Assembly (NCBI GenBank): GCA_905480575.1
Contig: CAJQQZ010000031.1
Coordinates: 1 to 64,000, forward strand
Direction: 5' to 3'
Origin: an uncultured Alphaproteobacteria bacterium
GTDB taxonomy: Bacteria; Pseudomonadota; Alphaproteobacteria; UBA7985; CAJQQZ01
Length of the DNA: 64,000 bases
In this document: positions 1 to 64,000 of the stretch, in pieces
Numbering within the stretch: the first letter of the stretch is position 1
Layout: every line of letters begins with the position of its first letter
Notes under the pieces: generated by a model
The model's input: the letters and a program-made list of their open reading frames with translations, nothing else
Database searches by the model: none
Told to the model about the DNA's origin: nothing
Made by a program: the position numbers and the translations under genes

Positions 1-65
1 ACACGCTGCTTGCGCCAAACCAGCCGATCGCGCAAAATAACGTTTAGAGAGTGGAAGCTTGGCAT
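1..65 (-). CDS. Possible 5' end of a gene running off the left edge
   Basis: Reading leftward from an ATG at 65-63 the frame stays open to the window edge for 21 codons. It begins MPSFHSLNVILRD and is rich in basic and hydrophobic residues. An AAGGA-like ribosome binding site lies about 8 nt upstream of this ATG on the minus strand. A second in-frame ATG at 74 has no well-spaced site. I do not recognise the protein. The open frame is too short to be statistically meaningful, so this rests mainly on the ribosome binding site and on position upstream of a same-strand gene. Confidence 0.3.
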   Translation of the reverse strand, partial: MPSFHSLNVILRDRLVWRKQR

Positions 66-151
66 GCGAATCATCCTTGGAAAGATTGAATCGCAAACTT
101 GCCAAAATTTCACGCTCTAAGCAAATTGTCGGGTAGTGTGAGCTTTTTGTT

Positions 152-676
152 TCACTCTATCTCTTCGTCTTTGTAGCGCCCATAGAGACCTGGAGATGAA
201 AGGTAGCCTTTGTGACCCTGTACGTTGACCAAACACCAAGTGCCGGAACAGGATTCGATCAATCCCAGAACACCGCGTTCTAACCATGCGACTGTCTCAG
301 ACCCATTATCGGCCTTCTCTTTTAACGCAGTGGTTTCTGTCATCACTCTAACTGTGCGACGACCTGATAACAAAGAGTGGTAGACCCAACCTGTTTCCCC
401 TTCCCAGTCTTTGATTTTACGCCAGTTCTCAAACTCGGCAACGACTTCTACCGGTAAATGTTTGCGGCGGTAAACCCAATCGATAGGGTATTGCAGGCCA
501 GGCCCGCGACGCATATTGATTTCGTTCGATTTGAGAGAAACAAAGCGCGGCATGGGCAGGTCGGTAACCGGGCCGGTTTCTTGGGCGACACTTACCAAAG
601 GAAACAGGACAAAGAGGCCTAGTAAGGCTACCAATACTGACTTTCCATGGACAAGCGAGCGGATTTTTTTTGACAT
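152..676 (-). CDS. Exported SH3-domain protein
   Basis: This 174-residue protein begins with a basic stretch and a hydrophobic segment ending near residue 32 (...VSVAQE), a typical Sec signal peptide, so it should act in the periplasm. The mature part holds a bacterial SH3-like repeat at about residues 47-105 (NMRRGPGLQYPIDWVYRR, then a conserved GWVYHSLLSG) and a second, weaker copy at about 110-168. Proteins of this kind occur widely in alphaproteobacteria as small envelope proteins, and SH3 domains of this type often bind peptidoglycan or peptides. The exact ligand is unknown. It is divergent from the dehydrogenase gene at 911. Family call is firm; function is open. Confidence 0.8.
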   Translation of the reverse strand: MSKKIRSLVHGKSVLVALLGLFVLFPLVSVAQETGPVTDLPMPRFVSLKSNEINMRRGPGLQYPIDWVYRRKHLPVEVVAEFENWRKIKDWEGETGWVYHSLLSGRRTVRVMTETTALKEKADNGSETVAWLERGVLGLIESCSGTWCLVNVQGHKGYLSSPGLYGRYKDEEIE

Positions 677-910
677 TTATGTCGAACGAACAAAATTAAC
701 TAAGGGGGTCGAAAAAAGATTATACTCGATTGTCGATTCGCCGTAAATCGCTAATCAAGGGTGAAACTCATGGCAGTAGAGCTCTTCTTTGGCGCATCAA
801 CACAAATTGGCGAATATTTCTGTTGGACCCCACGATCAACGAGTCTAGAATCTGGACAATCTTCACCTCGGCTGATAAAGGCTAGCAGGTTTTTCTGAAG
901 GGAACTTTGC

Positions 911-1897
911 ATGAGCTTGGAAAAAGCAGTTGTCGTCGCGACACGCGGACTACCTAAAGCGATTGAAGTGCGTATGAGCGAATTGTTCCGCACTTCCTTA
1001 AACAAGGACGATAGCCCCTTTTCCCGAGAGCAATTGATCGAAGCCGTTCAAACGGCTGACGTTCTTGTTCCGACAGTAACGGACAACATTGACGCCGCCT
1101 TGCTCAAACAAGCCGGACCTCAGCTTAAAATGATTGCGAACTTCGGTGTTGGTGTAAACCACATTGATCTGGAGGAAGCGAGAGCCAGGGGAATACTGGT
1201 GACCAATACGCCAGGGGTCCTGACCGAAGATACCGCCGATATGACGATGGCTTTGTTGCTGTCCGTCACGCGTCGACTGGCCGAAGGCGAACGCCTGGTG
1301 CGCTCAGGCGAATGGAATGGTTGGGCACCGACGACCATGTTGGGGGCGAGGCTTTGGGGCAAGCGCCTCGGCATTATCGGTATGGGCCGAATTGGCCAAG
1401 CTGTAGCGCGCCGTGCGAAGGGCTTCGGTATCGCGGTGCATTACCACAATCGCAATCAAATCTCAGAGGAGATCGAACAGGAACTGGACGCAACTTACTG
1501 GGACGACCTGGACCAGATGCTGGGCCATATGGACCTCGTCTCGGTCAATACGCCTCTGACTGCTAGCACCCACCATATTCTAAATGCAGAACGCTTGGCA
1601 TTGCTGCAACCTCATTGTTTTGTCATCAATACCAGCCGTGGTGAAGTGATCGACGAAGAAGCGCTGGCTGACATATTAGCCGCTGGAAAGTTGGCGGGTG
1701 CAGCGCTCGACGTTTATGAGAAAGAGCCTGAAGTAAATCCCAAGCTCATCGATTTGAACAATGTCGTTCTACTTCCTCACCTAGGGTCCGCCACGGTAGA
1801 AGGCCGGGTTCAAATGGGCGAACGCGTGATCATCAACATCAAATCCTTCGTCGACGGCCACCGCCCTCCTGACCGTATATTTGAGGCCATGCTTTAG
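911..1897 (+). CDS. D-isomer-specific 2-hydroxyacid dehydrogenase
   Basis: The 328-residue protein has the two-domain architecture of NAD(P)-dependent D-2-hydroxyacid dehydrogenases. The nucleotide-binding motif is LGIIGMGRIGQAVARRAKGF near residues 153-172. The catalytic Arg sits in INTSRGEVIDEEAL, the Glu in DVYEKEPEVNP and the His in LLPHLGSAT. The sequence around FGVGVNHIDLEEARARGI is typical of the glyoxylate / hydroxypyruvate reductase branch, so reduction of glyoxylate or hydroxypyruvate is the likeliest reaction. Other short 2-keto acids cannot be excluded. The ATG at 911 has an AAGGGA-like site about 10 nt upstream. It stands alone between the SH3 gene and a toxin-antitoxin-like pair. 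Confidence 0.9.
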   Translation: MSLEKAVVVATRGLPKAIEVRMSELFRTSLNKDDSPFSREQLIEAVQTADVLVPTVTDNIDAALLKQAGPQLKMIANFGVGVNHIDLEEARARGILVTNTPGVLTEDTADMTMALLLSVTRRLAEGERLVRSGEWNGWAPTTMLGARLWGKRLGIIGMGRIGQAVARRAKGFGIAVHYHNRNQISEEIEQELDATYWDDLDQMLGHMDLVSVNTPLTASTHHILNAERLALLQPHCFVINTSRGEVIDEEALADILAAGKLAGAALDVYEKEPEVNPKLIDLNNVVLLPHLGSATVEGRVQMGERVIINIKSFVDGHRPPDRIFEAML

Positions 1898-1998
1898 TTG
1901 GGATTGCGAGGGCGTAGGTCCTTTGTGGTTAGTCTAGCTACATGATTGTTGAAATGCTTTAGGTTTCCCCAACGGAAAAAAGAGGCTATTATCTTTCC

Positions 1999-2208
1999 AT
2001 GAACCAGATGTTGGAAAAAGCGATTGATGATGCCCGAGGGTTTTCTGAGCATGATCAAGAAGCGTTGGGAACTGAGTTTTTGAAGCTCATCGAAGAAAGA
2101 GCGGTCGGCGGTAAGCTCGCTAATGCAGAAGCTCAAGGCGGTGGTGCTTCGCTTGAGGGTGTTTTCTCTGAGATAAAGGACGAGATTAAAAACAACTATG
2201 CTTTGTAG
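1999..2208 (+). CDS. Small antitoxin-like protein
   Basis: A 69-residue acidic protein (MNQMLEKAIDDARGFSEHDQEALG...) with no recognisable DNA-binding fold that I can name. Its stop codon overlaps the start of the following ParE/RelE-like toxin gene by 11 nt, the usual arrangement of an antitoxin with its type II toxin. The fragment LPEHDQE-like 'FSEHDQEALGTEFL' resembles short antitoxin-type proteins paired with ParE toxins in proteobacteria. The call rests on size, position and overlap more than on sequence. The partner toxin is frameshifted, so the pair may no longer be a working module. Confidence 0.6.
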   Translation: MNQMLEKAIDDARGFSEHDQEALGTEFLKLIEERAVGGKLANAEAQGGGASLEGVFSEIKDEIKNNYAL

Positions 2209-2478
2209 TTTAGTTGTTCTTGGTAGTGCAAAAAACGATCTGCGCGAAATTTATCGTTTCATAGCAGAAGATAACCCTTCAAAAGCACTAAACTGGATCG
2301 AAACGTTAGAACAGAAACGCAGGTGCTTTCTGAATTTCCGGAGCTTGGACGAGTTTACAAGCCACCTTACAGAATTTTGAATGCAGAGGCTGGGTATCGT
2401 ATTTACTATAGGTACAACAAAGCGAAAAGAACTGTAACCATCGTACACTTTTATGCACCCGGTCTGAATAAGCCTTGA
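2198..2478 (+). pseudogene. ParE/RelE-family toxin gene broken by a single frameshift
   Basis: The first frame runs from ATG 2198 with a clear ParE/RelE N-terminal part (VVLGSAKNDLREIYRFIAED, then a WIETLEQK helix) and would stop at 2380 in meaningless sequence. From about 2318 the family continues one frame lower: QVLSEFPELGRVYKPPYRI, then AGYRIYYRYNKAKRTVTIVH and a stop at 2476-2478. Joined, the product would be about 94 residues, the normal family length. Loss of one base at the AAA run near 2315-2317 (original EQKTQVL) explains everything. Either the toxin is inactivated or the base call is wrong. Intact members are mRNA interferases or gyrase poisons. Confidence 0.8.
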
Positions 2479-2521
2479 GCCTGTTCTTGATATCCAATCC
2501 AGCAGCTACCATTAAGAAACT

Positions 2522-2800
2522 ATGAGCTCACTACTAACGATTGTTTTGATTTTCGTTGCAGGTTTGCTTTTGCTGAACCTGTTTGCCTGCTATCTCGTGA
2601 GGAAGTCGGCGGCTTATTCACGTGAGCAGAAACTCTATCAGATTTTGTTGATTTGGTTTTTGCCAGTGTTTGGGACAGCCGTGGAGCTTTTAATTATCGG
2701 ATCTGACAGGGAAAGAAAACGGCGACCCAAGGAAGTTCCTGATGGAAACAAAAGCGCTCCTAATGCCAGAATGCTGAGACATGATATTGGGAACTATTAA
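2522..2800 (+). CDS. Small membrane protein, unknown function
   Basis: A 92-residue protein that I do not recognise. Two hydrophobic segments are visible, at about residues 3-27 (LLTIVLIFVAGLLLLNLFAC) and 41-61 (LYQILLIWFLPVFGTAVELLII), followed by a basic, hydrophilic tail of about 30 residues. It is probably an inner-membrane protein with both termini on the same side. It ends 15 nt from the convergent moeB gene and follows the broken toxin by 43 nt. No partner suggests a role. Confidence 0.6.
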   Translation: MSSLLTIVLIFVAGLLLLNLFACYLVRKSAAYSREQKLYQILLIWFLPVFGTAVELLIIGSDRERKRRPKEVPDGNKSAPNARMLRHDIGNY

Positions 2801-2815
2801 TTAAAGTCAGATAAC

Positions 2816-3574
2816 TCAGGCACAAACTTCACACCCGTCTGCGCGTTTCACCTTAAACCGCGAAAACCTGATGTCTAGAGCGTCATAAATTACCAACTCC
2901 CCCGTCAAACTTGTGCCGATACCAGTGATTTCTTTTAGAACTTCGGTCGCTTGCAAAGAACCTATGACACCGGGCAGAGTTGCTAAAACGCCGACGTCGG
3001 CACAGGAGCGGCCTTCGACATCCTCGGTGGATGGGAACAGGCATCGATAGCAAGGGCGATCTTCACCTTCCTCAAAGGCTTTAAAGGTGGTCAGCTGGCC
3101 ATCGAAACGGGTGATTGCAGCCGAAACAAGCGTTTTCTTTAGCTTGAAGCATACCTCATTCACCAATTGGCGGGTTGTAAGGTTATCGCAACCGTCGGCG
3201 ACGAGATCGACTTGGGCGATCCAATGATCTGCATTTTCAGGAGTGACTTTCTCTTCGATCACCACGACCTTTACGTCTGGATTGAGGGAGTTGATGGTTT
3301 CCCTTGCAGACCGAGCCTTGGCTTTGCCGACATCATCGGTGCCGTGGATGATTTGTCTTTGAAGATTGGACAGGTCAACGTCGTCATGATCAGCAACGTA
3401 GATCGTGCCGACACCAGCAGCGGCTAAATACATAAGCAATGGTGAGCCTAAACCCCCAGCGCCGATCACCAGCACTTTGGCATTCAGCAGTTTGGTTTGG
3501 CCTTCCTCGTCGATTTCGGGCAGGACGAGATGACGTGCATAGCGCTCAATCTGATTGTCGCTAAGGTCTTCCAT
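2816..3574 (-). CDS. moeB: MoeB/ThiF-type E1-like adenylyltransferase
   Basis: This 252-residue enzyme adenylates the C-terminal glycine of a small sulfur-carrier protein such as MoaD or ThiS, using ATP. The nucleotide-binding loop GAGGLGS is at residues 38-44 and the downstream DxDxVDxSNLQRQ signature at about 62-73. A structural zinc site is visible as CYRC at 175-178 and CEVC at 248-251, with Cys191 in the EGRSCADVG loop. No rhodanese domain is fused. It overlaps the end of dut by one base and is last in the ubiE-ubiB-coaBC-dut-moeB run. MoeB versus ThiF cannot be settled from sequence alone; no moa or thi gene is adjacent. Confidence 0.88.
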   Translation of the reverse strand: MEDLSDNQIERYARHLVLPEIDEEGQTKLLNAKVLVIGAGGLGSPLLMYLAAAGVGTIYVADHDDVDLSNLQRQIIHGTDDVGKAKARSARETINSLNPDVKVVVIEEKVTPENADHWIAQVDLVADGCDNLTTRQLVNEVCFKLKKTLVSAAITRFDGQLTTFKAFEEGEDRPCYRCLFPSTEDVEGRSCADVGVLATLPGVIGSLQATEVLKEITGIGTSLTGELVIYDALDIRFSRFKVKRADGCEVCA

Positions 3575-4014
3575 CAGACACCCGTTGATCCGAAGCCGCC
3601 TTCGCCGCGTTCTGTCTCATCCAAGCTTTCGACCTCGATCATTTCGGCCTGAATGACGGGCGCGATAATCATCTGTGCAATCCGATCACCGCGATTAATG
3701 AGGAAGGGCTCGCTGCCCAAATTGATGATGGTGGTTTTCAGTTCACCTCTATAATCGGAATCAACCGTTCCTGGCGTGTTGAGGACCGTCACACCGTGTT
3801 TGACCGCAAGGCCAGATCTGGGGCGGACCTGGGCTTCATAGCCTTGTGGCAGGGCGATCTTGATGCCGTTGGGCACGAGGGCTCTTTCCATAGGTGTCAA
3901 ACGAATGGGTTCGTCGATCGCCGCGCGCAAATCCATGCCTGCGCTGCCCGTGGTCTCATAGGCCGGAATAGGGAGATCTTTTCCGTGATCCAGAACAACG
4001 ACTTTGACCTGCAT
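3574..4014 (-). CDS. dut: dUTP diphosphatase
   Basis: The 146-residue protein is a homotrimeric-type dUTPase that hydrolyses dUTP to dUMP, limiting uracil in DNA and feeding thymidylate synthesis. All five family motifs are present: AGMDLRA at 25-31, RPRSGLA at 64-70, [10 protein letters not shown] at 82-91, the GDRIAQ segment at 109-114 and the C-terminal [10 protein letters not shown] lid at 136-145. Length matches the family. It starts 4 nt after coaBC and its stop overlaps the next start, so it is translated from the same message. The coaBC-dut neighbourhood is common in proteobacteria. Confidence 0.96.
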
Positions 4015-4018
4015 CCAA

Positions 4019-5218
4019 TTAGCCTTTCAATTCTTGCGCAATAGCCTCGACCAATTGTCGGGCCGTTGCCTGTTTACTTTGATGCCCCCAAGACTCATTG
4101 GCGTTGCTCTTGACCAAGTGAACTTCACTGGCATCACCGCCAAAGGTCCCGGTTTTCTCAGAAACATCATTTGCCAAGATCCAATCACAATCTTTCTTTT
4201 TGAGTTTGGATTGAGCGTTTTTGATCAAGTTCTCGGTCTCTGCCGCAAAGCCGATAACTAGGTCAGGACGCCCTTTTTTTATGCTAGCGATTGTCGCGAG
4301 AATGTCGGGGTTGGCTTCAAATTCCAGTTTAGGCGCTTTGCCGTCCTTCTTTTTGATCTTTTGAGTGGCGGCGTTGGCGACTTTGTAGTCGGCAACGGCG
4401 GCTGCAAAAATTGCGATGTCGGTGGGGAGGGCGGCTTTGCTGGCAGCGAGCAATTCATCCGCAGTATTGATAGGCACAAAGTTGACCCCTGTCGGAGGCG
4501 CTAGTTTTGTCGGGCCAGACACTAACGTTACATCCGCACCGGCACTGACAAGAGCTTCTGCAATGGCGTAGCCTTGCTTGCCGGAAGAGTGGTTGGAGAT
4601 GTAGCGAACTGGATCTATGGCTTCTCTCGTTGGGCCAGCGGTTACAAGCGCCGTCTTGCCCTTAAGGTTTTGAGATTGGTTTAGGAAACTGACGACGGAA
4701 CTGACTAAGACAGCGGGCTCTACAAACCGGCCAGCGCCATGCTCGCCACAAGCCATGTCGCCACTCTCGGGGCCGACAATCGTAACGCCGCGTTCTTTCA
4801 GTGTCTCTAGGTTAGCCTGTGTCGCGGGGTGTTGCCACATCATCGGGTTCATTGCCGGTGCCACCATGACTGGTTTGTCTGTCGCCAGCAGTGCGGTAGT
4901 GGCTAAATCGTTTGCTTGGCCAGATGCCATCTTTGCCATGATGTCAGCGGTGGCAGGAGCGACCAGCACAAGATCAGCTTCCCTTGACAGCCTGATATGA
5001 CCCATTTCCTGCTCATCTGTCAGGTCAAAGAGGTCTTGGAAGACTTTTCCGCCTGACAAAGCGGAGACAGAAAGCGGTGTCACGAATTCAGCACCAGCCT
5101 TTGTCAAAATGGTTGGGCAAGAGATGTTGTGATCTTGTAGGCGGCGGATCACCTCAAGGCACTTATAGGCGGCGATGCCACCGGAGATGATGAGTAAAAC
5201 GCGTTTATTTTGGTTCAT
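4019..5218 (-). CDS. coaBC: Bifunctional phosphopantothenoylcysteine decarboxylase / phosphopantothenate-cysteine ligase
   Basis: A 399-residue two-domain enzyme for two successive steps of coenzyme A synthesis: CTP-dependent joining of cysteine to 4'-phosphopantothenate, then FMN-dependent decarboxylation. The N-terminal CoaC flavoprotein domain shows ISGGIAAYK at 11-19, the active-site His74 in [16 protein letters not shown] at 121-128 and the catalytic Cys157 in [12 protein letters not shown]. The CoaB domain begins near residue 185 with [17 protein letters not shown] and continues with the KKKDG and FAAETEN segments. Length is as expected. It sits between ubiB (21 nt upstream) and dut (4 nt downstream). 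Confidence 0.96.
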
Positions 5219-5239
5219 AGCAACCAGATCGGAAACAAC

Positions 5240-6751
5240 TTAGCTTAATACAAGTGTTGTAAGCAGAATTCCGGCCCCAAAACCAGTGGCAATCAAGAGA
5301 GGAATCCACCAACGCCGAGTCTCGCTTCGTTGTTTCTCCATTTCAGCCAAAGTCCTCTCAGCGGAATCAATGATCTTCGGCATTTTTCCAGCGGCGGAGG
5401 CATAAATGGATAATGTTTCGCTCGCTTTGACCAACGGATTGCGGTTGCGAACAACCCAGTCTTCGACAAGGGGCTGGGCAAAGGTCCAGATGTTCATTTC
5501 TGGAGCTAAGGTGCGGGCGATACCTTCTGCCATAACCATGTTCTTTTGAAGCACATAGAGCTCTGGTTGAACGGTTAGATCAAAGGTGCGCCCCATCTCT
5601 AAAAGCTGCCCAAGGAGCTTAGCAAAGGAGACTTCTTTCAGTGGCTTGTCGATGATGGGTTCACAGACGGCTCTAAGCGCCATCGCGAAAGTCTCGTTGT
5701 GATGTTCGGTGGGCAGGAAGTCAGCTTCCGCGTAGGTCTTTGCGATTGCCAAATAATCTCGTTTCACCAAACCCAGCATGATATCAGCCAGAAAACAACG
5801 GGACTGCCAAGTCATTCGGCCCATGATGCCGAAGTCGACGAAGGATATTGAGCCTTCTTTGGTGACGAACATATTGCCAGCATGTTGGTCACCGTGAAAG
5901 AAACCGTGCTCAAAAATCTGCATGAAGAAGGTTTCAGCAGCCCTGGTCAAAACATCTTCCAGGTCATGCCCCTGAGCTAGCAGTCCTTCTTTGTCGTCAA
6001 TCGATAAGGCATCCAAGCGTTCAATCGTCATGACGGATTGAGCTGTTAGGGGCCAGAAGATAGCTGGCACAAAGAAGTCGTCGCGTTCTTTGAAATTGGT
6101 TTTGAATTCATCGGCTTGAGCGGCCTCAAGACGGAGATCCAGTTCAATGGATAGCTGAGCGCGGTAGAGACCAATGACGGCAGGCAGTTTCACACGTCTC
6201 AGAACCGGGCTGAAGGTTTCAGCAATCCGGGTCAGCCAGGAGAGGAAATCGAGCTCTCGTTCAAAGATTGCTTTGATGTTTGGACGGAGAATTTTAACAG
6301 CGACGTCATCGCCCTCATGGGTCTTGGCGAAGTGGACTTGAGCGATCGACGCGGCGGAGACCGGCTTCATATCAAACTCTGGGAACAGCTGCTCCAAAGG
6401 TTTGTCGAAGGCTTCTGATATGGTGGCGATCACGATTGATGCGTCGAAAGGGGCGAGCTGATCTTGTAACACCGAAAGATCGAGTGCGCCCTGTTCGCTC
6501 ATGAGGTCTGCGCGTGTGGACAGTAGTTGACCAAACTTGATGTAAGGCGGCCCGAGTTTCTCCAGTGCCGCAGCTAGTCGTTGGCCTGGGCGCAATAACT
6601 GGTTCTTCCTGGCAAACAGTCGGAGGTGTCCGATCTTCTTAGCTAGGTCCTGGTTGCCGCGCGCAAGCGGCAGGAAAGCTTCGAAGGCGTCATGTTTTGA
6701 GAACAACCAAAAGAGCTTGAGCAGCTTGAAAATGTAGATGAAGCTCTTCAC
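5240..6751 (-). CDS. ubiB: UbiB-family atypical kinase needed for ubiquinone synthesis
   Basis: This 503-residue protein belongs to the UbiB/ADCK family of membrane-associated ATPases that support ubiquinone biosynthesis. The family-specific KxGQ motif (KFGQ) lies at 72-75, the Ala-rich nucleotide loop VSAASIAQVH at 131-140, the AVKILRP lysine segment at about 151-157, and HGDQHAGN plus VDFG catalytic and metal motifs in the second half. A C-terminal hydrophobic stretch (PLLIATGFGAGILLTTLVLS) is the expected membrane anchor. It follows ubiE by 9 nt, so the two ubiquinone genes are surely co-expressed. Confidence 0.95.
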   Translation of the reverse strand: MKSFIYIFKLLKLFWLFSKHDAFEAFLPLARGNQDLAKKIGHLRLFARKNQLLRPGQRLAAALEKLGPPYIKFGQLLSTRADLMSEQGALDLSVLQDQLAPFDASIVIATISEAFDKPLEQLFPEFDMKPVSAASIAQVHFAKTHEGDDVAVKILRPNIKAIFERELDFLSWLTRIAETFSPVLRRVKLPAVIGLYRAQLSIELDLRLEAAQADEFKTNFKERDDFFVPAIFWPLTAQSVMTIERLDALSIDDKEGLLAQGHDLEDVLTRAAETFFMQIFEHGFFHGDQHAGNMFVTKEGSISFVDFGIMGRMTWQSRCFLADIMLGLVKRDYLAIAKTYAEADFLPTEHHNETFAMALRAVCEPIIDKPLKEVSFAKLLGQLLEMGRTFDLTVQPELYVLQKNMVMAEGIARTLAPEMNIWTFAQPLVEDWVVRNRNPLVKASETLSIYASAAGKMPKIIDSAERTLAEMEKQRSETRRWWIPLLIATGFGAGILLTTLVLS

Positions 6752-6760
6752 GGCAGCGAT

Positions 6761-7531
6761 CTAGATCCGCCAGCCGGAATGTATGGCGGCAATACCACCC
6801 GAAAGATTGCGGTAAGACACCTGCTCAAAACCAGCTTCACGGTACATCTCTGCCAGTTTGTCTTGCGTAGGAAATTGGCGAATTGATTCGACGAGATATT
6901 GGTAAGAGGCTTTGTCATTCGCCACTAGCCCGCCGATGTGCGGTAAAACGTGAAAGGAATACTTGTCGTAGATCGTGTCCAAAATTGGCAAAACAACATG
7001 ACTGAATTCTAGGCAGAGAATGCGCCCACCTGGCCTTAAGACACGGTAGGCGTCTTTCAATGCTTCCAATGGCTCCGTGACGTTACGAAGCCCAAAAGCA
7101 ATGGTGTAGCAGTCGACGGATTGGTCGGGCAGTGGCAAATTTTGAGCGTTACCACATATCCAATTGAGCTGGTCCCGATAGGCTGAAAATTTGTTAGTTT
7201 CCGCTCTCTTCGCGCCTTCTTCCAGCATGGATGCCGTCAGGTCGCAAACATGGATCATCGATGGCTGGTCTTCTTTCGGCTCTTGACTAGATAGGCGTTC
7301 CGCTATTTTGAAAGCGATGTCGCCAGTGCCACCGGCGACGTCTAAGAACTGTTGCCCTTGTCGGGGGAGGAGCCAGTCGATCATTGACTCCTTCCAAAGC
7401 CGATGGATACCGCCGGACATCAAATCGTTCATGATGTCATACTTGCTGGCAACAGAAGTGAAAACACCTTGCACCAGGCCTACTTTGGCCTGTTGGTCAA
7501 CTTCCTGAAAACCGAAATGGGTCTTTTCCAT
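6761..7531 (-). CDS. ubiE: Ubiquinone/menaquinone C-methyltransferase
   Basis: The 256-residue SAM-dependent enzyme C-methylates the 2-polyprenyl benzoquinol ring in ubiquinone synthesis (and demethylmenaquinone where present). Family signatures visible are VASKYDIMNDLMSGGIHRLWK near 27-47, the SAM motif FLDVAGGTGDIAFK near 62-75, AFGLRNVTEPLEAL and the downstream LEFSHVVLP. Length matches the family. It is the first gene of a five-gene leftward run and is divergent from fpg across about 118 nt that must contain both promoters. Confidence 0.96.
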   Translation of the reverse strand: MEKTHFGFQEVDQQAKVGLVQGVFTSVASKYDIMNDLMSGGIHRLWKESMIDWLLPRQGQQFLDVAGGTGDIAFKIAERLSSQEPKEDQPSMIHVCDLTASMLEEGAKRAETNKFSAYRDQLNWICGNAQNLPLPDQSVDCYTIAFGLRNVTEPLEALKDAYRVLRPGGRILCLEFSHVVLPILDTIYDKYSFHVLPHIGGLVANDKASYQYLVESIRQFPTQDKLAEMYREAGFEQVSYRNLSGGIAAIHSGWRI

Positions 7532-7649
7532 GAGGGCGGGTACCTGGATTAACTTGCTTGTAGGGAAGACTCGTTTAACTTGTCTGAAACATAATCATTA
7601 GAGCCGGTGAATGCCAGTTCTGAATCTGGATAAAGGAACGCAGTTAACA

Positions 7650-8477
7650 ATGCCTGAGTTGCCCGAGGTTGAAACGGTTTGTCGAGGTCTGAGGCCTTTT
7701 TTAGAGGGGCGAAAACTCACCCGGGTTTTGAAGCGGCGGCCTGACCTGCGGTTTCCCATTCCTGATGATTGGGAAGAACAGCTGACCGGACAAACGGTTG
7801 AAGCTGTTGAACGCAAGGCCAAGTATGTTGTCATGCGGCTGACCTCTGGGATTTCTGCCATTTTGCATCTCGGCATGTCGGGCAGAATACTGATCCACGA
7901 ACACAACGCCGATGAGCCTTTTGACAAGCATGATCACATTGTTTTTGAAACGGACCAAGGGTGTCAGATCCGGTTCAATGATCCCAGACGTTTTGGCGTG
8001 GCCGATATTGTGTCAACGGATGGCCTGGCTGAATCTCGCTATTTCAAGAGCCAAGGGATCGAACCCTTAGGCAATGAGCTTTCGGGAGAATTCATCGAGA
8101 AAAAGTTCCTGAATAAAAAAACCGCCATTAAAGCCGCTGTACTTGATCAGAAGTTTATTGTTGGCGTTGGGAATATCTACGCTTGTGAATCGCTTTTCTT
8201 TGCCGGGATCGACCCAAGAGCGTTGGCAGGAGAGATTAGAGGCGCTCGCGCGGAGGCTCTGTCCACGTCAATAAGGGTCGTGCTTGAGAAGGCGATCGCA
8301 GCCGGTGGGTCCAGTTTGAATGATTACGTTCAAGTGTCAGGTGAACTCGGCTATTTTCAAAATCAATGGGCGGTTTACGGGCGAGAAGGTCAGAAATGTC
8401 GAACTTGTGACTCTGTGATAGAACGCGTCGTGCAGTCCAATCGCTCTACTTTCTATTGTCCTCAATGCCAGAGCTAA
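7650..8477 (+). CDS. mutM: Formamidopyrimidine-DNA glycosylase
   Basis: The 275-residue base-excision repair enzyme removes 8-oxoguanine and formamidopyrimidines and nicks the abasic site. An earlier in-frame ATG exists at 7611, but the start at 7650 gives MPELPEVETV, in which Pro2 is the Schiff-base nucleophile and Glu3 is catalytic, so the upstream 13 codons cannot be used. An AAAGGAA site lies upstream of 7650. Other motifs are the RKAKYVVM lysine, LHLGMSGR, NDPRRFG, VGNIYACE and a C-terminal four-cysteine zinc finger (CRTC and CPQC). It is divergent from ubiE. Confidence 0.96.
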   Translation: MPELPEVETVCRGLRPFLEGRKLTRVLKRRPDLRFPIPDDWEEQLTGQTVEAVERKAKYVVMRLTSGISAILHLGMSGRILIHEHNADEPFDKHDHIVFETDQGCQIRFNDPRRFGVADIVSTDGLAESRYFKSQGIEPLGNELSGEFIEKKFLNKKTAIKAAVLDQKFIVGVGNIYACESLFFAGIDPRALAGEIRGARAEALSTSIRVVLEKAIAAGGSSLNDYVQVSGELGYFQNQWAVYGREGQKCRTCDSVIERVVQSNRSTFYCPQCQS

Positions 8478-8512
8478 CTAAAAAGCGATCAAATCAAATA
8501 AGGAAGTAATCA

Positions 8513-9289
8513 ATGCCCTATAACAACATCTTAGTAGAGAGCAGAGGCCCTGTCGGTCTGATCACTCTTAATCGTCCGCACGCTCTCAATGCTCTTAATT
8601 CGGAGCTGATGGGGGAGCTGGATCAAGCATTGCGCGATTTTGAAGCTGATGACGCGATTGGTTGCATGGTTCTAACGGGCAGCGAGAAGGCTTTCGCTGC
8701 TGGCGCTGACATCAAGGAAATGCAGTCAAAAGGCTTCATGGACGTCTACATGGGCAACTTTATCACCAGCTCGTGGGAAACCTTGGCCAAGGCACGCAAG
8801 CCCATCGTTGCAGCGGTGGCAGGTTATGCTCTTGGCGGTGGTTGTGAAATCGCAATGATGTGTGATTTCATCCTGGCGGCTGACACAGCTAAGTTTGGCC
8901 AGCCTGAAATTACGATCGGCACTATCCCTGGTGCAGGTGGCACGCAGCGCCTGACACGGTTTGTTGGTAAATCCAAGGCAATGGAAATGGCTTTGACTGG
9001 TCGCATGATGGACGCAGCCGAGGCGGAACGGTCCGGCCTAGTTAGCCGCATCATCCCAGCGGACGAGCTGGTTGATGAAGCTATTAAGGTCGCAACCAAG
9101 ATCGCGAAGCTATCTCGCCCTGCTGTTATGATGGCGAAGGATGCTGTCAACGGAGCCTTCGAGACCACATTGACAGAGGGTGTTAAGCTAGAACGCCGCA
9201 TATTCCACTCCACCTTTGCGCTGGAAGATCAAAAAGAAGGCATGGCTGCTTTTGCGGAGAAGAGAAAGCCAGAGTGGAAAAACCGCTAA
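8513..9289 (+). CDS. Enoyl-CoA hydratase (crotonase family)
   Basis: A 258-residue crotonase-fold protein that should hydrate trans-2-enoyl-CoA to 3-hydroxyacyl-CoA in fatty- or amino-acid breakdown. The oxyanion-hole segments [11 protein letters not shown] (about 62-72) and [13 protein letters not shown] (about 106-118) are intact. The two catalytic glutamates are plausible in GGGCE and in [19 protein letters not shown]. The length and the FAxGADIKEM version are those of short-chain bacterial enoyl-CoA hydratases (EchA/PaaF/FadB-like). Chain-length preference cannot be read. It follows fpg by 35 nt and may share its transcript. Confidence 0.92.
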
Positions 9290-9297
9290 CGTCGCAC

Positions 9298-9326
9298 TTG
9301 ACGCATGAAATGGGCGCGCTTATAAG
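9298..9326 (+). promoter_or_regulatory. Sigma-70-type promoter of rpsT
   Basis: TTGACG at 9298-9303 and TATAAG at 9321-9326 are separated by exactly 17 nt, a near-consensus promoter placed about 50-70 nt before the rpsT start. The sequence just after the -10 box is GCGCGCTC, a GC-rich discriminator of the kind associated with stringent control of ribosomal genes. The -10 box also lies in the middle of an imperfect palindrome, GGGCGCGC (9312-9319) facing GCGCGCTC (9327-9334). Confidence 0.7.
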
Positions 9327-9374
9327 GCGCGCTCAATTCAACTAGCGTCACTTTTGACCATAGGATTCAGAAAC

Positions 9375-9638
9375 ATGGCTAATTCGCCATCCGCACGTAA
9401 GCGGATCAGAACTAACGAAGCACGTTCAGAGATTAACAACGCACGTCGCACACGTATTCGTACTTTCATCAAAGCTGCTGAAAACGCAATCGCTTCTGGT
9501 GATAAGGATGCCGCTTCAGCCGCTGTAAAAGCAGCGATGCCTGAAATGCAGCGCGGTGTTACAAAGGGTATCTTCCATAAGAACACCGTAGCACGCAAGC
9601 TATCCCGCCTTACAGCAGGTGTTAAGAAGCTCGCTTAA
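9375..9638 (+). CDS. rpsT: 30S ribosomal protein S20
   Basis: The 87-residue basic protein is S20, which binds 16S rRNA during early 30S assembly. The start at 9375 gives [19 protein letters not shown], the conserved family N-terminus; an in-frame ATG seven codons upstream would add residues not found in the family. The C-terminal [18 protein letters not shown] is typical. It has its own promoter at 9298-9326 and a strong terminator at 9665-9704. S20 next to dnaA is a frequent arrangement in alphaproteobacteria. Confidence 0.97.
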
Positions 9639-9664
9639 GCAAGTCTTCTTTTAAGTTTGATTTG

Positions 9665-9704
9665 AAAACGGCTGGCGGCCGATAGGCTGTCAGGCGTTTT
9701 TTTT
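9665..9704 (+). terminator. Rho-independent terminator of rpsT
   Basis: The arms at 9665-9680 and 9685-9700 form a 16-pair stem with one G-G mismatch and two G-T pairs, closed by a GATA tetraloop and followed by a run of T to 9704. It begins 26 nt after the rpsT stop. This should insulate dnaA from rpsT transcription. Confidence 0.88.
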
Positions 9705-10098
9705 ATGCCCGAATGTAAATCGTTGATATTAATCTGGCACAAATCGATTTCAGCTCTTCGCAAATTGCGAAGTTTCGGGTAAGTGTTTGAAAAAATTTGG
9801 CAAATTCTAATGTTCTTGAAAAGAGGCTTAAAAAAAAGTGATGTTCTCTTTTCGGACATGTTGCGGTTTCCTCGGGCTTTTATACAATTAGGGGCGATTC
9901 TAGGGGAATCCACTTAGGCGCGTAAGCGTGAGGGTGACTTGCGGCCTTGTCGAGATGAAATATCTCGAACACAACGAATAATAAAAAGCCTCCGTCGTCG
10001 ATCGAGGGACATAGTAAAGTAAAGGCTTGCCAAAATGGCATGCTGTCAGCTCTTTGCTGTTGAAGGCGCTGGGAATCATAAAAGGCTTCGGAGGGACC
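9705..10098 (+). promoter_or_regulatory. dnaA upstream region with palindromes and a candidate promoter
   Basis: No gene is visible here. A candidate promoter is TTGCGG (9861-9866) with TACAAT (9883-9888), 16 nt apart. Three palindromes stand out: CTTCGCAA-A-TTGCGAAG at 9756-9772 (perfect, 8-bp arms), TCGAGAT-GAAAT-ATCTCGA at 9950-9968 and TGCCA-AAA-TGGCA at 10028-10040. I looked for TTATCCACA-like DnaA boxes on both strands and found none, so there is no direct support for an origin here. A GGAGGG ribosome binding site at 10090-10095 precedes the GTG start of dnaA. Confidence 0.45.
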
Positions 10099-11520
10099 GT
10101 GGATTTGGGGAATTTTGATCAAAATGACTATGTTCAGGCATGGGAAGAGATTCGCACTCGCTTGAAAGGACGTTTTGGTGACTCCACATTCCAGTCTTGG
10201 CTCGATCCCGTCCGCCTTGTCGGCGTTGATGGGGCTAAGATTCGTTTATCTGTAGAGAGTCGTTTCGCAAGAGATTGGATTCAATCCAACTATTTGCAAG
10301 CAATCCGTCAGTTTTGGACAGAAGGCGATTTTGGCGTCGAAGAAGTGGCGATTGAAGTTGCCACAAGCCAAGGCCCTGATCTGCGTATTGTAAATCACCC
10401 TGTATCCTCCCAGCAAAACCCAAGTGGTAGGGTCGAAAGCCGTAGTGCTAGTTTCCGTGAACGCCCCGCCATATCCAATGACTATGATTTGGACCAGATT
10501 TCGGCGGGTTTGGATAGTAAGCTCACGTTTGATTCTTTTGTTACTGGTACGCCAAACGAGCTGGCTTATGCTGCAGCACGCAGGGTTGCAGAAAATGAAG
10601 AAGTGGCCTTCAATCCGCTCTTCCTTTACGGTGGCGTCGGCTTGGGTAAAACTCATCTGATGCACGCTATTGCTTGGCACATCCGTACGCGTCAACCGCA
10701 TCGAAAAGTTGTCTATCTTTCAGCCGAAAAATTTATGTATTTGTTTGTGCGCTCACTGCGTCACAACACTGCTATGGATTTCAAGGAAACCTTCCGCTCC
10801 GTTGACGTTTTGATGATCGATGACATCCAGTTTATCGGTGGTCGCGAAGCCACACAGGAAGAATTCTTCCATACTTTCAATGATTTGGCGAACCAGAAGC
10901 GACAAATCATTGTTTCTGCAGACAGAAGCCCTTCCGATTTGGAGAAACTTGAGGAAAGACTGCGCTCACGTCTTGGATGGGGTTTGGTGGCTGATATTCA
11001 TCCAACAAACTATGAGCTGCGCTTAGGTATTCTTCAAAACAAGGTGGAGCAGCTTGCGGTCAGTATACCAGAGAATGTTTTGGAATTCTTAGCACAGCGC
11101 ATAACGTCGAACGTTCGTGAGCTTGAGGGCGCTTTAAACCGCTTGGCCGCTCATGCGACTTTAATTGGGCGCACGATTACGTTGGATAGCGTTACCGATG
11201 TTCTTCATGATTTACTCCGTGCGAGTGATCGTAAGGTTACAATCGATGAAATTCAGAGAAAAGTAGCCGCGCACTACAATGTGAAATTTGCAGAAATGTC
11301 CTCTGCCCGGCGCGCAAGAGCCGTTGCCCGGCCACGACAGGTCGCTATGTATTTGGCCAAACAGCTGACATCGCGCTCTTTGCCGGAGATTGGCCGTAAG
11401 TTCGGTGGTCGCGATCACACAACCGTCATGCATGCCGTGAAAAAGATCGAAGAGCTGAAGCTGATTGATGCTGCATTCGCAGATGACGTCGAACTGCTGA
11501 GACGTATTCTCGAAAGCTAA
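10099..11520 (+). CDS. dnaA: Chromosomal replication initiator DnaA
   Basis: DnaA binds DnaA boxes and melts the replication origin when bound to ATP. I place the start at GTG 10099, preceded by GGAGGG, giving a 473-residue protein whose N-terminus (MDLGNFDQNDYVQAWEEI) fits the DnaB-loading domain. An in-frame ATG at 10027 would add 24 residues unlike the family. The AAA+ domain has the Walker A loop GGVGLGKTH and Walker B VLMIDDIQF. The C-terminal DNA-binding domain carries the GGRDHTTVMHAVKKIE signature. A linker of about 60 residues lies between domains I and III. Confidence 0.96.
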   Translation: MDLGNFDQNDYVQAWEEIRTRLKGRFGDSTFQSWLDPVRLVGVDGAKIRLSVESRFARDWIQSNYLQAIRQFWTEGDFGVEEVAIEVATSQGPDLRIVNHPVSSQQNPSGRVESRSASFRERPAISNDYDLDQISAGLDSKLTFDSFVTGTPNELAYAAARRVAENEEVAFNPLFLYGGVGLGKTHLMHAIAWHIRTRQPHRKVVYLSAEKFMYLFVRSLRHNTAMDFKETFRSVDVLMIDDIQFIGGREATQEEFFHTFNDLANQKRQIIVSADRSPSDLEKLEERLRSRLGWGLVADIHPTNYELRLGILQNKVEQLAVSIPENVLEFLAQRITSNVRELEGALNRLAAHATLIGRTITLDSVTDVLHDLLRASDRKVTIDEIQRKVAAHYNVKFAEMSSARRARAVARPRQVAMYLAKQLTSRSLPEIGRKFGGRDHTTVMHAVKKIEELKLIDAAFADDVELLRRILES

Positions 11521-11583
11521 TCGAAATCGCATTCTAATTTCGTCTAACATGTTATATTTTCTGGGAATTTCCGGAGTCTCTTG

Positions 11584-11642
11584 CTATAAAGTCGCGAGCA
11601 AGATGAACTTGTACTTTCAGAGGCTTAGCCTCTGGATTCATC
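11584..11642 (+). promoter_or_regulatory. Candidate dnaN promoter and leader hairpin
   Basis: An extended -10 box, TGCTATAAA, lies at 11582-11590; no convincing -35 is seen, as is common with a TGN extension. Downstream a perfect 17-bp palindrome, CAGAGGCT-T-AGCCTCTG at 11618-11634, is itself flanked by GATGAA (11602-11607) and TTCATC (11637-11642). It would fold into a strong hairpin in the leader about 90 nt before dnaN. There is no T-run, so it is not a standard terminator. Confidence 0.4.
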
Positions 11643-11723
11643 ACGGGTAATTCGCTCTCAAGCACGTCTGTTTTTGGTCGTTGGAGTTTGAGGGCTGTCG
11701 AAAATTAGGGCAAGAAAAAGAGC

Positions 11724-12848
11724 ATGGATGTCACGTTAGAGCGCGCTGCCTTGTTAAAGGCGCTGGGTCACGTTCAAAGTGTTGTTGAACGTAGGAACAC
11801 TATTCCCATTCTATCAAATGTTTTGATTGAAGCTGGCGAGAATGGTGTGTCATTGACCGCCACAGACATGGACCTCACAGTCGTGGAAACGCTGGCTTGC
11901 ATGGTGTTGTCTGGCGGTGCCGTGACGGCACCAGCACACACATTCTATGACATTGTTCGCAAGCTCCCCGATGGCACTCAAGTGGCTTTGACCACGGATG
12001 TGGAAACGGGGCACTTGGCGATTAAGTCGGGACGCTCTCATTTTAATTTGCCAACTTTGCCAAAAGAAGACTTTCCAGCACCAGGCGCCGAAGAGCTGCC
12101 GGTTAACTTCGAAATTGGAGCTGGTGATTTCCGCTCGATGATCGACAAGACGCGCTTTGCGATTTCTACTGAAGAAACACGCTATTATTTGAACGGCATT
12201 TACATGCATCCGAAGGATGATGGCGATAATGGTCCGGTTATACGTGCTGTTGCGACGGACGGGCATCGGTTGGCACGCGTCGAGGTTCCCATGCCTGACG
12301 GTGCTGCATCGATGCCGGGCGTGATCGTTCCAAGGAAAGCCGTGGCTGAAGTTCGCAAGCTGCTCGACAGCGCTGGCGATGATCCAATTGCTGTGTCGCT
12401 TTCGGAAAGTAAAGTCCGTGTCTCAGTGGACGGCGTTGTGCTGACGTCGAAGCTGATCGATGGCACTTTCCCAGACTATGAACGTGTTGTTCCTGCGAAC
12501 AACGACAAGGAGCTTGATATCGAGTGTTCTTCTTTCTCTGAGGCGGTTGACCGTGTTTCGACGATTTCCTCTGAAAAAAGCAGGGCCGTTAAGATGTCGG
12601 TCCAGGATGGCCAGATCACTTTGAGTGCGAATAGCCCTGATTATGGTATGGCCAGTGAAGAGCTAGAAGTCGATTACTCAGGCGAGACGATCGATATTGG
12701 TTTCAACGCACGTTACCTCCTCGACATAGCGCAACAGATAGAGGGCGAACAAGCTCGCTTCCTCATGTCTGATGGGGCTTCTCCTACAGTGATTTTGGAT
12801 CTAAGTGACCAGGCAGCGCTGTACGTTTTGATGCCGATGAGAGTGTAG
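11724..12848 (+). CDS. dnaN: DNA polymerase III beta sliding clamp
   Basis: The 374-residue protein forms the ring-shaped dimer that tethers DNA polymerase III and other enzymes to DNA. Three repeated clamp domains of about 120 residues are visible; typical motifs are RRNTIPILSNVLIEA near 23-37, the ATDGHRLARVEVPMP segment near 176-190 and the C-terminal LMPMRV end. Length is as expected. It follows dnaA by about 200 nt with its own leader and is followed after 13 nt by recF. Confidence 0.97.
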   Translation: MDVTLERAALLKALGHVQSVVERRNTIPILSNVLIEAGENGVSLTATDMDLTVVETLACMVLSGGAVTAPAHTFYDIVRKLPDGTQVALTTDVETGHLAIKSGRSHFNLPTLPKEDFPAPGAEELPVNFEIGAGDFRSMIDKTRFAISTEETRYYLNGIYMHPKDDGDNGPVIRAVATDGHRLARVEVPMPDGAASMPGVIVPRKAVAEVRKLLDSAGDDPIAVSLSESKVRVSVDGVVLTSKLIDGTFPDYERVVPANNDKELDIECSSFSEAVDRVSTISSEKSRAVKMSVQDGQITLSANSPDYGMASEELEVDYSGETIDIGFNARYLLDIAQQIEGEQARFLMSDGASPTVILDLSDQAALYVLMPMRV

Positions 12849-12861
12849 GTTCGGCAAATAG

Positions 12862-16522
<3,661 letters not shown>

Positions 16523-16542
16523 ATTTGATTCTTGCCGGATCC

Positions 16543-17055
16543 TCACTCTAGCGGAGCAGCGAGAACCAGTACCCAAAAGTGCCCGAGGTCATTTTGACTT
16601 TTCCTTGGGCGGCTGACGTAGGCTGCTCCAAACTCAGTCGCCTGTTTGGTGAAAAGGTTCCTGTTATGGCCAGGGCTGTTGATCCAGTCAACGAGCGTTT
16701 CCTGGGCTGTTTCACGGCCTGCTGCCAGATTTTCGGCGACAAAAGACCAAGAGTATCCTTGAGCGCTTACGCGGTCAGAAACTGAATCGCCATTCAATGA
16801 GGAATGGTTCAAGGCGTTTTCCGCCATTTGCTCTTTGGCGTGAAGGTATGCTGCTCTGGCAAGTCTAACGTTCTCTGACAATTTGGGAAGGCCACGTTTA
16901 GTGCGTTCTCGGTTAATAGCAGGTAGAAGGGTCTGAACTTGGTGAGATGAGGGAGAGACAACCGGCTTGGCGACTTCGTTGACTGCTTTTGTTTCTGAGC
17001 AAGAGATAAGCCCAACTGAACAAAACAATAGTATAAGTGTAATTGCTGCTTTCAT
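16543..17055 (-). CDS. CAP-domain (SCP/PR-1 family) lipoprotein
   Basis: The 170-residue product starts with a lipoprotein signal whose lipobox is LISC (cleavage before about Cys19), so it should be anchored in the envelope. The mature part is a bacterial CAP domain: AINRERTKRGLPKL, then LHAKEQMAENALNHSS with the typical His, VAENLAAGRETAQETLVDWINSPGHNRNLF with the conserved Glu and second His, and a C-terminal GHFWVLVLA strand. Bacterial CAP proteins are exported and mostly of unknown activity. It is convergent with gyrB. Confidence 0.85.
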   Translation of the reverse strand: MKAAITLILLFCSVGLISCSETKAVNEVAKPVVSPSSHQVQTLLPAINRERTKRGLPKLSENVRLARAAYLHAKEQMAENALNHSSLNGDSVSDRVSAQGYSWSFVAENLAAGRETAQETLVDWINSPGHNRNLFTKQATEFGAAYVSRPRKSQNDLGHFWVLVLAAPLE

Positions 17056-17097
17056 TTCGTCTTGTTAAGCCGTGCTTCGGACCATTTTAAGGCAAAG

Positions 17098-17121
17098 AAA
17101 AGGCCCCCGAAGAGGCCTTTT
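17098..17121 (-). terminator. Rho-independent terminator for the lipoprotein gene at 17160-17753
   Basis: AAAAGGCC (17098-17105) pairs with GGCCTTTT (17114-17121) around an 8-nt loop. Read on the minus strand the stem is followed by TTTTCTTT, as expected for termination of leftward transcripts arriving from 17160. It also lies between that gene and the CAP gene start at 17055. Confidence 0.6.
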
Positions 17122-17159
17122 GAGTTTGGACTAAATGGGCGGCGTTGTTCTTGCTGTTA

Positions 17160-17753
17160 TCACGTGCCCCAAGAGGCACGCACCCTGACTATCTCGTTAA
17201 TGGCTTCAACACGTTTTTCTGCCGGACAGCGCTTGCCCTCTTCATTGCCTTCGCCAACAGTGATGTTTCTCAATTCTTTCTTCTTGCGCGCTTCTTCCGC
17301 AGCGAGATATTTTTCTTCTCTGAGCTGGGCGATTGATTTGTCTCTGGTTTGGGTGAAACGGCCTTTCTTAGGGGAGCGGCGTTTGCCGGTAAACATTTGA
17401 ACGATTGGATCGTCACCGCCAAGCTTGGTACTTCGGCCGCCACTGACATCGCCCTCGACTTTGCCGTTCTCTTCAAGGTCAGCTAAGGACGCATTGTAGG
17501 AAGCCGTATAGAACTCCTGGACTTCAGCCAGCTGGGGTTCTGTTTTTCCAAGCTGGCGGTAATGTTCAATCAAAGCCTGGTCATAGTCGCCTTTGTCGAC
17601 TTCGCAGTACTCGGCAACGGCGGCAACTTTTCCAGCTTCTGAAACTTTGGTAACTTCTTCTTCCGTCAAACCTCCGGCATTTGGCCCGGTTTGTTGACAG
17701 GCGGCAAGCAATAAAAAGGCAGCGCCGACGATTGAGAATTGAATTTTGATCAT
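17160..17753 (-). CDS. Unrecognised lipoprotein
   Basis: I take the start at 17753, giving MIKIQFSIVGAAFLLLAACQQ, a textbook lipoprotein signal with lipobox LAAC and a lipidated Cys at about residue 19. The longer frame from 17825 would bury the signal behind 24 residues. The 197-residue product then has a conserved-looking segment (AEYCEVDKGDYDQALIEHYR, about 46-65), a Gly-rich linker and a strongly charged, probably helical part (REEKYLAAEEARKKKELRN) near 145-163. I do not recognise the family. A terminator follows it. Confidence 0.7.
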   Translation of the reverse strand: MIKIQFSIVGAAFLLLAACQQTGPNAGGLTEEEVTKVSEAGKVAAVAEYCEVDKGDYDQALIEHYRQLGKTEPQLAEVQEFYTASYNASLADLEENGKVEGDVSGGRSTKLGGDDPIVQMFTGKRRSPKKGRFTQTRDKSIAQLREEKYLAAEEARKKKELRNITVGEGNEEGKRCPAEKRVEAINEIVRVRASWGT

Positions 17754-17947
17754 AGCTTTAACAAATAGAATTAAATATGGGCCTAATTTAAGTCGATGTT
17801 TTTCATCCCGCAAGTCAATTTGCAAAATGGGAATTATTTCGTGGATTCATACGCTTAGAACAAGAGTCGTTCCTGTCTCTTGAAGTAATGAGAGGTCTAA
17901 AATGATTCGATTCTACAATAGAATCCTAATCACCTGATGCTGAGTAC

Positions 17948-18784
17948 TTAATCATTTCTTGACGAATAGTGGTCGGCATTCTCAATAAAGCGTGCTTCGC
18001 GTGGACGTAGAGAATCGGGGATAGATTGGTCGTACCAGGTGACATACCGAGCATCCCACTTCGCTTTAGAGAACATCAAAACTTCATGCCACAAGCTGTC
18101 TTCGGATAGGTGATTCGCGAATTCATTAGAGCCCTTCACATCTACAATTTCCACAACAGTTCCCGGAAGGCTCGCATCAAAGGAAGAGTACAATATTACT
18201 TCCGTCTGCTCTTTTACATCGTCTGAAAGGTATAGTTTCACACCACAGTCTAGAATTTCTTCCTTTTGTTTTATGTTCTTTTGTTCTCGATTGCTCTCTA
18301 GCCAGGAAGGAAAGATGTAGGATTTTCCACCCTCAGGTTTGACCGGAACGAAACTTTTGTAGAAGGAATGGGCAATAAAGTTTGGAGCGGAAACACCCCA
18401 TTTTAAGATCTTCCTTCCTTTGCTTTCAGACAGGTTTTGTAAATGCTGAAACAACGCCTTTCCATGTCCTTGACGTCGATGAGAAGGGGAAACCACCAGA
18501 TCCAAAAGGTCGACTGAGGGAAGCAATCCTTTTGCTTCGTCAAGATACAGGGAACGGCAGGAAAAACTCAACGCAACCAGTTTGCTGTTTTCAAACCGAC
18601 CATGAGCGCGAAGAAAACATTGAGCCTTGGCGAGTTGCTCACAAAGGCGACTAGAGTGAATCGTTACATTCTCTTCTAGAGCAAATTCGGCCAACAGGCC
18701 AATGATGCCTGGATGATTGAGGCTAATAGGCTCTGTGCCGATGCATTCATCTTGAGTGCTGAGTGGCGATGATGAAATTTTCAC
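17948..18784 (-). CDS. GNAT-family acetyltransferase
   Basis: A 278-residue protein with one GNAT core in its first half. The acetyl-CoA-binding motif A is LLDLVVSPSHRRQGHGKALFQHL, with the R/QxxGxG/A loop as RRQGHGKA. It is followed by SAPNFIAHSFYKSFVPVKPEGG, the usual motif B. Residues 160-278 add a second part with no recognised fold, ending in DHYSSRND. The substrate is unknown. It stands alone, divergent from the PBP gene at 18866; the leftward intergenic stretch 17826-17947 is AT-rich. Confidence 0.75.
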   Translation of the reverse strand: MKISSSPLSTQDECIGTEPISLNHPGIIGLLAEFALEENVTIHSSRLCEQLAKAQCFLRAHGRFENSKLVALSFSCRSLYLDEAKGLLPSVDLLDLVVSPSHRRQGHGKALFQHLQNLSESKGRKILKWGVSAPNFIAHSFYKSFVPVKPEGGKSYIFPSWLESNREQKNIKQKEEILDCGVKLYLSDDVKEQTEVILYSSFDASLPGTVVEIVDVKGSNEFANHLSEDSLWHEVLMFSKAKWDARYVTWYDQSIPDSLRPREARFIENADHYSSRND

Positions 18785-18865
18785 AAAATTATCTTGATGC
18801 TGCCACTTATTGAGGATTTAAGGACTCTAGAATTTTTCTGATCTCATTTTAAGCATTTTATTCTC

Positions 18866-20710
18866 ATGGCAAAAGCCAACAAGTCTTCAAAGAAAAAAAC
18901 GCCGAACAAAAAGCCCCCTCAAAAGTCGTTGTTTAGGCGCCTGATGGGTCTTGCCCTTATGACGGGGCTTTGGGCAGCCATTGTTGGCTTCGCTGTTTTG
19001 GGGTTGATTTGGGTGACGTTGCCGCCGATTGAAGGCGTTGATGCCATCACACGTAAGCCATCGGCAACCATCTATGCCAGAGATGGATCCGTCTTGGCAA
19101 CCTATGGAGAGTTGTACGGTAGTTCCGTGACTGTTGATGATTTGCCCGACCATCTAGTCAAAGCAGTTTTGGCCACTGAGGATCGCAAGTTTTATTATCA
19201 CTTCGGTGTTGATCCCTTCGGCATCGCGCGCGCAATGGTAGTGAATGTGAAGGCTGGCCGCGTGGTTCAAGGTGGATCAACGATTACGCAGCAGTTGGCA
19301 AAAGTCCTCTTCCTAACGCCGAAGCGCAGTCTGCTCAGGAAAGTGCGAGAATTGGTTTTGGCATTACAGTTGGAAGCAAAGTTCACCAAGGACCAAATCC
19401 TATCTCTCTATCTCAATCGCGTTTATCTGGGTGCAGGTACATATGGCGTAGAGGCAGCGGCACAGCGCTACTTTGGTCGCTCTGCCCGCCAGGTAGGCCT
19501 TTATGAATCGGCCGTTCTGGCTGGTTTATTGAGAGCGCCGTCCCGGTATAATCCCGCTAATTCACAAACAAGGGCCGATGCGCGCGCCAAAACCGTTGTC
19601 ATGGCAATGTTGGACGCTGGCTTCATCACCGAACAGGAGGCGATTGCTGCAAAATTGCAGTCTGTCAAAGATTTGCCCCGCGGCACGCGAGGAAGCAGTC
19701 GAGGCAAAGCCCTACATTTCGCCGACTGGGTCATGGGGCAAACGCAAGATTTTGTTGGACGACCATCAGAAGATCTTCACATCTTCACGTCTCTTGATCC
19801 TAATCTGCAGTTAAGAGTTGGTTCGGCGATTGATCAAGTACTTGCTAAAAACCGAAAAGCTAAGAACGTCAGCGAAGCGGCTATGGTTATCCTGGATCTA
19901 GACGGTGCTGTTTTGGCGATGAGGGGCGGACGTGGCTACCGTTCCAGTCAGTTTAATCGGGTGACTCAGGCTTTGCGTCAACCTGGTTCCGCCTTCAAAA
20001 CTTTTGCTTATCTCGCTGCTTTTGAAAATGGATGGACAGCCGATAGCCAGATCAATGATCGTTCTGTGTCAGTTAAGGGTTGGACACCGAGAAATTTTTC
20101 CAATCGTTTCTATGGCACGGTGACATTACGTGAAGCTTTTGCTCGTTCGATAAACACTGCTGCGGTTCGCTTGTCTGAAACTGTGGGGCGACGCAAGGTC
20201 ATTACGGCGGCACAAAAACTGGGGATCACTAGCCCACTTTCTGCGGCTGCTTCTCTTCCCCTAGGAACCGAAGAAGTCACGTTGCTCGAATTGACGGGAG
20301 CCTATGTGCCTTTTGCTAACGGAGGCAAAGGAGTATGGCCTTACGCGATTGAACGAATTGAAAACCAGTCAGGCACCATCATGTTTGAAAGACGTGGTGG
20401 TGGGCCAGGGCAAGTTGTCTCTCCATCGGCTGTACAACAAATGCAATCATTGTTGCGGGCTGTTGTGGTTTGGGGAACCGGTAAGAAAGCCAACACCAGC
20501 CAAAGTGCCGGTGGTAAAACCGGAACTTCTCAGGATTATAGAGATGCGGTTTTTGTCGGCTACAATGGTGCTTTGACAGCAGGTGTCTGGATGGGTAACG
20601 ATGATGGTTCGCCGACCAAGAAGGTTACAGGCGGATCATTGCCAGCCGAAATTTGGCGTCAAGTTATGATGAATGCGCCGACGGTTGAGCGCCTGGATGC
20701 GATTTACTAA
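18866..20710 (+). CDS. Bifunctional penicillin-binding protein (class A)
   Basis: A 614-residue class A PBP that polymerises glycan strands and cross-links peptides in the periplasm. After a very basic N-terminus there is one membrane anchor (about 27-50). The glycosyltransferase-51 domain shows catalytic Glu105 in ATEDRKFYYHFGVD, QGGSTITQQLAK at 135-146 and LYLNRVYLGAGTYGVEAAAQ at 181-200. The transpeptidase domain has Ser375-x-x-Lys378 (GSAFK), SIN at 428-430 and KTGTS at 551-555. It is shorter than PBP1a of E. coli and most like the compact PBP1A-family proteins of alphaproteobacteria. Confidence 0.93.
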   Translation: MAKANKSSKKKTPNKKPPQKSLFRRLMGLALMTGLWAAIVGFAVLGLIWVTLPPIEGVDAITRKPSATIYARDGSVLATYGELYGSSVTVDDLPDHLVKAVLATEDRKFYYHFGVDPFGIARAMVVNVKAGRVVQGGSTITQQLAKVLFLTPKRSLLRKVRELVLALQLEAKFTKDQILSLYLNRVYLGAGTYGVEAAAQRYFGRSARQVGLYESAVLAGLLRAPSRYNPANSQTRADARAKTVVMAMLDAGFITEQEAIAAKLQSVKDLPRGTRGSSRGKALHFADWVMGQTQDFVGRPSEDLHIFTSLDPNLQLRVGSAIDQVLAKNRKAKNVSEAAMVILDLDGAVLAMRGGRGYRSSQFNRVTQALRQPGSAFKTFAYLAAFENGWTADSQINDRSVSVKGWTPRNFSNRFYGTVTLREAFARSINTAAVRLSETVGRRKVITAAQKLGITSPLSAAASLPLGTEEVTLLELTGAYVPFANGGKGVWPYAIERIENQSGTIMFERRGGGPGQVVSPSAVQQMQSLLRAVVVWGTGKKANTSQSAGGKTGTSQDYRDAVFVGYNGALTAGVWMGNDDGSPTKKVTGGSLPAEIWRQVMMNAPTVERLDAIY

Positions 20711-20733
20711 GTCGAGCTTTGTTGAGGTTTAAG

Positions 20734-21168
20734 ATGGAAACAAATACCGAAAATTTCACACCTGGTGATGTTTATGGCCGTAGCCTTAAAGGGTTCGGCG
20801 TCAATCTGTTGGTTAAGGACGTCTTGAAGTCGATTGAATTCCAGGTGAATGTATTGGGCGCCGAAGCGATCTTCGGAAACGAGGACTTTGCGGTTATGCG
20901 ATATCAGGAGCAAACCTGGATGCTCCATGCCGATCACACTTACCACTCAAATCCTTTGCCATCCTTGGTGTCTTCAGATCAAGCACGTGGAGCGGGGATA
21001 GAGTTGCGTCTCTACGACGTCGATCCTGCGCAGGCCGCGGCAAAAGCACCTGAGTATGGGGGCGGGGTTTTACAGAAACCGACTGACAAGCCCCATGGTT
21101 TGCATGAAGCCTATCTCTTTGATGCCGATGGCTATGTTTGGGTGCCCTCTATCCATATAGTAGCTTAG
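20734..21168 (+). CDS. Glyoxalase/bleomycin-resistance (VOC) fold protein
   Basis: A 144-residue protein from ATG 20734, with GAGG about 8 nt upstream; the frame itself extends to a TTG at 20719. Visible VOC features are GVNLLVKDVLKSIEFQVNVLGAEA at the start and EAYLFDADGYVWVPS at the end, the two beta-alpha-beta halves of one domain. The metal ligands of true glyoxalase I are not clear, so substrate and activity are unknown. It follows the PBP gene by 23 nt and ends next to the convergent metalloprotease gene. Confidence 0.75.
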   Translation: METNTENFTPGDVYGRSLKGFGVNLLVKDVLKSIEFQVNVLGAEAIFGNEDFAVMRYQEQTWMLHADHTYHSNPLPSLVSSDQARGAGIELRLYDVDPAQAAAKAPEYGGGVLQKPTDKPHGLHEAYLFDADGYVWVPSIHIVA

Positions 21169-21893
21169 TCTCTGCCGTAGGAAAACAGACGCCGTCCCTC
21201 ATTTTTAAGCCAGCGCTGCGCTTCTTCTCTGTCAGTGTTCGGCTCCAACAAGCTGTCAGTAAGGCGCCAGAAGTTCGGCCCATGGTTCATCTCTTTAAGA
21301 TGGGCAACTTCGTGAGCTGCCATATAGTCGAGTACAGTGGGTGGAGCTAAAATCAACCGCCAGCTGTAGGACAATGTCTTGTTGGATGAACAAGACCCCC
21401 AGCGGGTTTTCTGGTCACGAATGGTGATTTGTTTGATCGTCAGTCCCAATTTATGAGCTTTGGCAACTGAACGAGCCGAAAGGTCTGCTTTGGCTTGTTT
21501 CTTCAGCCAATCAAGCAACCGCCTTGGCAGGTGTTCAATCTGGCCGTGAACCTGGATTTCAGCGTCTTGTGAGTTGAAAGAAACAAGACCACGCCCTGGC
21601 GAATGGACAACACGACATGGGCGTCCCTTAAAAGGCAATATCATGCCATTTTCAAAAGGGTGACCATCTTCAAGGCGACTGAGTTTGCCAAGAATCCAGG
21701 ACTGTTGTTTCTTGATGAATTCCATGCCCTTAGCAGGGCTAATTGACTTTGGGATCGTCAGATGAATGCCACCGCCGTGATGATCGATCTTGATCTGGAT
21801 ACGCCGCGCGCGCGAGGACAGTTTGATTGCGACGGTTCGTTCAACGCCGTCATGAAAGACAAAGGCTTCCTCAATGAGCTGCTCTTTCGCCAC
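21165..21893 (-). CDS. YgjP-type zinc metallopeptidase (M48-like)
   Basis: The 242-residue protein carries HEVAHLKEMNHGPNFW at about 194-209, with the zinc ligands of an HExxH site (His194, Glu195, His198) and a third His at 204. The family-specific RWGSCSS lies at 165-171. This matches the YgjP / DUF45 predicted metal-dependent hydrolases, whose substrates are not established. There is no signal peptide, so it is probably cytoplasmic. Its start lies inside the 3' end of the ada-like gene (23 nt overlap), which suggests translational coupling. Confidence 0.85.
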   Translation of the reverse strand: MAKEQLIEEAFVFHDGVERTVAIKLSSRARRIQIKIDHHGGGIHLTIPKSISPAKGMEFIKKQQSWILGKLSRLEDGHPFENGMILPFKGRPCRVVHSPGRGLVSFNSQDAEIQVHGQIEHLPRRLLDWLKKQAKADLSARSVAKAHKLGLTIKQITIRDQKTRWGSCSSNKTLSYSWRLILAPPTVLDYMAAHEVAHLKEMNHGPNFWRLTDSLLEPNTDREEAQRWLKNEGRRLFSYGRD

Positions 21894-22740
21894 CTTGTTC
21901 TTTTTCCCAGTCTAGTAGAATCTTCTTGCGTCCAAGGCCCCAACGATAACCACCGTAAGCACCGTCGCTTCTTATGACACGGTGACAGGGAATTACCAGC
22001 GCAACTTTGTTAGAAGCACAAGCCCGTGCGACAGCGCGTTGACCAGCCGGCAGATCCAGGCGTTCAGCCATTTCAGCGTAAGAACGGGTCTGGCCTGGCG
22101 GGATTGCTAGCAACTCCAACCAAACACGACGTTGGAACGCTGTTGCTTGCACATCCAGCGGCAAGTCTGGGTGGGGCGCCTTGCCTTCCAGGTATTCTAT
22201 GACATCCGCCAAAGCTAACCCCAGCGATTCCTGATCTTGTGAAATGCTTTTCGCTTTGGGAAACTCGGAGTTTAGACTGCTTAACAAAAATTTATCGTCT
22301 TCATCGATCGCGAGAAAGCAGAGCCCTCGGTCGGTAGCAGCAATCAACAGACTGCCAAGGTTACAATCGGTGATCGCATACAAGATAGAGAGGCCAGCGC
22401 CCCCTTTTTTGTAGGATGCGGGTGTCATTCCGAGAGCCGTCTGGGCTTGTTCATACAACCTTGAAGAAGATCCAAAACCAGCATCAAAAGAGGCACCAGA
22501 AATGTCGTCACCAGACCTCACGGCACCGCGGAAGAGTTCTAATTTCTTAGCCGTAATGTACTCTCTGGGGCTGATACCGATGGTTTCTTTAAATTGGCGC
22601 TGAAACTGCCACGGGCTTAAACCGAGTTGGTCAGCAAGCGGCAGCAGCCGAAGGGCGGGCCAATCCTGATCTTCGATGGCTTGCTCTATCAAAGCGCAGG
22701 CTTTGGACATGAGAGGGCTGGCTGGTTTGTTTTGACCCAT
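21871..22740 (-). CDS. ada: AraC-domain / O6-methylguanine-DNA methyltransferase fusion (Ada-like)
   Basis: A 289-residue fusion of an AraC-type helix-turn-helix domain (about 11-112; QFQRQFKETIGISPREYITAK) with an O6-alkylguanine-DNA alkyltransferase domain. The latter has the suicide cysteine Cys252 in IPCHRVI, preceded by QRAVARACASNKV. The N-terminal zinc domain of E. coli Ada, which receives methyl groups from phosphotriesters and switches on transcription, is missing. So repair of O6-methylguanine is likely but the Ada-type sensor is not; any regulation through the AraC part must work differently. Confidence 0.9.
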   Translation of the reverse strand: MGQNKPASPLMSKACALIEQAIEDQDWPALRLLPLADQLGLSPWQFQRQFKETIGISPREYITAKKLELFRGAVRSGDDISGASFDAGFGSSSRLYEQAQTALGMTPASYKKGGAGLSILYAITDCNLGSLLIAATDRGLCFLAIDEDDKFLLSSLNSEFPKAKSISQDQESLGLALADVIEYLEGKAPHPDLPLDVQATAFQRRVWLELLAIPPGQTRSYAEMAERLDLPAGQRAVARACASNKVALVIPCHRVIRSDGAYGGYRWGLGRKKILLDWEKEQGGERAAH

Positions 22741-22840
22741 GGTGTTTCTCGACTGAAGTGTTCATGTGGTGAGCGTAAAGTGCGCCAATTTTGCTTATCT
22801 CTCTATCCGAATTTTGCAACGGCACGAAAACTTCGGTCGT

Positions 22841-23491
22841 TTAAGCGCCTTTTCTCAGCAAAGCATTGGGTGACAAGTTGAGGTGACACAAGCGCCAGCC
22901 TTCTTTTTCCTCTCCGTCGATGTCTTTGTAATGGAAGTGATCGAGGCGGGTGACCGACCAATTCTCAATCGAGAGAGTGAGAGCCTGAGCTGGAGACAGT
23001 TCGAGAGCGGTTGCGACAGCGGCTCTGATAGAGCCACCGTGAGCAACGCATATGATGTCCCTGCCTTTATGCTCCTTCGTGAGTTCCTTTTTCTTTTGGC
23101 TGGTACGATTGTAAACATCCATCCAGCTTTCTCCATTTGGCGCACTGACTTCAGCCGGAGCCAGCCAAAAGGCAGTGCTCTTTCCAACTTTATGGAGCTC
23201 TGACCAGGTCAATCCTTCCCAATCACCGAAGTTCTGCTCAGCAAACTCAGGGATTTCTTTGCGATTCCAACAAGGAACACCCGCGGCAATTATGGCATCT
23301 GCAGTTTGCCGGGTTCTCTGAAAATTTGACGTAATCCATTGTGCTTTACGCGGGAGAACCTGGGCCAATGTTTCGAAACTATGGTTGTCGGTAACGTTTG
23401 CGTCCAAGTCTCTGGATTGACCATAGATCGTTTTTTCTGGGTTTATGACAGGGGCATGTCTGACCCACCACCATCTTGTTGTTTTTCCCAT
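22841..23491 (-). CDS. Histidine phosphatase, likely alpha-ribazole phosphatase type
   Basis: The start at 23491 gives MGKTTRWWWVRHAPVIN, with the phosphatase motif WVRHAP right at the N-terminus, and places the gene 4 nt after cobS; the longer frame to 23584 would overlap cobS. The 216-residue protein has the second catalytic His in CVAHGGSIRAAV and the typical EQNFGDWEGL segment. The family removes phosphate from phosphohistidine-type substrates. Coupling to cobS argues for the CobC role, dephosphorylating alpha-ribazole phosphate in cobalamin assembly, but sequence alone cannot prove it. Confidence 0.8.
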   Translation of the reverse strand: MGKTTRWWWVRHAPVINPEKTIYGQSRDLDANVTDNHSFETLAQVLPRKAQWITSNFQRTRQTADAIIAAGVPCWNRKEIPEFAEQNFGDWEGLTWSELHKVGKSTAFWLAPAEVSAPNGESWMDVYNRTSQKKKELTKEHKGRDIICVAHGGSIRAAVATALELSPAQALTLSIENWSVTRLDHFHYKDIDGEEKEGWRLCHLNLSPNALLRKGA

Positions 23492-23495
23492 GATT

Positions 23496-24266
23496 TCAGG
23501 AGCCCAAATAAGAAGTAAAAAGTGCCAGTAAGGCGATCTCAATAATCTGTTGTAAGGCACCAAGTGTGTCACCAGTATGGCCACCTACTTGACGTTGGGA
23601 AATCCATGCCCAAATCGTTAAAACAACAAAGCAGAGAACGCTCGCCCAGAGTGCTGGACCAAAGCCGAGGCTTATCCAAATGAACAACAGGCTAAGCCCT
23701 AAACCTAAGCCGGCGTTGCTCACAGTTACCTTACCCGCTTTCGAGGCTACTCCCGAAGTTTTGGCCGGAGCAGTGTAAGCCATGAGAACAGGCATTGATG
23801 AGCGCGAAAGAGAGTGAACAGCAACCACTATGAGAGCGAGTGGAAGCAAATCTCCCTCCATCAAGGGAGCTAAAAGAGCGACCTTCAGCAGAGCCCCCAA
23901 AACCAAAGCCAAGACGCCATAAGTGCCGATACGGCTGTCTTTCATGATCTCTAATTTGCGTTCACGGTTATGTCCGCCGCCAAATCCGTCACAGCAATCT
24001 GCTAGGCCATCTTCATGCAGTGCGCCAGTCACGAGGGCTGTGAATGCAACCACCAGAACGGCACTTGTTAGTTCAGTCAACCCCAGCACCTGGAGGAGCC
24101 AAACGAAGCCAGCAACTAACGCACCTATCAATGCACCAACAATTGCAAAACAATAAGCACTGTCAGCTAAGCTCTGATCAAGTTGCCGTCGAATGATGGG
24201 GAGGGGCAGTCTCGTCAAAAAGGTAACGGCGAGATAGAGGTGCGTGAGAAATTTAAGGAGAAACAT
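23496..24266 (-). CDS. cobS: Adenosylcobinamide-GDP ribazoletransferase (cobalamin synthase)
   Basis: The 256-residue integral membrane enzyme joins adenosylcobinamide-GDP with alpha-ribazole in the last step of cobalamin synthesis. Family hallmarks are FLTRLPLP near the N-terminus, GALHEDGLADCCDGFGGG near 80-97, and RIGTYG in the following loop, with about six hydrophobic segments. Length is normal. Together with the following phosphatase and the divergent cobT it makes a compact nucleotide-loop assembly locus. No cobalamin riboswitch is visible in the 125 nt to cobT. Confidence 0.95.
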   Translation of the reverse strand: MFLLKFLTHLYLAVTFLTRLPLPIIRRQLDQSLADSAYCFAIVGALIGALVAGFVWLLQVLGLTELTSAVLVVAFTALVTGALHEDGLADCCDGFGGGHNRERKLEIMKDSRIGTYGVLALVLGALLKVALLAPLMEGDLLPLALIVVAVHSLSRSSMPVLMAYTAPAKTSGVASKAGKVTVSNAGLGLGLSLLFIWISLGFGPALWASVLCFVVLTIWAWISQRQVGGHTGDTLGALQQIIEIALLALFTSYLGS

Positions 24267-24390
24267 TTTGATCGCAGACGTTAAATTCTGATTGCTTAGG
24301 GCAAAAGAACCTGCTTTTTACGCCCAAACATCAGAGGCTTATAAAGCTCTCGAAGAATCGACGCAACCACCTCAGCCAAGGGAATACGAA

Positions 24391-25419
24391 GTGTCTACTG
24401 CTGCCTCACTCGCTTCATTTGATGAAATCCGCAAACTTTTCCCGCAATTGCCAGGCCCGGACCTGGAAGCAGCAACGGCAACAGCAGAACGTGAAGTTCA
24501 GTTGACGAAACCTGCTGGTTCGTTGGGGCGCCTTGAGGAGCTCGTTTCTTGGTTGGCAACTTGGCAGGGAAAGCACCCACCAGCGATAGAACATCCAAGG
24601 ACTGCCGTTTTTGCGGGCAACCACGGTGTCGCGGCGCGTGGCGTTTCAGCCTTTCCGGCAGAAGTTACCAAGCAGATGGTTGCAAACTTTCTTCATGGTG
24701 GTGCCGCTGTTAATCAACTCTGCGGGTTTGCCGATGCTGATTTGAAGGTTTACGAACTGGATCTGGACAACCCGACGGACGACTTCACTGCTGGTCCGGC
24801 CATGTCCGAGGAGGACTGTGTCAAAGCCATGGCTTACGGCATGACAGCGGTTGAACCCGGTGTTGATCTACTTTGCTTGGGCGAAATGGGAATTGCCAAT
24901 ACGACGTCGGCGGCAGCGATTTCGGCTCTGCTTTTTGCTGGAACTGGCGACGATTGGGCTGGCCCTGGTACAGGTGTAGAAGGCGAGGCGCTGGCGAACA
25001 AAAAAGCGGTCATTGATGAAGCGATTGCCTTGCACGCCGAGGCCAAATCCGACGGCTTAGAAGTCTTGCGCCGTGTTGGAGGTATGGAGTTAGCAGCAAT
25101 TGTTGGTGCTATTCTTGCTGCTCGTATGGCAAGGGTGCCGGTTGTTCTTGATGGGTTTATCTGCACGGCCGCGGCAGCAGCGCTAGAGGCCAGCTGCAAA
25201 GGAGCATTGGATCACTGCATTGTAGCGCATAGTTCGGCAGAGCCCGGACATAAAGCACTGGTTGAGAAACTTGGTAAAGAACCTTTGTTCGATTTTGGCA
25301 TGAGGTTGGGTGAAGCCTCGGGCGCTTCTTTGGCGGTACCAATCCTAAAGGCGGCAGTTGCGTGCCATTCTGGGATGGCTACTTTTGCTGAAGCGGGGGT
25401 CGCGGGTAAGTCTGGCTGA
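24391..25419 (+). CDS. cobT: Nicotinate-nucleotide-dimethylbenzimidazole phosphoribosyltransferase
   Basis: CobT makes alpha-ribazole-5'-phosphate from nicotinate mononucleotide and dimethylbenzimidazole. I choose GTG 24391 (MSTAASLASFDEIRKLF), preceded by AAGGGAA with 7 nt spacing. It gives 342 residues, the normal length, whereas the open frame starts with a TTG at 24292 and adds 33 residues. Recognisable parts are KPAGSLGRLEEL, FAGNHGVAARGVSAFPAEVT, GEMGIANTTSAAA, the LRRVGGMELAAIVGA segment and the C-terminal FDFGMRLGEASGA. It is divergent from cobS. Confidence 0.92.
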   Translation: MSTAASLASFDEIRKLFPQLPGPDLEAATATAEREVQLTKPAGSLGRLEELVSWLATWQGKHPPAIEHPRTAVFAGNHGVAARGVSAFPAEVTKQMVANFLHGGAAVNQLCGFADADLKVYELDLDNPTDDFTAGPAMSEEDCVKAMAYGMTAVEPGVDLLCLGEMGIANTTSAAAISALLFAGTGDDWAGPGTGVEGEALANKKAVIDEAIALHAEAKSDGLEVLRRVGGMELAAIVGAILAARMARVPVVLDGFICTAAAAALEASCKGALDHCIVAHSSAEPGHKALVEKLGKEPLFDFGMRLGEASGASLAVPILKAAVACHSGMATFAEAGVAGKSG

Positions 25420-25515
25420 TCCTTTCCAAGCAACAAGAAGTTTTCATGACGATTTGATGACCTCGTTGAAAATGGATGCTAACCTGATCGCTCAACAAGT
25501 GATTTAGGGCAGACT

Positions 25516-26871
25516 ATGGATATCACCAGTGCTAATCCTTTGGGTCGATTGAGTGTTGCCGCAGCTCATGGGCGCATCAACCTCAGGACGCTGGTCCTTA
25601 TTCGGTGGATTGCTGTATTCGGGCAAGCAGCAACTATTCTCCTGGTCCATTTCTGGATCGGATTTGAGCTACCTCTGTTTTCTACATTGCTAGCTGTTGC
25701 TGCGTCAGCGTTCGTTAACTTGGTTGCCTGGCGCCTGACCATTCGTCGTGAAGGGCAACAGGGAAGCTGGCTGCAAGAGAATGACGCTGCTCTCTTCCTG
25801 GGGTTTGACATCATCCAGTTGGCTGTTCTTTTCTGGTTAACTGGCGGATTGACCAACCCGTTTTGCGTCTTAATTTTGGCTCCGGTAACAGTGTCTGCCT
25901 CCATTCTCTCCCGACGCAGTACCACCGTTCTTTCTGCCGTTGCTCTCTTCGTTGTTGGGGTTTTGATTTATGACCACAAGCCCTTACCTTGGGGTGAAGG
26001 CAATTTAGAACTTCCCTTTGTTTATCTGGTAGGAATCGGTTCTGCGCTTGCTATTTCCATCTTGTTTATTGCCTCTTATGTGGCCAGCTTAGCTGCGGAG
26101 GCGAGAGATGTTTCCGATGCTCTCACCTCGGCAGAATTGGCGCTAGAAAGAGAGCAAAAATTGTCGGCGGTAGGGGGACTAGCGGCGGCGGCGGCCCACG
26201 AGTTGGGCACACCCCTCGGGACGATTGTTTTGGTGGCAAAGGAGCTTGCAGCTGACTTGCCGAGAGATTCTCGTATGTTGGAAGATGCCAATTTGCTGGT
26301 GTCTGAAAGCTTGAGATGTAAAGAAATTCTTACAAGCCTGACAGCTGATCCCAAGGGAGATGAAGGGGAGGCCTTTAATTGGATCTCCATTGAAGCTTTG
26401 GTTCAGCTGTCCTCAAAAAACTACCGCCATAGTGATGTTGATATATTGACCGATTTTGCACCGTTTGAAGACGAAGACATGAGCAAACAACCATTGATGC
26501 CGCGCAGTCCTGAGATCATTCACGGCCTCGGTAACATAATTCAAAATGCCATACAATTTGCATCCTCAACTGTAACAATTGCTGGTGCCTGGAATGAAAA
26601 CAAGATTGAAATCGAAATTGTGGACGATGGCCCAGGATTCGAAGCCTCGGTTTTGAATCGATTGGGTGATCCTTACGTTTCAACTGGCAGCCGAAATCGC
26701 AAACAAAAGCCTAAAAGCTCGATGGGATTAGGTGTTTTCATCGCCAAAACCATGTTGTCTCACACTGGCGCGGAAGTCGAATTCCTAAATAGCGAAGACA
26801 CAGGTGCCATTGTGCGAGTCGTTTGGCCTAGAAGCGCCTTAACTCTAGACCAAAAGCGACAAGAAGCGTAA
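25516..26871 (+). CDS. regB: RegB/PrrB-family redox-sensing histidine kinase
   Basis: A 451-residue membrane kinase with about six N-terminal helices. The RegB quinone-binding signature GGLTNPF is at 110-116, the phosphorylated His228 in AAHELGTPLGTIVLVAKEL, and the redox-active Cys268 in SLRCKEILTSL, all diagnostic of the RegB/PrrB/ActS group. ATPase motifs follow (IIQNAIQFA, VDDGPGFE, GLGVFIAKTM). The family responds to aerobic quinone oxidation and phosphorylates RegA, controlling respiration, carbon and nitrogen fixation and related genes. The partner is 40 nt downstream. Confidence 0.94.
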   Translation: MDITSANPLGRLSVAAAHGRINLRTLVLIRWIAVFGQAATILLVHFWIGFELPLFSTLLAVAASAFVNLVAWRLTIRREGQQGSWLQENDAALFLGFDIIQLAVLFWLTGGLTNPFCVLILAPVTVSASILSRRSTTVLSAVALFVVGVLIYDHKPLPWGEGNLELPFVYLVGIGSALAISILFIASYVASLAAEARDVSDALTSAELALEREQKLSAVGGLAAAAAHELGTPLGTIVLVAKELAADLPRDSRMLEDANLLVSESLRCKEILTSLTADPKGDEGEAFNWISIEALVQLSSKNYRHSDVDILTDFAPFEDEDMSKQPLMPRSPEIIHGLGNIIQNAIQFASSTVTIAGAWNENKIEIEIVDDGPGFEASVLNRLGDPYVSTGSRNRKQKPKSSMGLGVFIAKTMLSHTGAEVEFLNSEDTGAIVRVVWPRSALTLDQKRQEA

Positions 26872-26911
26872 TATGGGCGGAATGTCATATTTGATTTGAG
26901 ACTCAGGCCTT

Positions 26912-27454
26912 ATGAACCAGCCAATAGATGAGAAAAACCTGCTTATCGTAGACGATGATGATCGCTTCGGGGATCGTTTAGCTTTGGCTATGGAAAGGCG
27001 TGGTTTCAACGTTACGACAGCTCACTCCGTGGCAGAAGGTCGGGCAGCGATTCAGATGTCGATTCCTCGTTACGCCGTGATTGACTTGCGTTTGGGTGAT
27101 GGCAGCGGCCTTGATGTTGTGAACGCCATTCGCCAGGTTTCTATGGCAACCAAAGTGGTGATTCTAACTGGTTATGGAAACATCGCAACGGCGGTTTCGG
27201 CTGTTAAACTTGGCGCTAATGACTATTTGCCAAAGCCTGCTGACGCTGACCAGATTGAAGCGGCCTTGATGGTGGAAGACAACTCACTACCACCGCCTCC
27301 TGAAAATCCGATGACGGCTGACCGTGTACGCTGGGAACACATCCAACGGGTGTTTGAGCAGTGTAACCGTAACGTTTCTGAAACAGCGCGCCGCTTGAGA
27401 ATGCATCGCCGTACTTTGCAGCGTATTCTCAACAAGTACGCTCCAAGAAACTAA
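26912..27454 (+). CDS. regA: RegA/PrrA-family response regulator
   Basis: The 180-residue regulator has an N-terminal receiver with the acidic pocket VDDDD (13-17), phospho-acceptor Asp58 in AVIDLRLGDGSG and the switch residues in ILTGYGNI and the conserved Lys of LPKPA. After a short proline-rich linker (PPPPENP), a Fis-type helix-turn-helix occupies the end: VSETARRLRMHRRTLQRIL. This is the RegA/PrrA/ActR architecture. It is read with regB and is convergent with mmcB, the two stop codons being about 20 nt apart. Confidence 0.94.
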   Translation: MNQPIDEKNLLIVDDDDRFGDRLALAMERRGFNVTTAHSVAEGRAAIQMSIPRYAVIDLRLGDGSGLDVVNAIRQVSMATKVVILTGYGNIATAVSAVKLGANDYLPKPADADQIEAALMVEDNSLPPPPENPMTADRVRWEHIQRVFEQCNRNVSETARRLRMHRRTLQRILNKYAPRN

Positions 27455-27475
27455 AGCCTTCGATCCAGCTTTAGT
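27450..27475. repeat. Inverted repeat between convergent regA and mmcB
   Basis: ACTAAAGC (27450-27457) and GCTTTAGT (27468-27475) are perfect 8-bp arms around a 10-nt loop. Each arm contains the stop codon of one of the two genes. It may act as a weak bidirectional terminator, though it has few G-C pairs and no long T-run. Confidence 0.3.
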
Positions 27476-27929
27476 CCAATCGGGCTAGTCTTCGGGCAGC
27501 TGTTTGCGCGAAGAGCAGGGTGAGTGCTTTGCGTCTTGATGCGTGCATCTTTTCTGTTTCGGCTAACCTGATCACCGAAGCGCTAAATCCATCCGCGATG
27601 AGAAGTCCGCAAGTTTCAGGTATGCGGTCGATTGGGAAATCTTCATCCACCGCGAAATAGAAGCGATCACAATAGCCCTGGTATTCCTGCCATTTTTGAT
27701 CTGAGGTGAAATCAGCCAAGCAGGACTTTACTTCCACAATGACCAGCTCTCCGTCTGAGTTGATGGCGGCAAGATCTGCTCGACGTTTGTTTGGCAGCGA
27801 AAATTCATTCAAGTAAACCCAGCCAGCTTCGTTAAAATGACGAGATAACCCACGAAGAACTGCTAAAGCAGCTGGGCTTAGTGCGGAACGATAAACTTTG
27901 CTTGTGGACGAGGCGTCGCCGACTTTCAT
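27471..27929 (-). CDS. mmcB: MmcB-family DNA repair protein
   Basis: A 152-residue protein resembling the MmcB family of alphaproteobacteria, linked to resistance to mitomycin C. It has a PD-(D/E)xK nuclease-like core: RRADLAAIN followed by ELVIVEVKSCLADFTSDQKW, with Asp, Glu and Lys in the expected order. The rest (DEDFPIDRIPETCGLLIADG, EKMHASRRKALTLLFA) fits the family. Cleavage activity is inferred, not shown. The gene is single, convergent with regA and divergent from the secreted protein at 28033. Confidence 0.85.
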   Translation of the reverse strand: MKVGDASSTSKVYRSALSPAALAVLRGLSRHFNEAGWVYLNEFSLPNKRRADLAAINSDGELVIVEVKSCLADFTSDQKWQEYQGYCDRFYFAVDEDFPIDRIPETCGLLIADGFSASVIRLAETEKMHASRRKALTLLFAQTAARRLARLD

Positions 27930-28032
27930 TTGGGCCCTTTTTGAGTCTTGAGCAGCAACTCTATCGCAAGAAAAATGAAAGACAAGAGGGCCTTGCCCAA
28001 GCTTGGCCGCATTTTCTCACTAAATTAGAGTC

Positions 28033-28617
28033 ATGAAAAAGAACTTGTTCCTTATTTTTGTCACGGCGACGACGCTCTTGAACCTTACATCTTTGAGCCA
28101 GGCGCATAATTGTACACGTGAGTACATTCCGGTTTGTGGACTTGTTCAGGTTCAGTGTTTCACGACACCTTGCCCACCTCTATGGATGGATTTCTCAAAT
28201 GCCTGCTTAGCTAAGGCAGCAGGCTCTGTTGAGCAAAGACTCGGCAAATGTGGTGCTTTAGAAGGAACAGCCGGTACGGTGGGTAAGAAAACAACCTTGG
28301 CTCGCTCATATCCGGCTCGGGTCGAGCAGCTCTCTCTTTTGGTCGCGACATCGCAACCGCCGCAGTACATCCTTCGTGTAACGGGGCAATTGATGAATGG
28401 ATGTGAGACGCTGGGGGAACCGGCTCAGCAAAAACTAGGCAATGATTTTATTGTCTCGTTGCCAGCTGGCGTGCCGATAGAGCGCGAAGGTATGATGTGT
28501 TCCATGGCCTTGCGACCGTTTGAAACCCAAATCAAGCTTGACGTGCCGCCAGAACAAGACATGTCAAAACCATTCTCGGTTATCGTCAATGGACGCCGGA
28601 CCCAATTCGGAAAGTAA
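28033..28617 (+). CDS. Secreted cysteine-rich protein with a Kazal-like N-terminus
   Basis: A 194-residue protein with a clear signal peptide (about 1-24, ...SLSQAHN). Residues 27-73 hold six cysteines (27, 35, 42, 47, 58, 73) around YIPVCG, which resembles the start of Kazal-type protease inhibitor domains but with a different second half (QCFTTPCPPLWMDFSNACLAK). The remaining 120 residues form a domain I do not recognise, with two more cysteines near 120 and 155. Neighbours give no role. An inhibitor function is only a guess. Confidence 0.65.
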   Translation: MKKNLFLIFVTATTLLNLTSLSQAHNCTREYIPVCGLVQVQCFTTPCPPLWMDFSNACLAKAAGSVEQRLGKCGALEGTAGTVGKKTTLARSYPARVEQLSLLVATSQPPQYILRVTGQLMNGCETLGEPAQQKLGNDFIVSLPAGVPIEREGMMCSMALRPFETQIKLDVPPEQDMSKPFSVIVNGRRTQFGK

Positions 28618-28625
28618 ATCGGTAG

Positions 28626-29246
28626 CTAAACAGGGCTGTTTGCTGTGCTGACGCCAATCAACGCATCGACATTGACGAGTTCGGCCAACTTTTCTTCTGT
28701 CCAATCCTCTGTTCCCTGAGGGCGTTCAGGCAACACCATATAACGCATGTCTGCTGTGCTGTCGTGGACACGAACTTCCATGCTATCCGGTAATTCAGTA
28801 CCAAATTCCTTGAGTACCGCGCGGGGTTCATTGACGGTTCTCTTGCGATAGTTCTTAGACTTGTACCATTCGGGAGATGGCCCCAACAATAAAACGGGGT
28901 AACAAGAGCAAAGTGTGCAAACGATGACGTTGTGAACATCGGGCGTATTCTCAACAACCAAGAGCTGGGCCGCACCGATATCGAAGCCCATTTCCTTTGC
29001 AGCGGATGGACCATTAGATAACAGCCGTGATTTGTAGTCTGGATCAGTCCAGGCACGCGCCACGATGGCGGCCCCGTTGCCGGGCGTTCTTTTACTCATT
29101 GCTGCGACTTGCTTAGTAACGTCGTCTGCAGTGAACAGGCCTTTTTCGATGAGAAGCTCGCGAAGGGCTTCAGATAGAACTTGCGCTTCTTCCGGCATAC
29201 CTTCGTCGATTTCAATAGGACTGTGGTCGTGATGATCGTGAGGCAT
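28626..29246 (-). CDS. nthA: Nitrile hydratase-type alpha subunit (cobalt class)
   Basis: The 206-residue protein has the metal-binding motif VCTLCSC with Cys110, Cys113 and Cys115. Thr in the second position is typical of cobalt-containing nitrile hydratases and thiocyanate hydrolase, in which two of the cysteines become oxidised. It continues with SPEWYKSKNYRKRTVNEPRAVL, as in the family. The N-terminus is unusually His-rich (MPHDHHDHSP). It converts nitriles to amides, or thiocyanate to carbonyl sulfide. The following motif CYPVLLLGPSPEW departs from the common CYPWPVLG-type. It is the third gene of a leftward operon with a split beta subunit. Confidence 0.9.
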   Translation of the reverse strand: MPHDHHDHSPIEIDEGMPEEAQVLSEALRELLIEKGLFTADDVTKQVAAMSKRTPGNGAAIVARAWTDPDYKSRLLSNGPSAAKEMGFDIGAAQLLVVENTPDVHNVIVCTLCSCYPVLLLGPSPEWYKSKNYRKRTVNEPRAVLKEFGTELPDSMEVRVHDSTADMRYMVLPERPQGTEDWTEEKLAELVNVDALIGVSTANSPV

Positions 29247-29249
29247 AGC

Positions 29250-29543
29250 TTAACTCCCTGCTGGTTCTAACCAGTGATCGTATATTTCGATCTCAATCGT
29301 ATCGTGAGATGGGCCGGAATAGCTTGGCCACAAAGATTTCTGTTCAAATCGAACACGGTAAAGAGTTTGGGCGGGTAGGCCATCTTTACCGTAGGCTAGC
29401 TGTTCTGGGTTTGGGAACTTACCACAAATGCGCTCCACGATGCCTTCATGTCCACGGCAATAGATAGGCGTTCTTATGTGGCCGGAGGGGTTTCGAGTGT
29501 CTACTTTGACACGTTCACCCACGGTAAATCTGTGCTCACTCAC
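29250..29543 (-). CDS. Nitrile hydratase beta subunit, C-terminal half
   Basis: A 97-residue protein that corresponds only to the C-terminal SH3-like barrel of nitrile hydratase beta: FTVGERVKVDTRNPSGHIRTPIYCRGHEG, then LYRVRFEQKSLWP and IEIEIYDHWLEP. In classical enzymes this is fused to the N-terminal helical half. Here the halves are separate genes that overlap by 4 nt, as in thiocyanate hydrolase and the three-subunit toyocamycin nitrile hydratase. It precedes nthA by 3 nt. Confidence 0.88.
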   Translation of the reverse strand: MSEHRFTVGERVKVDTRNPSGHIRTPIYCRGHEGIVERICGKFPNPEQLAYGKDGLPAQTLYRVRFEQKSLWPSYSGPSHDTIEIEIYDHWLEPAGS

Positions 29544-29851
29544 AAACTGGCCTCCATACGCTCTCTGACTTGTTCAATACGCTGGTCTAATTCATTTTGC
29601 GTGATGTGACCTTTCTCAACCATAAGCGCCGCGATGGAGTAAGCCCATTTGCCGTAGTAACGTTCCTTGTCGTAACGATCTTCGCCCAGGGTTTCGATAC
29701 CGCGGCGCAGCTCGTCAATTGTCATGACTTTGGCTTTGCTAGAGAGAAGCCTCAACATCGCGTCGACCCGTAACTCCCAGAGACTGTATTCGTAGTGAGT
29801 TTGATCAACCTCACCGCCTGGTTCACCGCCGATGTCATGATAGGATTTCAT
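29540..29851 (-). CDS. Nitrile hydratase beta subunit, N-terminal half
   Basis: A 103-residue helical protein matching the N-terminal half of nitrile hydratase beta: MKSYHDIGGEPGGEVD, then MTIDELRRGIETL and YYGKWAYSIAALMVEKGHI. The arginines of DELRRGIE probably include the one that hydrogen-bonds the oxidised cysteines in the enzyme. The same fold is used by nitrile hydratase activator proteins (P14K type), so a cobalt-delivery role is an alternative. No separate activator gene is visible nearby. It is first in the three-gene operon. Confidence 0.85.
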   Translation of the reverse strand: MKSYHDIGGEPGGEVDQTHYEYSLWELRVDAMLRLLSSKAKVMTIDELRRGIETLGEDRYDKERYYGKWAYSIAALMVEKGHITQNELDQRIEQVRERMEASL

Positions 29852-29916
29852 TTTCGCTTCTCTCAGCTATTGTCTTGTTAAAAGAATGCTCCATTTTGGA
29901 GCCAAAGCCAAGATAA

Positions 29917-29961
29917 AGCAGTTTCTGTTTTTATAGAATCACCATGAAAATAGAAACTGCT
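29917..29961. repeat. Inverted repeat between the nitrile hydratase operon and the dehalogenase
   Basis: Arms at 29917-29931 and 29947-29961 are complementary over 15 positions (10 perfect pairs AGCAGTTTCT/AGAAACTGCT, one G-T, four A-T), with a 15-nt spacer. It lies in the middle of a 193-nt divergent intergenic region, 66 nt from one start and 84 nt from the other, so an operator for a dimeric regulator is a reasonable reading; no regulator gene is adjacent. Confidence 0.55.
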
Positions 29962-29981
29962 ACAATATCAACTCGTTGCGC

Positions 29982-30026
29982 AGGCGTTTCGCTCTTCACC
30001 TGCTTCAGGTTATTCGCGAAACGCTT
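29982..30026. repeat. Nested symmetrical inverted repeat upstream of the dehalogenase
   Basis: An outer pair GCGTTTCGC (29984-29992) and GCGAAACGC (30016-30024) encloses an inner pair ACCTG (29998-30002) and CAGGT (30006-30010) with a 3-nt loop. The two internal spacers are both 5 nt long (TCTTC and TATTC). It ends 18 nt before the GTG start. It could be a cis-regulatory RNA hairpin or a double operator. Confidence 0.6.
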
Positions 30027-30044
30027 TAGATTTAAGGAAAATCC

Positions 30045-30725
30045 GTGTCTCATCCAAAGTTAAATAACATCAAGGTTTGCGCCTTCGACGCTTACGGTAC
30101 TTTGTTCAATGTCCATTCCGCCGTCGCGCGGGGAGGGCAAGGTTTGGGAGATAAAGCACAAGCGGTGTCCGACACATGGCGGCTAAAACAATTGCAGTAT
30201 ACTTGGCTTCGCTCCCTCATGAAAAACCACGCTGATTTCTGGACGGTGACCAGTGATGGCTTGTCATTTGCGTTAGAGGCCCATGGTGTGGATGATCCAG
30301 AACTCCATGCTTCACTGATGAATCTTTATATGACACTTGATCCTTATGAGGATGTCATCCCTTGTCTAACTGGATTGAAGTCCCAAGGATTGCACACGGC
30401 TATTTTGTCCAATGGAAACAGAGCAATGTTAAATGCCGCAACGGACTCAGCGGGACTAACCGAGCTGCTCGATGCATCTCTGTCGATTGACGATGTTGGT
30501 ATCTACAAGCCGGATCCAAAAGTTTATCAAATGGTAGGCGACAGGTTTGGCGTTTCTGCAAGCGAAGTGTGCTTCATGTCCACCAACGCCTGGGACGCCA
30601 GCGGTGCCGCAGACTTTGGTTTTAACGTTGTCTGGCTCAACCGTTTTGGTCAAATTCCTGAGAAACTGCCCGGCGAACTTGTTACTCAAATCACTTCATT
30701 AGACGAGTTAGCGGCTTTGCTCTAG
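30045..30725 (+). CDS. Haloacid dehalogenase, type II
   Basis: A 226-residue HAD-superfamily hydrolase of the (S)-2-haloacid dehalogenase type, which turns 2-haloacids into 2-hydroxyacids. The nucleophile is Asp15 in AFDAYGTLF. Other family features are ILSNGNRAML, SIDDVGIYKPDPKVYQ with the Lys, and FMSTNAWDASGAADFGFNVVWLNR, the distinctive type II segment. The GTG start at 30045 has AAGGA 6 nt upstream. It is divergent from the nitrile hydratase operon. A phosphatase activity on other substrates is possible. Confidence 0.9.
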   Translation: MSHPKLNNIKVCAFDAYGTLFNVHSAVARGGQGLGDKAQAVSDTWRLKQLQYTWLRSLMKNHADFWTVTSDGLSFALEAHGVDDPELHASLMNLYMTLDPYEDVIPCLTGLKSQGLHTAILSNGNRAMLNAATDSAGLTELLDASLSIDDVGIYKPDPKVYQMVGDRFGVSASEVCFMSTNAWDASGAADFGFNVVWLNRFGQIPEKLPGELVTQITSLDELAALL

Positions 30726-31126
30726 TCGGCTTCAAAGCCTGCGGCCTTGTGGCTTCCGTCGCAGTACGGGCGGTTCTTGGAAGCGCCACAACGACAAAGG
30801 ACGAGGCGGCTGCTGTGCGCACTGTCTTCTCCAGCGGAAAGAGTTACTGGGCCGATGACTACAAGAGGACCGTTTTTCTTTGTGGTGATGCTAAGCTCGC
30901 CTTCATCGGAAGCCGCGCCTTCCGACAGTTTATGCTCACCGAGACTACCAACGTCTTCAAATCCACATGATTTGTGCGCGCCATCACAGTAGGGTTTGTT
31001 CGTGGAAGCGCCACAACGGCAGAGATAAGCCGACGTCTTCTCTTCTGTCTCATCACCAACAGTGATGCTTAGGTTCCCTTTGACGGAGAAAGGGCCGTTT
31101 GGATTGATTTTGACAGTGTTAGACAT
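30722..31126 (-). CDS. Double CDGSH iron-sulfur protein
   Basis: The 134-residue protein contains two CDGSH domains. The 3-Cys-1-His cluster ligands are Cys36, Cys38, Cys47 and His51 in the first (LCRCGASTNKPYCDGAHK) and Cys111, Cys113, Cys122 and His126 in the second (LCRCGASKNRPYCDGSHK). Each should bind a labile [2Fe-2S] cluster, with a role in redox sensing or cluster transfer. Each half is preceded by a strand segment like NGPFSVKGNLSI. It overlaps the end of the dehalogenase gene convergently by 4 nt. Confidence 0.92.
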   Translation of the reverse strand: MSNTVKINPNGPFSVKGNLSITVGDETEEKTSAYLCRCGASTNKPYCDGAHKSCGFEDVGSLGEHKLSEGAASDEGELSITTKKNGPLVVIGPVTLSAGEDSAHSSRLVLCRCGASKNRPYCDGSHKAAGFEAD

Positions 31127-31140
31127 CTTTTTTCCCTGCT

Positions 31141-32184
31141 TTAGCGCGCGTCAGCTGAGCGTTGCTGAATTCGGCTTCTCGCTTTAGTCTTAATTTTTTT
31201 AGGCTTTGCTGCCGTAGCGCGGTTCTTTTTCCGCCTTGGCGTCGTTCCAACCGTTGGTCGGACGATGGCTTTCTCATCGATTTCGACAACCAGGTTAGGC
31301 AAGTGAAACGCAAGCCCGGCTGGCTTTGTCTTGGGTGTATAGGCGGCAAAGACCATTTGATCCTGTACTGCTGTGAACTTGCCGTCGTCGATAACAACCA
31401 ACGCCTTCACACCCTTGCGCTTAACGACGCGGCCAAATTCATCATGCATGATATGGCCAGTCAAATTTGTTGAACCATTGTCGAGGTAAGCCATTTTAGG
31501 CACATAGCCTCTGTGGTTAGCTCGAAGAGTGTGGAACATATAACGCGCGTTGTCATAGTGGAGCCTCATACAACCACCTGATGCTCTGTTGCCGAGCTTG
31601 TGATGGGCATAAGTCGGCGCAGCGTGAAATGCGATACCGCTGCCGCCACCCCAGGTATTTTTATGATCAATAAACATGGTGAAAGGCATCGGAGAACCAT
31701 CGAACAGGCGCGATTCATAGTAGGCATGTTGTCTTGTGCCATGCAGATTATAGATACCTGTAGGCGTCCCAGAGAAGCCTTTTTCCTCTTGCCGCTCACG
31801 GCCGGTCGACGTGCGCCAGACATAGCGAGGCCTCCAATGATTCCACGCGTTCCCTTCAAGTGGTTTTTCTAGCCAAATAACGCGTTGGGCAACACCACCT
31901 TTAGCATTTTTGTCAACGTAGAGAATAACGTCATAATGGCTGACAAGTTCTGGCGTCAGATGGTTGAGGTAGGATTCTTCGTCAGTGGGTACAACAACAT
32001 GTTGACCGGAAAAAACATGGAACTGATTGGGATCGCTTGGCTGCCAATCGACGGCATCAATAATCTCATCCGTGGTCGGGGACCAGGGTGAAGATGTTTG
32101 TGCGGAAAAGACTTGAGCGTTGAAGAACACCGTTGTCACCAGCGTGACAACGGCAAAAAGCGATCTATTAAACCAAATTGACAC
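31141..32184 (-). CDS. L,D-transpeptidase (YkuD family)
   Basis: A 347-residue exported protein with a signal peptide (about 1-28, ...FNAQVFSAQT). The YkuD catalytic domain lies in the middle: GTPTGIYNL, then IAFHAAP with His187 and LGNRASGGCMRLH with the catalytic Cys205. Such enzymes make 3-3 cross-links in peptidoglycan or attach lipoproteins. The last 40 residues are a very basic, unstructured tail (RRKKNRATAAKPKKIKTKARS), unusual for the family. It starts 14 nt after the CDGSH gene ends on the same strand, downstream of it in position but upstream in transcription. Confidence 0.9.
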   Translation of the reverse strand: MSIWFNRSLFAVVTLVTTVFFNAQVFSAQTSSPWSPTTDEIIDAVDWQPSDPNQFHVFSGQHVVVPTDEESYLNHLTPELVSHYDVILYVDKNAKGGVAQRVIWLEKPLEGNAWNHWRPRYVWRTSTGRERQEEKGFSGTPTGIYNLHGTRQHAYYESRLFDGSPMPFTMFIDHKNTWGGGSGIAFHAAPTYAHHKLGNRASGGCMRLHYDNARYMFHTLRANHRGYVPKMAYLDNGSTNLTGHIMHDEFGRVVKRKGVKALVVIDDGKFTAVQDQMVFAAYTPKTKPAGLAFHLPNLVVEIDEKAIVRPTVGTTPRRKKNRATAAKPKKIKTKARSRIQQRSADAR

Positions 32185-32267
32185 GAATCATACCTCCCAA
32201 TCGACTGCGCGACTTTTATCGGGTCATTTTGCCCATGGCAACAGGTTGGCTGTGCAAAAGTCTGTGA

Positions 32268-33086
32268 TTACAGATTCTTGAGGTGTTTAAGAATGGCGCT
32301 GTCTAGATCTGACGAAGGGCCTCCGAAGGGAGCCAAGGAGGAGCGGACGTCCTTTTCAAGGATTCCCATGGTGTTTTCAGGGGTGTAATTTTGCGTCGAC
32401 CAGTAGATTTCGTCAAAGTTGCTTGCGAACCAATTCTGCCCTGAACTAGCGTGAATGACTTCCAGAAGTTTTGTCGGATCTGTTCCCAATTCAGCTGCTC
32501 TTTCTAGGGTTTGTCTTGTCGCGACGGCGGTGGCAGCCGTGATATAGTTGTTCATCACCTTTGCGGTCATGCCGGCACCCAGCTGCCCCATGTCAAAAAC
32601 TGCTTTCCCCATCGCTTCGAAAAGAGGCTTAAGATGGTCTTTAGCCGAATTACAACCGCCAATCATAAAAGTTAGCGTTGCAGTCTCCGCGGACATAACC
32701 GCTCCCGACATCGGTGCATCGACCAGCACGACTGACGAGGGTAACTTCGCGTTCAAGTCTGTTATGAAATTGGGTGAAAGCGTAGAGCTGATGACAAGGT
32801 GTGAGGGGTGATGTTCCCCAGAAAAGACAGCTTGTTCGTCAAAAAGCAAAGCCAGAGTTTGAGGTTCGTCGCGAACAATGGAGATCAGAATGTCCGTTTG
32901 TTGTTGAATTAAATGTACGTCGTCGATCATGTTGTTTGCAAAGTCATCGAAATCCTCCAAAGGGCGAACATCGTAACCATTGACGTCAAAGCCAGCCGTG
33001 ATCAGTGCCTGAGCCATTGGAAGCCCCATATCACCGCACCCGGCGACAGTAATTTTTTGGGATTCCAATGGTTTTGCAGCTGGCAC
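32268..33086 (-). CDS. 3-hydroxyisobutyrate dehydrogenase-family oxidoreductase
   Basis: The 272-residue protein starts at a GTG, 4 nt after a thioesterase gene. The Rossmann motif is VAGCGDMGLPMAQALITAGF (about 13-32), and the catalytic Lys is in GAGMTAKVMNNYITAA (about 170). Length and the DAPMSGAV signature (about 121-128) match beta-hydroxyacid dehydrogenases. The substrate is a beta-hydroxyacid but not further defined. It is the third gene of a run with two PaaI-type thioesterases, which suggests short-chain acyl or acid metabolism. Confidence 0.88.
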   Translation of the reverse strand: MPAAKPLESQKITVAGCGDMGLPMAQALITAGFDVNGYDVRPLEDFDDFANNMIDDVHLIQQQTDILISIVRDEPQTLALLFDEQAVFSGEHHPSHLVISSTLSPNFITDLNAKLPSSVVLVDAPMSGAVMSAETATLTFMIGGCNSAKDHLKPLFEAMGKAVFDMGQLGAGMTAKVMNNYITAATAVATRQTLERAAELGTDPTKLLEVIHASSGQNWFASNFDEIYWSTQNYTPENTMGILEKDVRSSLAPFGGPSSDLDSAILKHLKNL

Positions 33087-33090
33087 GGTT

Positions 33091-33525
33091 TTAACCCTTC
33101 TTTGAAATCAGGAGATGGCAGGTCGCTTGACTGACAGGTTTGTCTGGGTCGCTTTGCCAGGCGGTTGCGACGACCGACACGCTGCGTTTGCCCCATTTCG
33201 TTACTCGCGCGTGGCCGAATAGGTCCTGATCTTCGGTAGGACGAAGATAGTCGTTCGTGGTGGTGAAGGGGCGGACAGTAATATTTTCGCCCAGCTTAGC
33301 AGAAACCTCTAACCATGCCGTGTTTTCGAGAAAGGAGGCAACAACCCCGCCGTGGATCGCTCTGATAATGGCATTGCCAATCAAGCGTTCCGAGAAGGGG
33401 AGCTGGGCGACAAGGCCTTGCTCTTCATTCATGTCGACTAAGTAACCAAAACGTCTGAGATAAGGTGAGTTTTCGATTAGGCCTGCCAATTCCTCGGCTG
33501 ATAGTTGGTAAGCTGGATTGAACAT
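33091..33525 (-). CDS. PaaI-family hotdog thioesterase (second of a pair)
   Basis: The frame opens with a TTG at 33534 overlapping the previous stop, but the better start is ATG 33525 (MFNPAYQL), with GGGAGGGG about 8 nt upstream, giving 144 residues. The hotdog-fold core is visible as GNAIIRAIHGGVVASFLENTAWLE, with the HGG segment and the Asn/Glu region used by PaaI enzymes. It hydrolyses acyl-CoA thioesters of unknown kind. It lies between a second PaaI-like gene upstream and the dehydrogenase. Confidence 0.85.
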   Translation of the reverse strand: MFNPAYQLSAEELAGLIENSPYLRRFGYLVDMNEEQGLVAQLPFSERLIGNAIIRAIHGGVVASFLENTAWLEVSAKLGENITVRPFTTTNDYLRPTEDQDLFGHARVTKWGKRSVSVVATAWQSDPDKPVSQATCHLLISKKG

Positions 33526-33530
33526 ATGAA

Positions 33531-34007
33531 TCAAACCCCTCCCAATTTAGCTTTGAGCTGGGAGAAGTCAGGACCTTTGGTTCCCAACATGAAGGTACCC
33601 ATTGCTTTGATCAATAAGTTGCCGTTCGTTTTGTCGGTGATTGATCCCTCGGCGTAGGCTATATCATTCCTGATGTGATAACTGTGACACTGGCATCGAA
33701 CGTCGTTGAGAGCGGCACCAGGCTGCAGGAAATCAACTCTCAAATCAACAGTAGCAATCGGCCTTGTGCTCTCGGATTTAGTAAGAGCAGCCATTCCTAA
33801 ACAGGTATCGATCAAGGTTGTCATGACGGCGCCGTGCATTGACTTGTCTTCGTTCGAGGTCGCGAAATCAGCGTTATAGGGCATGTCGATGATCGCTCCG
33901 TCACTGTCGCATTTAACGATTTCGTAAGCGAAGTCCTTTGCGGGACCCAACCCTTTTTCGAAGAACACTTTGACATCAGCCAAGAAATCAATTTGCGCTG
34001 CATTCAT
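33531..34007 (-). CDS. PaaI-family hotdog thioesterase (first of a pair)
   Basis: A 158-residue hotdog protein with MHGAVMTTLIDTCLGMAAL in the PaaI active-site helix and TVDLRVDFLQPGAALNDVRC in the following strand. It is the first gene of the run and is divergent from the FkbM-type gene. The two thioesterases are clearly related but not near-identical, so they may form a heteromer or an old duplication. Confidence 0.85.
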   Translation of the reverse strand: MNAAQIDFLADVKVFFEKGLGPAKDFAYEIVKCDSDGAIIDMPYNADFATSNEDKSMHGAVMTTLIDTCLGMAALTKSESTRPIATVDLRVDFLQPGAALNDVRCQCHSYHIRNDIAYAEGSITDKTNGNLLIKAMGTFMLGTKGPDFSQLKAKLGGV

Positions 34008-34044
34008 CCTGGAATTTTGACCTCTTTAAACGAAGTTAACCTGC

Positions 34045-34079
34045 GTTGGCCTTACTCGTCCTAGTCCCCAAAGGCCAAC
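34045..34079. repeat. Inverted repeat in the thioesterase / FkbM divergent region
   Basis: GTTGGCCTT at 34045-34053 and AAGGCCAAC at 34071-34079 are perfect 9-bp arms with a 17-nt spacer. It lies 38 nt from the thioesterase start. It may be an operator or a leader hairpin; no T-run follows. Confidence 0.4.
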
Positions 34080-34180
34080 TTAAAAGGCTTAACAAGGATA
34101 GACTGGCGAAGCACGCAAATTTTTCTGGTCTTCCGTTTGTCCGTTGAAGCCAAGGCCGATCAGGCGCCATTGTATGGAGA

Positions 34181-35104
34181 TTGAGCCTAAACGCAGGAGA
34201 AGACGATTATCTTTGCAATGAAGCCCTCAATTTTCTAGGTTGCGCGCGACCTATCCATCCTAGTTTTGAACGGGACATGAGAGAAAAAATGATCCTCTAT
34301 CCGACACTACCCTCCTGGAAAAACAAGTTGGTAACCTTTTGTCAACAAAGACCAACCAGTTGGCTCGGTCGTCGGTTGGCCTTGTTGGGACGTAAATTGG
34401 TGATGCGGAAGCTGCCAGTTCCAGTTGAAGCCCAGGTGGAGGGGATCAAAGTCAAGCTCCATTTGCATGACAATATTTGTGAACGCCGTTTCCTATTTAT
34501 GCCACAGTTCTTTGACCAGGATGAAAGAACGATCATAGCAGAGAGCCTGCCTGACGATGGTGTTTTCGTTGATATTGGTGCGAATGTCGGTCTCTATTCC
34601 TTGCGAGCCTCGCAGAGTTTGGGACCGCAAGGCGTGATCCTTGCCATGGAGCCAAATCCTGTCACATTTAAGCGTTTGAAAACCAATTTTTCAATGAATG
34701 ACATTGGTGCGAAGGTTGTTTTAGAACAGGTCGGTGTAGGCGATGGGGACGGCGAATTGCAACTCGTGCTTCACCCAGACAATTTGGGAGAGGCAAGTGC
34801 CTTTGCGGATTTTGCGGGCGAGAAAATTACTGTACCATCAAGAAGTTTGAAGCAACTTTTGGCGACCCACGCAATCAACAAAATAGATGTCCTGAAAATT
34901 GACATCGAAGGGTTTGAGGATGTCGCTCTCGTACCTTTCTTCGTAAAAGAGAACGCTACCCTTTTCCCTAAAACAATCGTTATAGAAAAATCTGAAGATC
35001 GCTGGCGCAGCGACCTATTGGGGACGCTTGTCTCTCTTGGATACGTTCGACACAAAACAACCAAGAACAATCACATCCTCCTGTTTGGAGCCGAAGGGAG
35101 TTAG
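34181..35104 (+). CDS. FkbM-family methyltransferase
   Basis: The open frame of 307 residues starts with a TTG at 34181; the start is uncertain and ATG 34277 (MREKMILYP) is an alternative. The methyltransferase core is FVDIGANVGLYSLRASQ, then AMEPNPVTFKRLKTNF and VLKIDIEGFEDVALVPF, the FkbM SAM-binding layout. FkbM enzymes methylate sugars or polyketides, and often sit in surface-polysaccharide loci. Here it ends 3 nt before an O-antigen-ligase-like gene, which supports a glycan substrate. Confidence 0.85.
   Translation: MSLNAGEDDYLCNEALNFLGCARPIHPSFERDMREKMILYPTLPSWKNKLVTFCQQRPTSWLGRRLALLGRKLVMRKLPVPVEAQVEGIKVKLHLHDNICERRFLFMPQFFDQDERTIIAESLPDDGVFVDIGANVGLYSLRASQSLGPQGVILAMEPNPVTFKRLKTNFSMNDIGAKVVLEQVGVGDGDGELQLVLHPDNLGEASAFADFAGEKITVPSRSLKQLLATHAINKIDVLKIDIEGFEDVALVPFFVKENATLFPKTIVIEKSEDRWRSDLLGTLVSLGYVRHKTTKNNHILLFGAEGS
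35094..35100 (+). promoter_or_regulatory. Ribosome binding site that supports a TTG start
   Basis: AAGGGAG lies 7 nt before the TTG at 35108, inside the last codons of the FkbM gene. It favours this rare start over the in-frame ATG at 35126. Confidence 0.6.
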
Positions 35105-35107
35105 ACA

Positions 35108-36370
35108 TTGGCCTCTCTCAAACGAATGATAGTTTGGCTTCAGTTGCTATCTACGCCAGGTACACTGGTTCTTGCCATTGCTAATCCAATTTTGCTGACG
35201 TTCGTTACTGTGTTGAACGGGGCGTTGAGCTTGAGTTATCTAGGAATGACGGGCAAACATTCCTTCAAACTCCTCTCTCGACCAGCTAGCGGTTTGTTGG
35301 CATTTGCTCTTGTTTTTCTGCTCCTACATTCCTTTTTGATCAAGACTGAAGATGGTGGGCCTTTTTTTGTTGGGCGCATGTTTGTTCTCTTGCTCTGCGC
35401 CTATTTTCCTATCCTGGAATGGGGAAAGTTAGATGAGGAAACTAAACATCGAATGCGACTTTTGTTTTTCGGGGGGATGTTTCTCGCAGGAGTTTATTTT
35501 TTCTTTAAAATTCTGTTCAATCATTGGGACCAGAAACTCTTTATGTCTTTCACCGGCATAGTCAAAGAGATGAAAGCCCATTACGGCAATCGGCCTGCTG
35601 TAATTTTCGTCTTATGGATCTGGCCCGTTTTGCTAGGCTTTCGACTGCTTCTTCTCCCAAAGTCACGCTGGATCTATGGCAGTGTAACCTTGCTGTTCCT
35701 GATGTTTGTCATCGGTGGGATATTGCAAACGGCTAGCGAAACAGCAAAATTGGCTTTGTTGGCAGGATCTCTTGTTTTTGTGATAGCGCGCTTATCTCTT
35801 GTCTGGGTACGGCGATTGTTGGGTGTTGGGATCGTTGCTGTCTTGATATTGGCTCCAATACTCTTTCACGGTGTCTATAAAAAATACAATGAAGAGTACG
35901 ATTTCCTACCTTTCTCTGCCGAACATCGGTTGGTCATTTGGTCATATACTTCCGAGCTCATTTGGCAGAAGCCTATCTTGGGTCACGGATTGAGGATTGC
36001 GCACTCTGATGACCTCGTTGATTTAAACGAGCAGGGGGAGGAGACTGTACTAGAATTGAAGCCACGGAAGATGGTCGTCCGGGCGATTAATCAGCATCCC
36101 CACAACATGGTCTTGCAAATTTGGTTGGAATTCGGTGCCATTGGCATCAGCTTCGCGATCGCTCTCACCTTAATGTTTTTCCGGTTTCTTGGCAGGCTCA
36201 ATCATCCGCTTCAAAGCTACGCTCTGGCAACGGTTGCCTCCTTTGCAACGGTTGGCTTCGTTGGCTACGGTCTCTGGCAGAGCTGGCTGTTAGTTGGGGC
36301 TTTGTGGGCTGTAATAGCCTTTGCGATGCTTAGCGACTTGAAGAACAGCGTAGGCAAGAAACCCGGTTAA
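35108..36370 (+). CDS. O-antigen ligase-like / polymerase-like membrane protein
   Basis: A 420-residue protein with about ten hydrophobic segments and a long periplasmic loop near 270-340. The conserved ligase signatures are HRLVIWSYTSELIWQKPILGHG and HPHNMVLQIWLEFGAIG. Such proteins (Wzy_C / WaaL type) attach or polymerise O-antigen or other glycans on the periplasmic face. Translation begins at TTG 35108. It is almost certainly cotranscribed with the FkbM gene and is convergent with the methyltransferase at 36381. Confidence 0.88.
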   Translation: MASLKRMIVWLQLLSTPGTLVLAIANPILLTFVTVLNGALSLSYLGMTGKHSFKLLSRPASGLLAFALVFLLLHSFLIKTEDGGPFFVGRMFVLLLCAYFPILEWGKLDEETKHRMRLLFFGGMFLAGVYFFFKILFNHWDQKLFMSFTGIVKEMKAHYGNRPAVIFVLWIWPVLLGFRLLLLPKSRWIYGSVTLLFLMFVIGGILQTASETAKLALLAGSLVFVIARLSLVWVRRLLGVGIVAVLILAPILFHGVYKKYNEEYDFLPFSAEHRLVIWSYTSELIWQKPILGHGLRIAHSDDLVDLNEQGEETVLELKPRKMVVRAINQHPHNMVLQIWLEFGAIGISFAIALTLMFFRFLGRLNHPLQSYALATVASFATVGFVGYGLWQSWLLVGALWAVIAFAMLSDLKNSVGKKPG

Positions 36371-36380
36371 GGCTTTTGCC

Positions 36381-37082
36381 TTAGGATTTCTGAAGCTTGA
36401 TAAAATGCACGGGTTCTTCAAAACGATGTCCGGCTTCAACCTGAACTCCTTGCTCAACAAAGAGTTTTCTAACCTGATCTTCGCAAGTCTTTAACGCTTC
36501 GGCCCTAGCCGCATCGACCATTATGGCCTGCACTTTGAAGGCCTCAAAATCTGCGTATGTGTAATGTTCGAGATAGCGAAAGTTTTCGTCGACTGAGAAC
36601 AAATTGTCAGCGCAAGCTTGAGTGATAGCCTTTTGCGCCGCCGCTCTGACTTCGGTTTCGTCGTCAACTGGCTGCATGGTTCGGAAACTTGACCCTTGAG
36701 CAACGGGCTCAAAGATGTAGACGACACCGTTTCCCCTCAACACCCTATGGGCTTCTTTGAGGGCCGTCAGTTGTTCGGGCGTAGGCACGTGGTGAAGGCT
36801 GAAAAAGAAACAAACAGCATCGAAAGCTCCATCTGCGAAAGGGAGATCTTGTCCAATGCCTTCCAAAAAGATTTCACCCGCAATGGGTTCTTTGGACCGA
36901 GCGGCGGCAAGTGGTGCTTCGCCACATTCCAATCCAGTTAAACGTCCGCCTAGTCGCGTCAAAAGCCTGGTGGTTTTGCCGGTTCCGCATCCGACGTCAA
37001 GGATGTCTTTGCCCTCGCATTTAATGCGCTCAAGGATGACTTCTTTTGTTGTTCGGACAGTTAGTTGGTTCAGATCAAGCAT
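36381..37082 (-). CDS. Class I SAM-dependent methyltransferase
   Basis: A 233-residue methyltransferase with motif I ILDVGCGTGKTTRLL, then DAVCFFFSLHHVPTPEQL and LKEAHRVLRGNGVVYIFEP. This is the UbiE/Methyltransf_11 type, but the C-terminal third (YTYADFEAFKVQAIM) is not a ubiquinone-type ending and the substrate is unknown. Its start lies 8 nt inside the end of ppdK, so it is read from the same message and may be translationally coupled. Confidence 0.85.
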   Translation of the reverse strand: MLDLNQLTVRTTKEVILERIKCEGKDILDVGCGTGKTTRLLTRLGGRLTGLECGEAPLAAARSKEPIAGEIFLEGIGQDLPFADGAFDAVCFFFSLHHVPTPEQLTALKEAHRVLRGNGVVYIFEPVAQGSSFRTMQPVDDETEVRAAAQKAITQACADNLFSVDENFRYLEHYTYADFEAFKVQAIMVDAARAEALKTCEDQVRKLFVEQGVQVEAGHRFEEPVHFIKLQKS

Positions 37083-39741
37083 TTGCTTTTAACGCCGATT
37101 GTGCAGCGGCCAATCTAGCGATAGGCACACGGAAAGCCGAACAAGAAACATAGTCCAACCCGACGGATTGGCAGAAATCGATAGACGCCGGGTCGCCGCC
37201 ATGTTCACCGCAAATACCGAGTTTGATTTCGGGGCGTTGTGAACGGCCTTTTTCGGCGGCCATCTTAACCAATTCACCGACGCCTTTGGGATCGAGTGAC
37301 TGGAACGGGTCTTGATCAATCAAACCACGTTTGGCGTATTCGTTTAGGAATGAACTAGCATCGTCACGAGACAAACCATAGGTCGTCTGAGTCAGGTCAT
37401 TTGTTCCAAAACTGAAGAATTCGGCGGTTTCTGCGATTGCATCTGCCAAAATACAAGCCCTAGGTAGTTCGATCATCGTGCCAACCAGATAATCAAAGTC
37501 GACACCATTCTCTTCTTTGATTTTGTCGGCTGTCGCGCGCACTAAATCGACGAGCACAGCCAATTCTTTGGGCATTGAGACGAGCGGGATCATGACCTCA
37601 GGCGTTACAGCCTCACCTGTTTCTTTTTTCAACAAGGCAACCGCTTCAAAGATTGCACGAGCTTGCATCTCATAAATTTCCGGGAACGTAATGCCCAAGC
37701 GACATCCACGGTGGCCCAGCATGGGATTCGATTCAGACAGTTCACGCGCTCTTGCTTGAACATCACTGACCGAAACGGACGCTGCCGCTGCAACCTCTTC
37801 CATTTCCTCTTGGCCGTGTGGCAGGAACTCATGCAGAGGTGGATCAAGCAGGCGTATAGTGATCGGCCTGCCAGCCATAACAGCAAAGAGCTTCGTGAAA
37901 TCATCTCGTTGCATCGGCAGCAGTTTTTCCAAAGCAGCACGTCTTTCTTCGGCTGATTCCGCCAGGATCATTTGACGAACAGCAATGATACGTTCGGCCT
38001 CAAAGAACATGTGTTCTGTTCGGCAGAGACCGATGCCCTCGGCGCCGAAAGAGATCGCCATCTCAGCGTCTTTCTCGGTTTCGGCGTTGGCTCTGACGGC
38101 CATAGTGCGGACTTTGTCTGCCCATTCCATGATTTTGGAGAAATCACCGGAAAGGTCAGGGTTTAGCGTGGGCACTTCACCCAACATGACCTCACCAGTT
38201 GCACCGTCTAACGTGATGAAATCACCCGATTTGACAACTTGCCCTCTGACCGTGAAAAGCTGTTGTGCATAATCAATGCGCAGATCGCTCGCACCACAGA
38301 TACAAGGCGTGCCCATGCCCCGTGCAACGACAGCAGCGTGAGATGTCATGCCACCTCGTGACGTCAAAATGGCTTTGGATGCGTGCATGCCATGGATATC
38401 TTCAGGCGAAGTCTCAACTCGGACGAGAATGACTGGCACTCCTGATGTAGCCCGATCAACCGCTTCTTCAGAGGAGAAAACGACTTCTCCGGCGGCGGCT
38501 CCAGGGCTGGCAGGCAGGCCTCTCAAAATAACGTTGCGCTCTGCATCTGGATCGAGTGTCGGGTGCAACAGTTGATCAAGGGAGGCGGGGTCTAAACGGG
38601 TGAGAGCTTCGGTTTCTGAAATCAAACCCTCTTCAACCATATCAACAGCGATCTTCAAAGCAGCTTGAGCCGTGCGTTTGCCGCCCCTGGTTTGCAGCAT
38701 GAAAAGCTGGTTGTTTTGAATCGTGAACTCAATGTCTTGCATGTCACAATAGTGACGTTCAAGGATGTCCCGGACTTTATCCAGTTCTAGGAAGGCCTCG
38801 GGCATGACTTCTTCCATGGCAAGCTTAGTGGAACCCTGCGTTTCCTTGCCGTGGATTGTAAGTTGTTGGGGCGTGCGAATGCCGGCAACTACGTCCTCGC
38901 CCTGTGCATTGATCAGATATTCGCCGTAAAACTCACGCTCTCCGGTGGACGGATCACGGGTGAAGGCGACACCGGTGGCGCAATCATCGCCCATATTGCC
39001 GAAGACCATTGCCTGGATATTGACAGCAGTACCCCAACTTTGCGGAATGTCGTGGAGCGCGCGGTAAGTAATGGCACGTGAATTCATCCAAGAAGAGAAT
39101 ACGGCACCGACAGCACCCCACAACTGTTGCTCGGGGTCTTGGGGAAAGTCTTCATCCAATTCTTCGCTAACGCATTTTTTGTAACGTTCAACGATTAGTT
39201 TCCAGTCTTCGGCATTGAGTTCGGTGTCGAGAAAAACCTCGCGATCTTCCTTGTGGTCGTCCAGAATGTCTTCGAAAAGCGAATGGTCAACGCCGAGGAC
39301 AACATCACTGTACATCTGAATAAAGCGTCGATAGGAATCGTAGGCGAAACGTTCGTCACCGGATTTTGCAGCCAATCCAGCGACGGTAATGTCATTGAGG
39401 CCAAGATTGAGAACCGTATCCATCATGCCAGGCATGGAGGCTCTTGCACCAGAACGAACCGAGAGCAATAACGGGTTTTCTGAAGAGCCGAATTTCGTAC
39501 CTACGGCTTCTTCGACAAGCACGAGGGCGGTTTCGACCTGTGACCTCAGCTCTTCTGGGTATTTTTTCCCGTTGTCATAAAAGTAGGTACAAAGCTCTGT
39601 GCTGATGGTGAAACCTGCCGGTACTGGCAGGCCCAATTTACACATCTCGGCAAGGTTGGCACCTTTTCCGCCGAGTAGGTTTTTCATGGAGGCATCACCC
39701 TCACTCGCTTCTGGTCCGAAGCTGTAAACCCATTTTGCCAT
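37075..39741 (-). CDS. ppdK: Pyruvate, phosphate dikinase
   Basis: The 888-residue enzyme interconverts pyruvate, ATP and phosphate with phosphoenolpyruvate, AMP and pyrophosphate. The N-terminal nucleotide-binding domain shows LLGGKGANLAEMCKLGLPVP and the RSGARASMPGMMDTVLNLG segment. The swivelling phospho-His domain has GGMTSHAAVVARGMGTPCICG near residue 460. The PEP-binding TIM barrel has EGIGLCRTEHMF, GTMIELPRACI, SFGTNDLTQTTYG and the catalytic Cys in SCSAFRVPIARLAAAQ. Length is normal. It follows glyS by 9 nt. Confidence 0.97.
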   Translation of the reverse strand: MAKWVYSFGPEASEGDASMKNLLGGKGANLAEMCKLGLPVPAGFTISTELCTYFYDNGKKYPEELRSQVETALVLVEEAVGTKFGSSENPLLLSVRSGARASMPGMMDTVLNLGLNDITVAGLAAKSGDERFAYDSYRRFIQMYSDVVLGVDHSLFEDILDDHKEDREVFLDTELNAEDWKLIVERYKKCVSEELDEDFPQDPEQQLWGAVGAVFSSWMNSRAITYRALHDIPQSWGTAVNIQAMVFGNMGDDCATGVAFTRDPSTGEREFYGEYLINAQGEDVVAGIRTPQQLTIHGKETQGSTKLAMEEVMPEAFLELDKVRDILERHYCDMQDIEFTIQNNQLFMLQTRGGKRTAQAALKIAVDMVEEGLISETEALTRLDPASLDQLLHPTLDPDAERNVILRGLPASPGAAAGEVVFSSEEAVDRATSGVPVILVRVETSPEDIHGMHASKAILTSRGGMTSHAAVVARGMGTPCICGASDLRIDYAQQLFTVRGQVVKSGDFITLDGATGEVMLGEVPTLNPDLSGDFSKIMEWADKVRTMAVRANAETEKDAEMAISFGAEGIGLCRTEHMFFEAERIIAVRQMILAESAEERRAALEKLLPMQRDDFTKLFAVMAGRPITIRLLDPPLHEFLPHGQEEMEEVAAAASVSVSDVQARARELSESNPMLGHRGCRLGITFPEIYEMQARAIFEAVALLKKETGEAVTPEVMIPLVSMPKELAVLVDLVRATADKIKEENGVDFDYLVGTMIELPRACILADAIAETAEFFSFGTNDLTQTTYGLSRDDASSFLNEYAKRGLIDQDPFQSLDPKGVGELVKMAAEKGRSQRPEIKLGICGEHGGDPASIDFCQSVGLDYVSCSAFRVPIARLAAAQSALKANA

Positions 39742-39750
39742 GTTGGTACT

Positions 39751-41835
39751 CTAACTTTCTATTTTGCTGAAATCTGCAACAGTTGAAACGGTTTGCCGTA
39801 GGAGATTGAGAAGGTTCAGACGGTTTTCTCTGATCTCGGCTTCAGGTGCATTGACCATGACGTTGTCAAAGAATGCATCACCCGGCGCTCTCAATGAAGC
39901 CATGGCGGTCATCGCACTGCCATAGTCCTCGTTTTCGATGGCGGATCCAGCTGCTTGGCTAGTTTGGTTCAAAAGCTTGTGGAATGTAGCCTCGTGCTCG
40001 TCTTTCAGCAAAGAAGTTTGAACAGCGTCAGAGAAGGATCTCTTGTCCTTCTTCTCTTCTTTGGAGAGTATAGAGGACGCTCTACGGTAAGCGGCGAGCA
40101 GGTTCGTGCCATCGTCACTCTCGACCAACCGTGCCAGAGCTTCAACGCGGTTTAGTCCCCGAAGGAGGTCATCTTCTTCACCTTTGGCAAATACTGCTGC
40201 GATCAAGTCGTGTCTGACACCTTTTTCGCGAAGGCTGACCTTCATTCGGTCAACGATGAAATTCAGCAGATCTTGCGCAGCAGTCTTTTGGTCCACACCT
40301 TCAACAGGTTGAAGGGAGAGAGCCGTTTCGATTGCTGGGCGCAACCCAAGACGTAGTTCATTCTCCAGAACGAGACGAATGATGCCCAAAGCCGATCTGC
40401 GCAGAGCAAAGGGATCTTTAGAACCGGTTGGTTTCTCATCAATAGCCCAAAAACCGGCCAAACTGTCCAGTTTGTCAGCCATGGCGACAGCGACAGAGAC
40501 AGGCGCTGTTGGACAGGGGTCTGAAGGGCCGAGTGGCGAGTAGTGTTCGCCAATGGCTTTTGCAACCGCTTGCGTTTCGCCGTCATTTTCGGCGTAGTAT
40601 TGCCCCATGAGGCCCTGCAATTCAGGGAATTCTCCGACCATGCCGGTCACAAGGTCTGCTTTGCACAGTCTTGCAGCTGAGCGCACCTGGTCTGTATTGG
40701 CACCTGGAATGGCTTCGGCAAGCGCAACCGCTATCGGGGCGATGCGATCAATCTTGTCGCCGACAGACCCAAGCTTCGCGTGGAAAACGATTGAGTTAAG
40801 TGCAGGGATACGGCTGGCAAGGCCCTTCTTACGATCTTGGTTCCAGAAGAATTCTGCGTCTGCGAGACGCGCGCGCAGCACCCGCTCGTTCCCGGCCACA
40901 ATGGCCGCGCCCTTGTCCGCCGTTTCCATGTTTGAGATCGTGATGAAGTAAGGAGCGAGCTCGCCCTTACTATCTACTGTCGCGAAGTATTTTTGGTGTT
41001 CCCGCATGGAAGTGGTTAAAACTTCCGGGGGCAACGCCATCAGGTTATCGTCGATCCGGCCAATCAGAGGAACCGGCCATTCAACTAGACCGGTGACTTC
41101 CTCCAGGAGTTTGGGGTCATCAATTACGACCAAACCTTTGCTTGAGGCTAATTTGGTGATGCCATCCAGGATGTGGGTTTGGCGTTCGTTGTGATCCAAA
41201 ACCACTTTAGCCTTAGCAAGTTCGGACTTGTATTCGTCAAACCCAGTGACCGTGAAGTCACCTGGCGCTAGGAAGCGATGTCCCTTGCTTAGATTGCCAA
41301 ACTCGATAGAGCTTGTGGCGCTCAGAGGGAGCTCACCCTTAATCACATCACCGTTGAACAGAGCAATGATCGAGTGCAGAGGTCGGACCCAGCGGAAGTC
41401 GTGGCGGCTCCACTTCTGGGATTTTGGCCAAACCATAGCCTGGATGGTTTCAACAATCAGACCCGGTAAGATGTCGAGTGTTGGCTGTCCTTTGATTTCT
41501 TTGACGGCAAAATAAAAGTTGCCTTTAGGTGTCTCGCGCAGCTCCGCCTCATCGAGAGAAGCGATGCCTGCTCCGCGCATGAAACCTTGGAGGGCTTGTT
41601 CAGGTGAGCCTTCTTTAGGACCTTTTTTCTCTTCTTTGATGTCAGGCTGTTTTTCGGGCAATCCGTTGACGATCAATGCGATGCGTCTAGGCGTCACCAA
41701 AAACTCTGACTTGTCGAAGGTAAATCCAGCTTCAGATAGTTTCTTGGTCAGGATATCTAGCAACGCTTTCGCGCCACTTCGTTGCATACGAGCAGGAATT
41801 TCTTCGGAGAAAAGTTCGATGAACAGTTCACTCAT
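39751..41835 (-). CDS. glyS: Glycyl-tRNA synthetase beta subunit
   Basis: The 694-residue beta subunit of the bacterial alpha2beta2 glycyl-tRNA synthetase binds tRNA-Gly and is required for charging. Signatures are [17 protein letters not shown] at the N-terminus, the [18 protein letters not shown] segment and the [24 protein letters not shown] block near residue 395, with an anticodon-binding domain at the end. Length is standard. It overlaps glyQ by 4 nt. Confidence 0.97.
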
Positions 41836-42776
41836 GATGCTTCTCCCATTGGCAGTGGCTTCTCACCACGGCCACCAGGGCTTGCTGCCCAAGCTTCACA
41901 ACAGGATTTCGCGAGGCCTCTCACACGTCCGATGTAGGCTTGGCGCTCCGTTACAGAGATAACCCCACGGGCATCAAGGAGATTAAAGATATGGCTGGCC
42001 TTCATGCAGAAATCATAAGCGGGAAGTGGCTTTGGGTTGTCGCCAGAAACCAGGCTTTGACACCCGGCTTCCGCTTCCTTGAATTGTCGGAACAGAACTT
42101 CAGTGTCGGCATGTTCGAAGTTGAAAGCAGAGAACTCTTGTTCGGCTTGCAGGAAAATGTCGCCGTAAACCTTACCACCTTGATCTTTTGGAACACCATC
42201 CCAATCAAGATCGTAGACGTTTTCAACACCCTGAACATACATAGCAAGACGTTCCAACCCGTAGGTCAGCTCCATTGGAACAGGATAACAATCGATACCG
42301 CCGACCTGTTGGAAGTAAGTAAACTGGCTAACTTCCATGCCGTCACACCAAACTTCCCAACCAAGCCCCCAGGCACCGAGCGTCGGGCTTTCCCAATCGT
42401 CTTCCACGAAGCGAATGTCATGTTCGTCAGCTTTGATGCCTATCGCCGCTAACGACCCAAGATAAAGCTCCTGGCTGTTTGGCGGAGAAGGCTTCATCAA
42501 GACCTGGAACTGGTAATAATGCTGTAACCGGTTTGGGTTCTCACCATAACGACCATCTGTCGGGCGGCGCGAGGGCTGTACATAGGCACAGTTCCACACG
42601 AAATCACCGAGAGAACGCAGCGTTGTAGCTGGATGAAAAGTACCAGCGCCAACCTCCATGTCGTAGGGTTGAAGGACAACGCAACCTTGATCGGCCCAAT
42701 AAGTCTGAAGATTCAGAATGATGCGCTGAAAGCAAGTTTTAGGATTAGCTTCATTTGGGGAGGGTGAGGTGCTCAT
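41832..42776 (-). CDS. glyQ: Glycyl-tRNA synthetase alpha subunit
   Basis: The 314-residue alpha subunit carries the class II catalytic core that activates glycine. Typical parts are [37 protein letters not shown], then [23 protein letters not shown] and [15 protein letters not shown]. It is first in the glyQ-glyS-ppdK-methyltransferase run and begins at 42776; the small zinc-ribbon gene upstream is separated by 127 nt with nothing else visible. Confidence 0.97.
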
Positions 42777-42903
42777 GGTGGCCTCGTGAAAACCCGGATA
42801 ATTTATCTTGCAAGTCCTCTAGCAAAGCCCTGGACTTGGGGCAAGGAATGAGCGCTCTCTGGCCACTCCGCCGCAGTAATTTTGTGGGGAAATTTAGCGG
42901 GTG

Positions 42904-43194
42904 CTAGCTTTTTGAGCTTTCCCGCATCGGGAAGGGGCATTGATGGTCGTCGCAAACGGGTCTGGTGCCTGCAACAAAGTAGGTGCCGCACCGTTGGCAT
43001 TCGATGGTTTTTTCTGCTGCTGGTACTCGGGGCTTTTTAGCTTTGCTAGTTGGTTTATTTGCTCGTTGAAACCATGAAGCTTTTTTCACTTGTTTCGGTT
43101 TGCTTGCTGTTTCGAGCTTGGAAATGAAACGGTAGGCAGCCAAAACAACGCCGATAACGGCGATCAGGGCAGCAAGTTTTTGAAACGTGAACAT
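42904..43194 (-). CDS. Small membrane protein with a zinc-ribbon-like tail
   Basis: A 96-residue protein with one N-terminal membrane helix (about 5-22, QKLAALIAVIGVVLAAYRFI), a very basic linker and a C-terminal cysteine cluster, ECQRCGTYFVAGTRPVCDDHQC, spaced CxxC-x11-C-x4-C. This is a probable zinc ribbon. It recalls small PP0621-like proteins of proteobacteria, but I am not sure of the family. It is the gene upstream of glyQ and downstream of the S49 peptidase. Confidence 0.65.
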   Translation of the reverse strand: MFTFQKLAALIAVIGVVLAAYRFISKLETASKPKQVKKASWFQRANKPTSKAKKPRVPAAEKTIECQRCGTYFVAGTRPVCDDHQCPFPMRESSKS

Positions 43195-43223
43195 ATAACC
43201 TCAGCAAAGTACCGCAGCAGACA

Positions 43224-44078
43224 TTAGAGCCCGAAACGCGAATAAGCAGCTTTCTCTTCTATAGACTCCACGGCAGCATTTACCAAGCGGTTCTGAAAGT
43301 GGTCCAAGCCCAAAAATCGGAAGGGAGAGCGGGATGGCGCCTGAATAAGCTTCATTTTGGTCTCTTTGCCAAACTTTCTGCGCAACGTGGACCGGATGTC
43401 GCCAACGCCGTCTACCAAGCCTAAATCGACTGCCTTTTGACCAATCCAAACGTCGCCATTCATTAGATCGATCTCGTCATCTTCGATGAGGCGTTTGCCA
43501 CGTCGCTCATGCACCATGTCTTTGAAAATGGTGTGAATGTCTTGTTGCAGACCCTCAAGCCAGCGGACATCATCCTTCTTTTCTGGGCTGAAAGGATCCA
43601 GTTTGAGCTTGTTTGTACCAGCCGTGTAAACGCGACGTTCAACGCCGTAACGTTCGATCAGTTCGTTGTAACCAAAGCCGGCGGAGATCACACCGATAGA
43701 GCCAATGATTGAAGAAGGGTCCACGTAAATCTCGTCAGCGGCGATTGCTAGCATGTAGCCACCTGAGGCAGCAACGTCTTCTACGAATGCAAAAACGGGC
43801 TTTTCATTTTCTTCTGCCAGCTGCCGGATGCGGCGCATGATCAAATTGGACTGGGCTGGACTGCCTCCTGGCGAATTAATCACAAGAGCGACGGCAGCAG
43901 CTTCCTTGAATTTGAACGCTTTTTCAATCTGACCGACGGTCGAAGCCAGAGACAATGATTGACTAAACTTACCACCACGACCGATCGGGCCGTGTAGGTT
44001 TAGGACAGGGACTAAGGGAGAAGTTTTGCCAAGTCTTCCTGGCAGAAAACGGCGCCAACCAGATTTCTTTTTTTGCAC
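43224..44078 (-). CDS. S49-family signal-peptide peptidase-like protease
   Basis: A 284-residue SohB/SppA-like serine protease. Catalytic Ser105 is in EDVAASGGYMLAIAADEI, and the likely general-base Lys157 in GTNKLKLDPFSP, the Ser-Lys dyad of the single-domain S49 type. INSPGGSPAQS precedes them. There is a very basic N-terminus but no clear membrane helix, unlike SppA itself; it may be cytoplasmic or peripheral. Family members digest cleaved signal peptides and other membrane peptides. Confidence 0.88.
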   Translation of the reverse strand: MQKKKSGWRRFLPGRLGKTSPLVPVLNLHGPIGRGGKFSQSLSLASTVGQIEKAFKFKEAAAVALVINSPGGSPAQSNLIMRRIRQLAEENEKPVFAFVEDVAASGGYMLAIAADEIYVDPSSIIGSIGVISAGFGYNELIERYGVERRVYTAGTNKLKLDPFSPEKKDDVRWLEGLQQDIHTIFKDMVHERRGKRLIEDDEIDLMNGDVWIGQKAVDLGLVDGVGDIRSTLRRKFGKETKMKLIQAPSRSPFRFLGLDHFQNRLVNAAVESIEEKAAYSRFGL

Positions 44079-44216
44079 TTTAAAGAATGCTTTCGCTTAT
44101 CAATTGAGATGTTAAGCGATTAGATAGGGTGCTTGAGCAGAATTGCCAATCAAATTAGCCTGCTTTGCATCCGATTTGTTGTGGAGGCACAAGAAAACCA
44201 GCTTTGATAACCTCGA

Positions 44217-44519
44217 TTACTGATTGGGTTGGAAAAGAACCGCGAGTGATTCCATGATTTGCGAACCGTACTCAGGATCAATGGAATAGTAAACTTGCTG
44301 AGCTTCTCGTTCGTTCTTTACTAAGCGTTGTTGTTTGAGAATTTTCAGATGTTGAGAGAGTGCAGATTGACCAAGCCCCACTTCTTTGGCGATGGAACCG
44401 ACAGATTTAGCGTCATTGCCGAGGGCAACGAGAATTTCTAACCGTTTTTTATTGGCAAGTGCGCTAAGAACGGGGGCGGCCCTGTTGGGGCAGAGAGAGG
44501 AGGAGTTTACTTGGCTCAT
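44217..44519 (-). CDS. ArsR-family transcriptional repressor
   Basis: A 100-residue winged-helix protein: VLSALANKKRLEILVALGN, SVGSIAKEVGLGQSALSQHLKILKQQRLVKNEREAQQVYYSI. It has only one cysteine (Cys10). The metal-binding ELCVCD motif and the paired cysteines of persulfide sensors such as BigR/SqrR are both absent, so its ligand cannot be guessed. It is divergent from the tusA-led run across 125 nt of AT-rich DNA, its likely binding region. Confidence 0.88.
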   Translation of the reverse strand: MSQVNSSSLCPNRAAPVLSALANKKRLEILVALGNDAKSVGSIAKEVGLGQSALSQHLKILKQQRLVKNEREAQQVYYSIDPEYGSQIMESLAVLFQPNQ

Positions 44520-44644
44520 GATTTAGATGTCCCTACTATAAAAAACAATTAAAACAAATTTTAAATAAAATAAAGAAAATTTTTCAGAACTATGCAGCTG
44601 GTTTTGTTGGTGCAAATTTCTTACAAGCCCAAAAGGAGCACACA
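44520..44644. promoter_or_regulatory. AT-rich divergent region between the ArsR gene and tusA
   Basis: The part at 44535-44590 is almost entirely A and T, with AAATTTT and AAAATTT arms about 13 nt apart near 44556-44582. Divergent promoters and an ArsR operator are expected here. The only firm element is the AAAGGAG ribosome binding site just before tusA at 44645. Confidence 0.35.
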
Positions 44645-44875
44645 ATGTCAGAAACCCTCTTGGACGTAACGGGGCACAAATGCCCTCTGCCAGTCCTGAA
44701 AGCGAAAAAAGCGCTCAGGCCATTGGAAGCAGGAACTTTGCTAAAGGTTCTTGTTACTGATCCGTCGGCACCGAAGGATTTTCGCGCATTTTGTGAAACG
44801 GCGGGACATCGTTTTGTGAGCGAAACACAAGAAGAGAAAATGACCACCTTGATCATTGAGAAGGGACCGCGATAG
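44645..44875 (+). CDS. tusA: TusA-family sulfur-carrier protein
   Basis: A 76-residue TusA/SirA/YedF-type protein. The catalytic Cys13 is in LDVTGHKCPLPVLKAKKAL (CPxP motif). The protein carries persulfide sulfur for tRNA thiolation or other sulfur transfer. The end, TTLIIEKG, is the usual last strand. It is first in a tight rightward run (tusA, HDAC-like, xseB, ispA) and overlaps the next gene by one base. Confidence 0.92.
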   Translation: MSETLLDVTGHKCPLPVLKAKKALRPLEAGTLLKVLVTDPSAPKDFRAFCETAGHRFVSETQEEKMTTLIIEKGPR

Positions 44876-45798
44876 TGGCGACATTCGTTTTTAGTCATGA
44901 GGCTTGCCTGCGGCACGAAAATGGAGCTGGGCATCCGGAGAGACCAGACCGACTTCGCGCTATCGAAGCGGTCCTTGTTGATCCATTGTTTGTCGGGCTT
45001 GTTAGAAAAGAAGCGCCAAGGGCCGAAGAACTAGACTTCGAAATGGTTCACCCTAAGGACTATATCGAGCGCGTTTTTGAGGCGATTCCATCTGAAGGCT
45101 ATCGCTCTATGGATGGTGATACATCGGTTAATCCACACAGCGGTGAGGCCGCACGGCGCGCCGCTGGTGCCGCTATCGCTGCAGTGGATGCTGTGATGAT
45201 GGGGCAAGCCGACAATGCCTTTTGCGCAACCAGACCACCGGGCCACCACGCCGAAACAGCGACGGCTATGGGGTTTTGTCTGTTCGGCAATGTGGTGATC
45301 GCCGCGCAACACGCTCGTCGAAAACATGGTCTCAAGAAAATAGCGATTGTTGACTTCGATGTTCACCATGGCAATGGAACACAGGATCTTGTTTGGAATG
45401 ATCCCGATACTTTGTTTGTATCGAGTCATGAGATGCCACTTTATCCTGGTAGCGGTGCCAGAGCCGAAACAGGTGTTGGAAATATTGTAAACCTACCTCT
45501 TCGTTCAGGAACTGGTTCCGAAAGTTTTCGGGAAATTTGGGCAGAAGAAGGTTTACCAGCAATTGAGAATTTTGCACCAGAGTTAATAATTATCTCTGCG
45601 GGTTTCGATGCTCATGAGAGAGATCCTTTGGCCTCGCTCAATTTGGATGCAGAAGATTTTGCCTGGATCACCCTTGAAATTAAAGCAAAGGCTGCTGAGC
45701 TATGCGGCGGTAGGATTGTTTCTTGCCTCGAAGGCGGCTATGACTTGCAGGGCTTAGCGGAGTCAGTTTCCGCACATCTGCAAGCCTTAATGAGATAA
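44875..45798 (+). CDS. HDAC-like deacetylase (class II type)
   Basis: A 307-residue histone-deacetylase-fold zinc enzyme. Signature segments are ENGAGHPERPDRLRAIEA, RPPGHHAETATAMGFCLFGN with the catalytic His pair, DFDVHHGNGTQDLVW with metal ligands, and SAGFDAHERDPLA with the last Asp. Bacterial members act on acetylpolyamines or other acyl groups; the real substrate is unknown. The start is a GTG whose first base is the last base of the tusA stop codon. Confidence 0.92.
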   Translation: MATFVFSHEACLRHENGAGHPERPDRLRAIEAVLVDPLFVGLVRKEAPRAEELDFEMVHPKDYIERVFEAIPSEGYRSMDGDTSVNPHSGEAARRAAGAAIAAVDAVMMGQADNAFCATRPPGHHAETATAMGFCLFGNVVIAAQHARRKHGLKKIAIVDFDVHHGNGTQDLVWNDPDTLFVSSHEMPLYPGSGARAETGVGNIVNLPLRSGTGSESFREIWAEEGLPAIENFAPELIIISAGFDAHERDPLASLNLDAEDFAWITLEIKAKAAELCGGRIVSCLEGGYDLQGLAESVSAHLQALMR

Positions 45799-45800
45799 AA

Positions 45801-46052
45801 ATGGCTGAAAAAGAAATACCTGAAGAAATCAAAGCGCTCAGTTTTGAGCAAGCTCTGGAACAGTTAAAAGGCATCGTTTCAACACTGGAACGTGGCGAAA
45901 GTGGTCTTGATGAGTCTATCTCTCTGTACGAGAAAGGTTCGATGTTGAAGTCCCACTGTGAACGCCGTTTGAAAGATGCCAAAATGAAAGTGGAGCAGAT
46001 TTCTCTTTCAGAAGATGGCCACTTGAGCAGCCAGCCGTTTGACAGTGACTAG
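45801..46052 (+). CDS. xseB: Exodeoxyribonuclease VII small subunit
   Basis: The 83-residue small subunit of exonuclease VII, which degrades single-stranded DNA with XseA. The family motifs SFEQALEQLKGIVSTLERGE and DESISLYEKGSMLKSHCERRL are complete. No xseA is in the window. xseB next to ispA and dxs is a classic arrangement, and it starts 2 nt after the deacetylase stop. Confidence 0.95.
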   Translation: MAEKEIPEEIKALSFEQALEQLKGIVSTLERGESGLDESISLYEKGSMLKSHCERRLKDAKMKVEQISLSEDGHLSSQPFDSD

Positions 46053-46965
46053 TAGTCGCCCCAACTATTCTGCCTCAGATTTCCAAGATGAGTTGGCCTT
46101 AATAGCCAGCTCTATCGAAGAATCCCTGGGTAACATGCTGGCTTGCCAGAACCCTGGCGAGCGCGAAAATCAAGCCATGGAAGCCATGCGGTTGGGAGCT
46201 CTGGCAGGCGGTAAACGTTTGAGGCCTGCTTTGACGATTGGTTCGGCGAAGCTTTTTGGGCTGGAACTAAGCCAAGTACTGCCTACAGCTTCAGCTATCG
46301 AAATGCTGCACTCTTATTCACTGGTTCACGATGATTTACCTGCGATGGATGATTCGCCTTTGAGGCGAGGAAAACCAACGGTCCACGTTGTCTATGATGA
46401 AGCAACAGCAGTTTTGGCTGGCGATGGATTGCTGACCAAAGCATTCGAATTCTTGGCTGGTGAAAATGTCCATCCAGACCCTCTTGTTCGCTGTCGGCTT
46501 ATTGCTGGATTAGCACGAGCAGCGGGAGAAGCGGGAATGGTCGGCGGACAAATGCTTGACATGATTGCCGAACAGACGCCCCTGACAGAAGAAGAAGTGA
46601 TCCGTCTTCAGCAAAAGAAGACTGGAGCCTTAATCGCATTCTCCTGTGAGGCTGGTGGTATTTGCGCGGAAGCACATGATAAAGAAATGGCAACTTTATC
46701 CTTGTATGGACGTAATATCGGATTGGCTTTTCAGATAGTCGACGATCTTTTGGACTTAGAAAGCTCAGCCGAGACGCTGGGCAAACCGGCAGGGCGCGAC
46801 AAAGTCGCGGGCAAATTGACGCTGATAGACGCGTACGGCCTTGACGAGGCCCGCGCTAAGGCACAGATGCTGGTCAACGAAGCACAGGACGCGATCACAT
46901 GGGCGGGAGAAAAGGCTGGTTTTTTGCACCGCCTTGCCGAATTTGTGTTACATCGTTCCTATTAA
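46045..46965 (+). CDS. ispA: Farnesyl/geranyl diphosphate synthase
   Basis: The 306-residue prenyltransferase condenses isopentenyl diphosphate with allylic diphosphates. The first aspartate-rich motif is HDDLPAMDDSPLRRGKPT and the second is FQIVDDLLD, preceded by MVGGQMLDM and the KKTGALIAFSCEAG block. The start is a GTG at 46045 (a TTG two codons earlier is also possible), overlapping the xseB end by 8 nt. It supplies ubiquinone and undecaprenol precursors. Confidence 0.94.
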   Translation: MTSSRPNYSASDFQDELALIASSIEESLGNMLACQNPGERENQAMEAMRLGALAGGKRLRPALTIGSAKLFGLELSQVLPTASAIEMLHSYSLVHDDLPAMDDSPLRRGKPTVHVVYDEATAVLAGDGLLTKAFEFLAGENVHPDPLVRCRLIAGLARAAGEAGMVGGQMLDMIAEQTPLTEEEVIRLQQKKTGALIAFSCEAGGICAEAHDKEMATLSLYGRNIGLAFQIVDDLLDLESSAETLGKPAGRDKVAGKLTLIDAYGLDEARAKAQMLVNEAQDAITWAGEKAGFLHRLAEFVLHRSY

Positions 46966-46998
46966 ATCAGCCTAGCTGCAAACCTAACGGATCAGACC

Positions 46999-48918
46999 GT
47001 GCCCAGACCTGAAACACCTCTACTGGATCAAGTAAATATACCTGCCGATCTTCGTGAGTTAAACGAAGATCAGCTCAGCCAGGTAGCTGATGAATTGCGG
47101 CAAGAAACGATCGATGCTGTTTCTGAAACTGGTGGGCATTTGGGTGCTGGCTTGGGTGTTGTGGAATTGACGGTCGCCCTCCATCACGTTTTTGATACCC
47201 CTGATGATCGTTTGATTTGGGATGTCGGCCATCAATCCTATCCGCACAAAATTCTCACTGGTCGTAGAGATCGCATAAGAACGCTGCGCCAAGGTGGCGG
47301 ACTTTCTGGTTTTGTGAAGCGCGACGAGAGTGAGTACGATCCTTTTGGAACAGCCCATTCGTCGACCTCTATTTCAGCCGGCCTGGGTATGGCCGTTGGC
47401 GCAAGACTCGATGGGCGGAAATCCAATGCCATAGCCGTTATCGGTGATGGTGCGATGTCTGCGGGGATGGCATACGAGGCCATGAACAATGCTGGTGCCG
47501 AAGATGCCCGGCTTATTGTTATTCTCAACGACAACGACATGTCGATCGCGCCTCCTGTCGGCGCGATGAGCGGATACCTCTCACGCCTTATTTCTTCGGG
47601 AACTTATCAAAGCCTGAGGAACACAGCCAAAGCAGTTGCCAAGCATCTACCAAAACCACTGGAAATTGGCGCAAAACGCTGGGAAGAATTCGCCCGTGGC
47701 ATGGTGACAGGTGGAACACTTTTCGAGGAATTGGGGTTCTTCTACGTTGGACCTATCGACGGCCATAACCTCAATCATTTGCTCCCTGTTCTCAAAAACG
47801 TAAGGGACGCCGAAGAGTCCGGGCCCTTTTTGGTCCATGTTGTTACCCAAAAGGGTAAGGGGTACGAGCCTGCGGAAAATTCTGCGGACAAATACCACGG
47901 TGTTTCACGGTTCAATGTCATCACGGGCAAACAGGATAAGCCTGTTTCGAACGCCCCGAGCTACACCGCTGTCTTTGGTGAGACCCTGACAAAGCTTGCT
48001 GATGAAGATGACAAAATTGTTGCGATCACGGCTGCTATGCCTTCTGGCACCGGACTGAATATCTTCGAGAAATCACACCCGGAACGCACATTTGACGTCG
48101 CGATTGCTGAGCAGCATGCTGTAACCTTCGCTGCTGGCTTAGCGTGCGAAGGCTTCAAGCCCTTCACTACGATCTACTCAACGTTCTTGCAGAGAGGTTA
48201 CGACCAAGTCGTTCATGACGTGGCCCTCCAAAACTTGCCTGTTCGCTTTGCGATTGACCGCGCTGGGTTTGTCGGTGCCGATGGGCAAACGCATCATGGG
48301 TCCTATGATTTGGCTTACCTCGGTTGTTTGCCGAACTTTGTGATTATGGCACCGGCTGATGAGGCTGAGCTTGTCCATATGATAACGACCTCTGCGGCCA
48401 TTAATGATCGACCTTCGGCCGTTCGCTATCCAAGAGGCGAAGGTGTGGGTGTAGAAATGCCTATGCGCGGTGAAGTTTTGCCGATTGGCAAAGGACGCGT
48501 GATTAAGCAAGGCTCAAAAGTAGCCATTTTGTCTTTGGGCACTAGGTTGGAAGACTCCCTCAAAGCGGCAGAAATGTTAGAGGCAAAAGGATTGTCGACG
48601 ACAGTCGCAGATGCACGGTTCATGAAGCCGCTTGATCAAGATTTGATTAAGAAATTGGCTGATGATCATGAGGTTTTTCTGACCGTTGAAGAGGGGTCGA
48701 TTGGTGGCTTTGGCTCTCATGTCCTGGAAGCTTTGTCAGACATGGGCTGTTTAGACAAAGGGCTGAAGGTTCGGACTTTGTCGATGCCAGATGCCTTTGT
48801 TGATCAGGACAAACCTGCGCTTCAGAATGAAAAAGCCGGACTGGACGCTCTGTCCATTGCAAAGAAAGCAATGACAGCTCTTGGATTCGAAGAGAGCGAC
48901 ATTGCTGCTTTAGCCTGA
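46999..48918 (+). CDS. dxs: 1-deoxy-D-xylulose-5-phosphate synthase
   Basis: The 639-residue thiamine-diphosphate enzyme makes DXP from pyruvate and glyceraldehyde-3-phosphate, the first step of the methylerythritol route. Visible are [19 protein letters not shown] near the N-terminus, [19 protein letters not shown] (ThDP motif), [32 protein letters not shown] and the [14 protein letters not shown] segment. The start is a GTG. It ends by overlapping tlyA by one base. Confidence 0.96.
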
Positions 48919-49664
48919 TGGCCTCCACGAGAGTAAGGATTGACAAAGCCCTTGCCGACGCGGGGTTGGTGCAAAGCCGATCCCGCGCTAGAGACTTAAT
49001 TCTCAATGGTAAGGTCTCAATCGACGGTGTGACGGTTCCCAAAGCGGATTTCAGAATTCACCTGGAACAATTGGATTTGATCCAAATCGATGATCATGGC
49101 TGGGTTTCACGAGCAGCATTGAAACTCGTTCATGCGCTGGATCATTTTTCTGTCGATCCCGCAGGGAAGAATTGCTTGGATCTTGGCGCGTCGACCGGCG
49201 GCTTTGTCGAGGTTCTTTTAGAACGTGACGCGGCCTCAGTGACGGCTGTTGATGTCGGTCAAGGGCAAATGGTCGAAAAGATACGTTCTGACCCAAGGGT
49301 CAAGAATTACGAAAACCTCAATGTTAAAGATTTGAGCAACTCGCCAGTTGAGGGGCCGTTCAATCTAATCACGTCCGATCTGTCTTTCATATCCTTGAAG
49401 AAAGCCTTACCAGCAGCGCTTGTGTTGGCCGCGGACAACGCTGTTTTCCTCGGTCTCATAAAACCTCAATTCGAAGTTGGAAAAGGCAGATTAGGCAAGG
49501 GTGGCTTGGTGCTGGCTGAAATGTTGCATCAGGAAGTTTGCCAGGACATCAAACAGTGGTTAGAAGCCCAACCAGGTTGGTCAGTGTCTGGCCTCACGTC
49601 GAGCCCCATCGTTGGGGGCGATGGTAACAAAGAGTTTTTGATAGCAGGGCGATATGAGGCGTAA
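48918..49664 (+). CDS. tlyA: TlyA-type rRNA 2'-O-methyltransferase
   Basis: The 248-residue protein has an N-terminal S4-like RNA-binding domain (RIDKALADAGLVQSRSRARDLI) and a FtsJ-type methyltransferase (CLDLGASTGGFVEVLLERDA, DLSFISLKKALPA). TlyA methylates cytidines in 16S and/or 23S rRNA; in mycobacteria it sets capreomycin sensitivity. The stop-start overlap with dxs is TGATG. Confidence 0.92.
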   Translation: MASTRVRIDKALADAGLVQSRSRARDLILNGKVSIDGVTVPKADFRIHLEQLDLIQIDDHGWVSRAALKLVHALDHFSVDPAGKNCLDLGASTGGFVEVLLERDAASVTAVDVGQGQMVEKIRSDPRVKNYENLNVKDLSNSPVEGPFNLITSDLSFISLKKALPAALVLAADNAVFLGLIKPQFEVGKGRLGKGGLVLAEMLHQEVCQDIKQWLEAQPGWSVSGLTSSPIVGGDGNKEFLIAGRYEA

Positions 49665-50952
49665 ACCTAGAAAAGCTGGTGGATTTCAGTTTGAAACGAC
49701 CATCGAAGAAGTTGGCGGCCTTGGTGACGGCGTTGCTCATTTGGACGATGGGCGCTTAGCCTATGTTCCATTGACCGTCGCCGGAGATCGTATCCTGGCC
49801 CGATCCCGTGGCGAGCGGTCTGGAACAGTTCAAGGTGAGATTGTTGAATTGTTGGAAGCAGGCGCGGATCGTCAAGATCCGCCGTGCCCTCATTTTGGCC
49901 TGTGTGGCGGGTGCCAGTTGCAGCAAATGAACGAAAAAGCCTACCTTTCTTTCAAGAAAGCTAGAGTTTTGGAAGCCGTTGCCAAAGCTGGGTTTGAGGC
50001 AGAAGTATTCATCGGCTTACAGTCGGTTGAGCCAGCCAGTCGTCGACGGATTACTTTGACGGCTGAAAAACACAAGAAGACGGTCAAACTTGGTTTTCGT
50101 GGTAAATCGAGCCATGAATTGGTCGACATCAATCAATGCGACGTCATGCATCCGGTTTTAGCCGCGGCTTTACCAGCCCTGCGAGATCTTGCATCCTTGT
50201 TTCTCGGCGGGCAGAAGCAGATCAGTCTTCAAATCAATCTTGTCGACAATGGCTTGGATATTCTTGTTGAAAGCCATGAGGAGCCAACACTCAATCAACG
50301 TTTGGATGTTGTAGAACTCGCGAAAGCGCATGATTGGGCAAGAATCAGTTGGCTAGGAAAAGATCGCCAATTCGAGCCTTTGATCATGCTGAGAGAGCCG
50401 GTCATTGATTTTTCCGGACATAAGGTGCCGGTGCCATCGGGGTCTTTTCTTCAGCCTTCGTCCGAAGGAGAACTTAAGCTCAAAATTGCAGTAATCGAGG
50501 CGCTCTCTGGTTCTTACCGCTCAATTGCTGATCTTTTTTCCGGGTGCGGAACTTTTGCTTTTGCTCTAGCTGAAAAAGCCAAAGTGACTGCTTATGAATA
50601 CAGTGAAGAAGCTTTAAAAGCTCAACAGGTTGCCATTGACGGGGCGCAAATTTCCGGGCGAATAGTGCCGACGCAAAGAGACTTAGAGCGCAACCCATTG
50701 ACGGTCCCTGAGCTCAACAAGTTTCATGCCGTTGTCCTCGATCCGCCACGCAAAGGGGCGAAGCCTCTGGTTGACAATCTAGCTCAATCCACGGTTCGAG
50801 AGATTGTCTACGTTTCCTGTAACTCGAGTTCCTGGTCGCGCGATGCAGCAATCCTCAAGAGTGGTGGTTACGAGTTGAAATCCTTGTCTGCCGTCGACCA
50901 ATTTACTTGGACGGCGCATGTTGAATTGGTGGCACACTTTAAGAAGGGTTAA
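49654..50952 (+). CDS. 23S rRNA (uracil-5-)-methyltransferase, RlmD/RumA-like
   Basis: A 432-residue RNA methyltransferase. An N-terminal TRAM domain (about 10-65) is followed by the iron-sulfur cysteines in CPHFGLCGGCQLQQM, the SAM motif DLFSGCGTFAFALAE and the catalytic segment VLDPPRKGAKPLV and VSCNSSSWSRD. Family members make m5U in 23S rRNA or in tRNA. In the usual VYVSCNPxTxARD end, this one has SSSWSRD. The start overlaps the tlyA end by 11 nt. Confidence 0.9.
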   Translation: MRRKPRKAGGFQFETTIEEVGGLGDGVAHLDDGRLAYVPLTVAGDRILARSRGERSGTVQGEIVELLEAGADRQDPPCPHFGLCGGCQLQQMNEKAYLSFKKARVLEAVAKAGFEAEVFIGLQSVEPASRRRITLTAEKHKKTVKLGFRGKSSHELVDINQCDVMHPVLAAALPALRDLASLFLGGQKQISLQINLVDNGLDILVESHEEPTLNQRLDVVELAKAHDWARISWLGKDRQFEPLIMLREPVIDFSGHKVPVPSGSFLQPSSEGELKLKIAVIEALSGSYRSIADLFSGCGTFAFALAEKAKVTAYEYSEEALKAQQVAIDGAQISGRIVPTQRDLERNPLTVPELNKFHAVVLDPPRKGAKPLVDNLAQSTVREIVYVSCNSSSWSRDAAILKSGGYELKSLSAVDQFTWTAHVELVAHFKKG

Positions 50953-50988
50953 CGTAGACTTAACCAGCCAAACCGAAGGAGCAAAACA

Positions 50989-53136
50989 ATGGCGAACTAT
51001 TCAGTTTCATTTGACCCTGACTGGGGTGTTCCAACGGTCAAGGCTGTTACATTTACCGAGCTATGGAGGGGGCTTGGGTTTGCGCAGGCTTACCAGAACT
51101 CAAATCTGGTTATGACCACGATTTTAAGAGCCTGTGGAAGAAGTGCTGAATTTTTGGGGCAGCATTCTGGCGCTGGACCAAATGAACTCACGAAGCAACC
51201 GACTGGCGTCGACTATCTCCAGTCTGATCTCTTTGTAAGAATGCTTCAACTTCCCACGGTCGCGCGGGCTCAAATAGGTGATCAAACGGCTGAAACACTA
51301 GCAAATGTTGAAGCTTACGCTGCTGGGATTAATGACTGTTTGGAACAACATCTTGAACGATTTGATTCACGGTTGTTGGCTTTCGGCCCGGTCACAGCTG
51401 AACATGTTTTTTGCAGCTCAGTTCAGTTGATGTTTGGTTTCCAATTGGGCATTCGAATGCCTGTCATTCATGAATGGATGGGCGGTAAAGCGCTGGTCGA
51501 TCCGAGCTGGTGCGACTTGGCAAGTGCTGGCTCAAATGGTTGGGTGGTAGGGCCAAGCAAGTCCGTTGATGGTAATCCCATGTTGGTTTGTAACCCGCAC
51601 ACCCAGTGGGATGTGGATCTGAATACTTTTATCGAGGCAAGACTAGAACTCACCGACGGTTCCGGGTTTGTGTTCCAAGGTGCTGGTATCGTCGGTTGGC
51701 CTGCTATGCTGATGGGATGCAACGCGCATCTCGGCTTCGGCAGCACGGTTAATCAACAAAATGGCATCACCTTTTATGAAGTGTCGATTAGCGAGGGTGC
51801 GATTGATGTGGAGGGAGAGGGGCATCGGGTAGAGTTTTCTCAAGAGGCCGTGCTTTGCCGGCAAAGCGATGGGAGCCTGAAGGAGCATTCCTTAAAAGCC
51901 ATATGGTCACCTACGCATCAGGGTAATGTCATTGCTAGCCGAGGTGATCGTCAACTGCTTGTTTCATTTGGCGGGCGTAACGCAGGCCAAGTTTTGGAAC
52001 AATACTTTGCTATGGTTCGCTCAGAAAGCATCGATGAGTATCAAGCCGCGCTTGAAATGCATCAAATCCCCATCCAGAACCTGATGTATGCTGGGCGCGA
52101 CAGTGCCAATGGTGCGCCGCATATCCAATTTTCTTATCATAGCCATACGCCTGATCGCGGCAAAGGGACTTATGCCGACTGGTGGCATGTGTTGGATGGG
52201 CATCAAGGCGAGAACATCGCATCGGGGCTAGTTGCATTCAACAAGCTCTTTCAAGATATAGACACGGCGAACGGTTGGTACCAGAACTGTAATGACTCTC
52301 CTTATTCCTGTACGTTGCCTTCACCGTTCGATCCATCGGACTACCCGGCATGGCTTGCGCCTGTTTCAACGCTCAAAAGGGCGCAGGGATGTGCCCGTCA
52401 CCTAACAGAAACAGCTAAATTTGATTTCGACAGTCTGGTTCAGATGAAATTCTCGACCCGTGTTGAATTGGCCAAACAGCTCGTGCCGCAGTTGTCCGAA
52501 GCTATTAACGAGCGCAGCAATAGTTTGCTGAAAGAATGTAAGTCAGTGCTTGATACTTGGGATCAACATACGGAACCAGAAAGCCGAGGTGCTTTTTTGT
52601 TTCTCCAGTTTATTTTAAATGTTGGTATCCAGGACGGTGTAGGCAATCCAATCTTCGCTGACAGCTGGCGGGATGATTTGGCTCGCGACCAGGAGCTCTG
52701 GCCGCAGTCATTAGACACGCCTGGCGAGTTGGCTGATATTGATGCAGCGCTGAAGGCTTTGGAAACGGCAGCCAAGATCGTTAAAGACCGCTTTGGTGCT
52801 TTGGATATCGCTTGGGGAGATGCTGTCGCGGTGACGCACGGTGATGTCACCATCCCCGGCGTAGGCGGTCCAGGAGATCCTTTGGGCATCTTGGCAGCGG
52901 TGCCTCTTGAGCCTGGGTTACGACCCTTTATTTCGGGCGGTGACCTCGTCGCTGCAAGAATTGAGAATGACGGTGGAGAGACCTTTGTTATGGTGGCTGA
53001 ATTTACACCTGAAGGCGTTCGGGGCGGAACTCTGACAAGTTATGGCGCCTCGTCTAACCTGAGATCTCCACATTATGGTGACCAGCTGACTTTGGTGGGT
53101 AAGCGCGAGCTGCGCCCCTTTACGATTTCAAAATAG
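50989..53136 (+). CDS. Penicillin acylase-family Ntn hydrolase without a signal peptide
   Basis: A 715-residue protein of the penicillin G acylase / acyl-homoserine lactone acylase fold. Autocleavage should occur before Ser182 in SAGSNGWVVGPSKS, leaving an alpha chain of about 181 residues and a beta chain of about 534 with Ser as N-terminal nucleophile. The related CNPHTQWD segment follows near 201. Most relatives are exported, but the N-terminus (MANYSVSFDPDWGVPTV) has no hydrophobic stretch. Substrate unknown; acyl-amide hydrolysis is likely. AAGGAG precedes the start. An MFS gene follows. Confidence 0.88.
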   Translation: MANYSVSFDPDWGVPTVKAVTFTELWRGLGFAQAYQNSNLVMTTILRACGRSAEFLGQHSGAGPNELTKQPTGVDYLQSDLFVRMLQLPTVARAQIGDQTAETLANVEAYAAGINDCLEQHLERFDSRLLAFGPVTAEHVFCSSVQLMFGFQLGIRMPVIHEWMGGKALVDPSWCDLASAGSNGWVVGPSKSVDGNPMLVCNPHTQWDVDLNTFIEARLELTDGSGFVFQGAGIVGWPAMLMGCNAHLGFGSTVNQQNGITFYEVSISEGAIDVEGEGHRVEFSQEAVLCRQSDGSLKEHSLKAIWSPTHQGNVIASRGDRQLLVSFGGRNAGQVLEQYFAMVRSESIDEYQAALEMHQIPIQNLMYAGRDSANGAPHIQFSYHSHTPDRGKGTYADWWHVLDGHQGENIASGLVAFNKLFQDIDTANGWYQNCNDSPYSCTLPSPFDPSDYPAWLAPVSTLKRAQGCARHLTETAKFDFDSLVQMKFSTRVELAKQLVPQLSEAINERSNSLLKECKSVLDTWDQHTEPESRGAFLFLQFILNVGIQDGVGNPIFADSWRDDLARDQELWPQSLDTPGELADIDAALKALETAAKIVKDRFGALDIAWGDAVAVTHGDVTIPGVGGPGDPLGILAAVPLEPGLRPFISGGDLVAARIENDGGETFVMVAEFTPEGVRGGTLTSYGASSNLRSPHYGDQLTLVGKRELRPFTISK

Positions 53137-53263
53137 AACCAGTGAGGTTGGATTTGACGACGTCCAACTCTCGTCTTTACCAGGTAGATAAAAGGCGCTT
53201 GTTGCTTGCCTTTGTGATAACTGGCTTAGATTGCTGACCAGTTGTAGCGAAGGATAAAAGTAA

Positions 53264-54433
53264 ATGGATCGACGATATTTTGTGGTTCTTGGGGCTTTGC
53301 TGACCCAATTTATGATCATCGGTCTGTTTTTTGTCTACTCTCTGCTGATTAAAGAGCTTGAGTTAGAGTTTGGTTGGTCACGTACAACCTTGTCGATTGG
53401 TGCCTCTATCGTCGGATTTTCAATGGGCTTCTATGCCATTTTGGGCGGTCGGTTGAGCGATCTTTTTGGTCCTCGGTTGGTTCTGACTTTCTCCGGCTTG
53501 ATTTATGGCTTGGGTTACGCCGCAATTTCCTTCATCTCAGAGCCGTGGCATCTCTTTGCAATTTGTGCCTTGTTTTTAGGCGTCGGCATGGGGACACATG
53601 ATGTGGTCACGTTAGGGCCAATCGCAAAATGGTTCCCCAATCGAAAAGGCATCATGACCGGTATTGTTAAATCTGGGACGGCCACTGGCCAAATGGTGAT
53701 GCCGGTTGTTGCAGCTATATTGCTTGCAAAATACGGTTGGCGTGAGACCGTGGTAATTGTTGGGCTTGTCGCAGCAGTCGTTCTGGTGATCGGCGCGCAG
53801 TTCATGAGTGTGCCTTCAAAGCCAAAGTCGACAGAGGCACTTCCCTTAACTGGGCTCAATTTTTCAGAAGCCCGCACCACATTGAGCTTTTGGGTTTTGT
53901 GTGTTGTACAATGTCTGTTCTTCTCAACATTGATGTCGGTTCCTCTCCATATCGCGGTGCATGGCATGGACCAAGGAATGAGCAAGGCGACGGCGGCTGC
54001 ACTTCTGACGGTTCTGGGGGGATCGTCTATTGTTGGTCGGCTTGCCATCGGAACTTTTGCTGACAAATTAGGGGGGCGGATGGCCTATTCGCTGTGCCTT
54101 GCCCCGCTTGTTGTCAGCCTAGTTCTGTTTGTATTTGCAGAGTCTCATTGGATGATTTTTGCAATCATAGTCTTGTATGGCGCTGCTCACGGTGGATTGT
54201 TTGTAGTGGTTGCGCCGACGATCGCTGAAATTTTTGGCACGAGATCCCATGGGGCCATTTTTGGTGTCGTTGTCTTCTTTGGCACACTGGGGGGTGCAGC
54301 AGGTCCTATTTTTGCAGGTCAAGTCTTTGACAGAACAGGTGGATATGATCTAGCCTTCGCGGGCTTAGCGGCAATGATCACAATTGCATTAGTTTTGACT
54401 CGGCTTTTACCTGGAAAGAAAACCGAAGCTTAA
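53264..54433 (+). CDS. MFS transporter
   Basis: A 389-residue transporter with about twelve hydrophobic segments. The loop motif [15 protein letters not shown] after helix 2 and the related [13 protein letters not shown] after helix 8 are typical of the major facilitator superfamily. It looks most like the monocarboxylate/oxalate-formate (OFA-like) branch. Substrate unknown. It follows the acylase gene by 127 nt and may serve uptake or export of its substrates; its end overlaps aroC convergently by 4 nt. Confidence 0.88.
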
Positions 54434-55548
54434 TTACTTCGCAGATCCCAAGGACGTGGCTCGAAGGGCGTACCTTCAGCTTGAGCGCGGAGCAGATGGT
54501 CAGCTAGTACTATGGCCATCATAGCCTCACCCACTGGAACCGCACGAATACCAACACAAGGGTCGTGGCGACCTTTTGTTAGGATATCTGTGTCCTCACC
54601 GAAGCGATTGATCGATTTGCGTGGTGTCAGGATAGAGCTCGTTGGTTTAACCGCGAAGGAAGCGACTATTGGTTGTCCTGTTGAAAGGCCGCCCAAAATA
54701 CCACCGGCATTATTGTTGAAGAAGGCCGCTTGTCCATCGACAATACGCATTTCGTCAGCATTTTCTTCGCCGCTGAGGCTCGCCGTGTCGAAGCCACCAC
54801 CGACGTCGACTGCTTTGACGGCATTGATAGACATGAAAGCCTTGGCGATGTCAGCATCCAACTTGTCATAGACAGGGCAGCCTAAGCCAGGTGGCAAACC
54901 CTCGGCGATCACTTGGATGACCGCACCGACAGAGGAGCCGGATTTCCGGATCTTGTCCAGGTCATTGGCCCAGAGCTCGGCTGTGTTTGAATCAGGAGAG
55001 AAAAAGGGGTTTTTGGTGACTTGGTCCCAATCCCAGTTTTGGTGCTCGATCTTTCGCGCACCCATCTGGATGAGAGCGCCACGGATTGTAACTTCCCTAC
55101 CAAGCACTTGGTCTAGAACTTTACGAGCAACACCGCCTGCGGCGACACGCATCGCGGTTTCGCGGGCTGATGAACGGCCACCACCGCGGTAATCTCTAAT
55201 GCCGTATTTGTGCCAGTAGACATAGTCGGCATGACCAGGGCGAAACTTATCTTTGATATCGCCGTAATCTTTGGAGCGCTGATCCTCGTTCTCGATGATC
55301 AGGCTGATTGGTGTGCCGGTTGTTTTGCCTTCGAAAACGCCGGAAGTAATTTTAACGCTATCGCTTTCGCGGCGTTGGGTGGTGTATTTCGATTGTCCAG
55401 GTTTACGTTGGTCCAACCAGGGTTGGATGTCTTCCTCTGTCAGAGGAATTTGAGAGGGCACGCCATCAATGACACAACCAATGCAGGGGCCATGACTTTC
55501 GCCCCAGGTTGTGAACTTAAAAACCTGGCCAAAGGAATTACCGGACAT
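54430..55548 (-). CDS. aroC: Chorismate synthase
   Basis: The 372-residue FMN-dependent enzyme makes chorismate from EPSP, the end of the shikimate pathway. Signatures are [16 protein letters not shown] near 17-32, [13 protein letters not shown], then [18 protein letters not shown] and [13 protein letters not shown]. Length is normal. It starts 6 nt after fabI and is read leftward with it. Confidence 0.97.
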
Positions 55549-55554
55549 GGGAGC

Positions 55555-56397
55555 CTATTCGCCGCTTGGCTTCATAGATTGCAATAACTCGGCAATTTCT
55601 CCAACAGAATCAACCGCCAACATACCAACGGTGTGATAGCCGCTGTCAACGTAATGAATTTCACCAGTGACTGACTTTGAAAGATCGGAAAGCAGATAAA
55701 GCGCTGCATTGCCGACATCTTCAGTGGTCACGTTACGGCGCATGGGCGAATTGAGTTCATTCCATTTCAGGATCGCGCGGAAATCACCGATGCCAGAGGC
55801 AGCAAGTGTCTTGATTGGCCCGGCTGAAATACCGTTCACGCGAATAGCTTTAGGACCGAGGTCTGTTGCAAGATAGCGTACTGACGCTTCCAATGCGGCC
55901 TTGGCAACACCCATAACATTATAGTGTGGCATCACTTGCACGGCACCGTAGTATGTCAGTGTTAGAAGGCTGCCGCCGTCTTTCATCATCCGCGCGGCGC
56001 GTTGAGAAACCGCAGTGAAAGAATAGCAGGAAATATCCATGGTCATCGTGAAGTTATCACGAGAGGTGTTGAGATAAGCGCCCTTCAGTTCATTTTTGTC
56101 AGAGAAGCCGATAGCATGAACGACGAAATCCAATTGGCCCCAGGTTTTCTCCAACTCGTCGAATGCCGCATCGATACTCTCGTCACTGGAAACATCACAT
56201 TCCAAAACGACGGTTGAACCGAGTTGCTCCGCCAAGGGGAGGACACGTTTTTTTAGCGCTTCACCTTGATAACAGAGTGCTACTTCAGCGCCGTGATCAG
56301 CACAGGCTTTTGCAATGCCCCATGCGATCGAACGGTCGTTAGCGACCCCCATTATCAAACCGCGTTTGCCTTGCATGAAAGAAGATGCTGCGGTCAT
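55555..56397 (-). CDS. fabI: Enoyl-acyl-carrier-protein reductase (NADH)
   Basis: The 280-residue SDR-type enzyme reduces trans-2-enoyl-ACP in fatty-acid elongation and is the triclosan target class. Features are GLIMGVANDRSIAWGIAKA near 14-32, VVLECDVSSDESI, and the active-site LTYYGAVQVMPHYN and VMGVAKAALEA with the Tyr and Lys. It is the first gene of fabI-aroC; the 215-nt upstream gap to the YihY gene should hold its promoter. Confidence 0.95.
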   Translation of the reverse strand: MTAASSFMQGKRGLIMGVANDRSIAWGIAKACADHGAEVALCYQGEALKKRVLPLAEQLGSTVVLECDVSSDESIDAAFDELEKTWGQLDFVVHAIGFSDKNELKGAYLNTSRDNFTMTMDISCYSFTAVSQRAARMMKDGGSLLTLTYYGAVQVMPHYNVMGVAKAALEASVRYLATDLGPKAIRVNGISAGPIKTLAASGIGDFRAILKWNELNSPMRRNVTTEDVGNAALYLLSDLSKSVTGEIHYVDSGYHTVGMLAVDSVGEIAELLQSMKPSGE

Positions 56398-56612
56398 TTT
56401 TTTTCCTTAATTTGTAATAAACTATTGGCCGTCAAAGCCACAAATTAGAGCGGCGCAATTGTACGCCGAAGTCTCGTCTCTGTCTAATCTAGTGGTCATA
56501 TGCTTGTTATGTTTAATTTTCCAGTAGAAGCTTAAGAAAGTCGTAAAAAAACCGCGTTTTTAGTCGAAATATTCGGATGAAAAGAGACTTATGGGATCAT
56601 TTCTTGTAAAGA

Positions 56613-58379
56613 ATGTCTTCCGCCTCGAAACAGGCAAAGCTCGCGCGAATAGAGTTCATAGGAATGTTTGGCAGATTTATTCGGCAAATTTGGCGTTCAG
56701 CACTCCTCAGTCATGGCATCGCTTTGGCTTTGGTGTCGGCATTGCTTGTGGGCCCATGGTTCATTGCAACACAAACAATTTTCGGGGTCGGTCAACTCAA
56801 CTATGCCCTTCACGAAATAGAAGAGAGCTTCGTTGGGCAACTCGTCGAGAAAGCGGAAGCCTTTTTTGATCCGTTGGGTTCTCTTGTTTTCGCGGATATA
56901 GTTAGTAATCCTACAAAAGCTTGGATTGTTTTCACGGCGTGCCTGTTGATTTGGTTGTCATTCATCATGCGAGCCTTAACCAGAATGCATCCGAACAGCG
57001 CTGCAAACCTTCCGGGACGATTTATTAAACGTTGGGTTTCTGCGCTCAACCTTCCAATTGTCGGGCTTGTTGCGGCTTTTGTCGTTGTCTGGTCATTGGG
57101 CGAAATGTCGGGTCCCCCATTAGATCTGTCCCAGGGTCAATTTGGTGCTGTGTTTGGTATTTTGGCCGTGCTTGCGACTTCTGTGTTCCTCTTTTTCTTA
57201 TATGGCTGGCTGCCGCGTTGGAAGGCTGGCTTTTTAGTCAGGGCGTTGGTCTCCTTTTCAATTGCCTTTGCAGTTCTCGGTCTGACAGCGGGGAGCAAAT
57301 ATTTCTTAACGGTTTACCATCTCAGCGGTTTTTTGGAGTTGGGCAAATTTGCTTTCGTGGCTCTGCTCCTTTGGAGTTTTTTAACCTGGCTGGCTGTTCT
57401 TATTGGTGCGCAGTTGATCATTTTCTTTTCTGCTGAAAATGCGATGGCCGAGGTCGCCGTCACTGCTGCACAGGAAATGGACTTGGCTTTGGCGGCGTTG
57501 CGTGAACTCGGGCATTTGAGTGAAGATCGCAAATGGGCATCGAGCGAACGGCTCTCGTCTCAGATTGGCTGTAAATATGCGGCTGTGAAACTGGTGCTCG
57601 CCAAGCTTGAAGTCCTTAATATCGTCAAAAGCAACGGTAAAGACTCCTGGGGTTTGGTTAACGATCTGGGGGACATAACCTTGAAAGATGTCGGTTTAGC
57701 GACGGGGACTTACTTGGATGAAGGTCATTCTTTGAAGTCAAATGGTATGGACCCTGTGACCGAACGCAGTTTGCAAGCTCTATCCCCTGAGTGGGACCAA
57801 GATCTCTATTCTGCCTTCAAAGGCCGTCGACCCGATCTTATGGAACTGGAAAGTGTGGACGGAGAATTAAGAGAGGAACGGGCTGGAGCTGACCTGGAAC
57901 ATCTGGAGTTGGAGGCACAAGAAAATCTCGAAATCGAAGAGCCAGAAATGAATGTTGATGGTGAGGGGAGTGACAGCACCCTTGAAATGACGGAATCGGA
58001 AGAAGACGATGAGCTCCTGGAACTGGAAAGCGAAGCTGATGATTTTGAGCTGACGAGCCAAGACCTTGAACGTAATCTTCCTGAAGATCTACCCCCTCCA
58101 ATCCCAAGTGCATTTCCTGTCGTATCGCTGGTTGCAACAGCAGGTGGGCAGTCAGACGATGATTCAGATCAAGACGTGGCCTGGTTTGTTGATCAAAAAG
58201 TAGTTGGTGAAGCTGTTTTTGATAAAGAATCGGGAGCGCCATCATCTCCTGATATCCATCCTTGGTTCCAAGAAACGTCTCTTTCTCAGGAAGAGGAAGT
58301 AGAGGAGCTGAACCCTGTTGAACCCGGTAGTTTGGAAGAGATCCGCAAAGCTATCGAAGCGGAAGCACAAAAGAGCTAA
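56613..58379 (+). CDS. YihY/BrkB-family membrane protein with a long acidic tail
   Basis: A 588-residue protein. Residues about 25-285 contain six hydrophobic segments of the YihY/UPF0761 family (for example HGIALALVSALLVGPWFIAT). Next comes a soluble part of about 75 residues (MDLALAALRELGHLSEDRKW, ...AAVKLVLAKLEVLNIVK) with a winged-helix look. From about 400 to the end the sequence is dominated by Glu and Asp and is probably disordered. The family has no settled function. The tail of roughly 190 residues is unusual. It is 15 nt from pdxH. Confidence 0.75.
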   Translation: MSSASKQAKLARIEFIGMFGRFIRQIWRSALLSHGIALALVSALLVGPWFIATQTIFGVGQLNYALHEIEESFVGQLVEKAEAFFDPLGSLVFADIVSNPTKAWIVFTACLLIWLSFIMRALTRMHPNSAANLPGRFIKRWVSALNLPIVGLVAAFVVVWSLGEMSGPPLDLSQGQFGAVFGILAVLATSVFLFFLYGWLPRWKAGFLVRALVSFSIAFAVLGLTAGSKYFLTVYHLSGFLELGKFAFVALLLWSFLTWLAVLIGAQLIIFFSAENAMAEVAVTAAQEMDLALAALRELGHLSEDRKWASSERLSSQIGCKYAAVKLVLAKLEVLNIVKSNGKDSWGLVNDLGDITLKDVGLATGTYLDEGHSLKSNGMDPVTERSLQALSPEWDQDLYSAFKGRRPDLMELESVDGELREERAGADLEHLELEAQENLEIEEPEMNVDGEGSDSTLEMTESEEDDELLELESEADDFELTSQDLERNLPEDLPPPIPSAFPVVSLVATAGGQSDDDSDQDVAWFVDQKVVGEAVFDKESGAPSSPDIHPWFQETSLSQEEEVEELNPVEPGSLEEIRKAIEAEAQKS

Positions 58380-58394
58380 CGGAGACAGACTTCT

Positions 58395-58973
58395 ATGGAT
58401 GCCGAAAACGGCCCGATCGTTTTGTTTTCCACCTGGTTCAAGGAAGCTCAGGCAGCAGAGATCAATGATGCAGGGGCCATGGCTTTGGCAACCTATGATC
58501 CAACCGCAAAGCGAATCTCAAACCGCATCGTCTTTCTGAGAGGTGTTGACGAGACAGGCGTGTTGTTTTTCACCCACCGTGACAGCCCGAAATCGGCCGA
58601 TCTATTGCAACACCCTAATGCTGCTTTGACGTTTCATTGGAAGTCACTGAGACGCCAGGTCAGAATGGAAGGCTTCGTCCGATCCGCAACTACACAAGAA
58701 GTGAATGCCTTTTTTGCGTCGCGTACGAGGAAAGCACAGCTGGATATTTGGGCAAGTAAGCAATCACAGCCATTAAAATCGCGAGAGGTTTTAGTGGGAG
58801 ATCGCGCGGCTTTTGAGGCGGATGACCAACTTGAATGTCCGGATCACTGGTGTGGCTATCGATTGGTTCTGGACCGGGTTGAGTTTTGGGCGTCAGACCG
58901 TGACGACTCGCATGATCGTTTCGTCTTTGAAAAACGAGGGACGGGGTGGGGGGAAACCCTACTTTACCCCTGA
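58395..58973 (+). CDS. pdxH: Pyridoxine/pyridoxamine 5'-phosphate oxidase
   Basis: The 192-residue FMN enzyme oxidises PNP or PMP to pyridoxal 5'-phosphate. Family features are SNRIVFLRGVDETGVLFFTHRDSPKSADL near 50-78, then FHWKSLRRQVRMEGFV and the C-terminal LVLDRVEFWASDRDDSHDRFVFEK. The last residues are GETLLYP rather than the usual WxxxRLxP, a small departure. It follows the YihY gene closely and ends overlapping the solute-binding protein gene by 15 nt, convergently. Confidence 0.9.
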   Translation: MDAENGPIVLFSTWFKEAQAAEINDAGAMALATYDPTAKRISNRIVFLRGVDETGVLFFTHRDSPKSADLLQHPNAALTFHWKSLRRQVRMEGFVRSATTQEVNAFFASRTRKAQLDIWASKQSQPLKSREVLVGDRAAFEADDQLECPDHWCGYRLVLDRVEFWASDRDDSHDRFVFEKRGTGWGETLLYP

Positions 58974-60050
58974 TCGATGCCAGTTCCAAAAAGCGCTCTT
59001 CGCTTTTCGCCCTTCATTGTCCCACCAATAAAAATCGATCATGAACGAGCTTTGTAAATGGTCAGGGTGGGTCGGCATATAGGCCCGTAGATCCTCTCGA
59101 ACCAGGCTTTGTGCCGAGCGCCTGGAAGGGCCGTAGCCTAAGAATGAAGCTTGTGATGCCGTCGCGCCCGGACTCGTGGCAAAACTGACAAATTCTAAGG
59201 CTTTGTCTTTGACGGCAGAAGAGGCAACAACAGCCCAATAGCTCAATGCTAGGAGTTGATGGTCCCAAAGCAAAGCAATACCGTTTTCCTGGTTACTGGC
59301 CATTGCGAGCAGGTCGTTATGAAAACCTTGAGCAATCTTGATCTTGCCCTCTTCAAGCAAATCTAGACCCTGTTGGCTAGATTTAAGCCAGAAGATCTGT
59401 TTGCGAATAGTGGTCAGTTTGTCCAACGCACGTTGTAAACCGGTCTCACTAGCAAGGGTGCTATAAATTTCAGCCTGGGGAACACCCTCAGAAAGGAGAG
59501 CCAGTTCCAGCAGACCTTCAGGAGACTTGAAAAAACCACGTCCACCAGGATGGTTTTCCAGGTCAAACAGTTCGGCAATAGATTGGGGTGGCGGGCTTTC
59601 TTCGAACGCCGACAATTTGACGGCGAATATTTTTGACCATGCGGAATGAGCAATGCCACATTCATGGATGCCTCCGGTTAAGAAATCCTCTTCTGGTTTT
59701 AGGCCTCCAATGCCTGGTGGGAGGATTTCTTGGTCAATTGAAGTGACAAAGCCGGAACGACAGGCGTTTTCCAGACTGACCTGATCAAGGTCCAACACAT
59801 CCCATTTTTGATGTCCAGAAACGTGTTTAGCGATCAATTTGTGAAGGTTGCCGCCATGAGGAACAGGGTCGACTTCTATTTTTGCCAATCCTTCAAAGGG
59901 TTTGAAGAAAACCTTTTGTTGGCCAACTTCATAGTGGCCCCCCCAAGTTCCAACAACGAGCTGGCTTTGCGCCTGTGTAGCGTTGAGCAACCCAACGGGT
60001 AATCCGATTAGAACCAGAATTACAGCGAGCCAATTGTTCGGTTTAGTCAT
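58959..60050 (-). CDS. Polyamine-type extracellular solute-binding protein (orphan)
   Basis: A 363-residue periplasmic binding protein with a signal peptide ending near residue 28 (...NATQAQSQ). The start VVGTWGGHYEVGQQKVFFKPFE and the WDVLDLDQVSLENACRSGFV and PGGRGFFKSPEGLLELALL segments fit the spermidine/putrescine ABC-transporter binding proteins. No permease or ATPase gene is near, so it is an orphan or works with a distant transporter. Its start overlaps the end of ygfZ by 8 nt. Confidence 0.85.
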   Translation of the reverse strand: MTKPNNWLAVILVLIGLPVGLLNATQAQSQLVVGTWGGHYEVGQQKVFFKPFEGLAKIEVDPVPHGGNLHKLIAKHVSGHQKWDVLDLDQVSLENACRSGFVTSIDQEILPPGIGGLKPEEDFLTGGIHECGIAHSAWSKIFAVKLSAFEESPPPQSIAELFDLENHPGGRGFFKSPEGLLELALLSEGVPQAEIYSTLASETGLQRALDKLTTIRKQIFWLKSSQQGLDLLEEGKIKIAQGFHNDLLAMASNQENGIALLWDHQLLALSYWAVVASSAVKDKALEFVSFATSPGATASQASFLGYGPSRRSAQSLVREDLRAYMPTHPDHLQSSFMIDFYWWDNEGRKAKSAFWNWHRSGVK

Positions 60051-60951
60051 CAGGGTAACTTTCCAATACCGAAAGTAACCAGTCCGGTGGCGCTAATGTT
60101 AGGGAAGTTTTATTGTCTTCGAGATGGATAGGCACGCCCTGATTTAAATGAGCGAGGGCTGATTTGACCGTGATAGAAGCGAGACCAAGAACATTCATTG
60201 AACTGGTCACCGTGCCAATCTTTTTATCGCCTTGGAAAAGTTCGTCGCCTGCATTGAGTGACCCTTCGTTCACCACAACCGGCATCAGGCGTCGCTTGAC
60301 CAGGCCACGATACTTGGTTCGTGCAGTCACTTCTTGGCCCATGTAGCAGCCCTTATCCCAGTCCAAGCCATTGAGTTCGTCAAAACCCGCTTCAAGCAGT
60401 GTTGTTTTGTCCGAAACAAGTTCTTGGCCAGAAGCAGGAACAGCGAGTTCAATGCATTTTTGTTGGTACCGACTGTAGGCGGCTTCTTCAATTTCCCTCA
60501 ATTCGATCGGTAGATCTTCGCGGGTTTCTAAGATCAATCTTTGCCCGAGATCCGGGTGGCGGGGATCATTAAAGAGGACGGCCCTATCGTCATTTAATAT
60601 CGGCGGTTGGGGAACGTTAAGCAAAGCGAAGAAGCTAATCGCAGGCTGAATCACTTCGATTGCCACCTGGCTTCTCAATTTAAAAATTCTCAGGCGTTTG
60701 TTCAAATCGGTTAGCTGTGAAGCATCGACTTCTAACCAGAGAAGGTCCAATTCGTCTTCATTAGGTTGGATAATGAAAAAATCAAATAGGTACTTGCCCT
60801 GAGGTGTCAGAAGCGCTGAATAGACGGCGTGGCCGTGTGTTACTTTGGTAACATCATTGGACACCAGGCCTTGTAAGAAAGGGCGAACGTCAGCGCCTTG
60901 AAGTGACAACAGGGCGCGGTTCTCTAAGCGTATGAAAGCAGGATTAGACAT
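60043..60951 (-). CDS. ygfZ: YgfZ/GcvT-fold folate-binding protein
   Basis: The 302-residue protein has the YgfZ signature KGCYMGQEVTARTKYRG with the conserved Cys, inside a GcvT-like fold. In E. coli and mitochondria (IBA57) this protein is needed for certain iron-sulfur enzymes, including tRNA methylthiolation. The N-terminal LQGADVRPFLQGLVSNDV is also typical. It precedes the solute-binding protein gene with an 8-nt overlap. Confidence 0.92.
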   Translation of the reverse strand: MSNPAFIRLENRALLSLQGADVRPFLQGLVSNDVTKVTHGHAVYSALLTPQGKYLFDFFIIQPNEDELDLLWLEVDASQLTDLNKRLRIFKLRSQVAIEVIQPAISFFALLNVPQPPILNDDRAVLFNDPRHPDLGQRLILETREDLPIELREIEEAAYSRYQQKCIELAVPASGQELVSDKTTLLEAGFDELNGLDWDKGCYMGQEVTARTKYRGLVKRRLMPVVVNEGSLNAGDELFQGDKKIGTVTSSMNVLGLASITVKSALAHLNQGVPIHLEDNKTSLTLAPPDWLLSVLESYPDD

Positions 60952-61035
60952 TGCATCGCAATCTAGGCAAATTGCGAGCGGAAAGCCAGTGCCAGCTTAG
61001 TAACATCTGTGAAAAGTGTCGGCTTAATCGAACCT

Positions 61036-62193
61036 TTAGAAGCTGTAAACCACGCCGCCTTCAACAATATGGTGGTTTCGACTGTCGACTTTGATGCCGG
61101 CCTCTTCAATTTCACCAATGTTGAGATAACGATAGCCCAGGCCTAAGGAGACTTGGTCGGAAACTTTATAATTGAGACCGAACATACCTTGGAAGGCAAA
61201 TGTACCGCCTGAGACCGAACCGAGACCGGTGTAGCTGGAGTCGTTCTGGACGTAACCTGCACCACCACCAACATACAGACCCATTTGATCAAGAAGGCTG
61301 ATATCAGCGATGCCGCTTAAACCTAGGTCGGCATAAACATTAACAAACCCACCAATCAAACTTGTGTCACCGCCTGTTGTTGTCGTGCCACCAAGAGTGA
61401 AGTTGCCTTGACCATAGGAAGAATAGCTCCCTTCGATTTCAGCACGGATAGCCCTAATGAAGCCCTCGTTGTTCATGTTGAATTTATAGCCAATTGCTAA
61501 AGCGCCGCCAAACCCACCATCTGGTGAATCGCTGGCGCTATTGCCGCCACTCGTAACCGTCGTTTCTTGCGGTAGGAGGTATCCTAGCTTGCCGGAAAGA
61601 TAGAGATTGTTTGAAAGGTCGCTTATGAATCCTTTTCCAGGCAGGAGGCCGCCTAGGAGGCCGCCGTCGTCGGTGTCCGCATCTGCTGTCGGATCTGGCA
61701 AATCAAGGTCAGGTGCAGGATCCAGAACCTGTGGCGTATCGATTGGCGCTGGTGTTGGTGGCAAGCTTGGGGGGAGTTGCGCTCTGACAAAACCACAAGA
61801 GGCTCGGCCACCGTAAAGTTCATCCAAAGAGGTTTTCATATACCCAGAACCAGTCAAAACGGCAACCAACAGGGGATCGCAAGTCTCAACAGGAAAGGGT
61901 TTAACGCCGGAATCATACTGAGAGTATTCGCCAGGCCCAGGTACATCGGCTACTTCGTTTGCCTGGAAACCAGTCGTACTGCTGCCCAGATCGGGTGCTG
62001 GTGACACTGATTCAGGAATGGATAGCGAGCCATCACCGTCTTGAAAAAGCGGGTCAGAAGAATCATCGAAAAGTGAATCATTAAAGTCGACATCTTGCGC
62101 TTTGACGGCACTTGGCGTGAATGCCAACGCCGTTGATCCCAACAATAGAGTAGCAAGGAAATAAGAAGTACGAAACCGGATAGCTTTAATCAT
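61036..62193 (-). CDS. Outer-membrane beta-barrel protein with a proline/aspartate-rich spacer
   Basis: The start at 62193 gives a clear signal peptide (MIKAIRFRTSYFLATLLLGS, cut near VKAQD). The product has 385 residues. Residues about 30-190 are low-complexity, rich in Asp, Pro, Ser and Gly, with two cysteines. The last 180 form an OmpA/porin-like eight-stranded barrel with alternating strands (SGKLGYLLPQET, GGFVNVYADLG, SLGLGYRYLNIGE) and a C-terminal Phe (VVYSF). It resembles surface antigen-type barrels of alphaproteobacteria. No ribosome binding site is visible; a 12-bp palindrome adjoins the start. Confidence 0.78.
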   Translation of the reverse strand: MIKAIRFRTSYFLATLLLGSTALAFTPSAVKAQDVDFNDSLFDDSSDPLFQDGDGSLSIPESVSPAPDLGSSTTGFQANEVADVPGPGEYSQYDSGVKPFPVETCDPLLVAVLTGSGYMKTSLDELYGGRASCGFVRAQLPPSLPPTPAPIDTPQVLDPAPDLDLPDPTADADTDDGGLLGGLLPGKGFISDLSNNLYLSGKLGYLLPQETTVTSGGNSASDSPDGGFGGALAIGYKFNMNNEGFIRAIRAEIEGSYSSYGQGNFTLGGTTTTGGDTSLIGGFVNVYADLGLSGIADISLLDQMGLYVGGGAGYVQNDSSYTGLGSVSGGTFAFQGMFGLNYKVSDQVSLGLGYRYLNIGEIEEAGIKVDSRNHHIVEGGVVYSF

Positions 62194-62615
62194 AGTTTTC
62201 GAAAACACACAAAATAGACTTTGGCAGTAAAAGTCTGCAAAGAAATAAAATAACCAATTCAATAAGCCGAAGGGTAAAGAAAAGGCTTACGATTCGTCTA
62301 GCCCGTTGCGGAGTCTGGCGTCCAAATTTGGTTCTTTAGGCACTGAAATTTTGGTCGAATCCTTTAGGAATTGCAAGTTAATATCCTATTGCGGCCTCGA
62401 TTTTCGAGTCCCAACAACTAATGCCAGCAGATGATTCGTAGAACCTCCCCATCCTTTTGTATGCCTTTAGTTGTGGAAAGGCACCAGTGCCGGTCTTACA
62501 GTCGAACAATCGACACCTCTCAAAATACTTGCGAAGGCTTGATTAGCGCTTCTGCTGTCTATAAAGCGGGGGTAGTTCAATTTACTCCGCAAATTCAATG
62601 TGAGAAGGAAAACAC
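62194..62615. promoter_or_regulatory. Divergent region between the barrel gene and mmsA
   Basis: No gene is supported in these 422 nt. The left part holds a perfect 12-bp palindrome GTTTTCGAAAAC at 62195-62206 and an inverted repeat AGACTTT/AAAGTCT at 62216-62222 and 62230-62236, both in the leader of the barrel gene. The right part has a weak promoter for mmsA, TTGATT (62539-62544) and TATAAA (62560-62565) with a 15-nt spacer. GAAGGAA just before 62616 is a good ribosome binding site. The middle shows nothing clear. Confidence 0.4.
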
Positions 62616-64000
62616 ATGAGTGAAGCTGTTAGCCACTTTATAGCAGGCGAAATGGTCCAAGGAACCTCTGGCCGTTTCAGTGACATCTATAACCCAGCGA
62701 CCGGTCAAGTAACGGGGCAATGCCCCCTCGCATCGACCGAGGAAGTTAAGCTTGCTGTCCAAAAAGCGAAAGATGCTTTTCCAGCATGGGCAGCAACCCC
62801 GCCCGTTCGCCGTGCTCGTGTTATGTTCAAGTTTCTTGACCTTATTAATCAGAATGTTGAAAAACTTGCGACGCTGATTTCCAAAGAACATGGCAAAGTG
62901 CTGGAAGACGCAAAGGGCGAAGTCAGCCGCGCGATTGAAATCGTTGAATATGTTTGCGGTGTGCCAGAGCTGTTGAAGGGCGATTTCACTGAAAATGTGG
63001 CCACTGGCATTGACGGTTGGTGCATGCGCCAGCCTTTGGGTGTTGTCGCCGGTATCACGCCGTTTAACTTCCCATGCATGGTGCCCTCTTGGATGTTCCC
63101 GATGGCGTTGGCTTGCGGTAACACCTTTATTCTTAAGCCATCAGAGCGTGACCCAAGCGCACCTTTGTTCATGGGTGAATTGTTGAAAGAAGCCGGTCTG
63201 CCAGATGGTTGTTTCAGCGTAGTTCATGGCGACAAAAGCGCTGTGGATGACCTCCTTGAGCACCCTGATGTAGAAGCAATTTCTTTCGTTGGCTCTACTC
63301 CAATCGCTCAGTATATTTATCAAACTGGTACGGCGAACGGTAAGCGGGTTCAGGCTCTCGGCGGTGCTAAGAACCATATGATCGTTATGCCAGATGCTGA
63401 CATGGGCCAGGCAACAGATGCTCTGATGGGCGCTGGATTTGGTTCTGCAGGCGAACGTTGCATGGCGATTTCTGTCGCTGTCGCTGTTGGTGATGAGACT
63501 GCAGACGAGCTAGTTTCTCGTTTGACCCCAAAGGTGCAATCACTTCGTATTGGGCCTTGGGATGATCCAGAGGCCGAGATGGGACCTGTGATCAACAAGA
63601 TCGCTTATGATCGTATCAACCACTATATTGATGAAGGCGAAAAGGACGGAGCCGATCTCGTCGTTGATGGCCGTGGCACGAAACTCCAGGGCTATGAAGA
63701 CGGTTACTTCGTTGGTGGAACGCTTTTCGATAAAGTGACCACTGATATGTCCATTTACAAAGATGAAATTTTTGGACCGGTTCTCTGTGTTGTTCGTGCA
63801 CCCGACTATCCTTCGGCGATCAAGATGGCGAGTGACCATGAGTTTGGTAATGGTACTGCTATTTTCACCCAAAACGGAGCCATCGCTCGTGAATTTGCCT
63901 CCAATGTCAATGTTGGCATGATTGGTATCAATGTGCCAATTCCTGTGCCTGCATCTTGGCATTCATTTGGTGGCTGGAAGAAGTCTTTGTTTGGTGACAT
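62616..64000 (+). CDS. mmsA: Methylmalonate-semialdehyde dehydrogenase (CoA-acylating), 3' truncated by window
   Basis: The frame opens at ATG 62616 and is still open at the right edge, giving 461 residues of a family usually near 500. It oxidatively converts methylmalonate semialdehyde to propionyl-CoA (or malonate semialdehyde to acetyl-CoA) in valine and inositol breakdown. The catalytic Cys282 is in [17 protein letters not shown]. Other signatures are [37 protein letters not shown], and [14 protein letters not shown] near the end. The C-terminal part lies outside the window. Confidence 0.93.

Follow-up and report, generated by a model that had tools for sequence, protein, structure and literature searches.

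The window, a stretch of 64,000 nucleotides at the start of contig CAJQQZ010000031.1 from an uncultured alphaproteobacterium, contains three intact open reading frames (ORFs) that run on the minus strand from 29851 to 28626 in the order βN-βC-α. βN (29540..29851; 103 amino acids, 12.1 kDa) corresponds to the N-terminal helical half of a nitrile hydratase (NHase) β subunit and βC (29250..29543; 97 amino acids, 11.1 kDa, GTG start) to its C-terminal barrel half, while α (28626..29246; 206 amino acids, 22.8 kDa), which has a His-rich N-terminus, is the metal-binding catalytic subunit. The genes for βN and βC overlap by 4 nt (GTGA), α starts 3 nt past the βC stop, and Shine-Dalgarno-like sequences precede both internal starts (GGAGG ahead of βC and AGGGAG ahead of α). 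This arrangement indicates that the three genes very probably constitute a single, translationally coupled operon. The intergenic spacer up to a divergent HAD gene (29852..30044, assigned to no strand) is likely the promoter region; a promoter scan of this spacer returned consensus matches that were not above chance.

Family identity of the three proteins

The three proteins match Pfam profiles with scores far beyond chance: βN scored 74.3 bits against PF21006 (NHase_beta_N; cut-off 21.5), βC 77.2 bits against PF02211 (NHase_beta_C; cut-off 27.7) and α 264.3 bits against PF02979 (NHase_alpha; cut-off 27.2). Together with the ORF positions and the 4-nt overlap, these domains bear out the initial annotation of the locus, which had described a β subunit divided between two overlapping genes, one for the helical and one for the barrel half, and the order βN-βC-α. 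Against the NCBIfam equivalog for NHase α (TIGR01323) the α subunit scored 246.0 bits, just under the cut-off of 249.85. Sequence matches in the PDB comprised NHase α chains and thiocyanate hydrolase (SCNase) γ for the α subunit, and NHase β C-terminal halves and SCNase α (2dd4_A) for βC; the top match of βN was SCNase β (2dd4_B, E 6e-10). The AF2 model of α (pLDDT 86) has NHase α and SCNase γ as its top Foldseek matches, and the all-helical model of βN (pLDDT 81) resembles NHase and SCNase β chains, with the best TMq, 0.75, obtained for SCNase β. On these features, a CxLCSC α domain accompanied by β N- and C-terminal domains with the equivalents of Arg52 and Arg157, the locus is assigned to the NHase/SCNase superfamily.

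The SCNase matches are relevant to an alternative identity, in which the chains would be the β, α and γ subunits of a thiocyanate hydrolase that converts SCN- to carbonyl sulfide and ammonia. The three-part split is alike, and the SCNase genes have the same order as those in the window. In addition to having SCNase β as its top PDB match, βN contains RR and YYGKW motifs that resemble the RR and YYGRW of SCNase, and α displays SPEWYxSxNYRxR past the metal motif, as does SCNase γ. The α subunit, however, scored only 211.3 bits against the SCNase γ equivalog (TIGR03887), and thus did not reach the threshold of 291.45; the residue and tree data described below also bear on this identity.

Catalytic residues and Val118

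The VCTLCSC motif reported in the initial annotation is present at 28902..28922 (minus strand, reading 28922-28902), where it forms a cobalt-type metal-binding sequence at α residues 109-115. In alignments with SCNase and the Pseudonocardia β subunit, references that agree letter for letter with the PDB sequences, βArg52, βGlu56, Tyr68 and Trp72 correspond to R49, E53, Y65 and W69 of βN, and the equivalent of βArg157 is located on βC. The roles of the NHase catalytic residues are established, and the Cys triad, βArg52, βGlu56, Tyr68, Trp72 and βArg157 are all conserved in the window proteins, which points to an intact catalytic centre. The PDB entries matched to α and βN include mutants of several of these residues.

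The residue after VCTLCSC-YP is Trp or Phe in activator-dependent NHases and Arg or Lys in the split enzymes and SCNase. At this marker position, which aligns with αTrp116 of NHase and γArg136 of SCNase, the window has Val118 (codon 28893..28895, minus strand); Val occurs in 13 loci only, the subclade to which the window belongs, and was found in no characterised enzyme among the sequences compared. PDB entries 3vyh (NHase αW116R) and 3vyg (SCNase R136W) are swap mutants at exactly this position. The replacement of γArg136 by Val argues against an SCNase, and Arg alone is in any case not diagnostic of that enzyme, as it is also present in split enzymes that carry a nitrile hydratase annotation, some of which share the gene layout of characterised NHases. 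In βN, the window genus and its order-mates contain Gly70-Lys71 in place of Glu-Arg. At a further position, β 53 (Pseudonocardia numbering), the split group and SCNase have Arg or Lys, and activator NHases have mostly His, Phe or Tyr.

Two features that had been singled out as unusual proved to be only partly so. The loop after the metal motif is atypical in that Val118 marks a small subclade, although LLGxSPxW-like forms also occur in SCNase and its relatives. The His-rich α N-terminus is indeed present, but is shared with SCNase γ, other split enzymes and several activator-type NHases; counts of this feature are partial, as 47 loci in which the α anchor pattern had no match were left out. 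The idea that the His-rich segment is a special cobalt store in place of an activator was rejected, since activator-type NHases have it too and it is therefore not distinctive.

Phylogeny and distribution of related loci

The phylogeny of α, which had been proposed as a check on the annotation, places the window in the split, activator-less clade. In a tree of 66 α sequences, compiled without ScNHase (the Streptomyces canus enzyme) and eukaryotic NHases, the split enzymes and SCNase are set apart from the activator-dependent NHases with support of 100/100, and the window falls within the split group. The Phe-type sequences (Phe after CYP) form a group at 100/100, and SCNase clusters with a Roseomonas plasmid sequence (L126) on a separate long branch, also at 100/100, on the split side of the tree. 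The Val-type rows constitute one group in the 66-α tree (100/93) and hold together in a smaller tree with 13 Val-type rows (85/77), the bootstrap of both trees being not fully settled. The 13 loci of the Val118 subclade are distributed across several alphaproteobacterial families.

In view of the separate branch of SCNase and L126, the profile score and the pocket residue, thiocyanate hydrolase was discarded as the main interpretation. SCNase, furthermore, comes with a dedicated activator, P15K (Kataoka 2006, as cited in PMC3511329), and no such gene lies beside the window genes. Thiocyanate hydrolysis by the window enzyme is thus unlikely, and its identification as an SCNase highly improbable.

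Arg, Lys or Val occupies the marker position at 127 loci, the great majority of which have the order βN-βC-α; 126 of these loci have no linked activator, and an extra βN-like gene is present only at the SCNase-like L126. Trp or Phe is found at 20 loci, with an activator in 19 and a one-piece β in 18. These counts, for which flanks of mostly 1.5-4 kb were inspected, represent non-independent events, as the loci were picked by similarity to the window and many are close relatives. The nearest 80 loci in species genomes belong mostly to Rhodobacteraceae, Kiloniellales and other marine Alphaproteobacteria, with some in Betaproteobacteria and Nitrospinota, and an α match (activator-type NHases included) was present in 103 of 289 genomes that evenly sample the class. 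Planktothrix and Streptomyces plasmid records display the order βN-βC-α; rhizobial plasmids display βC-α-βN, and genes for aquaporins and cobalt transporters often accompany them.

Variants of the architecture were also observed. L127:2947-4623 and L025 are Trp-type NHases that have a split β and retain an activator, indicating that β splitting and activator loss are separable. At L126:3095-4744 the β halves are fused in one gene, the βN-like gene follows downstream, and the vicinity includes genes for CbtAB and TauE/SafE. Single-ORF fusions of βN to α through a His-rich linker (L177:4445-5500(+), L178:4452-5513(+), L180:3762-4883(-), L181:2071-3156(+) and L182:3813-5051(-)) come from three genomes, all belonging to the same class-mate genus (f28/g28). 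The βC domain is absent from the stretches examined around these fusions; each genome has only one recognisable βC, located elsewhere and, in two of them, within separate split loci (L179 and L183). Judging from these sequences, the fusions would either lack the βArg157 partner or receive it in trans.

Genomic context

The operon is surrounded by genes for a HAD type II protein, a CDGSH protein, MmcB and the cobalamin proteins CobS and CobT. The same neighbourhood recurs in L129, from another genome of the genus, and not in order-mates or other relatives; in the order-mates TRAP transporter, RidA-like or ABM genes are nearby, varying by lineage. As synteny beyond the operon is confined to the genus, the neighbourhood reveals no pathway. 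No amidase, cobalt transporter or aldoxime dehydratase was found as a conserved neighbour at the compared loci, so that gene context lends no support to nitrile metabolism, and there is no biosynthetic or deazapurine nucleoside cluster around the operon, where the neighbours are of housekeeping type. The genes for CobS and CobT (23496-25419) are divergent to the NHase operon, at a distance of about 4 kb. A 194-amino-acid protein with a Cys-rich N-terminal half, which is probably secreted and has no Pfam match, is encoded at 28033-28617, convergent with the NHase operon, and is kept in L129.

In the rest of the genome, a cobalt transporter search returned no CbtA and a single transporter of the NicO type, encoded on a contig without linkage to the operon. 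Several amidase-signature genes are present, none of which adjoins the NHase operon; one match (L169, G000:C48:1821-3160), which contains two TGA codons in frame and adjoins a second fragment, is possibly a broken gene or an assembly error. Contig C108 encodes a second, canonical NHase, with α, one-piece β and activator in a row (L003:3836-5599), in which Phe, not Trp, follows CYP. The retention of a separate canonical NHase argues for divided labour, and is compatible with a specialised or biosynthetic role for the window enzyme, similar to that of ToyJKL, in which its substrate would be a single nitrile or isonitrile metabolite and the Val118 subfamily would have a substrate of its own. This proposal, which refines the assignment as a nitrile hydratase, is also in keeping with the spread of the subclade over several families and with the choice of its marker position for swap mutagenesis. 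Conversely, no biosynthetic cluster is present at the operon, the neighbours vary between lineages, and support for the subclade drops to 85/77 with more Val-type rows. The refinement is therefore possible rather than probable. That the alphaproteobacterial Val118 subfamily represents a third specificity class, beside Trp-type NHases and the Arg-type enzymes that include SCNase, with a physiological nitrile or another C-N triple-bond compound new to this superfamily as substrate, is doubtful.

Proposed function and maturation

The profiles, tree and gene order support the initial description of a three-gene NHase/SCNase-family enzyme with a split β subunit and no dedicated activator. The window is likely to encode a functional, activator-less Co-type nitrile hydratase with three subunits, matured via its own βN and with an altered substrate pocket. 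The subunits would assemble as (βN-βC-α)n, probably as a dimer of heterotrimers, in which Cys110, Cys113 and Cys115 of α, together with backbone amides, are predicted to hold low-spin Co(III). Cys113 would be oxidised to sulfinate and Cys115 to sulfenate, and the oxidised cysteines would be held by βArg52 and βArg157, here contributed by two chains. The metal centre is expected to hydrate a nitrile to the amide, and the change of the pocket Trp/Arg to Val118, with G70-K71 in βN, may shift substrate preference.

Cobalt may be loaded with the help of βN, as with AnhD in ScNHase, in which case no separate activator would be needed. In ScNHase cobalt enters α without an activator, and an AnhD-containing complex is the metal and subunit-swapping chaperone (PMC7329996). 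The activator and βN are homologous along their length (hhalign probability 98), which makes a double role for βN plausible, and, by analogy with ScNHase, it is reasonable to propose that βN doubles as a cobalt chaperone. Additional similarities were seen between the last helices of βN (29540-29851) and the N-terminal helices of α (28626-29246; hhalign probability 92.5, 38 columns) and between the last helices of the activator (L003:5246-5599) and the same α helices (probability 84, 38 columns), suggesting that βN, activator and α may share a helical-hairpin module.

Alternatively, the enzyme could be matured in trans, with the activator being borrowed from the paralogous NHase. As had been noted initially, no activator gene lies beside the three genes, and the sole recognisable NHase accessory protein of the genome is the one on C108 (G000:C108:5306-5524; 46 bits, just at the cut-off). 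Activators, however, are generally specific for their own α. The lack of a linked activator at 126 of the 127 Arg/Lys/Val loci, and the ability of ScNHase to function without one (PMC7329996), are also at odds with maturation in trans, which is quite improbable; maturation via the enzyme's own βN is preferred.

Comparison with known systems

Canonical Co-NHases, such as those of Pseudonocardia thermophila (1ire) and Pseudomonas putida (3qxe) as well as the C108 paralogue, share the fold, the metal motif, βArg52 and βArg157 with the window proteins, but have mostly a one-piece β, an activator gene, Trp or Phe at 118 and mostly His, Phe or Tyr at β 53. SCNase of Thiobacillus thioparus (2dd4) is like the window enzyme in its split β, the His-rich N-terminus of its catalytic subunit and the RR and YYGxW motifs, and differs in its separate long branch, γArg136, extra N- and C-terminal extensions and the activator P15K. 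Toyocamycin nitrile hydratase (TNH, ToyJKL) is an (αβγ)2 heterohexamer with subunits of 21.2, 10 and 11.4 kDa (PMC8574189), sizes that match the 22.8, 11.1 and 12.1 kDa of the window proteins. ToyJKL serves the toyocamycin biosynthetic pathway (PMC12648386), a dedication that contrasts with the window, which lacks such a cluster.

ScNHase (AnhD-AnhE-AnhA) is active on acetamiprid without an activator and has subunits of 10.41, 11.35 and 21.33 kDa (PMC7329996). It resembles the window in its order βN-βC-α, its β subunit in two partial peptides, the lack of an activator gene and its similar sizes, a likeness that is based on published layout and sizes, not on sequence. In a Streptomyces homologue with the same layout (L120), Arg stands in place of the window's Val, and YYERW in place of YYGKW. 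ScNHase has been likened to the eukaryotic NHase (PMC7329996). Eukaryotic NHase fusions run β-α, the two parts being joined in opisthokonts by a His-rich link (PMC3323583), and the bacterial βN-βC-α operon mirrors this order. The three-subunit NHase of Microvirga flocculans, in which the α gene lies between the two β halves (PMC11573777), and the rhizobial loci L121, L124 and L128 likewise have a split β and no activator; the rhizobial proteins keep the signature residues of the window except at 118, and their order, βC-α-βN, differs.

The presence of the same three-part design in ScNHase, Microvirga flocculans, ToyJKL and SCNase shows that the window layout, which had been considered unusual, is already known, and with more than 100 related loci it is common in Alphaproteobacteria. 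Activator-less split-β NHases, which have been studied in few bacteria, thus constitute a large group that occurs in Alphaproteobacteria of marine and soil habitats and in other lineages. The group is recognisable by simple sequence marks, namely Arg, Lys or Val following CYP and a basic amino acid at β 53, which offer a test for NHases expected to mature without an activator and are useful for heterologous expression. Within this group a small Val-type subgroup stands out, the point of interest being its substrate, which is open to direct assay.
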